Source: Chondrosia reniformis
Taxonomy: Eukaryota; Porifera; Demospongiae; Chondrillida; Chondrillidae
Direction: 5' to 3'
DNA length: 64,000 bases
NCBI GenBank assembly: GCA_947172415.1
Contig: OX359194.1
Coordinates: forward strand, 3,658,001 to 3,722,000
Positions 1 to 64,000 of the stretch are shown here, in pieces. A program made the position numbers and the translations under genes. The notes beneath the pieces were generated by a model. It worked only from the letters and a program-made list of their open reading frames with translations. It was not told the DNA's origin and made no database searches. Position 1 is the first letter of the stretch, and each line of letters begins with the position of its first letter.

Positions 1-1331
1 AGTGCAGTTATTATCAGTGGCGCAAGTGAAGAGAAAGCTAATTAAAGCTTAATAGTATGCCAAAGTTAGCCTAAGCATTGGGCATTTCATCTACAAATAT
101 TCGAAGATGGCAGCAATATCAAAACTTTATTTGCAATATAGGGATTTTACGGTGCCTGCAGATATCGACTTTTCTGTCAGTCCTATAGTTATATAGTGCA
201 TAACCTCCCTCTACCAAAGTCTTACAGTAGTATATTTAGGCTGTAAGTTTACTTCTGGGTTAAATTAGATTCCTGTGTTTACAAACATGACAGTGTTTGT
301 TTATAAACTGTTAATAATAAACACTGTTATGTTCGTATCAACTATTGATAACTCATGTTAATAAGTAATAAGGAAGCGTACAGCAAAGATGCCTGCGCCG
401 CCTGCCAAATGAATACACTAGTCTTTTGCGCTCTATATAAAAAAGCCTTCTTTAGATTTTTAGCCACATTACATGAAGTTCATAATTATGGCCGGCCCGT
501 ACGTATTCATTTTGTCTTTGTTTACAGCAAATAACATCTATGCGTAGAGACAACTTTACTATAGCATTTTAATACTTTTTAAAATAATAAAATCAATAAA
601 CAAGGGTAAATATTACAATGATTGTGATAAAGATGATGGTACTGTAAGGATGAGATAGTGACGTTTAATCATAGATTATGTATACTACGTAACGGTATGT
701 AGTATAGATAATTTATGGTTTATAATTCCTTTGGAGATGTTCCCTTGCTATACTAAGGACGGCTGGTACCAAACTTTCTTAGCTACGTAAATGAAAAGAG
801 AATCTTACCCCATTGTGTGAAATTCTTTGGATATGATTTAGGGATGAACAACAACCAGTGTCCACCTCCCACAACCTTACAGTACCATCATCTGAACTTA
901 CAGAAATGTACACTTAGCTGTCAATCTGTGAATGTTGCCACCAAGTTTCAACTGCACATCTATTCATTTGAAAGAGTAGTATTAATTACAATTGGTTCAA
1001 TCCATCCATACAGGTGTCAAGGTGTATTAACAATTTAATCCGACTTCTACATAGGCGACTTCTACTTAGGAAAAGAACAATGAATATCGATTGGTATCTG
1101 CCGATGCGCAGCTGTCACCATGTTTGTTGTAGTTCCGTTTTTGGGTACAGCCTTTCCGGGACGTATGATGAGCACAAAAAGCGGGTGATGGCACATATAA
1201 GAAGTATCCAAATTGCATAATACTATGAAATAACTGTAATACTACTATATATGTATACATAATATCACCCTATATTATATAATATGTATATATCTGAATA
1301 CTATACTTATATAACACATTGACACTTTCCT
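1..1331. other. Intergenic, no gene recognised
   Basis: AT-rich sequence with only short open frames on both strands. I see no splice-bounded exon, domain motif or clear repeat that I can support. It lies far downstream of the ACC 3' end. Confidence 0.5.
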
Positions 1332-1740
1332 AATAATATATCCTTTATCTCCCCATCTCCTACATCGTTTTCATTTTCTTCATCTCCTACATATCTGTAT
1401 ATACCCTACATACAGTCATATACATCTTCTATCTCCCCATCTCCCACATCTCCTGCATCTTTTTCATCTTCTTTGTCTCCTACATATCCGTATATACCCT
1501 GCATACAGTCGTATACATCTTCTATCTCCCCATCTCCCACATCTCCTGCATCTTTTTCATCTTCTTCATCTCCTACATATCCGTATATACCCTGCTTACA
1601 GACATATACCTCTTCTATCTCCCCATCTCCTGTATCTTCTTCATCTTTTTCATCTCCTACATATCTTCATGTACCCTGTATGCAGCAGTAAGATCTGTCT
1701 CCCCATCTCCTGCATCTTTTTCATCTTATACACCTCCTTT
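1332..1740. repeat. 93-bp pyrimidine-rich minisatellite, about four copies
   Basis: The block TCTTCTATCTCCCCATCTCC recurs starting at 1425, 1518 and 1611, an exact 93-bp period, with degenerate partial copies on either side. Because 93 is a multiple of three, the plus strand stays open and would read as a Ser/Pro/Tyr repeat containing YPYIPC (1473-1691). That open frame is most simply a by-product of the repeat. No start context, splice site or signal peptide supports a gene. Confidence 0.85.
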
Positions 1741-2095
1741 TGATATGCATTCATATATATGCCCCTGCAGTGCACATCTTAGTATATATACATTCATATC
1801 TTCTGCATCTTTTATGTATATCATCTGCATCTTTTATATATATATCTTCCTTGAGGAATGCATGCATAATTCCGTCATGAATTATAGTCTGCAACACATA
1901 CATAATTGGTTGAAATAATGAATAAACCGCAGAAGTAATTAAAACTTACAGTGGAATTAATTAAAAATTGTTTCATAGTTAGGTGCATACAGTGTCATCC
2001 AATAATATTAGTTATTGTGTGGGGTATATGCCCAAAAGAAGTAATAATGTGAAATTTAACTTATATTAAATTAAAGGAAGCGTTTCCACCAAAGC

Positions 2096-3671
2096 CTACT
2101 TCCTTAATACACTTCTGACAGCCTTTAACAGGTCACTCTTGGACCTCAGGTGTACAGGAAGAAGTACTTGGAAGCCATATGATACAGATTTGCAGGCTGA
2201 AAAATAGTTAAAAATCAGTTCTTCATCAGATTGGCTTAAGGTTTCCTGATATTCTTGGAAAAGGTGGGTCATAAGTATTGCTAGGAGGATAAATTCGAAG
2301 GCAGTGAAGGTTCCAATATTAATTGGGTCGATACTGATCCGCTTCAGAAATGTAAACCCCCTATTCCTTTTAAGGGTCTTTCCTGTTGGGGATGACAGGC
2401 CCGTTTCCTTTTGGCCTTGGTAAAGACTGCCTTTCGGTTTGGATTGTTATATCCCTTGCAGATGCATTTATTGCTACATGGTAGTGAATTCTGAAAGCAA
2501 GGGCACGTGGAGGTGTAGCTGGACTGTTAATTAGAAAAGCATGCAGGATTTTTGGTCTTTACCTTCCAATCACCAGAGCATTTTTGCAGAGACTGGCTGC
2601 TGGCTTCTGAATATGAAGGTGGAGAATCAGAATCTGGAGCAAATTCTGTGGTAACAGCTACATCTTGTGGTATGGCTATGTTGTACAAACCAGCTCCAAC
2701 CTGAAGGAATGACATTAATGCAGCACGCAGAGGTAATAATTCCATTTGTTGGAAAGAATGTAACAATAGGGAATTTCTTGGCAGAAGTAAAAAGGAGGAT
2801 TGGTACAAGTAATGAATTGCACAATGCTGTTAACACTACATCACCAAGTCCTCCATCAAAAGTTCCATCCTTTAACAAGCGTTCTGCTTCCCTTTTCAAT
2901 TGAGTCTCTGAAAGGAATGAAGTGTATTCTATTGAGGAAGCTCCAGTCCACTCAGATGCTACCAGCTGTCTTACGGCTGGTATTATAAGGGTTGGCTCTA
3001 TCTGTATAGCATCAGCAATACCCGTGGATGGTCCTAAGAGATTCAGTAGCAGAGATTTGTAATGTGCGTTGTTGTTGCTAGACTGGCTAAGAATGCTGTG
3101 GGTTGTAGCATAGAAAAGACCATTTCCTCCAGTATATTGTGTCCTCACTTCATTTCCCCTTGTAAAGTTCCAAGAAGTAAGAACACTGCCAAGCCTCTGT
3201 TCATGAAACTGTATTTCTTCTGAAGCTGTTGGAGATTCTGCAAGGCACATAAAAACATTTCCAGTATTCTTTTGCAGGAAGGGAAATTTTCTTAGTGATA
3301 TCTGTGCTGTGTTGCTCTGTTTGGATAGTTGTTGGTAAATTTTCATTACACCAATAGCCTGCAAAAGCACTCCCTTTATAACATCATTATTCAAACTTTC
3401 AAATGATGAATCATCAGGAGTGACATTCCCTTCAAGGATTTCATTTTCAGGTGAGCTTGAGGTACTTATACCTTCTTCATCCAAGGTGACGTCTGAAGAC
3501 TATATAAAAATTATGTCTTACATGTCCTCAAGTGTACATGCATGGATATATATTGGCAATTAATCCTTAAAGGTATTCTGATAATGATTACACTTAACTA
3601 CATGTATATGCTTACCTCTGAAGCTGGTAACATAAAATTAATTCTACTTCCAACAAGGTCACTTGGTATGG
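2096..3671 (-). pseudogene. OTU-like cysteine protease / Cys-rich tail pseudogene
   Basis: A broken minus-strand gene. A likely upstream exon (3616-3671) ends in IPSDLVGSRINFMLPASE followed by a GTAAGC donor. The main exon begins near 3499 after an ATATAG acceptor. It contains an OTU-like start, GGNGLFYATTHSI, where active family members have an Asp-Gly-Asn-Cys core, so both the Asp and the catalytic Cys read Gly here. It continues through ALCNSLLVPILLFTS. The frame shifts near 2740 (continuing as LQVGAGLYNIAIPQ), a TAA interrupts at about 2527, then a Cys-rich tail follows (TCPCFQNSLPCSNKCICKGY). Another shift near 2370 leads to a final C-terminal stretch that stops at 2096. Such OTU-like proteins with a CXC-type tail are numerous in some sponges (from memory). 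Function is unknown; this copy looks dead. The assignment rests on motifs only. Confidence 0.55.
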
Positions 3672-3999
3672 CTATATTAGAATAGCTCTATTTATAATAG
3701 TAACAAAGAAGGGATTATGTAAATTTTATGCATTTGTAACAGACCTGTATGGGGGTGTCATGTGGCTTTGTGTGTTGCACAACTGATTTCCGCTTTAGTT
3801 CTGAGTTGTTAGTTTTGTTTTGCAGAGAGAGCTGTAATCGTTTCAAGTGTGATTTTACTTGATTTTTTGTGAATCTTTTATCGTTGTTCGTCGGTGTTAT
3901 CGAATCGGATCGCGGTGCAATATGTTACACAGTTAGCCATAAATCAATTCAGTTAATATATACTCTTAATTCATTGAGTTTATGGTGTATATAGGTGTG

Positions 4000-4218
4000 T
4001 ATGGTAATCAATGGTTTATTGAGCATCAGCAAAATGTTGATAGATTTGGATGTTTCAACCCAGAAGTCTTCATCAGCAATGATGAGGAGAAGATACAAAC
4101 CAGTTTAAATGGGGAAGGTGTGATATGAGGTGATGTGTGACGTATGCGTTGAATAATTAAAACATGAATATCTGTCGAATATATGTTGCTGATGCTCCAT
4201 AAACCATTGATTACCATA
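4000..4218. mobile_element. Short inverted-repeat element carrying a hammerhead motif
   Basis: Arms at 4000-4034 and 4184-4218 are near-perfect reverse complements; each contains TGAGCATCAG/CTGATGCTC and the sequence around TGGTAATCAATGG. The loop of about 150 bp contains a hammerhead ribozyme core on the minus strand. It shares architecture and the GAGCATCAG motif with the element at 16,231-16,368, so I treat them as one family, probably derived from Penelope-like element terminal repeats in head-to-head orientation (inference). Confidence 0.6.
4046..4079 (-). ncRNA. Hammerhead ribozyme motif (Penelope-type)
   Basis: Read on the minus strand: helix I side TTG, then CTGATGA, an imperfect helix II (GAC...GTT), GAAAC, then AUC as the NUH cleavage triplet, followed by CAA that pairs back with TTG. 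Core residues CUGAUGA and GAAA are intact. Helix III is reduced to a few bases, as is usual in the minimal type I hammerheads of Penelope-like elements, which often need dimers to act. Activity is not demonstrated. Confidence 0.55.
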
Positions 4219-4849
4219 AGGAGCACAACAAATATATACTCCCTATTATTTCGTACGTATCTATGTACATATACACTTTTATATAAAAAGGTATGTGTTT
4301 TTATATATATAAATACAATACAATACTATACAATACAATACAATACATATATATTATGTATAATATATATTTAAACTGTTTATGAGCTTAATGTAATTAT
4401 ATTTAAGTTTATGTATGCATGTGATTGTATATACTTTAAAACATTGCCATACTTCTTCATATGTACTTTTCATAACATCTAGTGGTTCTGTTGACATTGT
4501 ATCTTTCTCTTGATGGCGACTACGGTACAAATTATTGAAACATGAACGATTGACGGCCATCGGTCGCCCGTACCCGTTCCATACGCGTCCGTTCTCAAGA
4601 ACAAACCCATCTCAAAATGTGTTAACGTATAGGTACGTAGTTTATAATTGCTGAGAATGTCAAAAGTTGTATCAACTTCGGGCGTTGAATTGTGAAATCA
4701 TTTCAGCTTTATTAACGCCTCGCATTCCTACCTCAAAACGGCCGGGTTTAGCCTAAACCCGTCCCGTTCCCGTACACGTTCACGACCCGTTTTCTAAAAC
4801 GTTCAACGCCCGTCAAACGTTCAGGTTTTAATAATTTGTACCGTAGCTA

Positions 4850-7002
4850 CAGCATATTCAGTGCCTTGAAAAGAGAGGCCAAAGCTTTCCTGGCGTAGGG
4901 TATAATCTGGATCTGCCATATCAGCTAATAGAAAAACAGGTTCTCTACCACTTTGTTTTGCATTCTGACCAAAGAAGCATATGGTAAGCAGAGCATAGGC
5001 CAACTCCACACCATACCTGTAAGCAGAGCAAACATGCAAGCACTGACATGTAAATATCTGTACAGGTCTGAATGCATTACATAACCAGTGCGTGGTGGCA
5101 TGTATATACACCTATGTATATCCATTATCTCGATGTTTTCATGATTGCATTAATATTCCTATGCAATGATTCATTGCGATTTGTTCCTCTGCCTGGCTTA
5201 ATTCCTGAAGAATACATATATACATATTGAAAATGTAATGTGTACAGAGGTGTATATATTATATTGCTCAACATGCCCAAAACATGTGATCATGAAGAAT
5301 ATTGCGTGTTTACCTGACAAACAGCCTTTCATTATGTGCTTTTGAAGTTTTGTAATCTCTTATATAGCTGCAGCATTCAACACTCTGTCTCCATTCATGG
5401 CATGTTTGTCAGACCAGTAACTTTGGAAGTCCTGCAAATTAGCCAACAATACATCTGTAAATGTACACAGAAGACAGAATATTTATGTAAGTCAACAGAT
5501 ATGCATGCTGCATGCATGCTGCATACTTGAGTAAATCTTGCATTTGCAGCAAAATAATATATATATGTTTACTATATTACTGCATGTGCGTACAATTCAC
5601 TAACCTGGCTCTGGGGTAACTTTTGTTTCAAAGGTCCTTTATCCATAGGGTCTCTAAATACGGCTTTGAGTTCCTCCATGCATGGAGCCCTTAGAGAATG
5701 TCTCTTAGATATTTGGTCACTTATCCATTTCACTGCATGAAAGATGTCTAACATCACTTTCAGGCTGCTGCCAAATATTCCTTGAAGCTTGCCTCTCCAG
5801 GAATAACAGTTGTCGATGTAAAATTCGGATATGTGCTTTCCTTGGTCTTTAATTCTCTGTTTCAGGTTAGTTAATGTATCATACACATTGGAAATTGATA
5901 GATTAGTTGTAAGTTTCCAGGTAATCACCTGCCCCAAATGATTCAGTACACAAAATAGGGCACTGTATTAGGTTATCCATTTTCCATCAGAGGTCTTTGA
6001 AACTCCAATGTTTTCTGTAAATATAGTTAAAAGTTATTGTGTTGTTTAATGGTGCTTACAGGGAAATGGCTATATATGACATGATGTATAAATATGTGTG
6101 CATACATGTGTTTGCCATGTATTTACACATGGGTTCCATATTAAACTTAGGATGCTTGAAAAACTCACTGACAGATGCAAAAGTATGATCACAGCTTAAC
6201 CATGCATCATCTGAATCCACTGATGTTTGAGACATTGCTCTATTGTAATAAGGCCTCCCCTTCCAGAACTCAGAAAGGAATACAGCTACTGTAGAATGTC
6301 TTGAAGGGGAAGCACCAACCCCAAAGGTCTGCTCATAGTCTCGATACTGAGGGAAAAATAGTGAGGGTATCAGTCACAAGTGAATGATGCTGTCATACGT
6401 TTGTTTCCTCCTGTAATACTGCTCATATCGTCTTGTTTTCAGGGTAGATGTTATGGTACTAAGAGTGACACCATCCAGTACCAAAGACTGCACAATGTAT
6501 TAACTCCATTGTCAATCCTGTGCGGTGCCACAATTGAAAAGGCACCACTCCTACAAGAGGAAGCTGCTCAAGTAAGTCAGGATTGTACGCTAGCAAACTG
6601 TGGCCTTTAGAGCATCTGTAAGTTCTTCCAATTACAAGAACAGGGCTGTCAATACAATGAATAATTCTAGGAATAGTAGAGGATCCCCCTTGACCACACT
6701 GCCATCCAATTGCTGTCTGTTTAGAAGGGGTTTCGTCACATTTTGAACAGGTATAAGTAATACCATTCAAATTGTTCCAGAGGAGACCATAAAATGTATG
6801 GAGGTATCAAAGATAAGGCTGGACATTCTGCCACATAGTGCTGACTTGGGTAGTGGGGCTGAATTACTCTTGGTTGAGTTATACTGCTCTCAAAGAGCTT
6901 ACATTCCTCTTGAAGCTTTTGGCACCACTCAGCAAGCATTTCTTCGAGATTATACTCAGCTGAAGGGTAAGTGCACTTATTAACGACATTTTTAGTATTC
7001 AA
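4850..7002 (-). pseudogene. Spliced DDE-type transposase gene, degenerate
   Basis: Pieces in order on the minus strand: 7002-6736 (N-terminal, ending ILWSPLEQF); 6770-6459 in another frame, a Cys-pair region with TCSKC, PRIIH and GRTYRCSKGHSL; 6346-6169, ending CDHTF before a GTGAGT donor; 6014-5605 after a TTTACAG acceptor, with NIGVSKTSDGKW, an in-frame TAA, then FYIDNCYSWRGKLQGIFG and LDIFHAVKWI; and 5016-4850 (GVELAYALLTICFFGQN). The Asp of DHTF and of YIDNC look like the first two acidic residues of an RNase-H-fold DDE core. The family is common in sponge and cnidarian genomes; I cannot name the superfamily. One stop and at least one frameshift show this copy is dead. Confidence 0.55.
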
Positions 7003-8068
7003 ACCCCCGAAATGAACGACCTTAATTTAATGTATGAATTTAAATTAGTCAAATGAATCGAATTAAAATCGTGAAAGTCTTGGAAGTTTGGTCGACTTGA
7101 AAGGTTCACACCCTTAAGCAGTTATTCATGACACCTACAATAATTGCGTAATATGTACATATACTCATGCATAACGATTGCTCAAAGAGGATTACATCAT
7201 GAACAAATTCGTACCTAAAATTGGTCACAATTTCTTAAATATTTTACATTCTGTTTACAAAAAACAGGCTAATTAAATCAGTTAACGTTATTTTGATGTG
7301 TCTTCTCTTTCATTTTCAATTTGTAGAAAGAGACAAAGATAATTAGTTGTTAAACTCACCATTCCTAACCCTGACCCTAGCCCTATGGAAACCTATTCTT
7401 GCAGTTCTTTAGAGCACATATTTAGTAGGGTTAAATCCAAATAAACATATATAACTGCTGGATTTATTTGCTAGAATGTCTTCAGTGCATTGACTTGCCA
7501 TTTTAACCCTAAAATATGTATGGTGAGGGATAGGGCAATTATTGATTTACTTCAAATTTTCAAAAACTGATTGGGTGTGCTTTACAGATGTCTGTGAATA
7601 CTGGCAGCAAGTATTAGCATCATATCTTCCCATTTGAAAAAGTTACAGCCCTAAATGTACATTAAATATGTCCTTGATAAAGGAATGCAAACATATATTA
7701 GGATGCTAGCTAGAGCTGACCATGTCACTTGTGTCACCATCACAATTGACAGGCAGGTGAAAGTGGCCACATAGAGTAACCTTGTCTAGTCCCTACCGAT
7801 CAATTATGATGGTCACATTAGATGACTTCAACAGTAATAACATTCAGTACACTTTAATGTCTGATAAATAAAAATATAAGATACAGTACTAATGAATATG
7901 TAACACGTCAACGTCTGCATCTCAGACTAGCTCCACCCAACAAAAGTTATAATTGCAATAATAAGAATTACATATTGTTTACAAACAAACAAAGTGACAT
8001 TGAGGCTGGAAAGTGCAAGAACAGCTAGGGATCAAAGTAGACAGCGGATTTATCAAGGAGTAGAACGT
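7003..8068. other. Intergenic, no gene recognised
   Basis: AT-rich and without a convincing exon, domain motif or clear repeat boundary on either strand. Confidence 0.45.
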
Positions 8069-8248
8069 ACGGGTGAATCTCCACTTGACAAACAAGAAAG
8101 CTTACGAGTGAATCTTGACAAACAAGAAAACTTATGGGTGAATCTTGACAAACAAGAAAACTTACGGGTGAATCTCCTAAGAAGACTTACAGGTGAATCT
8201 CCACTTGACAAACCAGAAGACTTTCGGATGAATCTCTTGACAAACAAG
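8069..8248. repeat. About 30-bp minisatellite
   Basis: Units of 25-36 bp built on GGTGAATCT(CCAC)TTGACAAACAAGAAAACTT follow one another six times. Three are 30 bp; the others differ by small indels. The repeats are contiguous with no unique spacers, so this is not a CRISPR array. The frame through the array is open because most units are multiples of three. Confidence 0.85.
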
Positions 8249-8579
8249 CGCTACAAAGCTGCCTAGGAAACTAAAGAATAAGCGCCCATTAAAGCCGTAT
8301 ATGAGGAAGGAGGTAAGCGCCCACCGACACTTGGAATAGAATCGTCATGCAACGTAGAGTTGATTGGTGACGTCATTATTGCAAATGGATCCTCCTTCCA
8401 TATATCATTGGTGATCCCTGTTTTCATCAGTCTGATAACAAAAACTCAATTTTCATTCTTCTTCGGTGCAGCTGGAATAATCTTTGCACCAGCTTATATA
8501 GCCATATTGCTGGAGCTTCTCCAATCTTGCCTGATTTATTTTCATCAAGGACAGAGCACTCAGCCTATCCTCTGTCATT

Positions 8580-10719
8580 GTTGAATGACGTGAGGTTATA
8601 ATTAATTTGAGTTGACTGAAGCCCCTCTCACTCTTGAATGGGCAATGTTAGAGCTAGCTGCAACAACACACGTATGTTGGGAAAAGCTGTCTCATCATAA
8701 ACTTTCAACACATGAATCAGTCTCTCTGGATAAGATGATGCCTTCTTCCACCACCTCACCCACATGCGGTATTCAGTTGAAAAACACTGGCATTTGGCAG
8801 ATCGCTTCTGTAGAAGTCAACTGCATCACTTAACGCTTTGGGGATATCCAAGTTACCTCTGCATTCAACTGGAAGTATATAGAGAAGTCCTGTACAGTTG
8901 GCTGCACCACTGCTAAATCTATCTTCCAGGTCAGATGTCACATACGACAGGAATTCATTGTAAAACGATTTGCGATAGTACTCCTCAGCACACAAAGATG
9001 GAACATTGCTCCTATGGATTTGGCCCTTGTTGGTCCTGGGTTGCTTCAGTTCATAATCTTCTCCATGCAGTGCCTTGCCTAATGCAGCCATTTCTTCAAA
9101 AATCTTCTTGAATTTAGATTCTGATTCGTTTCGCCTATCTTTCAAGGTAGATATGACTCCTTCAACTTCTCTATATGCATTCAAGACATCAATGGCTCGC
9201 ATCTGAAGTTTGATAGTTAAAGTTTTTAAGCAAGACAAGACTTCTAGCAGTATTTTGAAACAAATCAGGAAAGTGGAAGACTCTAATTGATAAAGAAATC
9301 CATTAGCTTTCATCAGCTGCAGTGTATCAGCATCCCAGTTCCATTCTGTACCAAGGTCTTGGTTTGGTTAAACAATGCCCTGTAGAGCAGCATGTACAGA
9401 TGGTATCAGCTCCAAAAAGATGGCCTACGAATCTATTCTTTCAATCCACCGAGTCCGGCATGCATCTTTCAACTTTCTTGCACCACTGGATGGATTTATT
9501 AGTGTGATAGCTTTCTCTAGAAACAGTTGTCGCTTTGGTGAAAAATGGAAGAATCGAGCTATTTCTCCAATGGTCCCCTCAGTCCTGTTGAATGCTTGTA
9601 TTTTGCATCCTGAAAAAACAGCTAGATTTAGTCTATGCGCAGCACGGTGAACATGGAGATTCCCTCATTACAATGGATTTGCATCCAGCTCTGGCACCAG
9701 ACATATTTGAAGCACCGTCATAACACTGCCCACGAAGATTGCAATTTCTATTCAGCCAGGCGATTCAAAATTGCAGTTGCAAGTGCCTCTCCAGTAATTC
9801 ATTCAACTTCAATGAAGTCTACAAATACTTCTTGTATGCAACCATTGTGTACATATCGCAAACAAAATGAAAGTTGTTCTTAGTTAGCAACATCAGATAC
9901 TTCATCAGCAATAATTGAGTAAAACTGTGCACTCAATACCTCACTCAATGTCTCATCATGAATTGCATTCCCTACAACACTAATGAGCTCATTCTGTATG
10001 GTCTTTGACATGTATTTTGCATTTTAGGACCATACTGGAGATGTTTGCGAAGAAGTTCATCCATTTCGGCTCTGAAGTGAACAAACTCTAAAAAATTTCC
10101 CTCACTGCAAGAGTATACTTTTCCAATTAACTTTGTCATCTCTATGACCATGGAGAGTGAAACCCTGTTTTCCACAGAGCATCACAATTCTCAAAAGAGA
10201 CTCAACAACAATTTGATTGTCATGAATCCTCCATTTTAATTCCTTGTCTAATGTTGTATCTGTAGCTCTTGATGGATTCTCTTATGCAGACTTTAACTCT
10301 TGCATTATTGTGATTGCTGTCATGTAATATTCCAATGTGGCATGCTCTCTAATTTTCTCCAAACCCTTTATCCACATCTTGAAAGGTTGTGTTACAAATT
10401 GCCCAAGAGCCTGTCCCCTAATTGCACATGCCCGACAAAAAGTACTATATTCAAACTTGCTGTAGTGTAACCATGAAAATTGCTTCACCCATGATGGTTG
10501 AAATTGGTGAAATGATCCTGACTCAGACTGACACATACGGGGGTATACAGATGTAGCCATAGGAGGCTCACAAGTCAGAATACCATAGACTTCTTCTCTG
10601 CTTAGGTCGTTCAATTTCACGTTAGAATAAATGAGTTTACCAATGTCCCAATTTTGTTTAACCACATCACCACTGCTATTCATTTGTTCTTCAGATCCTC
10701 CAGGTTCCACTAGTTTCAT
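8580..10719 (-). pseudogene. hAT-superfamily transposase remnant (TTF-finger type)
   Basis: The N-terminal part (10719-10282) contains a TTF-like Cys region, FCRACAIRGQALGQFV, preceded by WVKQFSWLHYSKFEYSTF. The middle part (about 10175-9972) contains GNFLEFVHFRAEMDELLRKHL. The C-terminal part includes 9313-8756, rich in helix with KSFYNEFLSYVTSDLEDRF, and at 8760-8580 a hAT dimerisation-like stretch (CPFKSERGFSQLKLI). These are features of P52rIPK/ZMYM-related hAT transposases. Several stops and frame changes interrupt it, so it is a fossil. Terminal inverted repeats were not found. Confidence 0.7.
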
Positions 10720-11159
10720 GCTCAGCTGTTCAGCTTGTGTGAATTCTGGCTCAGATTCCTGCTCTGATAGTTGTTCTGTCCCGCTTTGCCTGCTGACATT
10801 GTCTGGATCATCTGGGAGGAAGCATCATCTTATGTTCAGTGGCAAGATAGCTAGCTAGCTAGCTGTAGCTATTTGAACAAATTATCCTTCCACTGCTTGG
10901 TGAAGAAAGACGTAATTCTGCGTATGATCGAAGGGTCTCCTCGTCTTTTCCATTACATCCATTTTGTTTGAATCTAAAAGCACGTGAAGTTCAAGATGCA
11001 GCTGGTGTTACCAAGATAATTACGTGGGCTGCGTTATATACGTATATTTTTCATGTAATTTATTTAATATTTTATTTCCTAATACAGTTCTGTCATTCAT
11101 CAACATGGTTGCTCCAACAGCCTGAAGTGGATTTTATTTTAAGTGCTATGTGAATCCTG

Positions 11160-11425
11160 CTTTGGTACTCCCTGCAGGCTGAACACCACAGGAGAGCCAC
11201 GAGACTTGTCCTTATCACACCTCAGCCTTGTCAACGTCCTGTGTTCGCAATCGTAGTTCCGCTGCCATTTCTCGAACGTTGAAATGGTGACTTGACGCTT
11301 GGCCTTCTATTCTGGTGCTGTATTGCTAGAGCTCGGGCCAGCATCCGACGCTGTATCACCAACACTCGAAAACAGCGGAGGCTCAGACCGAACCGGAGGA
11401 TGCTTTCGTCCTGCCATTTTGACAG
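11160..11425 (-). pseudogene. N-terminal fragment of a ZNF862-like hAT transposase
   Basis: Minus-strand reading gives MAGRKHPPVRSEPPLFSSV, then after a stop KAKRQVTISTFEKWQ and TLTRLRCDKDKSRGS, a pattern I associate with the start of ZNF862-like hAT transposases. It points away from the hAT C-terminal piece at 12.5-13.0 kb, so the two are either separate insertions or one element split by an inversion. Confidence 0.45.
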
Positions 11426-11879
11426 ACTGAAGTATGAATGGTTGGTCATGCAACACGTATGTCTGGATTTTGTCCGTTGACTGACAGTTATATTTGTCTC
11501 TGAAATGTAATGAATTTTTTTGTAACATTGAACATTTTGCCATGGATTTTGGTCAGAAGCCCATCTTATCATCAGAAGACAAGCAGTATGACAAATCACA
11601 AGCAGTGACAGCAACTATGCAAGATGAGTGTTTGATTGGGCATGTGTTACCTGCCAAGTGAATAACGATGATGCCAGGAGCCTACTAGAAGAAATAATTA
11701 ACATTTGGCTTGATTTGTGAGGCACAAGCAAACTCAAACCAAAAAAGTTACTTCAAAAGGGTTAAGAAAGACTTGCAGCTAACCATTTTAAAGGTTCGCA
11801 CCCTTTAGAAGTAGACTTAGTATAATAACAGCTATACTAAACTACATTCATGCGTGAGTGCATTTGTTATGCGTACATA

Positions 11880-12485
11880 CAGTGGGGATTAAAAGTAATA
11901 AGCCATGTAACACGCGTTTACATGAGAGTACTCGAACGTACTCGCATGTAAAAAGGTTGAAGGTGCTAATTTGAACGAAATTCGTAGGCTCGTAATAAAA
12001 TATATCATCTCTCTACACACCTATAATGCGTTAATAGGCACGTTTAATTACACTTTAGAGTCAATTTGAGAGTTTACTTGTTTTTGAAAGCAATTTAAAT
12101 TGCTTGTCACGGTGAGTGAGAGAATCGTTCGTTGATGGCAAGAAGGGAACAGTAAATCGTCTATATATTGTGACGATTTCCAACGATTTCCATTCCAATC
12201 CAATATCCATCTTGGATAAGTCGCCATATGTTTGACGTTAATTCGATGTATATATCTTGCTGTGATCTTTCGATTCCAACCATGCACTGTACAGAGATTT
12301 CCTTGGCCTTTCTCGGCATTCTGACGCTTGCAATCTTAAATGTCACACCAATATGTATGTGCTGTATAATATAATAATTGCGCCGAAGGTGTTAACGATT
12401 GCGAGTATTATTTTACTCATACGAGTACTCGAAGGGCACAAGTGTAGCATGCGTTTAAATGGTTCATTACTTTTAATCCCCACTG
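11880..12485. mobile_element. TA-flanked MITE (Tc1/mariner-like)
   Basis: Ends are CAGTGGGGATTAAAAGTAAT and its exact reverse complement; weaker inverted similarity (ACGCGTTT, GAGTACTCGAA) extends to roughly 75 bp. The element is bordered by TA on both sides, the target duplication of Tc1/mariner/pogo transposons. At about 606 bp with no transposase frame it is non-autonomous. It lies between the two oppositely oriented hAT fragments. Confidence 0.85.
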
Positions 12486-12487
12486 TA

Positions 12488-13010
12488 CAAATTTTGAAAA
12501 TATTTCAAATGGCGTTTTCTTTTAGGAAGTGGGCTGTCCAAGTTCCCTACGAAATTGACACTCCATTTATGTTTAACAGTTATTCCTGCTCCTTTTGTAA
12601 TTTGCATTGAGGCAGCATTAAAAGAAAAAAACATCCGCAGCCTGAGTGAACTGTCATTCAGCTTGCCTTTCTCCAACGGCAGAGTTGAGCAGATTTTCTC
12701 CGCTTTGAAGGTTATGAAGACTACCCGAAGAACGAATCTGCAGAGTGACACTCTCAATGACCTTCTTGAAATCTTCGTTGAAGGTCCTGCCTTGAGCTCC
12801 TTCAGCCCAGATCATGCAATTGAACTTTGGTGGTCAGACTGCAGCACTACCAGGAGGGTCCGTCAGCAGCCCAGGAAAGAGTATCGGCCACGAAACCCAG
12901 AAGTATCCAATGCCGAGCCCACACAAGGAGAACAAAAGGTGGAGCGTTTAATACTTGAGTTGTGGGATGAGTGGTTTCATGAATCGGAAAGTGGGGATGA
13001 GTCAGACTGA
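12488..13010 (+). pseudogene. hAT transposase C-terminal fragment (ZNF862-like)
   Basis: An open frame from about 12,582 reads VIPAPFVICIEAALKEKNI, then the hAT dimerisation signature LPFSNGRVEQIFSALKVMKT and TLNDLLEIFVEG, followed by an acidic tail ending at a TGA. A TTTTAG acceptor-like site at about 12,525 hints that the source gene was spliced. Only the C-terminal domain remains, and the MITE lies immediately upstream. Confidence 0.75.
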
Positions 13011-14060
13011 CTAACAGAACTTGTTTATATTTTTGTTCTGAAGTCACATGGCCAACTTCATATAGTCATTTATCTGTCACTGACAATTTGTTTAAAGCTA
13101 AAAGTATACGTCTACTGATTATTTACTGATCAAGCTGAAAAATTAGTGTCAGACCCTGTCCAACCATTTTTGGGAGTGGTCTGACACACTGTCTGACCAC
13201 TTTCAGAACATTATATTTGTCTCTGCATTTTCAGAAACAGCCACAAGCCTACCCCTGTTCACTTTAGACTGATTAAGTTAAACTGTTTCATGATAGCTTT
13301 CATTTTCAGAAGGTAGATCTAGCTGCCCACCTTCAACCATTTCCATTAGGCAATTGACAATTGTAACTTAGGTTCCCTTGCTATACTTCCTCAGAAGCTT
13401 GTGAATGACATATCCTGCAATAGATGGCATTTAATTCCACACTAGTAAATGGACGTCTATAGATGTCTTCCTCGGGTTGGCTTTTTGCTTGCTCAGTATG
13501 TTAAATTCTGCTCCAACAACACCAGTCAATAATCATTTGAACTAAGATATTGTCAAATTGAACTAAGCTGCAATGTTATCTTTTGACAAGTGATATTGAT
13601 GAATATCTTTCTTACAGAAGTGTGACTTAGATATATCCAGAAGCGTTTCCATTTGCACTAGAAACTGGGATAAATTCTGCAACTTATCCGATAAAATAAT
13701 ATTCACTTGTTCTAGAATGGTACTATGTCGTTCAGTCTCTATCTCAAACTGTTCTGACTTCCTAATTTCGATGAAAACGTCGAATAATTTTGGTAAACTT
13801 GGTTCTGCAGAACTATTCGCCATTGCATTAGCTATCAAGTCATTTTCAGGCTTCTGCGTACTGATTTATAAGTAGGGCGTACCTAGTAAAGAAAATAAAA
13901 TTATACGTACGTACTCAGATCAAACTTACATCACCAGAGTGATGTCATCAGCGGCAATCGAAAATTTCACGATTCGTCACCATATCGCCTGACCATCTCA
14001 ATCTATCAGCCTCTAACTGCGTTTGTTTGCGCTGTTTCCAATCCTGGTTACGTAGGTATA
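13011..14060. other. Intergenic, short hairpin only
   Basis: No gene recognised. An imperfect hairpin built on GTCAGACC...GGTCTGAC lies at about 13,148-13,188. A minus-strand open stretch at 13,563-13,838 (91 codons) has no motif I recognise. Confidence 0.4.
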
Positions 14061-14740
14061 CTAGGCAGATGCATTGCATTGTGGGGGCGAGCCTGAGCAA
14101 GAATATAAACGAAAGGTAGTAGGTAGCAGAAGCGTGAGGTAGCCCAGGATCGAGCTGTGAAGGAGCTGGAGAGACTACAAGACAAGAATGCCATGTGCAT
14201 GTATGGGTGTGAAGGAGCTGGAAAGGATGCGAGATGAGTGTTACCAGAAGACATGCATAGGGTTGAGTGGGGATGCATGTATATAGGGGTTGGAGAATAG
14301 TAAAAGGTCCATGCATGGTGTGGAGTGTAAGGAGTGAAAAGGCCCATGTAAAGAGCAGAGGAGTGCGGATGCAGATAGATATGGGGAGCCAGCTCAGCAG
14401 GATGCTGTGAATGTCAAGCTGGAGCTAGAGAGAGCATTAAGGTTGAAGCGAGAATTTGTGCTGATCTTCGCGATGGCGCTCCTGAAAACGTTTTGTGTGG
14501 GTAAGGTTGGCAAGTACTCTTTATTTTGTGCGCTTAACCAACCGTTTTAAGCTTTTCGCAGTGAATATTCAATCTGTTCACAATCGGCGGCCATTTTGGT
14601 TTTGTAAATAGAAACACACGGTAAGCTGTACGGCATATATATATATACATAACAAGTTACAATATAAATATATATATATATATATATAGACAAAATCGCC
14701 GTTCAACTGCCTAGTGTGGGGCTCACTCAGATTCGCCCCA
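14061..14740 (+). repeat. Terminally conserved repeat element, copy 1
   Basis: Begins CTAGGCAGATGCATTGCATT then GGGGGCGAGCCTGAGC. Ends with GACAAAATCGCCGTTCAACT and CTAGTGTGGGGCTCACTCAG...GCCCC. The GC-rich blocks at the two ends are inverted relative to each other. Its interior matches copy 3 (27,508-29,748, minus) at several places, for example GGTAGCAGAAGC, CTCAGCAGGATGCTGTG, GGTAAGGTTGGCAAGTACTC and GGCGGCCATTTT. No coding capacity recognised. Confidence 0.65.
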
Positions 14741-14750
14741 ATAATATAAA

Positions 14751-15520
14751 CTAGGCAGATGGCTAATCATCATGGGGGGAGCCTGAGCTGAGGCAGTCGT
14801 GCAAATAGAATACGTATAAGCGTGCGAATTGCATCCCCGTAATGCCAAATTGAAAAAGGAGGCATGACAGCGTCTAGTCTTGTGAACGTGAACCAGACCC
14901 TTTGCAGTTCTTCGAACCTTTCAAGGGTGTGGTTCACGAGGCTATATATGACGGCCTTGGCACTAAATGAGTCTAGATAGTCACAGGAAGGGTGTTAACT
15001 AGTCAGCGCATTTGCACAGAGTTAGCGCAGGGTCACAAGGTGCAAGTGTGAGATAGTTCTGGACTGAAGAGGACTGTGTTAGCAATAACCAGCAAGTCTA
15101 GCGAGATGGATGTGTAGGAGGTGTGCAAGACGAAAGGAGAGACTGTATATGGAATGATCATTGGCGAGTTGTCCCCTACGCTCCTCTCTGTGCTCGGATG
15201 ATTCTACTGTAGAAGGAACCCTTGTATGTTGCGCCGAATCCATGGTCGATAGTAAATTTGACTGCTGGACCATGAAATATTTTCCGCAGCTCAGCAAAAT
15301 GGATGCTGACAAAAGGGAATTAGCACCACATATCCAACCCTACAAAAGAGGGCATGTCATGGCTATTTAGGACACATACGGGGGCGTAAGACATACGGCA
15401 CATGTATATAAATACAGTACAAGTTATATTTATATACAGTGCAAGTTACAGTATACTATATATATATAGACAAAATCGCCGTTCAAGTGCCTAGTGTGGG
15501 GCTCGCTCAGGCTCGCCCCA
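14751..15520 (+). repeat. Terminally conserved repeat element, copy 2
   Basis: Starts 10 bp after copy 1 with the same CTAGGCAGATG...GGGGGGAGCCTGAGC head. It ends with the same GACAAAATCGCCGTTCAA tail and GGGGCTCGCTCAGGCTCGCCCC. Its interior looks largely unrelated to copies 1 and 3, so it may be a deletion/insertion derivative that kept only the ends. Confidence 0.6.
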
Positions 15521-15535
15521 ATAATTCATATGACT

Positions 15536-16205
15536 CCAGGAAAGGACCTAACAACAGAATGGGCATAGTATCATAAAGTTTAGGGTATAAAACTCATTTT
15601 AAATTAAGGGATTTTTCATTTATGTCTCCTTTTGGTAGAAAACAGAGGACAAAATTTGCATATAAAATGCCATAGGACTATAGAAACACTATTGAAAATT
15701 TATATTGAAACCAAGTGTTATATTGATACAAATAATCAATTGGTCAGATCACTATGAAACCGACATATATCACGGTACATATGTATGACAAACGTCTGGC
15801 GAAATATTACTTAATATAAGTTGCAAAATAATCCAGATATAATGAAGAATGCAAGCTTACGATTGTGCAATCTGGTGATGTATTGTGATGTTTCCAACAC
15901 TCTCATAAGTCGCTCCGTACATATTTATGGATTTTCATGTGACGTGAAAACGTCACCGACTCGTTGCTAAAGAATATCATCCTTTTTGTGAACGTCCATG
16001 ACAAGTCCACGCTCTCCTATGAGAAGGAGTTACCGAATATGCGAGTGTATACGTTTTCGTCAAGTTTGAGGCAGAGTTGTCCCTATATTGATGCAATAGA
16101 AATTCATTTAGGTGGCCGTAATAAAACTTTGGTAATTTAACCTTTCTCTTCTCTACTTATGTTTTTTGTTCATATTTTTACTTGTCCGTGTATAGGAATA
16201 TAGAG
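15536..16205 (+). repeat. Direct repeat R2, copy 1
   Basis: About 670 bp starting CATATGACTCCAGGAAAGGA and ending near GTGTATAGGAATATAGAGTG. It aligns along its whole length with 17,270-18,000, sharing TTTAGGGTATAAAACTCATT and GCATATAAAATGCCATAG. Followed by R1-type sequence, so the pair looks like a tandem duplication of an R2+R1 unit rather than LTRs. Confidence 0.7.
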
Positions 16206-16230
16206 TGTTTGTTGCGATCATTATGAGATT

Positions 16231-16368
16231 AAAGCCTTGTTGAGCATCAGTAACATGAATTTACTAATTTCCTACTTGATATTCCCATTTCTGTATTACC
16301 GATGAAGACCTCCGGGTTGAAACGTCCAGAATTAGTAAATTTATGTTACTGACGTTCAACAAGGCTTT
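16231..16368 (+). mobile_element. Short inverted-repeat element carrying a hammerhead motif
   Basis: Arms at 16,231-16,270 (AAAGCCTTGTTGAGCATCAG...) and 16,330-16,368 (...CGTTCAACAAGGCTTT) are reverse complements with two or three mismatches over about 39 bp. The loop carries a hammerhead-like core. The element interrupts the R2-R1 junction that is uninterrupted in the second tandem unit (around 18,000), which marks it as a later insertion. Confidence 0.6.
16285..16331 (+). ncRNA. Hammerhead ribozyme motif, slightly degenerate
   Basis: Core reads CCGATGA (canonical CUGAUGA with one change), helix II GACC/GGTT, GAAAC, GUC cleavage triplet, then CAGAA. TTCTG six bases upstream of the core is the complement of CAGAA, giving a displaced helix I. 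The ACGU after GAA is self-complementary, as in hammerheads that act as dimers. The U-to-C core change probably lowers or abolishes activity. Confidence 0.45.
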
Positions 16369-16429
16369 ATTCTTATCCATGTGTGTACGTTTTCCATGTA
16401 TGCATACAGTAGAATCTCATGACATAAGT

Positions 16430-17210
16430 GCTCATAGTGAATGTCTAATTATAGTGAAGTAATTGCTGGCTAATTACACTCAAGTACATTACATATATAA
16501 AATATTAAAATTACAATCAAGTATTACACAGTACAAGTTACAACTTTAAGAGGTCCAAGTGATTATACAATGTTGAAATTACAATCGAGTACTAGCTATG
16601 TATGCAGTGCAAGGTACAAATTTAAAGCGATCCCAGGGATCCCTAGGATAATCAGTATTTTAAACAGTTTAAGACTTTAGTCACACTGTTTGCAGGCTTT
16701 GAAATCCTCAACTACTGCATATAGAGTAGTAGTTAATTGATACACATCATCCAATTGCAAGTTAGAACACATTGCCTACCAATTACCTCACACCTTAGTA
16801 TAGACTGAAGATGATGCATCTGCACACCATATATCAACAAAGGTTCTAGTCTTAAAGGGGTCTCAGCTAATAACCACAGCAGATTTAATTGGCCTTGTGA
16901 GGGAGCTAAGAATACTGACGGTTGGTTGCATGCATTTGCATAATCAACAGGGTTAGAGACCATTTTGTAACTTGTACACAAGGGACATCATATGAAAAAG
17001 CTAAGATACCATTTTCCAACATGCTATATGCCTATTCTCTAAAAGAGCCTATAGGGGAACTAAACCTGAAGAGAGCTTTCGATGAATATACAGGAGTGAC
17101 TGTATCAACTAGTACTCCCTATGCAGTAGTTGAGGATTTCAAAGCCTGCAAACAGTGTGACTAAAGTCTTGAACTGTTTAAAATAATCTATATATATATA
17201 TACATTGCAA
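16430..17210. repeat. Repeat R1 with internal palindrome
   Basis: The segments around 16,660-16,745 and 17,100-17,190 are reverse complements (ATTTTAAACAGTTTAAGACT ... AAAGTCTTGAACTGTTTAAAAT, with GAGGATTTCAAAGCCTGCA between). Related copies occur at 18,010-19,170, 21,800-22,560, 36,880-37,110 and 53,340-53,640. No protein is encoded; open frames at 16,733-16,981 and 16,922-17,164 are repeat by-products. Confidence 0.65.
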
Positions 17211-17269
17211 GTTACAGTATACTAAGGTAATCTAAATAATATAACATAATATAATTAAATAGTTCATAT

Positions 17270-18000
17270 GGTTCCAAGTCCAAGAAAGGACCTAGAAAAC
17301 AGAATGGGTGTATTATCATAAAGTTTAGGGTATAAAACTCATTTTAAAATAAGGAATTTTTCATTTAGGCCTCCGTTTGTTAGAAAACAGATGACAAAGT
17401 CTGCATATAAAATGCCATAGCCCTATAGAAAACCTATGGGAAATTTACATTGAAACCATGTATTATATTGATAAACATTTTCAATTGGTCAGATAACTCT
17501 AAAACCAACATATATCATGTTACATGTGTATGAAAAAGGTCTGGCAAAGTTTTGCTTAATTAAATGAGCAAAATAATCAGAATGTAAAGAAGAATTCAAG
17601 GTTACAATTGTGCAATCTGGTGATGTTTATGATTTCACTCTAGTGCGTCACCAACACCTCTCGTATGTCGCTCTGTACACATTTAGTGAATCTTGTGACG
17701 TTCCGAAATCGTTACCACCTCGTTGCTAAAGACGATCATCCCTTTTGTGAACGGCTATGAAAAGTCGACACTCTCCTGCAAGAAGGAGCTACCAAATAAG
17801 TGAGTTGTAGCGAAGGTTAGATAAAGCATATTTGTATTATGTTCCCGTTAAGTTTGAGGAAGAATTGTCCCTATATTGATGCAAAAGAAATTCATTTAGT
17901 CGACCGTCTTAAAACTTTGGTAATTTAAGCTCTGTCTTCTCTTCTTATGTTTTTGTTCATATTTTTACTTGTAATTGTCCATGTGTAGGAATAAGGAGTG
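17270..18000 (+). repeat. Direct repeat R2, copy 2
   Basis: Second copy of the R2 unit (starts CATATGGTTCCAAGTCC, ends GTGTAGGAATAAGGAGTGTT). It carries roughly 60 bp of insertions relative to copy 1. R1 sequence follows directly, without the hammerhead hairpin seen after copy 1. Confidence 0.7.
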
Positions 18001-18009
18001 TTCTATATT

Positions 18010-19170
18010 ATGCATGTTAAAATACAATCAAGTCCTACACGGTGCAAGTTACAAACTTATACACGGATGCAAGTGACTCCCAAGATAATCACACTGAGGT
18101 ATATAACATAATACGGATGCAAATGACTCCCAAAATAATCACAATCAGGTGATCAAGACTTTAGCCACACTGAAATTCTGAAATAAATTAAAGGCCACCA
18201 GCCTTTTTGTCCCTGTGTGCAAGCTACCAAATCATCTCAAACCCTATTGTTCATGTGAACGCATGTAAGCAACCAACAGTTCTCCTAGCTAACACTCTAG
18301 GCAAGCATGATACTGGAATTTTTGCTGATAATGGCATGCAGATGCATCATCTTCAGTCTATACTGAGATGTGAAAAGGTAATTAGAAATTCCACTCATTC
18401 ATCCTTCAATCTCTCACACATATTATATTGCACATCTTCCACCTTCCCAAAATCACACTCCTCAAATGTTCTCTCCTCTCTCTCAAGACCCCTCCACCTT
18501 CGACATTCATTCTTGAGTGGGGCTGTCCCACCCATGATCATCATCATCATCTGTCTCTTACCCTTATCTGCCACATCTAAACGTCGAGATTCACCACCTT
18601 TCTCCTTCAAAAGTTTCAACAAGGCCAACTTGGTTTCGTGGCCAGTTCACTATCCCTTTCATCTTCCACCTTCCTTCTCGTGCAAGCCTGTAACATCATT
18701 GTAATTTCTCTACACGACAGCCCTTTTACTTCCTTGGCACCAATTATAAAAAGGCATTGTCCTTTTATGTCCTTGTGTAAAAGTTACAAAATGGTCTCTA
18801 ACCCTGTTGATTATGCAAATGCATGCAATCAATTAAACATCGGTATTCTTAACTCCCTCACAAGGCAAATCAAATCTGCTGTGGTTATTAGCTGAGACCC
18901 CTTTAAGACTGGAACCTTTGTTGATATATGGCATTCAGATGCATCATCTTCAATCTATACTAAGGTGTGAAAAGGTAATTGGTAGGCCATGTGTTCTACC
19001 TTGCAATTGGATGATCTGTATCAACTACTACTCTATATGCAGTAGTTGAGGATTTCAAAGCCTGCAACAGTGTGACTAAAGTCTTGTACTGTTTAAAATA
19101 CTGATTATCCTAGGGGTCACTTGGACCTCTTAAATTTGTAACTTGTACTGTGTAGTACTTGATTGTAAGT
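18010..19170. repeat. Repeat R1, second unit
   Basis: Contains two partial R1 modules (about 18,190-18,380 and 18,740-19,170), the second in inverted orientation to the 16,430-16,980 copy. Both share GATGCATCATCTTCA and CAAATGCATGCAA. The 18,207-18,704 open frame falls across the repeat and a pyrimidine-rich stretch and is not supported as a gene. Confidence 0.6.
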
Positions 19171-19194
19171 TTAATGTTTTCTATCCGTAACATG

Positions 19195-19450
19195 AAGCCA
19201 TATATAAATTGTGTTGTGAAAACACCGCGGGCAGCCCCTAAAAATCCTTTATCTAAAATGAGTAAGCTTTATTCTAGGTCTGTCCTTATGAATTAACATA
19301 CGAGTTGATAGGCTACTATTATAACACTTAATTAATATATATTTATTATATATTATATATTTATTTTTACATTCAGGAAGCTTTTATGTCGTTATTTCGA
19401 GTGTGTGGGCCGCTAGTTTTTAAACTCGAAAAACTTTTAACTTGTTCTTT
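19195..19450. repeat. Remnant of the 45-kb foldback family
   Basis: Contains TAACATGAAGCCATA, GGCAGCCCCTAA and CATTCAGGAAGCTTTT...GTCG, then a stretch ending TTTTTAAACTCGAAAAACTT. These occur in the same order as blocks of the palindrome arms at 45,117-46,170, so this is a decayed solo arm. Confidence 0.55.
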
Positions 19451-20948
19451 TGTTAATCCTTGGCTCCCTATGCCTATGCCTATGCGTATGTGCGCCATGC
19501 ATATACTGCCATGGAACTTGGCCTTGTGATTAAATAAAATATGTTGCAATGTCATCATGTAAACAGACTGCATATTGGGTGCAAGTATTTGAACCAACCA
19601 TCAAGAGGTTGGTCACTCCACTTTCGCTAGTAGCTCTCCAGTCTCCTGGAGTTATTTCCTCATTACTACCTAAAGAATCAATGGTGTTACTTGGAGAATA
19701 CCTTTGAAAATTTGCTAGCATATAACTTTCATATTGTTAAATGAAATTTTGGAGGCAAAAGTGGTTTTGCCTATGACAGCAACTTTAACTGGTCAAGCAT
19801 GAACAGGTATCCTATAAAGATCCTCCACCTCATTGCCAGGATTCCATGCAAATGTATTTTCAGCTGATTCTTACACAGGACAATCTGTAAGTTCAGATTC
19901 TTGATTCTTTAGGTACATTTGTCTGGGTGTACTCTTAATATGTATATGTGATTTCAAAGGGAAGTCCTAATCTCAAAGAAATAAATATGGTGCAGTCATA
20001 GTATATCCTTGAATTAAATAACAAATGGGGTTGGCAAACCTAATTGATCGGATTCCATATATATTGAAATTTGCAAACATTCTTCCATGACCACGTATGA
20101 TAGTCTCATCATTTAACTAAAAGCATCTTAGAAATATTCACTTAGGCATTTCAGTGTGACATTTACATAAAATGTTTGTGCTTCACCCTAGCTATTTAAA
20201 TAAATGTTTTATAGTGGAGAGCTGTGGTTTTATAGTTACAAAATGACCAAATGTTTCTACAGGTTTAGAGATATAGTTTGAATTAGGGTTAGAGCTATAT
20301 ATAGGCAAACTAGATGATATTTTTGTGCTTTCCTTTAGGTTATATACTTCAGACATTTTGCCTGACAGTTTAAACAAATCTGACTGCGTATAGATGAAAT
20401 GGAAGTTGACTGTTGAAGTTTAATGTGTCGTCAACAGCAGTATCCATATGGTTCTCAAATGCTATTTTTCAAGTTTGTGCAAAATACACAGGGCAAACCA
20501 GACAAATTGCTGCACATAAGGTAGTCCAAACAGGAGACAAGAGCAATAGACATACTGTTCATTGTAGGGATAGACAAAGATTTTACTTGGAATTAGGACA
20601 GGCTTACTTATGGGGAGAATAATTGGCACAGTAGTAGGGAGTTTGATATCATGGTAATCATATAAGGAGCATACCAAATTACACTTAATGGGAATGGCTC
20701 ATTACATGATCAACTATAGAGATTTGTTGTCTTCTACCAGCAGTGCTATCCCTACTTCTTTTTAAACATTTCAAATTTTACAATATTTTGTAATGCATAT
20801 GTAAGTTGCTCTTACTATAAGAAAAATATAAATAATATCTATGTTTGACTCACAATACCTATGGCTAATGGTAAAATAAAGTGCATATCTATTATATTAG
20901 ATACTATAGTAAAATGAAATACGTACATAGAAATACTCTGTATAGTAG
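19451..20948. other. ACC 3' flank, no gene recognised
   Basis: Immediately downstream of the ACC stop on the minus strand. I found no canonical AATAAA within the first 150 bases; weak variants exist. Small open frames here (for example 19,530-19,721 and 20,192-20,377) lack motifs or splice context. Confidence 0.4.
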
Positions 20949-23900
20949 TTATACGATGGACGCTGGAGACGCCTTCAGAAGCTGAATACATTCACTTCTC
21001 TGTTCACTGTTCATCTGGCTAATCAGCTCCATCACTACATCCATGGTAACCTCCGGACGTGAACTGATTAAGCTGTCAATTACAAACAGACATATGAAGG
21101 AAATGAAGCATGTTATATAGAGGTGGATGCTTACAAGAATATATACAAAACTTATGCTAACATATATGATTATTGGCTGGTAATGTCCTGCATCCAAGGC
21201 ACCATCAAGACAGAGAGTCATAAGCACTCCTCAAGACTTTCTTTTTTGGACTTTGAGCAGGAAAGAGAGGAGAGTAGCCCCTATTGTTTCTCATAACCTC
21301 TTAATATGGTAATTATAAGTTAGCAATGATAACAGCTTTAAAAAAACAAGTAATTTGAGTTAGAAACTCATGGCCACCCAGGGGTGGTTGACTCCAGTAA
21401 CTTGAATGATCACAAGATCTACATAATACACTGTATATCTATGTTAATACAAGAAATGTAATTGGCCAATGTAGGGTCCTGTGTGCTAATTTTCTGATGA
21501 ACATTATTGAAAGTGATTTTAAGAGATTTATAAAATTAGGTTTCTAATACTTAGAAACAGAGACCAAACTTATAGTAAAGGAAATGCTATAGTATAGTAG
21601 TAAAATGTACAATTTACATGGGAAATGTGTGAGTTGAATGCAAATTCAAAATGTCCTAATCTCTCAGTGGTTGTAATGTTTTTCTTTTATAATTGCATGA
21701 GTTTAGACGAAAACATATTTTGTCAAGGTTGCCCACAAATTAATACTTTTAGAGGAGCAAGTTGACTATATCTTCTGTACTTAAATATTAAATATTGTTT
21801 TACTCGCTGTATTGCAATGCCCATCATAAAAAGCACACATGAGTGCTAACTCCAAACTGGACACTGAGATATTGAGATCATCACACTTATGCATAGAGCA
21901 ATAACCTAAGAATCCTAGGCCATACAACATGGCTTAGCAATTACATTTTCACACTACAAAAACTCTTTTAGGTCCTATGTATTACATCCCTTCTAAAAAG
22001 AGTCAGTCTTTTTAAAGGGTATCAGCTAATAACCAGAGCAGATCTGATGTACTCTGAGAGCAAGGAGCTTTCACTTCATTCACCATACATTTATATGCAT
22101 TGCTTCCGAGGTTAAAGATATCTTGCTCAAATTAAGGCATGAAAGTCTCTACAGGACAAAAATCACAAAATGCAATCTGTACAAACTGTAAGCTATTGCT
22201 TTATTAAGAGTTGTGAGGGATCATCTTATCCAACTGGTTGTTAGCCACTATCAACCACAGGAGAGCTGGGTAAATCTATGAGTAGTCAAAGTGATCATCA
22301 AACCATTGATGATGTTAAAACTTTGGTATTTTAAACCTGTGTATTCACGTTAAAAAGAGGTTGGTGCAAATGTAATGAAACTTCAAGGTCTTCACTTCCT
22401 CTCAAAGTATATTTTGTCTGCTATTATAGTTAACTGGGACTGTTTAGAGAGATTAATGTAGTAGTAGAACTGTAGCTTAAAGGTGCAAAAATGTAATTGA
22501 TAAGCCATTTGATCTAGCTTAGTTATAAGTGTGAAAATGGCAATGTCTCTATGTCCAGTTTATGGTAAACTTTCATGCCATATTTGCTATCAATATAAAT
22601 ACACTGTACGTTTAGTACACTCCAATGGCAACCCAACCCCACCTTCCCCATTTTCAGCAAAGTAGAGACTGATAAAAATTTCTGCTATTTCAATCTCCTA
22701 AAAATACTGGTATGGTAAAAATTTGGTATTTTAAGGTAGGTTTCATGTAAAAATTGGGCTCAGCATAAAAGATGGTGAAACAGGATGATGCAAAAGAGTT
22801 TACCTTTTAATTTCCTGAACTACTCTGGCTTTTTTAATTAACTCTATATTTTGTGCTATTAAAGATGTTGTAGGGTCCTCCTCATTTAGTTCCTCTTGTA
22901 TCCAGGAAACAACAGCTTCATTGTTGTGCCACAGGTAGGCCTATACATATACATAACAAACACTAGAATCACATTTTACTAACTATGTGAATCAGGTGAG
23001 ATGGTTCACCTTTCAATAATCTATTTGCCTAAGGAAAAAGTTTGAGGGTCTAATACTTCATCAACTGTTTCTTCCCCAAGCATTTACTTGCATGATCAAG
23101 AACGACACTGAAACCCATATAATTAAAATATAAAATGATGAACCATCTCTGATATACACAAATGGATTGCTAGAATATGGTTTGGTAAGGATTTGACTTG
23201 TATTATAGAGGTTGACTATTCAAGAAAACCCTGTTGCAACAATTATTTATGTATTGGTGTGCCTCTTATCCTCCTGTGGCTACCTTTCGGAGAGTTCAGT
23301 GTACCAATTAGAAAACATAAAGGGATAGTGTGAAATCATTCACCTGGTGTTTATATAGGCATTACATCAAATGATAATACTTACATTGACAGTTCCTTTG
23401 CATTCAGCAAACCACCTTCTCAGCATTGATCCAGCTTGTCCATGACTCAGTGACCTGAAAGACACAAACTCCAATATAAATTGTTCCTGAAATACATTCT
23501 ATGCTAAGAATGCAACCTGACTTGTTGACACTTTGAATCTTCTTAATAACTTCCAATTCAGCTAGCAGTCGCCTTACTCTCCAATAAAAAAATTTTCTTG
23601 AACTTTTCCACTCCAACACATCCTATAACAAAAATGTAAAAAATTGTAATGAAATTACAATGCTACACAAAAAGTGCTTTATGTGAATGTGGGAATATTT
23701 TAGCTCATATTTATGATACTATGTTACCTACTCACTGAGATGACTGCTTTCTCCAACATTCTCCCGGGTGTATCATGAAGATCTGCAAAGTGAACTGCAA
23801 CCTGATGATACATTGGAGCTAAGAGATCTTCTCTAGCTTTTAACTGTCTCTCTACTAGCTCTCTCTCTTCCTTGGTGAGACCAGACTGCTTGCTATGCTT

Positions 23901-26900
23901 GAGTAATGTAGCATAAGTCTCATCTAGTCTTTCCATTGCTTTAAGCAGATCCCTTCTCTTAAACTTTATCTCAACAGTCCCTTCTGGCTCCAAAACACCT
24001 CCTCTGACAAAAAAAGATTAAATAACCTAGGCAACCTCCAAAGACACCAACACATTACCACATGTGTTAAGAGTTAACAGTAGCCAACCTGCTTTCCCTA
24101 TCTGCATACATTTCCATGAAGTCTGGGTTAATAGTTGGATCCACCACAACCCAAGCGCCACCTCTAAGTTCTCCATGTGGAGGAAGGTACACAATAACTG
24201 GCTGCTTGAAAGCAACAAGTGCATCCACAATCATTGAACCATATTTGAGTATTTCTTCATACATATCTACATAATTAACAGTGCAATCATAATAGTTATC
24301 TCAAATCACTAATACCGTATAAACAATTGTACAGTAACTCCAAAAAATATCAAATGAATGAGGGTATAAATACAGGAACAAAGAAGTACAACTGTTGATA
24401 AATAAGTACGTAACCCAAATGTATTCACAACTGTAATCATAGCTTAGTTTAAAGGAGCCTCTGTGACAAACATTTTTAGCTACAGCTCTGAGGTCTTCAT
24501 CAACAATAAATGAGGAAATGGGAAAATAGCCAAACATAAATAGGGAAGGGAGATGGAGAATAAGTGATGATGTAATAGTGTGGAATTGATATTAAAAAGT
24601 GTTAATAAATTGTGTCATTATATATCGGATCCGGCTGCATTCATACTAGTAGGTCCATGTGATGTATGGAGTCTCTTTTATAATCCTAACCTCATTTATA
24701 TCCCATTTATCGACGTCCTAGTGAATAAGAACAAAGTAAGTTTGAGTACATACATGTACAAGAAACCAACCCACAGATACCTAGATAGAGGATAGATACC
24801 TTCACTTCTCTTCTCATCACCATCCTAGGGTGAAAACAGGCATTGCCCTCTGCCTCAGGAACAGAGCAGAGAAGATTTGTGGTTCTGGAATCGGTGTCCT
24901 CAAGAGAGAAAAAGAGGACCTAAAAGGGGTATTCCAAGCCAATGAATACCCCGGAAAGGTTGCCACTAGGCACATGAAGAAGAGAAAAAGGAACCAAGGA
25001 AGTAGGGTAGATGGTATGCACGAACGTTTTAATCCATATGTGAAGGTCTCAGTGAAATGATCTCCAGGATATGTCAGAAGATGAATATTGAAACCATCTT
25101 CACAAAACAGAGATCACTGAGGAGTATATATCTTCTAGACCCAAACAACCACAGCCTACTATGGATATAAAAGATCAGATCCCTTGTTCTAGATGCCCTG
25201 CAGTATACACAGGAGAGACAGGAAGAATTCTGAAAGTCAGGATGGCAGAGCACAAACATGCTGTCACGATGGCAGTTATATTCGTTATTAATTTCTAAGC
25301 AAGGAGTTACACACAATGGAATTGTAGTGGATGGAGAGCAAGTAACACTTTTTTGTTATGTGTTTGCCTTTTGTTTATTATAAACAGAGTTGTAAGTGAT
25401 TATTGAAAGGATTTGCTTATCATAATAATTAAATTCCTCTTGGACAATAGCTAGCAGATCAATTATGCTGAATTCTAGCTGGGAGTCTTCTAAATCGTCA
25501 TCTTCTCTCAGAATCCATGCAATCACTGCCAGAATCGTCATTAAACACACCAATGATGTCCTTTAGCTCAACACAAGCAGGTTTACGGTTAGACATTTTT
25601 AAAAAGTGTGTAAATAACCGAATAAGTATAGCTCTTATATTGCCAAAAATTCTGGCATATAAAAACAGCTAAAACTCTTTGTTCTTTCGCGTGCAGTTCT
25701 AATTTCGACAATCAAAACAAACATTAGTCTCTTTGCTTTACAAAGAACAAAAAAGAAGTCGAGGCAGCAATAGACATATGAAATAGAGGCTGATTATCAA
25801 ACGGGCCATTATAGTGGCCCATGAACGATTACGTGTATACAAAAGTAAAAACACAAATGATAAAAGGTTAAGCCAGAGTGGTGGAGAGGAAGAGGAACTG
25901 GTACAGAAGAAGAATTAAGGAAGCCATGAAGATTCAACAAAGTCAGGTTAGAATGAACCTGGATAAAGGAATTGTATTACAAAGCGGTTGGAAAACCTTT
26001 TTTACGAGTACAGTGGCCGCCGATTAATTGGGATCCGGTTAATAGGGATTTTCGGTTAAACGGGTGCATTCCTGTGGAATGGATTCGCTATACACATTTT
26101 GTATACAAATTACTTCTGATAATCAGGACGAGATTATGGTTAATTGGGACGTTTGGCGAAGGCTAAGGAAGAAATCTTGGAGCAGTTTGAAAGCGGCTGC
26201 AATCGTGAGCGTAAGCGACAGCAAGTTGGGAAAGAGGAGGATGTTGGCAGTGCCCTGTTTCTATGGTTAAACAGAAGTTGAGCCAGGGTGCACGACATTC
26301 AGGACCAATACTAAAGCAGAAGGCCAAGGAACTCGGAGAAGTGGATGGATCTAATTTTTCACCTTCTGACGGCTGGCTGTCACTTTGGAAGAAACGCTAC
26401 GACATTGTTTAAAGTTTAATATGTAGCTATTACATTTTTCTTTACCTTCTGCTTAATTGGGACTACTGGATAATTGGGACATTCTCCCTACTTCCGAGGC
26501 GTCCCGATTAAGTGGAGTGTACTGTACTTCTTTTTCTTCTCCTTCCCACAGATGTAATGGATGATGCCATTAATGAGGTAATTCAAAATGGCGGGAAAGA
26601 GATGCCTATATAAATAGACACCTACAGACCAAGAACAGTCACTAAAGAAGACCATCAGGGTTGAAACGTCAGACAGCCAAGAAGAAACAACAAAACTGTG
26701 TCTTTAGACGCTCTAAAAGTCGATAGGTTAAACGCAGTTAGAAGGAATGCTTACTCTATTAACCTCTATTATCTTCCTCTTCAGTTTGTGTTATTCTTGT
26801 GAAATGAGGATGGCCTGTTCCCATGTAATGTCGTGAGAGGGCTTTTGGACTTGCATTGCTAAGGAGAGTTGCTCTAGTCCATTCTACTAACTGCCCTTCT

Positions 26901-29900
26901 GTGCTCCTTCATCCTCTCATTGACGCTTTTGCTTGTACCCCCAATGTATATGTAACTGCAGTGACAGGCAATCTGGACTTCAAGGTGATAGCTTTGGTCA
27001 TGGCCCTGATATGTCTAATGGTCAGCAGGTTCTTTGGAGGGTCTCACTGAGGTCCTTAACATATGCGAGGCAGAGGCACAATGAAGTAATAGGCAAGTTG
27101 GCCACAAAATGAATTCATCTTTATACTGTAAACTAAAGGTTTTCTTGTATTGATTATCTGTTAGAGAGATTGTATTAGTGTTCTTTTCTCTGTTCAGATA
27201 CCGTCCCTAAGGGGCTAAGGGTTACACTACCCATCAAGTCAAATAGAGTCTATCAAATTGCACACAGGATGAGTCAGTCTCTACAAATTGCTGCTGCCAG
27301 ATGAAAAAGGTGTGGACATCCCTCCACATCTTCATCTTGAACAGGATCTTACCCATGATCAATGGGTAAGAGTACAGTGCTTCAGCAAAGAACCAGCAGA
27401 CTATGTACACCGTTTATTGCAAGGTGGAAGTTTGAATTATTCTATATCTACAATGAAAATGTATTACATGAGCTGTTATATTACAAAATGTTGAGAGAGT
27501 TGTCTAGTTGGGGCTTGCTCTGGCTTGCCCCACACTGATTAGTTGAATGCCGATTTTGTCTGTATGTAACAGTTGAAAATGGTCGCCTCTTGTGAACACT
27601 TTGAATATCCGCCGTGGAAAGCTTCAAATACTTAGTTAAGCGGACGAAACAAGGAGTACTTGCCAACCTTACCCAAATCCAATGTTTTCTGGAGAGGCAT
27701 GGTGAAGATCAGCAGCATCTATTCTTGCTTCAGCCCTAATTTTTCCTTGCAGCCAAGCTCAACTGACATCCACAGCATCCTGCTGAGTTTGCTCTATATC
27801 CATCTACATCTCCTACCCCTCTCCTCTTTCCATGGGCCTTCCCACTGCTTTCCATCAGTACTTTCCACACCCAGGACATTTCCCTATTTTTCACCCTCTA
27901 TATATCGTGAGATATATCTCCTGACAACGCGAGCAAGAAGAGATGAGAAAAGGCTGTTAGTTAAAGAATGCCTGTAAATGTGGCAAGAGGTGTGAGCTTA
28001 CATGACAAAGGGTCTAAAGGAGGACAAGTGACACCTGTGTACGGACGGCGAGGGAGTTTGGCTGAACGGTATACAGAGAGTTTGGGGAAAGAATATTCAG
28101 CGAAAACACCGAGTAGACGGACGTTATGAAGTGCCTTTGTGGCAAGAATAGAGAGTCTGTCACGAAAGATAAGAAGAATTGGGTCAGCTGTGAAGTGTGT
28201 ACGTGCTGGGCACATCCCTCTTGCTATAAACTTGCTCAGGTTGTAGTTGCCCAGGACGATGTTCGCTTCATTTGCTTCCTCTGTGCAATGAGTATATTCG
28301 TCCAGTTCCAAGACTTTATTGCAAGACAAGAGGTTAGAAGTTCTGACGTTATAGCTAAGAAGGAAAGTCTTGCTACTACTATGAAGGAGACCGAGGGGAA
28401 AATTGAAGAAATTTGGCACACACTTGAAGCTGAGACGGAGGATTTAAGGAGGCAACTGAACGCATTGAAGTCGTGTCGGTAGGAGACTATGCCAGATGGA
28501 AGTATCTCTTTGTCTTTGGAGGATAAGAAAGATCAGCAGAGAGTGAAGAAGTGAATCAGAAAGCTGTGGGGTACTGGAAGAACAGTACATGCTAGCTTGG
28601 TCCAGAAAGAAATTACGACGGTTTTGGGTTGGGAGAAGGCTGACAGAATCAGAGTTGAAAGACATTTTAAAAGGAAGAACAGCAAATGTATTTGGTGGTT
28701 TGAACTAAATGGACCAGAAAGAATGCTGAAAGAGTTGGAATCATTGTGGGATCACCAACATTGGAGAATTGAGAGTTTGCAGGGTCAATTTAGGGATGCA
28801 GGCTAGCTATGAGGGAGGGCTATATGTGGTGCATATTGAACTGATGACTGACATTATACATATATATGTGACCATGCAGTATACTGTGGAGTGTATCAAT
28901 ATGTATTTATCTTGTATAGTGCTTAATGGACAAGTACTTAAGTAAGCACTTTAATAATAATAAAAATAATAATATATGCATCCCCCACTCCACCATATGC
29001 CTGTCGTACTTCCAAGTACAGTACGCGTCAAAACAAAGGTAACGGTGAAACGAAAAAGGTAAACTAATAACCGACACGACTATATAGGTTTAATTGAGAA
29101 GCAAAAAGTCAGGCATTAAAACAATTAGCATCAAACGTTAACTGAAACAACGTAAGGGGAAACGACAAAGCTAACCGCGATAACTAGTTAGTTTTGTTTC
29201 ACGTTTGACTGCTACACGTACGTAATTCAGTGCTTTTAACGCCTTCCCGAGAACCACCAACTATAAGTGTTAATTAGAAGAACAAATAATGATAGAATAA
29301 ACTACAAATGCTTAAACAGAAAGCGACAATTTCTAAACCATCAAACGACAATCACTTTGTTGCTTTCTGTTTATTCTTACCCGCTAAAGGAAGACCGATT
29401 ATCTGAAAAACGGCATTACCGTTACCTTTTTTTGACATGTACTGTAACTCCAAACTACTCCACCATTCTCTTTTAGCTTCTCCCCTCTCTCCTGCAAATC
29501 TGTTAACACTCATCTAGCGTCCCTTCCAGTTACTTCACACTCACACACATATATGCATGCGCATGGCACTCATGGTGCTACGAAACGCTACAACCATTGC
29601 TAACAGGCTCACCCTTCGATCCTGGCCTCCATCATGCTTCTGCTACCTCCCACCTTGATTGCTTTCGCTACCTTCTTTACCAATGATCACAGAACAATCA
29701 ACTAAAACAGGCTCTGGCTTACCCCTACAATGATTATCATCTGCCTAGTTTTAATACAAAGTATGTATTATTAAAGAAGAAAGATGGCAAATGTGCCTGT
29801 CCTGGTTTCAATCTTTTGCATGTACTCATTAGCACTAGACTTCATATCCTGTCTGTCACACATATCCTGGTGATGTAGGATCATTAGATAGTTTATCCTT

Positions 29901-32900
29901 GCTTTCGACATTGTGGTCCTCAGGTACAGTCTGATGCAATGGAGGGCATTAAATGATCTCTCAGATGTTGTATTCATGGTTGGCAGTATCAACAGAAACT
30001 GAAACAACTGGCAGACTGTTTTCAGCAGCATTCCTTGGGTGGTGGACAGGTCAACTGATGGTATCACACTTCCTACAGTTGATAGATAGAACAAGTGGAG
30101 AATAGACAGCTCTGCTACCAACTTCTCCTTGTTGGAGTCATCGCAGAAGAATGTGCATACTAGATCCAGCTCCTTCTTGAGACACTGCCATCTATATGCC
30201 TTGAATAGAAGCTACTCTATATTACAGAATTTTCTTGATACAGTATTCATGAACAGTGCATTACTGACTTCAATTGCCCAACCAACTTGAAACATTCACA
30301 AAACTTTAGTTATGTTTCCACAAGTGCAACTGAAAAGATATTGCCTTCAGCTGTAGTAACCTTGGAATGATCCAGTACATAAAGAAAGGCAGTGGAACCT
30401 CCACTAACGGAACTCTCCCAGCAACGTAAACCTCTATACAATGAACTGGAAGGTAGTAACGAACTAAATTTGCTATTAAATTAGCACATAACAAACTACC
30501 CTACACCAGAATCTCTCAGTTATAATTAATATACCTTGCATAATCTTGATTTATATTTAACGAAAATTTGAATGAACATGTAGATATCGAGTGCACATTT
30601 TATGAGGCGTATGAATTATTCACTTACGAATACAACATCCTATTAGCATATGACTATTTGTATCCTTTAAAGACTTGTGTTCACTTCCCTAGTATATGTA
30701 TACTTTGATATAAAATACCAAGCTGAGATTTATAGTTATCAAGCTGACTAGTTTTCGAAGCAAAAACCTGGTTAAATGTGGATACATGAAATCTATAGTG
30801 GAATGTAACAATTGCTCGAATTTAGTGACTGTATTACAGTCACATTTATTGAACTTACAGGAATGTAAGTGGCAATGTAAGCGGCCATAGGCTAGTTTGA
30901 GTCCTATAGTTAATTCACACGAACCCACAATATTTTAAACAATTATATAATATACTTGTGTACTGCATTAACTTTTACATTTTAATAGAATAAGGATTCC
31001 TTATAACTGCGTCAGGGACTGGTAGGTGAAGTCCAATCACCACCCTAGGGTAAAAACTGGTATCTCACTGTGTCTAAAAGACAGAGCCAAAAAGATTTGT
31101 GGACCAAACTCCAGTAGCTTGAAAGAAGAAAAGGAGCACCTGGAAGGAGTACTTCAAGCTAATGGCTAACCTAAACAGGAGGCTCATAGACTGCTCAACA
31201 GAAGAAGGCAGACTAAGGGAAGTGAGGATGAGTGCAAACACAAAATCTTTATTCCATATATAAAGGGACTCAGTGAGATGATTGGCAAAAGCTGTAGGAA
31301 AATGGGTATCCAGACCATTGTCTCCAAACAGAGAGCACTGAGAACCATATTATCCAATCCTAAACAGCCACAACCACCTATCGATACCAAGGGTGTAGTT
31401 ACCTAATTCTGTGCTCTGATTGTTCTGCAGTCTACATGGGCGAAACTGGATGGACCCTGAAAGTGAGACTGTTGGTACACTGCGTTTTTAAACGTTCAAA
31501 AGTTGAAGGATGTACCATCCCAAAGATTGTTACATTTTTCTGCACATTTGCACCACTTGTTTTTATTGCTGATTTCAACTATAGTGTAGTGAAGTTAACT
31601 ATGGCTATGTCTGATAAATGCAGACACCATCTCTCTTTACAAGAATAAGTTGACATTATCAAGAAATGAACTCATGGAAAGTCAGTGCAAACTATCAGTG
31701 AAGAGAGCTAACTGTGGTAAAACCAGCCACCCATGTTTTTCTGAAGCCACTAGTACCAGCTGTTTGATTGATAAAGTTGCTACGTAAATATGTTACATTC
31801 CATTAATGCAAGATACTTTTCCTACCTTGGATGCCTTTTTAAACGATATCAAGCATCATATATAATTGTATTTTAATTGTATTATAATTGTAAATGATAT
31901 TTTGAATAATTATATCAGTGCAAAAATTCCCAAGAATGAGAATTAGGAAAGACTCCCAATAAAGGTTGAAGCTAACACTAAATGTTAAAAATACAGTTAG
32001 TGATCAATTGTACGTATAGTTGTATGTGTTCGTTTATTTTATTTCTGATTATATTAAAGCTTTTCCAGACATGGGGGGTCACTTCTAGGCTTTGAATATG
32101 GCCTATGCTGCATTCTATTCTAAGTTGTAGCTGTGGTCAATGGATAAACGTGAGGTCACAGACTAGGACCAGTAAAACAAGGAGGTTCCCTAAGGGTCTC
32201 TCATATGCATAAAAATATCTGTTGGTAGTGATATAACCTCAAGTACCTCTCATTCCCCCTGAGAATCCTCTCCAATTAGCAAAAATTATTAGAGGAAGTC
32301 CCTCCATGTTTATGTCATTTATAGCCTGGGCTGTCTTAAAAGCTGAATCTGGATACCACACTTGTCCAGCCTGAGAAATAACCTGAGTTTCTACATATGA
32401 AAAGCCATTATATGGTGTAAGGTATGTAGATCAAAAGGAAATAAAAGATTTCACATGTACCTGTATCTGGGTTGGCAGGGTCAGCTGGTTTGTTAGCTTC
32501 TACTGTTCTTGTTTCCACAGCAATTACTCCCATTGGAATACCACATAGTTTCGCTCGTCCACATACTACAGTCTGGGCCCACAGTGCCTGTACTTCTGTG
32601 AAACTGCCTTCATCAAAGAAACCACTTTCAAATTCACTTTCACAATTTCTACCTGCTATGAGCCATCTATATGAATATAATTTTAACAATCAATTAGAAA
32701 GTTTTGTGAAATATATGCACAAAAGACAAAGGCTAAAAAAAGAATATACCTGGGATTATACGGAGCCTTAGTAGGAGTGTATATGATAGGTCTGTCCACA
32801 ATATCAGATGGAACTGAGACAGGGAGAGTGGAACCCGAAGTCTTGCCTATAAGGGCCAACCACTCAATGATCTTTAAGATACCTTCATAGTCACTTGAAG

Positions 32901-35900
32901 CAGTGAGATGACTGATTCCATTGTGATACATAATTTGAGTACCTCCCAACTGAGCATTACTAGTATATACCTACAGCAAAAAACTGTACATTATTAGTGT
33001 ATACACAACTTTGCCAATCTACTAGCAGAGTGTACCCCACTTAATGTAGTAATCCAAGCCCCAGATTGGCTTCTATCAAACAGCATGATTATCATAAAGG
33101 CTAAGATTTCTGTAGCAACAACTAGGAAAAGGAGAGGAGAGACTGCAAGATGTACAGGAGTACTAAGTGAGCCAACTGAAGAAAGATGCAGCTAGAGAGG
33201 AAAGTAGATTATCCCAGTGGTTTGATATTAGACAAGGGGGTTTGCCACGGGTGTGTGCTACTTCCAGCCCTGAGTAATGAGAAAGGCAATGGCTACTTGG
33301 AAAGTGAGGAGAGCTGATGATGACCACCCAGGCACAGGGCTTGCTTTTTGTGCCCCATTACAGCAGAAGAGGTGAAAGATCCATAGCACAACTTGGAAAG
33401 CCTGGACCATTCGCTAAAGCAGTGGTCACTGAAAATGAACGTCACTTTACAATATAATATTTTCGAGCAATCTGATTGGCCCGCCAGAATCCTGGTATGC
33501 TGAGTCAGCAAGACCAAGAAATGCGGCGAAATGTGCCAGACCCACTTTACGCAGGCGGCAGCCATTATTACGGAAGTGGGGCTGGGCACGAGACTAGTTG
33601 AGACCTGTCTGTTCGACGTTGTTGACGAGTCCAAATCCAAGGCATCCCTTATAGACATTACAGTTACCAGGTTAGACATAGTCCACAATGAGGAGGTGAC
33701 AGATAGGCTAGACCAAGAAGCTATTCTCAGTAAGGTTAGAGGAATGTAGAAAAAGTGGCTGAAAAAACTAACAGAGATGGGCAATGAAAGGCTAGTCAAG
33801 AAGGTGTATGTAAGGAGTAAGTAGAAGGCAGGCGACATAGAGGATGACCACACAAAAAATGGACTGACAGTTTCAATCATAAAATACGAAATTATCTCTA
33901 TATTTATATCCTTTGCATAGGGAAAATTACCATGTGTATTTAACTGATTGATTGAGAAAAACACATTTTGAAGGATTTTGTGTGTAAAGCTGAAAAATAA
34001 CTAAAATACAGTTTTGGTACTTGTAGAATTAACATACTTTCTGTTGAAAATATTCAAACTTAGGTAGGCCCCAGTTCAAAAATTAATGTTACTGGGATAA
34101 GCAAAAATAATCGGTGGCAAGGTATTACACCAACCAGCCAAGTGACTGAAGTCTAATGTTGGCTGGGCACTGGTTGGCAATTGATTGGTTGGCGTAATAC
34201 TTTTCCAGTAATTATTTTTTGCTTACCATCATAGCCTTTGTACAGGCCCTGTGCAATTAACTCCATTTATTTAATATTACTTTGTTCTGAAGGTCTATCT
34301 GGTCTTAAGACAATTGATTGGAGAGGCTTGTAAGTTCCATTCCTGACTGCCTCAACAGTCATGCACAACAGCCTTACATCTGTTTTAAGGAAGGTAGCTT
34401 TACACAATAATCACAGTCTTTACCTATCACACCATAATAAAGTAGAAGCAATGCTTTGGGAGAAGAGGACATCCCCATTAATGGGCTGCCCCATTTATCA
34501 AGATTATGGTTATTACTGCTAATTCGCTAATAAAATTAATGGTAAACTTGCAGTGCATGACATTCATATACCTAATTACTTAGCTAGTGATGCTCAAATT
34601 TGACCAGGACACTCCAATGTTTTTACTAACTTGTGATAAATAAACACACTTTGCAATATTAGTCTATCTGTTAGCTACACACATGATCAACGGGATAATT
34701 ATCACAGGAAAAGCCTATGCTTGTCAGATAAAATGGGTGCTACAAACCAGTGAAAAGTTGTCACAACCACTTTGTATGGTATAACATTGTTCCAATTAAC
34801 CAAACAGACATTCTGTTTTTCAGTGTAAAAAATCCATTTCCATCAATGTCTCCAGTTGAATGAAAATTCTCTAATCCAGATTATCCAGCTTCTAACTAAC
34901 ACTAACAAGGGGACCACATGCCATTCAAAAAAGGAAAAATATTCAGCAACAGTAACTGGATAGTATGACACTCATCTTGATAGGTTACTGTCATTACTTG
35001 GATATTTTTATATATACCACACATGTTCAATCAGCATAAAAAACTGCACATTAAGTACATGAGAATAAAGCCTGATAGAGCACCTTACATTAATTCGACT
35101 TTTTAATGATTGACAAAACATGATTCAAGATAAATCTCAGCTGGAAGCTGTGCCATCTTTTTGGGAGGGACAGCTAGTCATACTACAAACCTCTTAAGAA
35201 ATCCCGCAGAATCAAAGCAGCTGAAATGGAGTGCTTTGAGACTTTTAGATTTTATAGCAGAAAAACAAACAAACAAACACACAAATGATTATATTAACAT
35301 TCTAATGGCATCTCATATTGAACCTTATAGGAAAACAGAGTCCTAATTAAAAATCTAAATGATGGGTATTGTTCACATTTGGTTAACATGGCATTCTATA
35401 GAACCATGATAATTAATTACACATAGAGTGAATCCCACTTAATTCGTCACATTTGTTTTTGGTAAAATTGTCGTAGTTTTGCAGGGTTGGTGAATTATCA
35501 AAATATGTATAATACGGTTGTACATAAGTGATTCAATATCTGTTCACTAAGGGTTTCTTGTCTTTTCTAAATGGGAGAATATTGTCTTTTTATTAATTTC
35601 GGCAAACCTGTCCATAAAGTGAAGTTACTGTCTTCTAAGAAGGAGAATGCTTGCCAATCTGTTTCAAACATGTGCCTTTGGTAGATTAAGAAATACTAAA
35701 ATGCATTTATGAGGTTGAATTGGTCACAAAATACTATAGAGGATTGCAAATCTACTAGGTGGCAAAATAAATGTATAGTTGTGCCACATAAACCTATTCG
35801 TAGCATTAAGTGAGAGCAGATCATCCGGAAAGCACTTTAAGGAATTACCATGGTACATTGCATCTTGTAAAAATATAAGCATTTGTAATTTACTACAGCA

Positions 35901-38900
35901 TTAACAGATAATATTCATTATACAACTAATCTCCTTAAAACTTCACAAAGGTTAGTAAAGCAAGAAGTGTCTGTAAGTAATGATAATTAATATTAATCAT
36001 GCAAGTCAGCCTATTACAATAGCTGAACCACAGAATAGAGCAAGCAGGCAATCCGCAGAGACTTACCTCCCTTCCAAGTACCTTGTTCAGTGCTCCAGCA
36101 CCAGTTAGTATAATGTGAGAGTTCTCCACTTGAACTACTCTCTGGCCCAATCTAACAAGATATGCTCCAATTCCTACAGCTCTACATGTCACCTTCAATA
36201 TATAAAATATAAAATACAGTAACAACTAGATTATCAGACGAAATTTTTAACATAGGATAAATTAGGTTGCTGGATAGGTCAAAGAGTATTAAAAACACAA
36301 CATGCAAGTGTAACAGCCATATTGGTACAAGATTACAATAATAACACACATCTAATTTGTAACTGCAGATGAAGATTTTGACACTAGATTGAGATTTGCC
36401 ATATCTGAGATAGAAGATGACCAATTGATATGTTACAAGGTAAAGTGGAATGGAAGTGTAACTTGGAAATTTAAAAAAGCTTCCCTTATCTTGTAACAGC
36501 AATACAAGCACTGTTGGTGTAGGCCTATTTAAAAGCTAACTAGTTTATTTTCAGAAACATGTTGTTCGGGATTCTGGCTTTAGCTAGGTCTAGCTAAAAA
36601 GTGTTCCAGGTTACCTCACTTTATCTTAAGTATCTAATGTATTACACTAGGACAATTATTCTGCTTGGGTTACACGTTTTGTTTTGAGTTTGTGACTACT
36701 TTGAATGCTCAAATTGGTAAGCATGTCTCTATGGCACCAACCAATTAGGAGACAGCTTTAAGAGAAAGTACCTTTTAAGTATAAAAGGAGAGAGAATTGT
36801 CAAGAAACTCTGATCAGACAAAAAAGGTATATTCTAATACACTCTAAAATGAATAATGTCTGACAAATATAAAAGAGGTTGGATGCCTGTACAGGAAAGT
36901 ATAGTTAGTCTATTACCATGAGTTCTACCTTATATGATCTGTATAAACTATTGCTCTGTATGCAGAAGTTGAGGATTTCTATGTTCTTCAAGCCAACAGC
37001 TGAGTGTAACCAAAGTCTTGTACTGCTTAATATACTTGACTGTGATTACTTGCATCTCTGTAAATTTCTAACTTGCACTGCATAGTACTTGATTGTAATT
37101 ATATACGTTATGTATACCATACAAACAATTAAATGTACGTATATACGCACGTATATAGGTACACTAGATTAGAATAGGAACAAGTTATTTAAGTTAAACA
37201 AGTAATTCTAGTTAAAAACTCGTGGCTGCCCTAGTGTGAATGTCATGAATAACTAAAGCATCCAAAAAACACTTACATTCATAGCATGTTTACACTACAT
37301 GAATGTGTAGTTACAAAATACTCTGACTCATAGGGTAGCTACAATCAAGTTTGAATAAACTTTAAGCACTAGTCACTACACTGATGGTGTAGGCACCATA
37401 AAATCATTTAATGGCACTCTTCCAGACTCTTCAAAAAAGACCAAAAGTTACACTGTTGGGGACAAACAGAATATTTACACATTATTCACACTCAGAAAAT
37501 CATAAAATCATTTCTCTGTTATACTATAAAAGAATTACAGCAGAGACTTCTTATTCTTCGAAGGTAAATTTAAATTTACACTACTGATTTCATTCAGTGT
37601 AGGGTTTTTTTACGATAATACAAACCATACAGAGAGTGAGTAGTTAATAGAAACACGAATGGTTAAGGAGGAAACACAGAGTAATTGGTTCATTAACTAC
37701 TTCTTGTAGTTGTCTTCTGCAGATTTTCCAATCTGGCTCATCACTTTTCAGACTCTCTGCGTTTAGTTCATTCCATATCTCTGGAATTCTACCTCTCTAA
37801 CTTCTTCTGTAGACCTGTAATGATTTCGTACTAATACAAGATTAAGATTTCAGCTGATGGTTATGTGGTTTTACTGTTACTACTCAAGCAGATCTATGTA
37901 GTTCTCCTTCGCTGTCTTCAAATTAGGGGGTAAGCAATTTCAGAGGCGTCTTGGTGTCAGCATGCAGAAGTTTGCAAGTGAGACTTTTCGTCTGTGCTGT
38001 AGAGAACGGATGGACAGTTGATCAAATATGTTACTTATCTGCTGCTGTACTCTGTCAAACTTCTCCAAATTGGTATCTGCTGGACTCCAATACGCAAGAT
38101 TGCCATAGTCCAGCTTTGGGCGAACAAATGCTGGGTACACTGTGTAGGAGCCACTGACACACAAGTCAAAAATAAACAAAAAATGGACCACCTAGGATTT
38201 GAACCTACTGTCCTCTTTACCACTTTAGCCTACCAGCCAGCAGACTATCTGTGCCAATCGCTCAAATGCCTATATAACCTAAGACAGCTAGTCACTGCGC
38301 ATGTGTAAATTTGTGGGCAGACTTGACAAAACATCATTTTTCAACAGAAATCGATTGTACTGTAATTAAGTTCATTCTTGTTGGCAGTATATACAGTCAT
38401 AATCCTAATGATCCTTCACACTTATAAATACTAAAAAATTACAAAGAACCATCGAACATCTTCATGAATTTAAGCCTCTCAATTGCCGCCATTTGCGAAA
38501 TAGATTTATTAAGGAAAAAATAAAAAGTGTTAAAATCATCAAAGGGAAAGGTGCGCAGGTAAACAAGTTGCCAGCACTGGCAGTAACACGTAAGCATCCC
38601 TAATACCTCCTTATATGGCTTTAAGGTGGAACAGCCCCCATACATGTTTCCATGTATGGCTAGCAACACAAATACACTAATTGCAAATCAATCAGCACTT
38701 AAAAAGGTCAAGTACAGTAATGTCGTGCATTTGTAGAGCAATTAATTTAGCGATAAACCACTTATTACACGCTCTCAATGACATATTGCGTATTTACTGC
38801 ACTCACCCTCGGGACTCGTGCAATAAAAGCAACATGCAATTGTGAGCGTGTAATAACTAGTACTTACTACTTTGGCTAGATGCAAGATATTTTGGCCAGT

Positions 38901-41900
38901 CACTATATCTCCCATCAAAAGGTTGTTGGTTCGCAGCTTAGTTTTACTGATACCAAGCCTCATCACTGCCTTACTCACAGCAGCATATAGAGGTTAGAGC
39001 ATTTGACAGACTAAAATATATACGACCAGCGTTGCAACTGCTAAACGGTTTCCAAACCAGTTTTTCAAAATCAGTTATCCCACTTCTAAGCCGGTCACAT
39101 AACAATCTGCTTCAAACCTGTTGACCCATTTTGAAATCGGTTAGCTACTATAACAGCTGTGGCAGCAAGTAACGTGGTCTTTAAGGCATTGGTGTAAATT
39201 CGCTTATGGGTATAGTAAAAGACAACAGAGGAAATCGTATGGGTACTGCCAACATGACAGACACCCACAGGAAGAATTTTGAAGAGTTCTTATTGCAAAG
39301 CTTCCCCCAAAGAGTAAGAGGGGAACTAGGGGAATTTCCAAAGGGATATTGAGGTCAACGACAAAGCAGTGATCAAAGATCCCTCCAGTGCAGATAAGAC
39401 CTTGAATTTTTTTGTCCAAAATACAAAGCTACAACTGGTAGACCTCCCAAGTCTAGGTGCATATTATGTGCTAGTTGTGTCAGCAAAGGAGCAGGTGTGT
39501 TTATTATAAGTTTAGCAACTATTGCATGAAGAATAACAAACGTAAGTATATATTTTATCACTCCTATATTGAAGGTCAACATTTTAAAAACTTGATGCAT
39601 ATTATTGTCATCCTTATGTCTTATTTTTTCTCATACACAAAGAAAGTGGAGGACAACTCTCTCTTAGGGCTTTATTGCATGGTGGCGTATAAGGAAGAAT
39701 GCTACCACATCATTCGTGATGTCAACAAAAAGGATATCCTGCATGCAGTATACAAGAAGACTTTTGATAAGGTAAGAGGTAAGATTTCATTCCAATGAAT
39801 TGCTAATGTAGGTATACATGCATGTGAGAATATTTATGTAATAACAGTACTATTTGCATTTGGATTGCTATTTTTGTGTACATGATTCAGAGCATGTGGT
39901 GGACAGGTTTGCTTGTAGGTACATAAACTTCAAATTTCTAGTGCTCTATTAAAGCCCATCATTGCTAATGGCTTTATGTGAAGATTCCAGATAAGCATTT
40001 ACATAAGTATTAATTTTCCATGCGTGCAAGTGTACAAAGTGTAGCAGCACTGTATATACAGAACACTAAATGAAATTTACACTCAATAAATAAACTGATA
40101 AGCGACAAAGGATAAGCGTTAATATTCTTTCTGCTAGACGAGAAACATTTCAACAAATGTTAAACATTAAGTGATAAGCGCCAATCGTTAAACACTGAAT
40201 TGCGTAGTGAGAATGACTCCTTTAAAATAGTTAACCTTTAACATAAGGAATCATTAACTGATAATCGAGTAACATCAACCGATATTCTCGTAGAGGCTAA
40301 CTGTTAAAAGGTTTGTTAAGCAAAAAATGATAAATAATCAGATTATCTCTACCTTTTACGTGGTGGAGTACACTGTATATATATTTAGTTTAATTATAAA
40401 AGCATAGATTAATTGCTTATTCCGATTGATCTCATATACAATATATTTGCCCCATGGTGAGAACAAGGGGCTTCTGCTTTGATTTGACAACTGGTTATAG
40501 TTCAGTTTGACTATGCCCTTCCCAAATATGGCAACCACTGGTTGACACTGTCAACAATAGGCTGCTCAAAATTCACAGCAAATATGTATAACAGCCTATA
40601 CAGGGAGATGCCAAAGTCTGCATACCATCAAGCAGATCTGTGCTCTTTAGTTTCAAGTCAGCCCAACAACATAACTCTGCAGTTTGTATCCTTAGACCAC
40701 CAACAAAATGGAAACGACTGTGGCCTATTTGTCCTAGGCTTCTGCACAGCTCTCTGTGAAGGCTAGGAAGTACAGGGTCTTCAATTCGAACAAAAGGCAA
40801 TGCAACAGCACCTGCCTGGGTACTATGAAGCCATTCCCATGCAAGGGCATTGATCGGAGAGTGATCCATGAAGACCTACCAAATTCCCATCCACTATACT
40901 TGCCGTACCCATGCAAAGGTTCAAAGTAATGAAAAACTTCTCCGGAAATACTCTGTGGTTTGTAAACTATAATAACAATGCATGGATGCTGTCTTGTTAA
41001 GTACGTATGTGCAGAATCTTCAGACCCACGGAGTGCTCCCGTCCTCCCAGATTATGGGGTTCTGTTTGTGTCAAAATAGCGAATGTGGCCTTTACATGTA
41101 GATGTAAGACAAGATAACTAACCTTATTCATAGTGCCTATACCTGTAAGAAGTCCCAATATATAGAAGTCTGTCAGGATACTGTTCTGATAGTGATAGCT
41201 GTGACTGCTTTAGGAGACTTTGTTAGACCAAAAGGCTTCTAACAAAGTCTCCTAAAGCAGTCACAGTGGTTCATTTAGTAGAGCTCTTTAATTACCTTAT
41301 TGACAACATTTATGTATGTGTAGATGGTTCTGTATTTAAGCAATGTGTAGGTATTCCTATAGGTACTGACTGTGCCCTGTAGTTACAAATCTTTTTCTGT
41401 TTGTCTATGAGTATGAGTTTATGAAAGGACTACTTAAGGATAACATCACCTCAGCTATTAAAGTTTCCAACACTTAGATTTTTCAGGAATAATATTATGC
41501 ATACCATACATCATGATATTCATATAATTGTAATGATATCAATATAATGATCATGATATCCACATCATGTCCATATCATGATTTATTATATGCATGCATA
41601 CACTCCACCATGCACATATGTAAGTAGTGTATTTGCACTTAGATAAAACTGGGCTAAACTCCTGGTTTGAAACTGTTTCCATGGGTAAATAAGTTATAAA
41701 AATGAAAGCATGTCTATTTATCCTGAAATTTGTGTTGAACTACCTGGGACAATAGACTTGGCTTGACCTGATTTATCTAAACTGGTTTATCAAACCAGTT
41801 CTGATACTTGTTAACCTTGTTTAATTAACGAGGTTAACAGATATGCATGTTCATTAATTCCCTTAAATAAGCTAGTTTGAAATTATATAAGTGAATAAAC

Positions 41901-44900
41901 ACATGTCCTGCAAGTAGTGGATTTAAAACCTGTACAGTAGCAGTTACCTTTCATCATTGGTCATGGCTGACTACGTATTATTCACTGTGGTGAATGCTTG
42001 TCACTATGATCAATCCACCAGGCCATTTGCATTAGTTACAATTCTTTCCTTAAGGAGGCCATTTGAAGTACTGGTGGCGTTCTTAGCAAAGGTTGGAAAG
42101 ACAGCAAACCAATTTTAAAGCTGGCCATTTTCTCAAACCTGCTTCAAAGTGGGTCAGATGTACTATAGAGTGAAATTGGGTTGATCGGTTTTAAAACCAG
42201 TTGACCAGGTTTAAAACGGGTAAGTTAAAACATTTGTGTCGTAACATGTATATTATTATATTGCATTGCATTGCCTATAAAAAGATGCCAGATCTGGAGC
42301 TCCTAAATTCAATGGCATTTATGACGACCTATCTCGTGAGGGTTTACCTACACCTTTGGTGGTGACCCTTCAGTTGGAAAACCTCACGCTGGAGAGGGCA
42401 GAGTGGAACTCGAGGTGTTCTGCCACTGGCTTATCTGTGAGTCTGTTCTGGCCTACTGAAAGTGTGAAGAGTGGGTTGAAGAAGAAATGACATAGCGGAA
42501 ACACAAGTGAAACGCTGTGGCTGGGGCGAATGAAGGCACAGCAAGAATGGTTAACAAGGCTTCCAGGAAGATGCCACTACGGAACTTCTGCATAGCTTCT
42601 TCACTGAATGCACCCCTCCCTTTTTAGTTCAGCACCCTAACACACCATCCATCAGTAGGTCAGCCAGGGCTTCTGATAACATCCAGGAAACATCTCCAGA
42701 CATTGATAAGGAACCAGCAGGGCTGGATACAGTGGTGCAGCTTGGTAATAATGTGTGTCTTTGAGGAGAATGTTGGACCAGCATTAAGGCTCAAAACCAA
42801 AGATGGGGTATACGTAGCCTTTACACCAATCAGTATGACAAACCTAGATGATAAAGAAGATGAGGATTGTGCAAAGGCAAGTATTCTTTGCAATATAGCT
42901 TTAGCCAGGACCTGCATGAAAATCTGCAGTAGATGCAGATGCAGCATTCCTGGTGCAAAAAATTCTACTTCTACTAAAAGTGGCTGTCCTGAAAGTAAAA
43001 TGAAATCAAAAGCATAAAATTTACCATTGAAGGACAAGAATGCTTAGGAGAAATTGTTCTACAATATAACAGAGAAACGGAAAATGTTATTACTTTGAAG
43101 TTGACTTTTACTGATACCTAGCCTCATCATTGTCCTACTCACAGCAGCACACAGAGGTTACAGCATTTGACAGTCGTCACACAGTAGTGCTTCGTGTCAT
43201 TGTTCTGGGTGAAGGCATCAAATTTCAACTGGCAGTCATAATATTTTGGCTAGTGGCTATATCTCCACTGACAGGTCATTGCTTTGTAGTTGGACTTCAC
43301 AGATACCCAGGGGCACCACAGATCTACTGTATTAGCTTACGATGTAGACACAATATAAGAAACACAAGGAAGAAATCATATACCTTGCTATATTGAATAT
43401 AAAATTTATAACTTTTTGCCTGCCTTGTGTTGTCTGTGTTGCCCTCTTCACTTTCTTTCTTTCTTGCTACTCGATCCTTCTTCAGCCTCTCTTCTACCTT
43501 CCATCTTCCTTATCTTCTGCCATCTTTCTTCTTTGCTTCTTCAGCCCTCTTTCTTTTCTCTCTCTTCGCTTATGCTAGCCCTTTGCTCTTTTGCTACTTC
43601 TCTTCTGCTGTCTTATTTAGCTCCTTCTCAAGTAATTCCTGTCAACAGTGTTCACTTGTTAGGACTCAGGACCCTCTGGCATAGTCCACAACCTTTCTCT
43701 GTGCAGGTGGGGTTGGCGACTGGAGAATCTTATTATAAAATGGATACAGGTGGTCTATACATGGATGGCAAAGTGGACAACATGTGGACTAATAGTACCT
43801 TACATTTGGTATATAACAAGATGGAAGGCTGCTTCTGTGATGGTTCATTGTTAGTAGTAGAGCAGCTACGGTTGATAGTGGTAAAAGTGAATGTCAAGCA
43901 TGAGGAGAAGGGGGTGCATGGGGGATATAGTGGTTTTTAAACCACTCTTCAAACATAGAATCAGAGTCGGACAGACTAGAAAATGGGCACAACTGCCAGC
44001 TCAGGATTGAGTGCAGTGCAATCAAACACCACCTTGGGTAGAAGGCAGCACATATGGCAGCATATTTGCGCCTTGTGATCTGTTGATGGAGGAAAGGTGC
44101 TTTAATCCAAAAACTGAAATAACTTAGGGTGATTTGTGCCTATAGGCAGATTAAGGTTCTTAAGTAAGCATATTAGTTCAGTAACTACCAAAATTGGGGC
44201 CTCCTTGGAAGCCATTTTTTCAATTAAGATCTCTTAGTTACTGTATCCGTTCTCCCTTTAACTGAGACAGTACTTCAAGTTTTCTTTCAGTAAACTTTAA
44301 AATAAATTTTAAAGTAACAAGAATAGGAGAATAAAGGATAAATTAACATTCAAAAAATGAATTTTCAGGTAAAGATGGCAAAGGTGCAACAGTGAATTAT
44401 TTGTTCCCAAAATTGTACTGCACTTTAACTTAAATTTTATGATTATTTACAATTTTTGTCTGTGTGGACATTACTTTTATGATTCCAATTTTATGTTTAT
44501 ATCATAAATATATACTCTTACTTTATCTACAATACTTTAGAATTTTATGCAAATAAAAATTTATTTAGGCTTGTAAGTACTGAATGTCTTGCCTAGTACT
44601 GTATTAAAATCTAATTTAAATGTATTACAAATACTTCCTACAACAGAAAAACTTGCATGATTAATACATATAAATAGTAGGGCGATAATAGCACAGTTGA
44701 AAAACTATTATCTATAGCAAACTTACTAGACTGATAGTGAAGACATCTTCATATGCCCTTGATGTTTCACCAGCTATCATTCCTGAACCTCTGAGATTTT
44801 CAACTCCTATTCCATCTTGGTGCCCTTATGTTCAGATTCAGGTTAGGTTCAGATAAATTGTTACTTGAGCTTTGCCATTTAATCTCTTACATATACTAAC

Positions 44901-47900
44901 CAATAATATCTGTGACTCTGTAACGAGCCTCTCCATCCTCCTCAATGAGTTCAGTCTTGACATAGCTGTGACCTTCTACATTCACTTTCCTCAAGTCAGC
45001 TGATGTCAAATAGACATACTTGAAACCCTTTTAAACATAGAATGGCAAGTAATAAATTGCCCACACAGCAATGCTCATACTTGTTCATTATATAAGATAA
45101 TTGCATAGTTAATTATACAAGTAAATAAACAAGTATTTCGAGTTTAAAAACTCGCGGGGCTGCCGCCCCCCGAATCAACTCGAACTACTTGGCCGTATCG
45201 TTGGCATTTAATATATATATTCGTAATACTAACGATTGAGGACGCTTAAGTGTCCTGAACACTATAAATAGCGACAGAAAAGCTTCGTTAACTAAAGCTT
45301 CCTGAACGCCGCCATTTGCAAAACGATGTATTGATGTATAAATTAAGTATTATAAAATATTATAATAGTTGCGTATATATGAACCTGTATTAATTATATA
45401 GCGACGTATAAATAAAGTGTTATAATAGTTGCGTATCAACCCGTATTATATATACATATATATATATATCTTTCCGTAACATGAAGCCATACAACGTAAT
45501 CGGCAAATGAAAACAATATAAGGGGCCTGCGGCAGCCCCTAATAATGGTAATAATGGTAATAATGGTAATAATGGTAATAATACACTTCTGTGTTTGGGC
45601 GCACCATTCCTACTTAAGGTTAGCGCGCCCAAACACAGAAGTGTATGGTTAAGTTACTTAAATTTCAGTATATATGCAACTTCTGTATGATTAGCCTTAT
45701 CATATAATCAGTGTCTTGTTTCGATACTTTTTGCAGATGTATTAGTGAACACTGCCATTACTACTTCTAACAACATTTTTGTAAATGTTTTTAGGGGCTG
45801 CCTGTGGCAGCCCCTTATATTGTTTTCATTTGCCGATTAGGTTGTATGGCTTCATGTTACTGAGATATATATATATATATCTATATATATAATACGGGTT
45901 GATACGCAACTATTATAACACTTTATTTATACGTCGCTATATAATTAATACAGGTACATCGTTTTGCAAATGGCGGCGTTCAGGAAGCTTTAGTTAACGA
46001 AGCTTTTCTGTCGCTATTTATAGTGTTCAGGACACTTAAGCGTCCTCAATCGTTAGTATTACGAATATATATATTAAATGCCAACGATACGGCCAAGTAG
46101 TTCGAGTTGATTCGGGGGGGGCGGTAGCCCCACGAGTTATTAAACTCGAAATACTTGTTTATTTACTTGTATTCCCCCTTTTTTCTTCTTAATATTACTT
46201 GTTTTAAATTGATTTGAAAGTTTTCTTGGCGAAGATCTCAAAATAACGTCTTAGACAAGAGAAATATGCCGAAAACCATGATCTCTTAATTAAAAAATGG
46301 CGTCCGAGAAGACCACAATTTTCGCTCTTCACAATTAACATGCTTATTGTAGAGCGCATTCAAATTTAGGGCGGTCTATTCCCTAGTTCCGAAATATTTA
46401 TGACGATTTAAAACTAGTACGTGCCCGCATAAGCTCGCATATTAGCGCTAGTCTATTCAATAAAAGAAGAAGAAAAAATGAATTTTGGAAGTGGGTCTAT
46501 TCCTAGTTAGCCGCTTTTTGAACGTTATAAAGCGTGTAGAGCGTCGAAACATGCTTTGGCATTTAGGAAAGCGTGCATTAATCGCTGCAAATAACCGAAT
46601 ATAACCGAAAATCGCTTCGTTGGCGATTTATGAGGTGTTGATTGCTAATACATTGGATAGGGCGGCCATTTTTTTTCCGGCCATTCCTACTTAGAGAGTA
46701 CTACCGTACCCTCTGATACATGTAAGCGCTACGGTAAGTTATCCCAGTTGTATGATTAGGTATTTTTGTACACTCACATATCCCAATATAATTCTTTACT
46801 ACGTATGAAAAGACAAGAAACTGTTGTTTGCGAATTGTACACATCATACGTACATGAAATACGGTAAAAATTGATTAAATGAGAAAAATTTTTATAGGGC
46901 TTTCGAGAAGCAGCCTTTACAATTATTAGCCTCTCCTTATATTTTAAATTAATACACGTACTTATAGACTGTTTAACTAATAACAAAACATGTTACCTTG
47001 TCAGGCGAGGATGGATCAATCCATGCTATTTTGAACAAATTCTTCAGTTCATCAGCCAATCCAATCCTAGCACCACTGTTAGCAGCAATGTATACCCTTG
47101 GAATACCAAGCTCTCGAGATAGTTCAGATGCTTTCTGTAAGACAAAAGAAGGAAATAAATGTTAAAAGCTTTAACCAAAATGCGATGAAGAAAAGTAGGT
47201 GAACACACATACTACACCTTATTCAGTGTGAAGTGTAATTAAGTATATCTTTTATGATCAACTTGCTGAAGAAATGTAACTGGCTGTGTACTGATCAATA
47301 ACTAATACTAAATGTTTCAACAGATTTCAGGTATCATAGGTATATACAATACAAAGTAGAGGTGAGACACTTGCTTATGTACGTTATGATACAGGGAAAG
47401 GGATGCTTAAAAAACAGATGTGAGAATGTGTTATGTAATCTTCCACTGACTATTCCATATTGCAAAGTCAGGTAATATGGTGATGACACTACTGCATCAG
47501 TAGTGATAGCAGACAAGAGAGACTAATAGCAGCGTCTAGAAAAGACTTAAAGGTGATATAGGTACCCGGGTGAAGGACAACAAGCTCTACCTGAATGCAC
47601 ACAAGACGCAACTACTGGTGCTGCTAAGGAGAAGGAGGGCACAGGAGAGTACACCTATGCAGGACACCCTAGTAGACAAGGGCCACTTTATCTATCTATC
47701 TAAGCTATTATGTGACAATTATGTGTGTTATGAGGTGGCCAACCAGCTTTTAACACTCAAAATAATTGAATGCAATTGCCTGCATTCATAAATTTCAAGA
47801 ATGCAGATTCTGAAAATATTGCAAAATTCACCCTGAGAAACTATCTAAATATGAGTCTTGGTCACCTTAAATACAAGATCTTCTTGAGGTCCAAATGATC

Positions 47901-47997
47901 CAATCTGATGAGTAATATCATTGGCTATTACAATTACATCTCTTCCTTCAGGATATTCTGGTGTAAGCATGGTCATTCTCCATGCTATCATACCAAC
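20949..47997 (-). CDS. ACACA: ACC exons 30-43: carboxyltransferase domain and C-terminus
   Basis: Exons, 5' to 3': 47866-47997, 46997-47134, 44901-45027, 44727-44824, 36067-36192, 32750-32970, 32461-32666, 32247-32390, 24089-24266, 23736-24006, 23522-23622, 23385-23454, 22804-22940, 20949-21072. This domain moves the carboxyl group from biotin to acetyl-CoA. Visible signatures include [62 protein letters not shown], the acyl-CoA-side motif [48 protein letters not shown] and [11 protein letters not shown]. The last exon encodes [17 protein letters not shown] and stops. Two introns here are huge: 36,193-44,726 (8.5 kb) and 24,267-32,246 (8.0 kb). Both are transposon-filled, while neighbours such as 32,391-32,460 are only 70 nt. 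Confidence 0.96.
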
Positions 47998-50900
47998 CTG
48001 AAACAGTGGAACAGAGTTAATGTGTACAAGGCTATGAGTAACAGAATACTATACGTATAATACAAAGGCCATGGCTTGTCACCTCATTCTCTCCTGGCAC
48101 CCTATTAGCTTCCTTCAGTTCACCATCTCTCAAAACTAGTTCAGTCAGAACCAACTACACAAAAAGAAAAGAAGATGCGGAATCATATCAGTCGATAGTT
48201 ATATATAGCTGTCGAAATGCTTCGTCATACATTTAAAACTTTGGTTAGCTTCATGCTTAAAAGGAATAAGAAAGTAGCACTTACTGGGACTTGAATCCAA
48301 GACAGCTGGTTTGAATCATCAATGCTTTTAAACTACTTACCAGTTTTTCCTTGGGAGGAATTACAGTTTCCTTCTTGATCTTTGTATGCTTCTCCCATTG
48401 ACTTTGCAATGCCTTAAAGATGTATAGACATTGAAAAATGAATGTAAAAGATGTGCATGTATGCGTCTAGTGCTGCTACTATATTTTCACTGGCACACCA
48501 CTCATATTACCTATACATTTAGCAAGGTCAAAATACTTGTGGTACAATAAGCTTAGGTGTATTACATTACTACATGGCATACAAATTATATCCTCCCTTA
48601 CCTTTCTGAACAGTTCTGGGAAGTCATAAACATAGGTAGTTTCACTGCGTTGAGCCTTATACCTCTTTTGGTGCAACTGGTCCTTAGTAACATAAGGAGT
48701 ACTAACTTTGAGGCCATGAAGGGGACCAGTGCGGGTACCAAATGTCTCAAAAATAGTCTACACAAAGATAGCAGACCAACAGCTCAAATTAGATAAAGTA
48801 CACTACTACATTGGAATTAATTCCTTGTTGTTAGGGGAATCCATGAAAAACACTAATTCAGTATTTTGCTAACAAATTATTAAAATATAAACATTTTGGT
48901 AACTGTATGCAAATATTGAACTAGCGTTTTACAGGGTACTACAATAAAGTGAGTGTAAATTAACACGAAGGGGGGGTGGAAACATCTGTACAATCTACTA
49001 GTACTTCTATCCTAAGGAAAAGAAGCAAAATATGGTATCATACTGATAATAATATCTTTAGAAAACTGCTGCAAAACATTAAACAAGAATAAACTAAGGT
49101 AAGGTTAATCAGTACCACACCATTTGTGCAGGATTTCAACTCCAATACAGCAGGTGGCTGCCCTTAAGTGGCCTAGTGCTCATACACACACTTGCGTGAT
49201 CAGTAGACTGCTGGTTTGTTTAATTATATCATACTTACTGCTCCAGTTTTAGGATCCTCCACTTCTCTGTACATGTGCACACGAATGTCTAAATTAGCAT
49301 CACCTGACATGCATATTCGGACATGCTGAATTTTACCTCCAGATACCAGCCTAGAGCAGGTGGGAATGGAAGGATTGCATGTACATATATATTTATAATA
49401 GTTATATCACAGTCTATTCCTTACCTAATCCTAGCTTTAATCTCTGCTTCAAATACTCTGCATTTCCACAATCTGATGGCATGTTGTACCACAAGTGATC
49501 TCATCTTTTCTTCAATCTACAAGACACACAAAACACTTTCAAGTTTGTCACGTTTACACTTTCTCAAGATAAATTACACAGAGTTTTGCCTTTATCAGAC
49601 GCCATAAAAACAAAAGTAAATTAAATACACTAGCAAAAGTTACTAAAAGTCAATGTTTAACAACTACTGAGATCACAAAACATATACATACAAAGTTTCA
49701 CAGTGTACTGCATACAAACAGTAAAGACTGACTGATATACATGAAAGAAAAGCACAAACAAAACAGGCTGTTTTTCAGACTCTTTACTGAGGAACAACCT
49801 AGGATGAGGATACAACTTCATAATGTTTCTTCCTTTTTCCACAAGGCCAGACAGCTGTATAAGGAAATTTCACATCCTTTGGCAGTGACATTGGGAGTAT
49901 TCTATCCTTTTCTCATTCTTGAAGTAATAATCAGCTCTAGGGGCTAAGTATCTTACATATACGTACACATACATACGTACATATATAAAATTAACAGATA
50001 TATTTGAAGCAAATTCTTACTAAATGGAACCTATTTGGGACAAAATAAACATTCCAATGAAATACTTTGTTAATGTTCATATCTGAACAATGTAAAGTGG
50101 AGAAATACGTAAGCTTTCAAATTACATATATAAGTGTAACAATTTCAAATAAAAGGTTTCCACTGAATTTGTATGATATGCATGTATATACACATAATTC
50201 AAATGATAATTCAGTTTGATTTTTTAATACCTTATGTGGCTCTATAATGACTGGGGGAATGAAATTCAGGAAAATGTGATTGTAGTCAGATTGTTTCAGC
50301 TGTAAATGAAAGACAAGGATGAGTGAATCAAGCCTTAAATACAGAACAAACTAAAATACAATCTTAGGACAAATGCTTTATTCAAAACAGATGAATCGCA
50401 GAATAATAATACTGTTATGATTATAGTTACAGTACACCAACATCGCTAGGATAAAATATATAGTCCTTGAATATTCATACTTCTGGATTGGCAAAAGCTA
50501 CTTCAAGCTGTGCAAGACACTCTAGAAAGACTCTCTCTCCTTCTTTTTCCAAGTAGTCAAAGGAAGCTTCCTTAGTCACTAGATCTGAATGCCTGACCAG
50601 GACCCTAATAAACAGACGTTTATCAATTACTTCTTGTCCAACATCTACCTATGGAGAGGAAAACAGAAACTACTAAAATAAGTAAGCAAATAATCTATAT
50701 AGCACAATTATGCAGTTGCCCAAATTTAAAGCTTTTGGTATTACATCACACAAAAATTAATACATACGTATATACTGTCAGTGCCAAGTGCCTAAGTGAA
50801 AGTGGATCAGTTACAGGCATTGTAAACCATTTGTTAGCATTACATTATTATGATTGTACAGGATCTTTCAAATGGCCTACAAGGATTTAACTTGGCACAT

Positions 50901-53900
50901 TGTAATGTATCTTCTAGTAAAAATACCACAGGCACCACTACTAGGGCAACAGATGTTACTAGATACAGTACAAAGCTGTGAACATAGATATGGACGGACC
51001 TTTGCTGTCCCATAATAAAGATGCATTTTCATGTTCTGCGTTGAAATAAGGTGTACATCGAAGTTGCTCAGCCTATTAATCTCAAGCTGGAATGCAAGTG
51101 CTGGCTCCAAGTGTCGATATATTATATCCTCTTCAAACTACACGTGTACATATACAGTATTCATATATTTATTTAGTCATATATATTTATTTAAACCTTT
51201 ATTTATATACGTAGGTACATATACAAAATGATAAGGGGTGTTTGTTGTAATTACGATGAGCTAGAAAGTGTGTCAACAAGGATTTCTTTAGTAATGGGCT
51301 CACTACTCTCTCCAGTCATTGCCAACTCTACATGCAGTTTTTCGAAAGCCTAGCTATCAACACTGCGAAGGTGGTACCAATAATTTGGCTATGATATGTA
51401 GATGATACTTTCATTCTCTGGCGACATGACTGTGAAGAACCATCTCAACTCAATCAGAAGTAGCATCCACTTCAAAATGGAGGAGGAAGTAGGAGGAAAA
51501 CTACCTTTCCTGCATGTCTTAGTCAGGAGGGACACTCAACAGTTCCAGACCAGTATATTCACTCACAATGACAGCTATGTAAACTACAAATCTAATCAAC
51601 ATCCCACCACCAAAATTGGTACCATCCCTTGTCTAAAGAAGTGGGCTGTAGACATCTACCAATGTAAGGCAAGGCCTTAAAGAAGGAAATAAAAACACTT
51701 TCATTCCCAACAACTACCCTGAAGGATTGATAAGGAGAACATTACATAAAAGTAATAAGAGTAGAATCAAAGAAAGAGTTAAAGAGCAGGAACGGATACT
51801 TCTGCCTATCATATATCAAAAGCATCAGTGAAAATCTTGAAAAAACATGCAGATCTCTCAACATTAGGGTGGTAGATAGGACCCCTGTCACACTGTGCTC
51901 CCTACTGACACAGATAAAATCATCAATTCCCCAAGAACAAAAGACAGGAGTCATCTACTGGATTTTGTGTGAATGTGGAAACACATATACTGGAGAAACT
52001 TCTAAGACACTGAAGGAAAGATTGAAGGAACACCAGAAGGCGGTCAGAAGAATAGATACCAATAATTACATTGCAGTGCATGTCAGAGATACCTTATAGA
52101 ATGTTTCCTGGGACAATACCAAGACTTTAAAGACAGAACAGAATCAGAAGAAGAATAAAGGAAGCCATCATGATAAAGACCACCCCCTGTTTTAATATGG
52201 ATCCAGGAATATCTCTGGAATGATTAACACTATTCTCACAAATTCTCTTTTTATCCTAATTAAATTATTCAGTGCACTTTCAATGACACCACCTTTTACC
52301 ATCTGCCATCCAACCTCTACATAAACACCAATTTCCTTTGGAATTTTCATATTTGCAGATGAAGGCCCACGTGTTGAAACGTTTTACTAAACAATTCGTT
52401 GTTGTACAGCTCACGTACATATACATACGGTACAAGTCAAAAGTAACTTACAGTTTTCCACAGTTTCCTTCAAACCACGGATGCTGTAAACTGCAGTTGC
52501 CTGTACAGATATTTACAGACTACTGCACAGCCATCCGTTGAAATCTGAATTTTTCCGAAAGCAACTAGTCCGTACATATTGTTAATCTACTTGCGTATGT
52601 ATACGTATATTGCGTGTGTATACATTATAGTTTTCTTTATTATAGAATCGGTTACGTACAGTAAACACTAATTATAGAATGGTAGATACGTATATAACGT
52701 ATATAAATGAAGTATAAAAAATATAAAGTTCAACTGTTACTGGCTTATATATCGCATATACGTAATTTTCAGGACACACTTATATACCGTTTTAAAGGAA
52801 AACAACGATTTCTAATCAACCAATCGAATGTTTTGATCAATTACGTTGAGGTCGCGTATTTCTGCACATCTCCGCAGTTAACACCATAATCCAGTGGAAT
52901 TTCGCAGATTTCAGCAGAAAAGTGAGGTATAACTGAGGAAACATGCGGTGCTCTAAAATTTATGTAAAGAGATCATAATGACTTTATCCAAATATCAATG
53001 CGAAAGAATCATCGCTATGGCAGTGGAGGACTTTACATAGAGCTCTGGCTTCGGAGTGAATCCACACAACCCTACAGACTATTTTTTAAAAAAAGGTGCC
53101 CATGTTATCTATTATAATTAATTTGTTTATACAAAACAAACTCATTGTATATATAAGCAACTGTTGTTTATAATAACGCTTCTTCATTGTTGCCATTGAA
53201 CACAGAAGGCAGCGCAAGTAATTGCGGAGAGCAGTGGGGGCATACATGGAGATTTTTTTTAAAAATAGGTATGCAATTATGTGGAAAACTGTGAGTTACT
53301 TTTGACTGGTACCGTAAATATACAATACAAGGCTGAGGCTAAATAATTATACTTTAGCTGCTAACTCCAAACTCATTGAGATACTGAGATCATCATTCTA
53401 ACGTAATTATTTTATATAATTCTATTTTACCAAAGACCAGTTTGTAACTTACACACAAGAGCATGTAAGGCTGATCTCTAAACAAACAACTGTAATGCAC
53501 AAAATGCTATGTGTAAGCTACTGTTTTATGAAGAAGTGTCATGATCTAGATTACATAAATGTCTCAATGGCCAGTTTGCAGACAGTACTTGATAACACTT
53601 ATTATGGTGCCTATACAATACAGTGTAGTGATAAATTAACAAGCTAGCAACTTAGTGTAACCTACCCCTTGTGCTGCTCTGAAGGTGAAGAATTTTGGAT
53701 AGTTCTTCTAAAGGATATATAAAAAATTGTTACTGTAAAGATGTATTTGTATATACCTCACAGAGCAAAAAGATGTGTGTTATGTTACAAAACAATACAA
53801 CTTTGAATGTCTACAATTAACGGTAGAGGTAACTGTGGTAATAACTGAATGACACCTTACATCTTTGAAAATAAGGAATGATATTCTTCTAATTAGCTTC

Positions 53901-56900
53901 TCATGAAGAAGAACTCTCTTTTCCTTCACAAACATGCCTAGTTCTTGATGCCAGGTTTCATCATCCCAGTCCCTCCAATTTTTCACAGCCATCATGACAA
54001 TATTAAGCGGCTCAATTTCACGAGTCTACAATCAATATGGAATAAAGTAGGTGAGAAAATTTCAACACAGATGACAGTACAATTCACATTAATCTATTAC
54101 AATTCTATAACAATTGAATACATTTTTCATACTTGTGCATTTAACTATAGCAATAATCCTTTCTTCACACATTTAACTGTGTAAATATTAAATATGCATC
54201 CCATAACTATTTTACCTAAAAACGCAGTACTGAATAAACTACACACTACCAAATAAATAAGCTGTTTGACTGCTTGACTTTGGTTACCTTGTACTCCAGA
54301 GGAGACATTGGGACTTCTTCAAATATTTTCTCCATTTCAACAAAACTTGCTGAACTTGGAGTAGATACTTCACTGGAAGATTCTGGAGAGAAACCTGCAA
54401 AACAGAAAATACACTTAAGTAAAGGGTCTCACCTAAGTAAAAACATAACCTGTAATTCAAAACGACTTCGTAGATGAAGAGGTTAATCATACAATTTTAG
54501 ATTTTCATATGCTGTCTCAATTAGGTGAGCTTACCTGCTTTAAATTCATTGATAATTGCTTCAAATTTTATTTTAAATTCATCCAGTGATTCAAAGGCTG
54601 CCATGATACCAGCTCGCTGAATATTGGTATCTGGAGCACCTCTATAGGATGACAAATCTTCACCCAAGCTTACAACCTTTTGATTGTCAATGCAAAAATG
54701 GATGAAAGTATGGTTGAACAGGTGAGTAGATAGGTTGATACATTACTTACTTTGGGAACTGGAAGAAGGTGTACTGACTTTCTAAAGGAGAGCCGTCTGT
54801 TTGGGTGTGAAGCAGGTAAGTGAAATTGCCACTCTACAAGGAGTGGCCCCTCAGAGAGCTGCCAAAAGATAAGTAAAATATGTATTAGTGACACAAGCTT
54901 AAAATGTTACTACTACTATACATCAAAATTAAAAACTTTGCAATTGCCTGAAAATGATAAAATTTACTTCACCTCATCATGCTGAACACTGATTACATCA
55001 TAGGCAAGATAGGAACGTCTGACATAGACTTCTATGGCTGCCTTCCTGACTTGACGATTAGCATGATAAAAGAAACTTGGTAAAATGTCAAACAAAGAGG
55101 TTTCTGAGGTAATTAGTTGCTGTTTTATTTGAAAGAAAAAAACAATGACAGTTAATAATATTATATTTCTGTAATTAAACATTATAATAGTTTGCATAAA
55201 ACCAATACAGACCTAAGACAGTCTTCAAAAGATAGCAATGATAAATGCATGCAAGCCCGTTGTTAGCAACTATAATAGAGTTATTACAAAAGCCTAATGC
55301 TTGACAATCTTAAAGCATACAATTATGTAAGGATAATATTAAGAAGAAAAAGGGGGAACACAAGTAAATAAGAAACATTTACAAAAATGATGTTAGAAGT
55401 AGGAAAGGTATACACTTCTGTGTTTGGGTGCACCATTCCTACTTCAACTTGGTGCGCTCAATGTACGGTTAAGTTACTTAAATTTCAGTATACATGCAAC
55501 TTCTGTATGATTAGCCTTATCATATAATCACTGTCTTGTTTTTAATACTTTTTGCAGATGTATTAGTGAACACTGCCATTCCTACTTCTAACATCATCTT
55601 TTTGTAAATGTTGTTTATTTACTTTACAATTATGGGACAGTGTTACAAGGGCTACACTGGATGAAGAAAAAAGGGGCATCTGTAATATTCGAACTGTCCT
55701 AAAACATTATTGATACCCTAGCATACTGCATCCATTTAATACACAGAAACACAAAATGTGCTGCATGATATCTTTCATATACCGTGTAAATGTAATACTG
55801 CAATAAGCCCTTTAGCTGCCACATCTATTAGATGACACATACCCCTGTACATTACGATTTATCCTTTACATACGTACCTCCATTTTGTCTGCCTGAATGG
55901 CTTCTTCATCATCAATTGCTGATAGAAATATGGACTCCACGTGATTATACCTCAATTGATAAGAAGGTTGGCTGGCCATGATCAGCACTTGTCTGGCTCT
56001 CAGTGCTACAGAACTGTTCTTATAGTTGCTCAGATTAGCCAGTTGAGAGAGAATGGTAGATGTCTCATTTGGTAATTTTATTCCACCAGAATGACCAACT
56101 AGGAGATTCTATAGAGAGATGTTGTTAAGCAAAGGTAATTACAGATGAGTGCCTTAACTAACAGTTACATATTTAAACCAGTATCACAGAGCAATAATGA
56201 CTAAAATAACTAAAGTACTTGCATGTGGTGTGACTAACATCATTTACAATATCCATATGCTTATACATAAATACGTATATAAAAAGGTCATCATTACTTT
56301 TCACATACAATTCGGTTACTCAGAAGAATTGGATCACCTACAACTTACAATAAGCTTAACTGCTAATTCATTCTTTGACTTGACATATAAATGGGAACAG
56401 ATGTCTTGAGCAACCTTGTTCGCATTGTCCTTGTGATACAACTTTAAGCCCTCAACACCTTTATCATAGGCACCTTTAAGTAATATAGTGCATTTTAAGA
56501 CAGTAGTTAACCTTTGCATTCAGTAGTATGTGCATACATATGTCATGAGTGTCTGTATGTAGTAAATAAGCAGTTGTGGGGTGAATGTACAGTGCATACG
56601 AAAGAAACATAAAACCACTTAATAGAATAAACATTTCTTCTAACTACATTAAGTTATCTTATAGATGGTACATCTTTTTGACCTTTTGAGCATATAAAAA
56701 GTCACTTTGGCTTTATAAATCTTCTGGTTGAACGTTTTGATCCTGGGGGTTGTCATCCTATCCATCAGTCGCTGATGAAGACCCCCCAGGGTCGAAACGT
56801 TTGACCAAAAGACATATAAAGGCAAACTGCGTTTTTAGATGCTCAAAAGATTCAAAATATGTACCATCTACGTAAAAGATGAAACCACTTCTTTAGGAAA

Positions 56901-59900
56901 AATTAATTTTCCAGAACTAACCCTGAAATACTTTCTCAACTCTCAGGTATTCCATAAGTAGTTCACATATCACTGATCTCATTCTACCTCTGATTCCATG
57001 AGAATACTTTCTAACAAACTCTACAATAGGGTTTGTCTGAAGGTAGTACTTGTCTATCTCCTGTCTCCCACTGAGACTGGCACCATATTGGTCAATCACA
57101 CTACATATCTGATATGATTACGAAAATAAGAGATCAAGTTTAGACACAGCAAAGGCCAAAGCATCTGGCAAGTTAAAATGTCACTAAAATGGGATTTTGT
57201 GCAAATGTATTGGTTAGATCTAATATTCTGGTATGTCATACCATTCAATAGGACTTAGGTCTCCTAATTTAGATTATGTACATATGCAATGAATTACCTG
57301 CAGACTAGGAAACTGTTCCAGCATAGAGGTAAGATTGTAAGCATATCTTTGGAGAAGCTCATCAATGTCCACCTCCAGTTGGTGAGGTATACGACCAGAC
57401 AGACTTGACATTAACTCCTAATTTATACACACATACACACAGTTAAAATGTGCAATGTCTAGTAATACATTACTTAAAGATAGACTCAAATGAGATCAAC
57501 TGATTTAGATATTAGTTTCCTGAGTAAAACCTAACACCTCCTCACAATATTATCACTAAACAGTTATCATGTACCTAACAGCAGTGCAAGTGGTAACTAC
57601 TGGTCTATTATGGCTACTACCCATCAGTGGTTGTCATTACCACCATACATTAATCTATCTGTAGTGGCCACAACCTATCAATAGTGGCCACAACCTATCC
57701 ATAGTGGCCACAACCTATCCACAGTGATTACAACCTATCGACATAGGTCCCTAGCTGTCCACGCAAAAGACCACCAATCTACTTGATTAACAGCTGAGAT
57801 CCTCTTATGTACGAACATATCTAGAGTGTTATTAGGAGCAAATTAGGTATGTATTTATTCAACTCACTTTGGTTTCTAGCAATGGAAGGGAAGGGTCATT
57901 CAAGCTTCGTGTGAATGCTAATAAGGTTGTGTTTAACTAAATACATGAAATGAAATGAAGCATCAGTGCACATTACAAATACTTTATACATGTTATACAG
58001 AGGGGTGAAGAATCATTTATTTCAACAGGAAACTATAATTATTGTTATAGAATATATGCATGACAAAAAAGGTAAAGTAACTAATTGGGTGAAAATTTGG
58101 TGACCTCACACAAGGCAATTAACTATACGTATGTATAAGGTCAATAATGCAAAAACTGCTGATACTCCTCACTCTTTCAGTCTGGAAAGGTTCTGGGAGA
58201 ACATAACCACTCAGCATTGAGACCAAGTTATTTTCAGCTAATTTGTACACTTGATGTGTCTTGGTGCCACGAGTACATGCAGCATAATGGCATGGAAGGT
58301 TCTCAGTGTACTTTTCACTTTGCTTCACTCTAGTAGGGTCATCCAGTTCAAGTGTTGCAAGTACAGCTCCAGCATGAATGACAGCCCCTGCTCTCTTCAG
58401 GTGATGCAAGCTGAGATTACAGGAGGAGAGACAAAGTGATGACAAGGAGTAGGTGATAGGAGGGAGACAGGGAGAAAGGACAGTGGGATAGAAAAAAGAG
58501 GAAAAACATTAATTAAGGTTTAACAGTAAAAGTCAGAGTAAATGCCAGTATTACTGTACTTACATTCCACTTTCTTGTGAAACTAAATATGTAACCATTT
58601 TCATGACTTCAATTTCAGCATAGGGTTGATTGATATCTACATGTCCTCCATCTTCTATCAGGAAGTGAATGAGCTTTCCTGGAGAGTTAGACCTTAAGAC
58701 TCGTGGATCATTCTCCTTCTCAAACACAATGGTTTTTCCACTTATGGTGAATCTACAATAAAACAATTAATAAGATACATAAGTATAGATCTTATAATTG
58801 GGTAAGAAAGGAGGATGATACGGATGAGTAATAATTACAAAGAGTTTTGCAATCTTCATGTTAGCAATTTTATACTAAGTGAAAGGCCTATGTTGAGGCA
58901 TTTAGAACTACATATATAACAACCTGTAATGGCTTGTCTCCTCCCTCATGTATACAGTATGAGCTGATCCACCTAGTGAAATGAGAAGACCTCGATCGCT
59001 CATCTTGTGCACATCTACTTCCACATTGGATTCATTGAGCATGACAATACAAGTGTTTACACTAGCCCATGACACCTGCACAGTGGGAATGAAATGGGGA
59101 TGAAAGGAGGAGAGATAATGTACTGGGAGAGGGGGCGATGGAGAATAAATGAAATGGGATGAGATGGAGATGAATGGACAGATGTAGAGATAATTGGTAG
59201 GAAGCTGGGGTGTGTAGTACACTACTTACTTGACTTGTGTATTTCACTCCTTCATACAGAAGTTCAACATCCACAACATTTGCAATCATCTCTGCATTCA
59301 TAATTTGGCCTCTAATAAACAGCACCAAAATAACATGTTATGCATACTGTATTCAGGTAACAAGATAGTCTCCCTTAATCTTTATCCTACAATCATGAAT
59401 AAATATCAGCAATGAATAATTTTTCAATGGGCTCTTACTTTTCAAGGTAGGCTTGGTAGTCTGCATATCGCTTTCTGATAGTCTCTTCAGCAATACACAA
59501 TGAACCACAGATGACACCAAGTATTGTATCAGGACGCTCAGACTGGAGGAAGACACCAGATTTCATATTGTGGTTCAATGATTATGCAGAGAAATTTACC
59601 CACACTCTGAATTTTGAGCAGTTATATATAATTAGTTGGTCATCAGGTCACTTTTTGTTACATTTGGTTATATTAATAATAGTATACATGAATAATCGAA
59701 GTGATAATCAAACCACAAGTATAATCAGTCAAACATCAATAGGAGGGAAAAACACGAAAGAAGCAATTGCTGGGAATCGAACCCAGGACAGCTGGTTATG
59801 ACCACCAGTTGCTCTGCCCCTGAGCTACAATTGCCACAGCAATGCCTCCTCCATGCTCTCCCTCCTAAACTAACTACCAGATAAATAATTAGTCTACATT

Positions 59901-62616
59901 TTAATTGGTGGTGGATTCTCTTATCAGAATAAACTGAGAATCAAACCCCAGCCCATTTCCAGTGGGAGGGGCCATCTTAACCAAAGGGTCGCCGGCCACC
60001 ATCAACTACATGTATACGTAATCCTGAACAACTGCAATGACAACACATGCACCTTTTTGATTTGTCCTGCCCACCAAGCAATGATGTGAGTTATTATTAT
60101 TAGGTACTTTGAAACTTATACTGGAATAGTTCAACAACTGGAATATGTACACTAACGACTCACCTTCACTTTACCAGCAATCAGTCTATCCAGCCATCCT
60201 GTATTGAATTCATTAGAATCAAATTCACCTGTTTCCAGCAGAGTCACAAGAAACTCTACAGTGGTTCGAAAGTCCCCTCTGATAGACAGTTCTTTCAAAG
60301 CATACACCATATTCCTAGAACAAAAGAAATTTGTACTTTCTAAAGTACGTATATGAAGAAGCTACAAAGGATTTTTTGCAACTTAACACATTCAATACAA
60401 ATTATCAATAAAATGTAATTGAGACAGGTTTTACTCTAAAAAGGAGTTTGAAGACCAATACAGTCAATTCAATGGCTATAGCTAGGAAATACTAAAGGTT
60501 CCTTTTAAAGTTAAAATCATTTGCAACCTCTTATTACACTAAGCAAAACAGATAAAAACTACAAACCAACCCTAAAATACCACTCTTCCTTCCTGGACTC
60601 CTAGCCTCCTTTTCCTAAAATACCAACCCCAACTTTCCAAATTACCATCTTCACTTTCCAGAATACCAGCCTCCTCTTCACAAATACCCGCCTCCCCTCC
60701 AAGAACACTAACCTGTTTTCCAAAAATACTATAAACTCCCTTTTTAAGACACTACAGCCTTTCCCTTTTACAATATCAATCTTCCCTTCTAAAGATATGT
60801 ATATTCCAGAATATCACCCTCCTCTTTCTGGAACACCAACTATATTTCCTAAAACACTAAATTCAACCTGCTTTCTCTTACTATTCCAGAACAAGTGTAA
60901 CCTCAACAACACTTGAACCTCCAACTTCTAACTACAAATCTACACTAACTTTCTTGCATTTAGTCTACTCTCTCCCCAGGCAAAGATGTGACCAAACTGG
61001 GAATCTGCAAACTCATGAAGACCTCCAGCTGCTGACACACTAAAGTATCCCCAAACATATCTGTTTGATCTAAAGTTCAACTCTTCTACTGTCCCTCCAC
61101 TGGGCCTAAATCCCTACAAGAATTACATAATTGACATTAAAAATGTTGAAAAACAAATAATGCTTTATATGTAAAGGCACTATGCAGTTAGGGAATAAAA
61201 TGCATTGGAAGCAAAGTGTAACTTCTTTAAAGCAGACTAAACTGTTTTGTATAGTCTTGATTTTCAACATTTATAAACAATATAACTAACACCTTAGTAA
61301 ACTGGAGCCTCTAAATTCCAAAAAGTAGTTCTAGTCCTGTAAGGTGTTAACACCTGTATATAGTACTCAATATAGCGAATGAATGAATGGACAAAAAACC
61401 TGTTGCTGAGTCGCTTTCAAAGCAAAGAAGACTGGAATTGCCTCTGGATGATAAATTAAGTTAAGAAAACGATTGAAATCCCTCAACAGAACCAGGTTTA
61501 AAGCTTACAGCGACATTTTAGTAATCAAATTATATGTGTACACTTTAAGTAAAATAAAATTGTAGTGTGTGAAACGTGACTAATCTGAACACCCCTCTAA
61601 ACCAAACTTTATTGGTTGGCTCAAAGGGTGTTATAGAGACTGTAGACTGGAGGTGAAACATGATTCCTATAATGTACAGGCCTTTCCTATATAAGATGAT
61701 GTACAGAATAGGATAAAGACAGGAAATAATGTAACACAATATTAAAGCAGTTGTACATACATTTAGGAAGGATGTAATGTATTACTAAAGCAATCAACAA
61801 GAGAGAAACAACTCTACTAACCCCAGTGTCTGACCCTTTATTCCTGTAAGACACAAATGAAGCTAATCTTGGTATTACATTAAAAAGGTACAGTACATAC
61901 TGTGGTTGCACATAAGTTCCAGTCAATAAGTCATGATTCCTGTGGACTGTATTGTATTACAGCTAACCTCATCTGGGTTTTCTGCAGTAATTCTGCAAGC
62001 AATAACATGGCCATGGGAAGTTGGTTGACAATCTGGACTGTATGATGAAAGAAATGAAATAATGTGTGACACTCTCCATCATCTTTCCTTTGTTGAATAG
62101 TAAGACTTACGTATGAAAGTTAATTGGTGTATCATCCCAAGCATGTTGTTTGTACAACCTTCGTATGTCCTCTATGCGATGGAGCTTGATTCCCATAGCA
62201 ACCTGAAGCTGGACAGCTGGCAGGTTAATATCAGCTATCATCTCAGTGCAGGGATGCTCAACCTTGAAGAGAATGGGAACATACACAATACAATGAGAAG
62301 CAACAATTTCTTCTTTTAAGTTACATGTAACAATATCTCCCTATTCTACCTCCCCACCTACCACCCTACCCTATTCCTCACCCCTTCTCTCATTCCTTCA
62401 TACCATCCATATTCCTTCCAATCCCTAAACATGCCTTCACGTCTCTCTACACACTCTCTTACATCCTCGTACATTATTACAACCTCAGTTTACCTGCAAT
62501 CTAGGATTGAGTTCCAGAAAGTAATAACCAGAATCCTCTATGTACAAGTACTCTACAGTGCCTGCACTGACATAGCCAACCATCTTGGCCAATCGTACAG
62601 CAGCCTTTTCCATCTC
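20949..62616 (-). CDS. ACACA: Acetyl-CoA carboxylase (5'-partial, 43 exons in window)
   Basis: Multidomain, biotin-dependent cytosolic enzyme that carboxylates acetyl-CoA to malonyl-CoA, the committed step of fatty-acid synthesis. Forty-three exons, all with GT-AG borders, join to 5,820 nt without a frame break and end at TAA (20949-20951). The 1,939 residues match the animal ACC order: end of biotin carboxylase, biotinoyl EVMKM, long central region, and carboxyltransferase. This equals the length from about residue 405 of vertebrate ACC1 to its C-terminus, so nothing is missing downstream of the window edge. The N-terminal exons lie beyond 64,000. Invertebrates usually have one ACC equivalent to both ACACA and ACACB, so the symbol is generic. 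Introns are either 67-190 nt or swollen by transposons. Donors of exons 22 (GTCCGT) and 38 (GTTGGC) are weak. Confidence 0.97.
21340..21410. repeat. Foldback-family end fragment in ACC intron 42
   Basis: AACAAGTAATTTGAGTTAGA...CTCATGGCCACCC resembles the terminal block of the 45-kb palindrome (ACAAGTATTTCGAGTTTAAA...CTCGCGGGGCTGCC). Only the end is preserved. A similar scrap lies at 37,190-37,250. Confidence 0.4.
21800..22560. repeat. R1-related repeat in ACC intron 42
   Basis: Shares TGCTAACTCCAAACT...TTGAGATCATCA with 53,360-53,400, and TATCAGCTAATAACCA.AGCAGAT with the R1 copies at 16.9 and 18.9 kb. It accounts for much of the 1.7-kb intron 21,073-22,803. No coding content. Confidence 0.5.
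24807..25310 (+). pseudogene. Penelope-like retroelement fragment (RT end and GIY-YIG start)
   Basis: Plus-strand frames read [20 protein letters not shown], then [11 protein letters not shown], and near 25,190-25,260 [20 protein letters not shown]. The last resembles the YTG part of the GIY-YIG endonuclease found at the end of Penelope-like polyproteins. It aligns with 31,033-31,530, which starts with the same CACCATCCTAGGGTGAAAAC-type block. Multiple frameshifts; dead. Lies in ACC intron 37. Confidence 0.65.
26011..26524 (+). mobile_element. Short Tigger/pogo element with CENP-B-type HTH remnant
   Basis: Begins CAGTGGCCGCCGATTAATTG and ends TCCCGATTAAGTGGAGTGTACTG, imperfect inverted repeats bordered by TA. 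Inside, the plus strand reads [20 protein letters not shown], then [19 protein letters not shown] and [16 protein letters not shown], a CENP-B/Tc5-type helix-turn-helix like that of Tigger (TIGD) transposases. The DDE domain is absent, so this is an internally deleted, non-autonomous copy. Confidence 0.8.
26635..26720 (+). mobile_element. Penelope-type terminal fragment with decayed hammerhead
   Basis: CTAAAGAAGACC...GGGTTGAAACGTCAGACAGCC followed by ACTGTGTCTTTAGACGCTC parallels the 56.8-kb element (CGAAACGTTTGACC ... ACTGCGTTTTTAGATGCTC). The catalytic CUGAUGA reads CUAAAGA, so it should be inactive. No matching inverted arm is evident. Confidence 0.5.
27961..28978 (+). mobile_element. LINE-like insertion with ORF1 and A-rich 3' tail
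   Basis: Contains an ORF1-like frame (28,126-28,482), then a second frame ([19 protein letters not shown]...), an untranslated stretch, and a TAATAATAATAAAAATAATA-type tail at about 28,950-28,978, as at the 3' ends of CR1/L2-type non-LTR elements. No reverse transcriptase is present, so it is either internally deleted or an ORF1-only derivative. The 5' boundary inside copy 3 of the host repeat is approximate. Confidence 0.5.
28126..28482 (+). pseudogene. PHD-like finger plus coiled-coil protein, LINE ORF1 type
   Basis: The 118-codon frame has a zinc finger with ligands spaced as in PHD fingers: CLC, then [14 protein letters not shown] and ICFLC. A charged helical stretch follows, ending [13 protein letters not shown], likely coiled coil. 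PHD-finger ORF1 proteins are known in several non-LTR retrotransposon clades, where ORF1p binds element RNA. The ATG gives a clean start (MKCLCGKN); upstream codons 27,968-28,125 are also open in another frame. A genuine cellular PHD gene is less likely given the LINE-like tail. Confidence 0.5.
29019..29444. mobile_element. TA-flanked MITE
   Basis: Ends CAGTACGCGTCAAAACAAAG and the reverse complement of CAGTACATGTCAAAAAAAGG are both followed inward by TAACGGT. TA lies on both sides. At 426 bp with no transposase, it is a Tc1/mariner-like non-autonomous element nested in copy 3 of the repeat element. Confidence 0.75.
29771..30190 (-). pseudogene. hAT transposase C-terminal domain fragment
   Basis: Minus strand reads [20 protein letters not shown], then the hAT dimerisation signature [40 protein letters not shown] and a short tail. 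This matches the C-terminal region of P52rIPK/ZMYM-type hAT transposases (PATNATSERSFS-like). The catalytic domain is absent. Lies in ACC intron 37. Confidence 0.8.
30390..30412 (+). repeat. Tigger-type terminal inverted repeat, solo
   Basis: CAGTGGAACCTCCACTAACG closely matches the ends of Tigger/pogo transposons. I found no partner end in the inverse orientation nearby. Confidence 0.45.
31033..31530 (+). pseudogene. Penelope-like retroelement fragment, second copy
   Basis: Parallels 24,807-25,310 (ACCACCCTAGGGTAAAAACTGG..., AGCCAAAAAGATTTGTGG). The end reads [20 protein letters not shown], a GIY-YIG-like segment, and then changes into CACTGCGTTTTTAAACGTTC...GGATGTACCATC. That stretch resembles the right end of the 56.7-kb hammerhead hairpin (ACTGCGTTTTTAGATGCTC...ATGTACCATC). 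This links the hairpin family to Penelope-like elements. Confidence 0.6.
31608..31730 (+). pseudogene. Tigger/pogo N-terminal HTH fragment
   Basis: Plus strand reads [13 protein letters not shown], stop, VDIIK, then [12 protein letters not shown] and CGKT, resembling the CENP-B N-terminal helix-turn-helix at the start of Tigger transposases. Interrupted by stops. Confidence 0.45.
33520..33830 (+). pseudogene. Possible non-LTR retroelement C-terminal remnant
   Basis: Frames read [33 protein letters not shown] and [20 protein letters not shown]. The LIDI(T/A)V block and Arg/Lys-rich end resemble the C-terminus of RTE-like LINE proteins, but I have only short similarity. The longer antisense open frame (33,293-33,964) has no motif and is probably a shadow. 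Confidence 0.3.
33831..36066. other. ACC intron 34, rest
   Basis: Holds an imperfect 128-bp hairpin (34,098-34,225: GCAAAAATAATCGGTGGCAA ... TAATTATTTTTTGC, with GGTATTACACCAACCA inverted). A Tigger-like end scrap (GTGAATCCCACTTAATTCG) lies at about 35,430. Nothing else recognised. Confidence 0.4.
36880..37110. repeat. R1 fragment in ACC intron 33
   Basis: TGCAGAAGTTGAGGATTTC, AAAGTCTTGTACTGCTTAA and GTACTTGATTGTAA recur in the same order as at 19,030-19,160. Confidence 0.5.
37690..38192 (-). pseudogene. LINE reverse transcriptase C-terminal fragment
   Basis: Minus strand reads [35 protein letters not shown] and [16 protein letters not shown], then, after frame changes, [10 protein letters not shown] and [17 protein letters not shown]. 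This is the typical end of CR1/L2/Jockey-type reverse transcriptase proteins (VRPxLEYG...LxxRR...NxLP). The catalytic palm is missing and stops occur. Confidence 0.75.
38186..38262 (-). repeat. tRNA-like sequence (B-box), possible SINE head
   Basis: The minus strand contains GTAGGTTCAAATCCT, a close match to the Pol III B box GGTTCRANNCC, preceded by GACAGTA. A convincing cloverleaf could not be drawn. It abuts the LINE fragment end, as tRNA-derived SINEs sometimes do. Confidence 0.35.
38885..39012. repeat. Dispersed repeat shared with 43,098-43,265
   Basis: TTTTACTGATACCAAGCCTC...CAGCAGCATATAGAGGTTAGAGCATTTGACAG recurs at 43,105-43,175, and ATATTTTGGCCAGTCACTATATCTCC recurs at 43,240-43,268. 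The two blocks are in opposite order in the copies, so the region has been rearranged. The source is unknown. Confidence 0.5.
40495..40852 (+). pseudogene. Ulp1-like (C48) cysteine protease domain, broken
   Basis: Reads [35 protein letters not shown], then [23 protein letters not shown] stop, and continues [17 protein letters not shown]. The His of NHW, the Gln and the Cys of DCGLF fit the catalytic set of Ulp1/SENP-type peptidases. The position normally Asp (YDS) is Asn here (YNS). Such domains are carried by several transposon families in sponges and cnidarians. The stop and missing N-terminus mark it as a relic inside ACC intron 33. Confidence 0.7.
41199..41266. repeat. Perfect 29-bp inverted repeat with 10-nt loop
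   Basis: CTGTGACTGCTTTAGGAGAC... (41,199-41,227) and its exact reverse complement (41,238-41,266) flank CCAAAAGGCT. The right arm runs straight into a reverse transcriptase fragment. This suggests a snap-back inversion at the 5' end of a truncated retroelement copy (inference). Confidence 0.9.
41267..41478 (+). pseudogene. Reverse transcriptase fragment
   Basis: Plus strand reads [36 protein letters not shown], then after a frame change [13 protein letters not shown]. The (V)GIPxGT(N/D)CAP motif followed by a YEYEF block is an RT fingers/palm segment seen in Penelope-related and some other retroelements. Truncated both sides. Confidence 0.6.
42240..43700. other. ACC intron 33 distal part
   Basis: Contains an unrecognised open frame (42,703-43,017, plus) with no domain I can name, the second copy of the 38.9-kb repeat, and a pyrimidine-rich stretch (43,430-43,640) whose open frames are compositional. 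Confidence 0.35.
45117..46170. mobile_element. 1.05-kb foldback (palindromic) element
   Basis: The left arm (45,117-45,541) starts ACAAGTAAATAAACAAGTAT, and the right arm (45,793-46,170) ends with the reverse complement. Long, nearly identical blocks are shared throughout (AACGATTGAGGACGCTTAAG, AACGCCGCCATTTGCAAAAC, TAACATGAAGCCATAC). The left arm carries about 60 bp of extra duplicated sequence. The centre is occupied by half of another hairpin MITE (45,590-45,790) next to a short AATAATGGT tandem repeat. No protein coded. It lies in ACC intron 31 and would fold into a long RNA hairpin in the pre-mRNA. Confidence 0.9.
45541..45592. repeat. Short tandem repeat TAATAATGG
   Basis: Four to five copies of a 9-bp unit (TAATAATGG) lie exactly at the junction between the left palindrome arm and the nested hairpin unit. 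Confidence 0.85.
46171..46715 (+). repeat. Non-palindromic extension shared with 63,030-63,552
   Basis: Shared blocks include GAAAGTTTTCTTGG, AGACAAGAGAAATAT, AAAACCATGATCTCT, ACCACAATTTTC and GATTTATGAGGTGTTG. Both copies follow a hairpin unit that ends TGTTTATTTACTTGTATT, so the mobile unit is probably hairpin plus extension (about 0.85 kb). Confidence 0.75.
47560..47765 (+). pseudogene. Possible LINE RT fragment
   Basis: The frame [18 protein letters not shown] resembles the (N)KLxLNxxKTxxL block of LINE reverse transcriptases, just downstream of the catalytic YADD. The remainder is unlike known proteins. In ACC intron 30. Confidence 0.4.
48083..58410 (-). CDS. ACACA: ACC exons 10-29: central region
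   Basis: Exons, 5' to 3': 58173-58410, 57868-57936, 57298-57417, 56922-57108, 56349-56473, 55878-56108, 54973-55119, 54751-54858, 54535-54676, 54288-54394, 53861-54025, 53666-53707, 51000-51137, 50481-50648, 50231-50299, 49425-49516, 49239-49350, 48602-48757, 48341-48412, 48083-48154. They encode the eukaryote-specific scaffold that positions the biotin carrier between the two active sites. Recognisable stretches include [103 protein letters not shown] and [15 protein letters not shown]. Exon 21 is only 42 nt. Exon 22 ends at a non-consensus GTCCGT donor, but the frame and homology continue perfectly. Confidence 0.96.
51240..52424 (+). pseudogene. Penelope-like retroelement, 5'-truncated, with terminal hammerhead
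   Basis: The RT catalytic box YVDDTFILW is visible (YVDD codons 51,395-51,406) directly after an in-frame TGA. The next frame carries [20 protein letters not shown] and [11 protein letters not shown]. Further on comes a GIY-YIG endonuclease stretch, [20 protein letters not shown] with [13 protein letters not shown] terminal segment follows with a hammerhead-like motif (52,352-52,390). The order RT, GIY-YIG, hammerhead-bearing terminal repeat is that of Penelope-like elements. Stops and frameshifts show it is inactive. It fills most of ACC intron 21 together with the adjacent MITE. Confidence 0.8.
52352..52390 (+). ncRNA. Hammerhead-like motif at end of the Penelope element
   Basis: GCAGATGAAGGC...GTGTTGAAACGTTT: the core is CAGAUGA (one change from CUGAUGA), helix II is weak (GGC...GTT), then GAAAC and GUU as NUH. 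It sits exactly where Penelope-type hammerheads lie, in the terminal repeat after the GIY-YIG frame. Probably inactive. Confidence 0.45.
52426..53316. mobile_element. Tc1/mariner-like MITE, about 0.89 kb
   Basis: Begins TACGGTACAAGTCAAAAGTA and ends with the near-exact reverse complement (TACTTTTGACTGGTACCGTA). Inverted similarity extends inward through CAGTTTTCCACA. Such CAGTACCAGTCAAAAGT-type ends are typical of Tc1 elements. A short frame near 52,979 ([20 protein letters not shown]) might be a transposase HTH scrap. Confidence 0.8.
53340..53640. repeat. R1-related repeat in ACC intron 21
   Basis: Shares CTAACTCCAAACT...GAGATACTGAGATCATCA with 21,850-21,890, and GTTTGTAACTTACACACAAG with the R1 copies near 16.97 kb. 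Confidence 0.45.
55335..55640. mobile_element. Hairpin MITE of the 62.7-kb family, left arm deleted
   Basis: Outer ends ACAAGTAAATAAGAAACATTTAC and GTAAATGTTGTTTATTTACTT are inverted. The left arm jumps from GATGTTAGAAGTAGGAA straight to the apex (ACTTCTGTGTTTGGGTGCAC), while the right arm is complete (GCAACTTCTGTATGATTAGC, ACTTTTTGCAGATGTATTAG). In ACC intron 15. Confidence 0.75.
56663..56869 (+). mobile_element. 207-bp palindromic element with intact hammerhead core
   Basis: Arms 56,663-56,749 and 56,782-56,869 are imperfect reverse complements over about 87 bp, from AGATGGTACAT... to ...ATGTACCATCT. Each contains TTTTGAGCAT/ATGCTCAAAA and a CCAGG-TCNAAACGTT block. The left arm thus holds a decayed antisense hammerhead and the right arm an intact one. 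I read this as two Penelope-type terminal repeats joined head to head. It is inserted in ACC intron 13, whose flanking exons are unaffected. Confidence 0.75.
56768..56805 (+). ncRNA. Hammerhead ribozyme, canonical core
   Basis: GTCG | CTGATGA | A | GACCC CCCA GGGTC | GAAAC | GUU | TGAC. Helix I proximal pairs GUCG/UGAC (one G-U) and helix II has five Watson-Crick pairs with a four-base loop. CUGAUGA and GAAA are intact and the cleavage triplet is GUU. Helix III is only the self-complementary ACGU, so efficient cleavage may need a dimer. This is the minimal type I form described in Penelope-like elements. Confidence 0.75.
57650..57745. repeat. About 22-bp tandem repeat
   Basis: CCACAACCTATCNATAGTGG recurs four times with substitutions inside ACC intron 11. 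Confidence 0.85.
58564..59542 (-). CDS. ACACA: ACC exons 6-9: BT region and biotin carboxyl carrier domain
   Basis: Exons 59439-59542, 59230-59311, 58924-59075 and 58564-58752. Exons 6-8 encode [30 protein letters not shown] and [15 protein letters not shown], the BT/linker part that docks the carrier. Exon 9 encodes the biotinoyl domain: [40 protein letters not shown]. The Met-Lys-Met motif carries the lysine that is covalently biotinylated. The domain is complete and uninterrupted, so the carrier should be functional. Confidence 0.97.
58599..58601 (-). other. ACACA: Biotinylated lysine codon of ACC
   Basis: AAA codon of the EVMKM motif, about residue 384 of the part encoded here and equivalent to the biotin lysine near residue 786 of vertebrate ACC1. 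Confidence 0.95.
59763..59834 (-). tRNA. tRNA-like gene or SINE head, CAT in anticodon loop
   Basis: On the minus strand: perfect 7-bp acceptor (GCAATTG/CAATTGC), T8-A9, D arm GCTC/GAGC, and a perfect T arm CTGGG-TTCGATT-CCCAG (B box). The anticodon arm is off: CTGG/CCAG closes a 9-base loop TGGTCATAA containing CAT, or a 7-base loop without U33, and there is one extra base between D and T arms. So it is Met-like but probably a pseudo-tRNA or the head of a SINE. It is flanked by TAGGAGGGA and TCCCTCCTA and lies in ACC intron 5. Confidence 0.5.
59930..60002 (-). repeat. Second tRNA-like unit
   Basis: The minus strand has TGGTTAAGATGG (A-box-like) and GGGGTTTGATTCTC (B-box-like) about 40 bases apart. 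No acceptor stem can be paired, so it is a decayed tRNA-like or SINE segment near the one at 59,763. Confidence 0.35.
60164..62616 (-). CDS. ACACA: ACC exons 1-5 (window numbering): biotin carboxylase C-terminal part
   Basis: Exons 62494-62616, 62111-62262, 61968-62037, 60950-61113 and 60164-60314 encode 220 residues of the ATP-dependent biotin carboxylase domain. The signature [11 protein letters not shown] (exon 1) continues as [20 protein letters not shown] (exon 2), the conserved Glu/Asn/Arg metal-ATP and bicarbonate site. Later come [53 protein letters not shown] and [11 protein letters not shown]. The ATP-grasp N-terminal half is encoded further upstream, outside the window. Phases (0,0/2,2/0,0/2,2/0) agree at every junction. 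Confidence 0.97.
60570..60880. repeat. Degenerate tandem array, about 30 bp
   Basis: Variants of CTTTCCAGAATACCAGCCTC recur at roughly 30-bp steps within ACC intron 4, all pyrimidine-rich and drifting in sequence. Confidence 0.55.
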
Positions 62617-62703
62617 CTACACACAATTGTAATTATACAAATTCTTGATACAAATTCTAAGGATCTCCAAGACTTAAACATGCAGCAAAAAATATACAAG
62701 TAC

Positions 62704-63034
62704 TGTAAATAAAAACATTTACAAAAATGATGTTAGAAGTAGGAATGGCAGTGTTCACTAGTATATCTACAAAAAGTATCGAAACAAGTCTGTGATTATA
62801 TGATAAGGCTAATCACACATAAGTTACACATATACTGAAATTTAAGTAACCTAACCATGCACTTCTGTGTTTGGGTGCACCATTCCTACATTAGCTCGGT
62901 GTTCCCAAACACAGAAGTGCAAAGCTAAGCCTTATCAAATAATCACTGTCTTGTTTGGATACTTTTTGCAGATGTACTAGTGAACACTGCCATTCCTACT
63001 TCTAATATCATTTGTGTAAATGTGTTTATTTACT
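62704..63034. mobile_element. Hairpin MITE, most complete copy
   Basis: Left arm: ACATTTACAAAAATGATGTT, AGAAGTAGGAATGGCAGTGT, CTACAAAAAGTATCGAAACA, GATTATATGATAAGGCTAAT. Apex: CACTTCTGTGTTTGGGTGCA...CCCAAACACAGAAGTG. The right arm repeats the left blocks as reverse complements, with about 40 bp missing. Same family as 45,590-45,790 and 55,335-55,640. Confidence 0.85.
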
Positions 63035-63552
63035 TGTATTACTCCTTTTTCATGTTAAAATTACTTGCTCTAATTAGTTTTGGAAGTTTTCTTGGGGAAA
63101 ATCATTTGAAGTAACGTCTCAGACAAGAGAAATATACTGAAAACCATGATCTCTAATCTAAAAATGATGGCCGAGAAAACCACAATTTTCACTTTTCACA
63201 ATTACCAGGCCTCGGTCTCGGTATTCTGACTAAGGGCTGTTTATTCCCTAATTTGGAAACATATATAATGATTTAAAACTTGTATGTACGCGAATAAGTT
63301 TGCATATTTGCACTAGTCCATTTGACAAAAGAAGAATAAGATGATGAAAAATCAATTTTGGAAATGGGCCTATTCCTGGTTTACCGCTTTTTGAATGTTT
63401 TGGCATTTAGAAAGGCATGCATGAATGGCTGCAATTAACCAAATATAACAGAAAATCGCCTCATGCACTGGTGATTTATGAGGTGTTGCTAGATAACACA
63501 TTGGATAGGGTGGCCATATCTTTTTCTGTCATTCCTCCTTAGAGAGTACGGT
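63035..63552 (+). repeat. Extension of the hairpin MITE, shared with 46,171-46,715
   Basis: Roughly 80% similar by eye to 46,171-46,715 over more than 500 bp. It ends at GTCATTCCTCCTTAGAGAGTAC in both copies, which probably marks the element boundary. Confidence 0.75.
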
Positions 63553-64000
63553 ATGATAGTGAACACTAATATACTAAGTAGACTAGTAATATCGAACGGT
63601 GGAAATGTAATGAAATGAAACAATGGTAGGTGTATGCTTTATCCATTATACTGAAGGATCATAACATAACAAGTTTATATTGTAGCCTATTCTGTAAACC
63701 AGTTCTGTAACACTACAGAGAACATGCACACCTATTGGTACAGATGAATTTTAAATTCTTGAAAATTAAGGTTTACACTACATTCTTATTTCAACACTAC
63801 TTGGGGGTAGAGCAAAATCTTAAAACTCGTTCAAGTTATTACATTGAATAAATGCATAGCAATATGAGATTTTGCAAATTAGTGAAACTATAGTTGATAC
63901 TTAGGTTCAGCCACTGTCCGATTCAGGTTAAATTGGGGAACTCCCCTCTTTTGTTGTGGGCAAAATTTTCTGCCCTTCCTTCTATGTTTTTCCCCTTCTT
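63553..64000. other. ACC upstream intron, no exon seen
   Basis: I searched the minus strand for the preceding biotin carboxylase exon (the region before HMEQ/EMEK in other ACCs) and found none. The next 5' exon lies beyond the window. Confidence 0.6.

Follow-up and report, generated by a model that had tools for sequence, protein, structure and literature searches.

The way in which Penelope-like elements (PLEs) integrate is unsettled between a self-priming proposal of 2013 and the two-start-site biochemistry of 2024. Self-priming means that a strand folds onto itself and serves as its own template, which leaves inverted arms; the excerpts of PMC3846280 used here propose this route, with an antisense template, for head-to-head PLEs of a bdelloid rotifer, and they describe for rotifer PLEs a tail optionally present on one inverted pLTR, so that a one-sided tail is partly known already. 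According to the excerpts of PMC11167929 used here, a PLE protein is able in vitro to cut both strands and to extend them, and it initiates at two neighbouring internal positions of the RNA, between which the tail lies; for the Anolis PLE they report that hammerhead cutting is dispensable for insertion, with no reads beginning or ending at the cut. Animal non-LTR retrozymes, as they appear in the excerpts of PMC7229834, are short, non-coding and dispersed with a type I hammerhead; they are direct tandem repeats measuring about 150-450 bp, carry canonical hammerheads and have circular RNAs. A compact sponge genome carrying hundreds of copies provides a countable readout separating the two models of PLE integration, namely one tail per insertion, unequal centres and inner ends at the transcription start.

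The window, that is, the whole stretch of 64,000 nucleotides of Chondrosia reniformis DNA analyzed here, contains a palindrome that a sequence-only reading had described as a 207-bp element of two inverted arms. The palindrome is real: positions 56662-56749 and 56783-56870 form inverted arms of 88 nt each, 82% complementary and separated by 33 nt, and the 207-nt palindrome taken as RNA reaches -105.2 kcal/mol (z -13.5), with 0 of 200 shuffles equally stable. Its size had been underestimated, as with the left tail and the duplication the full element is 261 bp long (56621-56881) and lies between 9-bp direct repeats AAACCACTT (Table 1). The left tail aligns with the R08/R09 tail as far as 56620-56623, and the left arm, previously taken for a decayed antisense version, proved to be a truncated antisense copy whose first core bases are gone. 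The right arm is 88.8% identical to the L008 arm across 116 nt and contains the ATG of an ORF remnant at 56859-56861. The window copy has neither a TATA promoter nor coding capacity, and as an object it is an ordinary, body-less head-to-head PLE insertion; what makes it informative is the population to which it belongs, since the reciprocal tail is relevant to PLE integration. The best explanation overall, to which we assign a probability of roughly 80% with the caveat that similarity to the window palindrome served to find part of the sample, is a single insertion of a GIY-YIG PLE whose 5' end was copied twice head-to-head.

Table 1. Coordinates of the palindromic insertion, its parts and the flanking ACC segments in the window
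Feature	Position	Strand	Remarks
Left target-site duplication AAACCACTT	56612..56620	.	identical to right copy at predicted element ends
PLE tail, antisense next ORF codons, left end	56621..56662	-	tail score 22 left versus 8 right
Left arm: truncated antisense PLE 5' UTR and first codons, without hammerhead core start	56663..56757	-	
Right arm: sense PLE 5' UTR and first codons, tail-less	56755..56881	+	right end scored no tail
Minimal PLE-type hammerhead motif	56768..56806	+	cleavage predicted from fold between 56801 and 56802
Right target-site duplication AAACCACTT	56882..56890	.	identical to left copy at predicted element ends
ORFs with ACC_central matches, downstream ACC segments	54967-55212 and 55869-56108 (54967..56108)	-	PF08326, E 8.9e-17 and 5.7e-14
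ORF with ACC_central match, upstream ACC segment	58122-58508	-	Pfam PF08326, E 3.4e-08
ORF with ACC BT-domain match, upstream ACC segment	58911-59225	-	Pfam PF21385, E 6.7e-14

Minus-strand ORFs matching ACC domains are found on either side of the palindrome, which places it within the ACC (acetyl-CoA carboxylase) gene and agrees with its earlier assignment to an ACC intron with the hammerhead strand antisense to ACC. In the sense of the ACC pre-mRNA, the palindrome strand that is read lacks an intact hammerhead core. Elsewhere in the window, the same PLE family is represented by a further short insertion (30984-31529), with an inverted tail fragment on the left (30984-31013) and a tail-less sense arm end on the right, and the 9-bp direct repeat TTACATTTT occurs at 30975-30983 and 31530-31538. 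A longer decayed PLE copy on the plus strand (25134-26761) retains pieces of the 3' part of the ORF, the promoter and the hammerhead region, with the tail at its right end. An older PLE relative, also on the plus strand (51402-52174), includes an ORF piece at 51734-52096 that matches GIY-YIG with 24.8 bits (Pfam cut-off 22.6). The sole window match at the Rfam gathering level is a tRNA gene on the minus strand (59762-59834).

The right-arm hammerhead had been reported to possess a CUGAUGA/GAAA core, a five-pair helix II and a paired helix I, and all these positions were confirmed. On the plus strand CTGATGA (56772-56778) is followed by an additional A (56779), and GAAA is at 56794-56797. Helix II has 5 pairs (56780-56784 with 56789-56793); helix I, GUCG/UGAC, has 4 bp including one G-U (56768-56771 with 56802-56805), and helix III is restricted to 2 bp, AC/GU, with no loop. 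Rfam returned no hammerhead at the gathering threshold in the whole window, none at E<=10 in 56400-57150 and none at E<=5 in seven relatives, and its weak microRNA matches to the palindrome reflect the hairpin. Over 49 distinct copies the 11-pair hammerhead structure was 95.2% paired, and three pairs, mainly in helix I, showed changes of both partners; shuffles reached the observed value in 18 of 500 cases for the paired percentage, in 10 of 500 for the covariation score and in 87 of 500 for both-sided pair changes, so that covariation support for the hammerhead is modest. Core position 7 was the most variable (T 27, A 17, G 7, of 51 copies) and the G of GAAA was replaced by A in 9 of 51, the remaining core positions being almost fixed, a conservation that is biased upwards since the aligned copies were chosen by a fuzzy pattern (core position 7 free, at most 4 substitutions). 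Forcing helices I and II in the palindrome RNA changes the energy from -105.2 to -71.1 kcal/mol. Because the hairpin competes, with the hammerhead fold about 34 kcal/mol costlier in these predictions, the window copy would be unlikely to self-cleave if transcribed whole. The hammerhead travels along within the 5' UTR and is probably a passenger in the window copy.

The genome (117,379,552 bases in 15 contigs, of which contig 15, of 17,451 bp, is mitochondrial and encodes COX1 together with further mitochondrial proteins) was searched with two motifs. The arm-end motif gave 873 matches with at most 1 mismatch and the hammerhead core 697 with at most 3 mismatches, the reversed control pattern giving 0 in both searches; the many dispersed copies sharing the arm end that had been anticipated are thus present by the hundreds. 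Among 100 of the 873 matches listed, neighbours within 500 bp were head-to-head in nine cases and on the same strand in one, the latter corresponding to two copies of a whole palindrome (L054). Loci L001-L046 were sampled by similarity to the window palindrome, L047-L055 for close opposite-strand neighbours in a listing, L056-L066 from the hammerhead-core matches listed, and L068-L107 and L109-L128 from the end-motif matches listed. Some palindromes recur with the same flanks (L044, L106, L107 and L109; L026 and L099-L101; L045/L046; L062/L063; L081/L082/L127) and, given the identical flanks at other places, seem to have been copied together with the surrounding DNA.

The arms almost certainly derive from a GIY-YIG PLE. 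Each arm is the 5' end of such an element, comprising a TATA promoter, the minimal PLE-type hammerhead, the 5' UTR and the first codons; the ORF codons that follow those of the arm make up the tail. The identification of the arm as PLE 5' UTR plus first codons follows from L108, a head-to-head palindrome with 2,225-bp arms at 99.9% identity, in which a long ORF opens at the ATG of the arm and reads through the tail. This ORF matches RVT_1 with 37.7 bits, and L067, likewise head-to-head and with arms of 1,920 bp (99.2%), does so with 31.7 bits, both above cut-off; GIY-YIG scores 16 bits in L108 and 17.1 bits in L067, below the 22.6 cut-off, with the motif readable in both. An RT/endonuclease ORF is therefore present in relatives and absent from the window copy. 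In L108 a 13-bp repeat stands at the two ends, and among the two long copies read L108 shows a partial 5' pLTR, the ORF and a 3' pLTR in direct order. Sequence that we interpret as GIY-YIG-type coding DNA, in some cases with stops, precedes the arm in L009, L014, L016, L017, L035 and L036. Palindromes with and without the RT/endonuclease body make up a size series from 66 bp up to 2.2-kb arms, and the body-less copies may be read as extreme 5' truncations of the PLE.

These data bear on the proposal that the palindrome belongs to a separate retrozyme-like family that moves via a self-cleaved, circularised small RNA. The hammerhead motif with its both-sided changes in helix I, the hundreds of cores, the standalone copies and the target duplications would all be in keeping with such a family, but the same arms are carried by ORF-bearing PLEs, the hammerhead is minimal with a loopless helix III, its fold in the palindrome bears the energy cost given above, and arm ends do not accumulate at the cleavage site (see below). 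Close neighbours among the matches listed are head-to-head and not in the direct tandem of animal retrozymes. The idea of a distinct palindromic family is moreover at odds with the origin of the arms as seen in L108, with the single series formed by palindromes with and without a body, and with outer ends that are unequal (tail or no tail) at variable truncation points; we regard it as very improbable. The sequence-only reading would have been refuted by copies sitting without exception at the ends of complete Penelope elements; strictly this is not the case, as many sampled copies are body-less.

An outer end in the head-to-head pairs has one of two positions, directly behind the first codons or, when the tail is included, about 35 nt beyond them. 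Exactly one tail was present in 42 of the 47 pairs of the first scored set (21 left, 21 right), with both in 1 and none in 4; three of these four tail-less pairs (L012, L014 and L017) showed by BLAST a tail-bearing fragment on one side. In the pooled set, where 68 of 77 pairs entered the count after removal of nine segmental duplicates, 63 of 68 had exactly one tail, 1 had two (L054, borderline) and 4 had none (L018, L080, L088 and L092). The later batch gave exactly one tail in 20 of 20 pairs, 18 of them new, since two of the loci, L109 and L127, are segmental duplicates of loci sampled earlier. The window copy carries its tail on the left arm only. Target duplications, also anticipated by the sequence-only reading, occur as AAACCACTT in the window copy; among 39 pairs, 30 have exact repeats of 7 bp or more at the predicted ends, the figure for 984 mismatched control pairs being 4.2%. 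The test included 39 of 47 pairs, the rest having been dropped for a missing anchor or as duplicated loci; a clear duplication was absent in 9 of the 39, and exact flank matches varied from 4 to 14 bp. MITEs are small hairpins with inverted ends located in introns, and in this they resemble the window palindrome. Terminal inverted repeats moved by a DNA transposase would account for the inverted ends, the direct-repeat flanks and the non-coding window copy, but not for flank matches of no fixed length, for two ends made unequal by a single tail, or for arms that also bracket an RT/endonuclease ORF, and this origin is extremely improbable.

At the inner ends, 5 of 6 promoter-bearing copies, representing three subfamilies, place the A of CAGTC 31-33 nt downstream of the TATA box, the sixth copy checked (L055) being without TATAAA. 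This TATA spacing makes the A the probable start of transcription, in which case the RNA would have the hammerhead right at its 5' end. Inner ends accumulate at the predicted start: 35 of the 117 arms start 0-9 nt before the opening C of CUGANGA, the uniform expectation being 8.6 (19 of 136 arms outside -40 to 95 were excluded). The window right arm begins 12 nt upstream of the predicted start and hence is not a clean run-off. A second pile-up at the hammerhead cut was considered and rejected, since 8 of 117 arms at 24-33 are about the uniform expectation and an arm-by-arm reading leaves two or three near the cut; its absence agrees with the Anolis finding in the excerpts of PMC11167929. Both inner ends of a pair seldom coincide, differing by a median of 49.5 nt (68 pairs) and agreeing within 5 nt in 8 of 68. 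Where one arm lies at the start site (32 pairs), its partner reaches beyond that site in two pairs, of which L060 is doubtful because its reference was taken from the same locus; in 7 pairs the two arms both go past the start site (Fisher p 0.0005). The longer arm was the one without tail in 43 of 63 pairs and the one with tail in 17, with 3 ties, the corresponding figures being 15 to 5 in the end-motif subset and 13 to 7 in the later batch. Junctions between arms (n=68) overlap or abut (0-5 nt) in 15 pairs, contain 1-9 nt of filler in 27 and at least 11 nt in 26.

Self-priming would fit the head-to-head layout, the nearly identical arms of L108 and L067, whose differences look private to one arm, and the few pairs with agreeing inner ends. 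However, it predicts like outer ends for both arms, and these were unlike in 63 of 68 pairs, in addition to the inequality of the inner ends. Unequal ends on both sides argue against fold-back copying, which explains the inversion alone, and we consider it unlikely. Arm differences were discarded as proof of two RNA templates; because the differing sites in L067 and L108 look private to one arm, they do not decide the number of templates.

The double copying of the PLE 5' end is probably due to two-strand priming. The PLE enzyme would cut both target strands and prime a cDNA on each free 3' end, one cDNA starting at a downstream site and including the tail, the other at an upstream site and lacking it, with both start sites lying in the stretch of element RNA that holds the first codons. 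From there each cDNA would extend toward the RNA 5' end, often halting at the transcription start, and the ends of the two cDNAs would then be joined. Two separately started and joined cDNAs would produce inverted arms, unequal outer and inner ends and a target duplication. The correlated extent of the arms, together with their near identity in young copies, suggests a shared origin of the two cDNAs, either in one RNA or in one kind of RNA. A wider generalization, to which we would give even odds, is that PLEs as a rule integrate from two sides, with both strands primed by a dimeric complex on one RNA, at one start site each: the leader cDNA, from the upstream site, would lack the tail and usually be longer, and the follower, from the downstream site, would bear the tail and usually be shorter. 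One-tail palindromes would then be the usual product, and the body-less ones strong-stop-like run-offs at or near the RNA 5' end.

In the literature searched, subscription journals lying outside its scope, no statement was found of a tail on exactly one arm as a rule, nor of two-strand priming linked to palindromes, and the excerpts of the 2024 biochemistry (PMC11167929) do not tie the start sites or two-strand extension to genomic inverted copies. Body-less PLE scars can pass for MITEs, microRNA hairpins or new hammerhead families. As far as the excerpts of PMC11167929 and PMC3846280 go, the sponge element is similar to GIY-YIG PLEs such as Poseidon PAc of Anolis and Pen2a of Adineta vaga in its RT and GIY-YIG-type ORF, in a pLTR that includes the first codons, in the optional tail of 30-40 bp, in the short target duplications and in the minimal hammerhead within the pLTR. 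By our own reading of the printed Anolis RNA, the motif there can be followed likewise as CUGAGGA, one additional base, helix II and then GAAACGUC, and its cleavage triplet is GUC as against GUU in the sponge. About 95 nt separate the sponge hammerhead from the ATG downstream of it, whereas in known GIY-YIG PLEs, within the same excerpts, the two overlap. The sponge arms differ from retrozymes in being inverted and in having a hammerhead of the minimal PLE form, and from MITEs in their unequal ends, variable duplication length and PLE-derived sequence. Unlike in known GIY-YIG PLEs, body-less palindromes are common in the sponge, and dozens of insertions are available for counting the one-tail rule.
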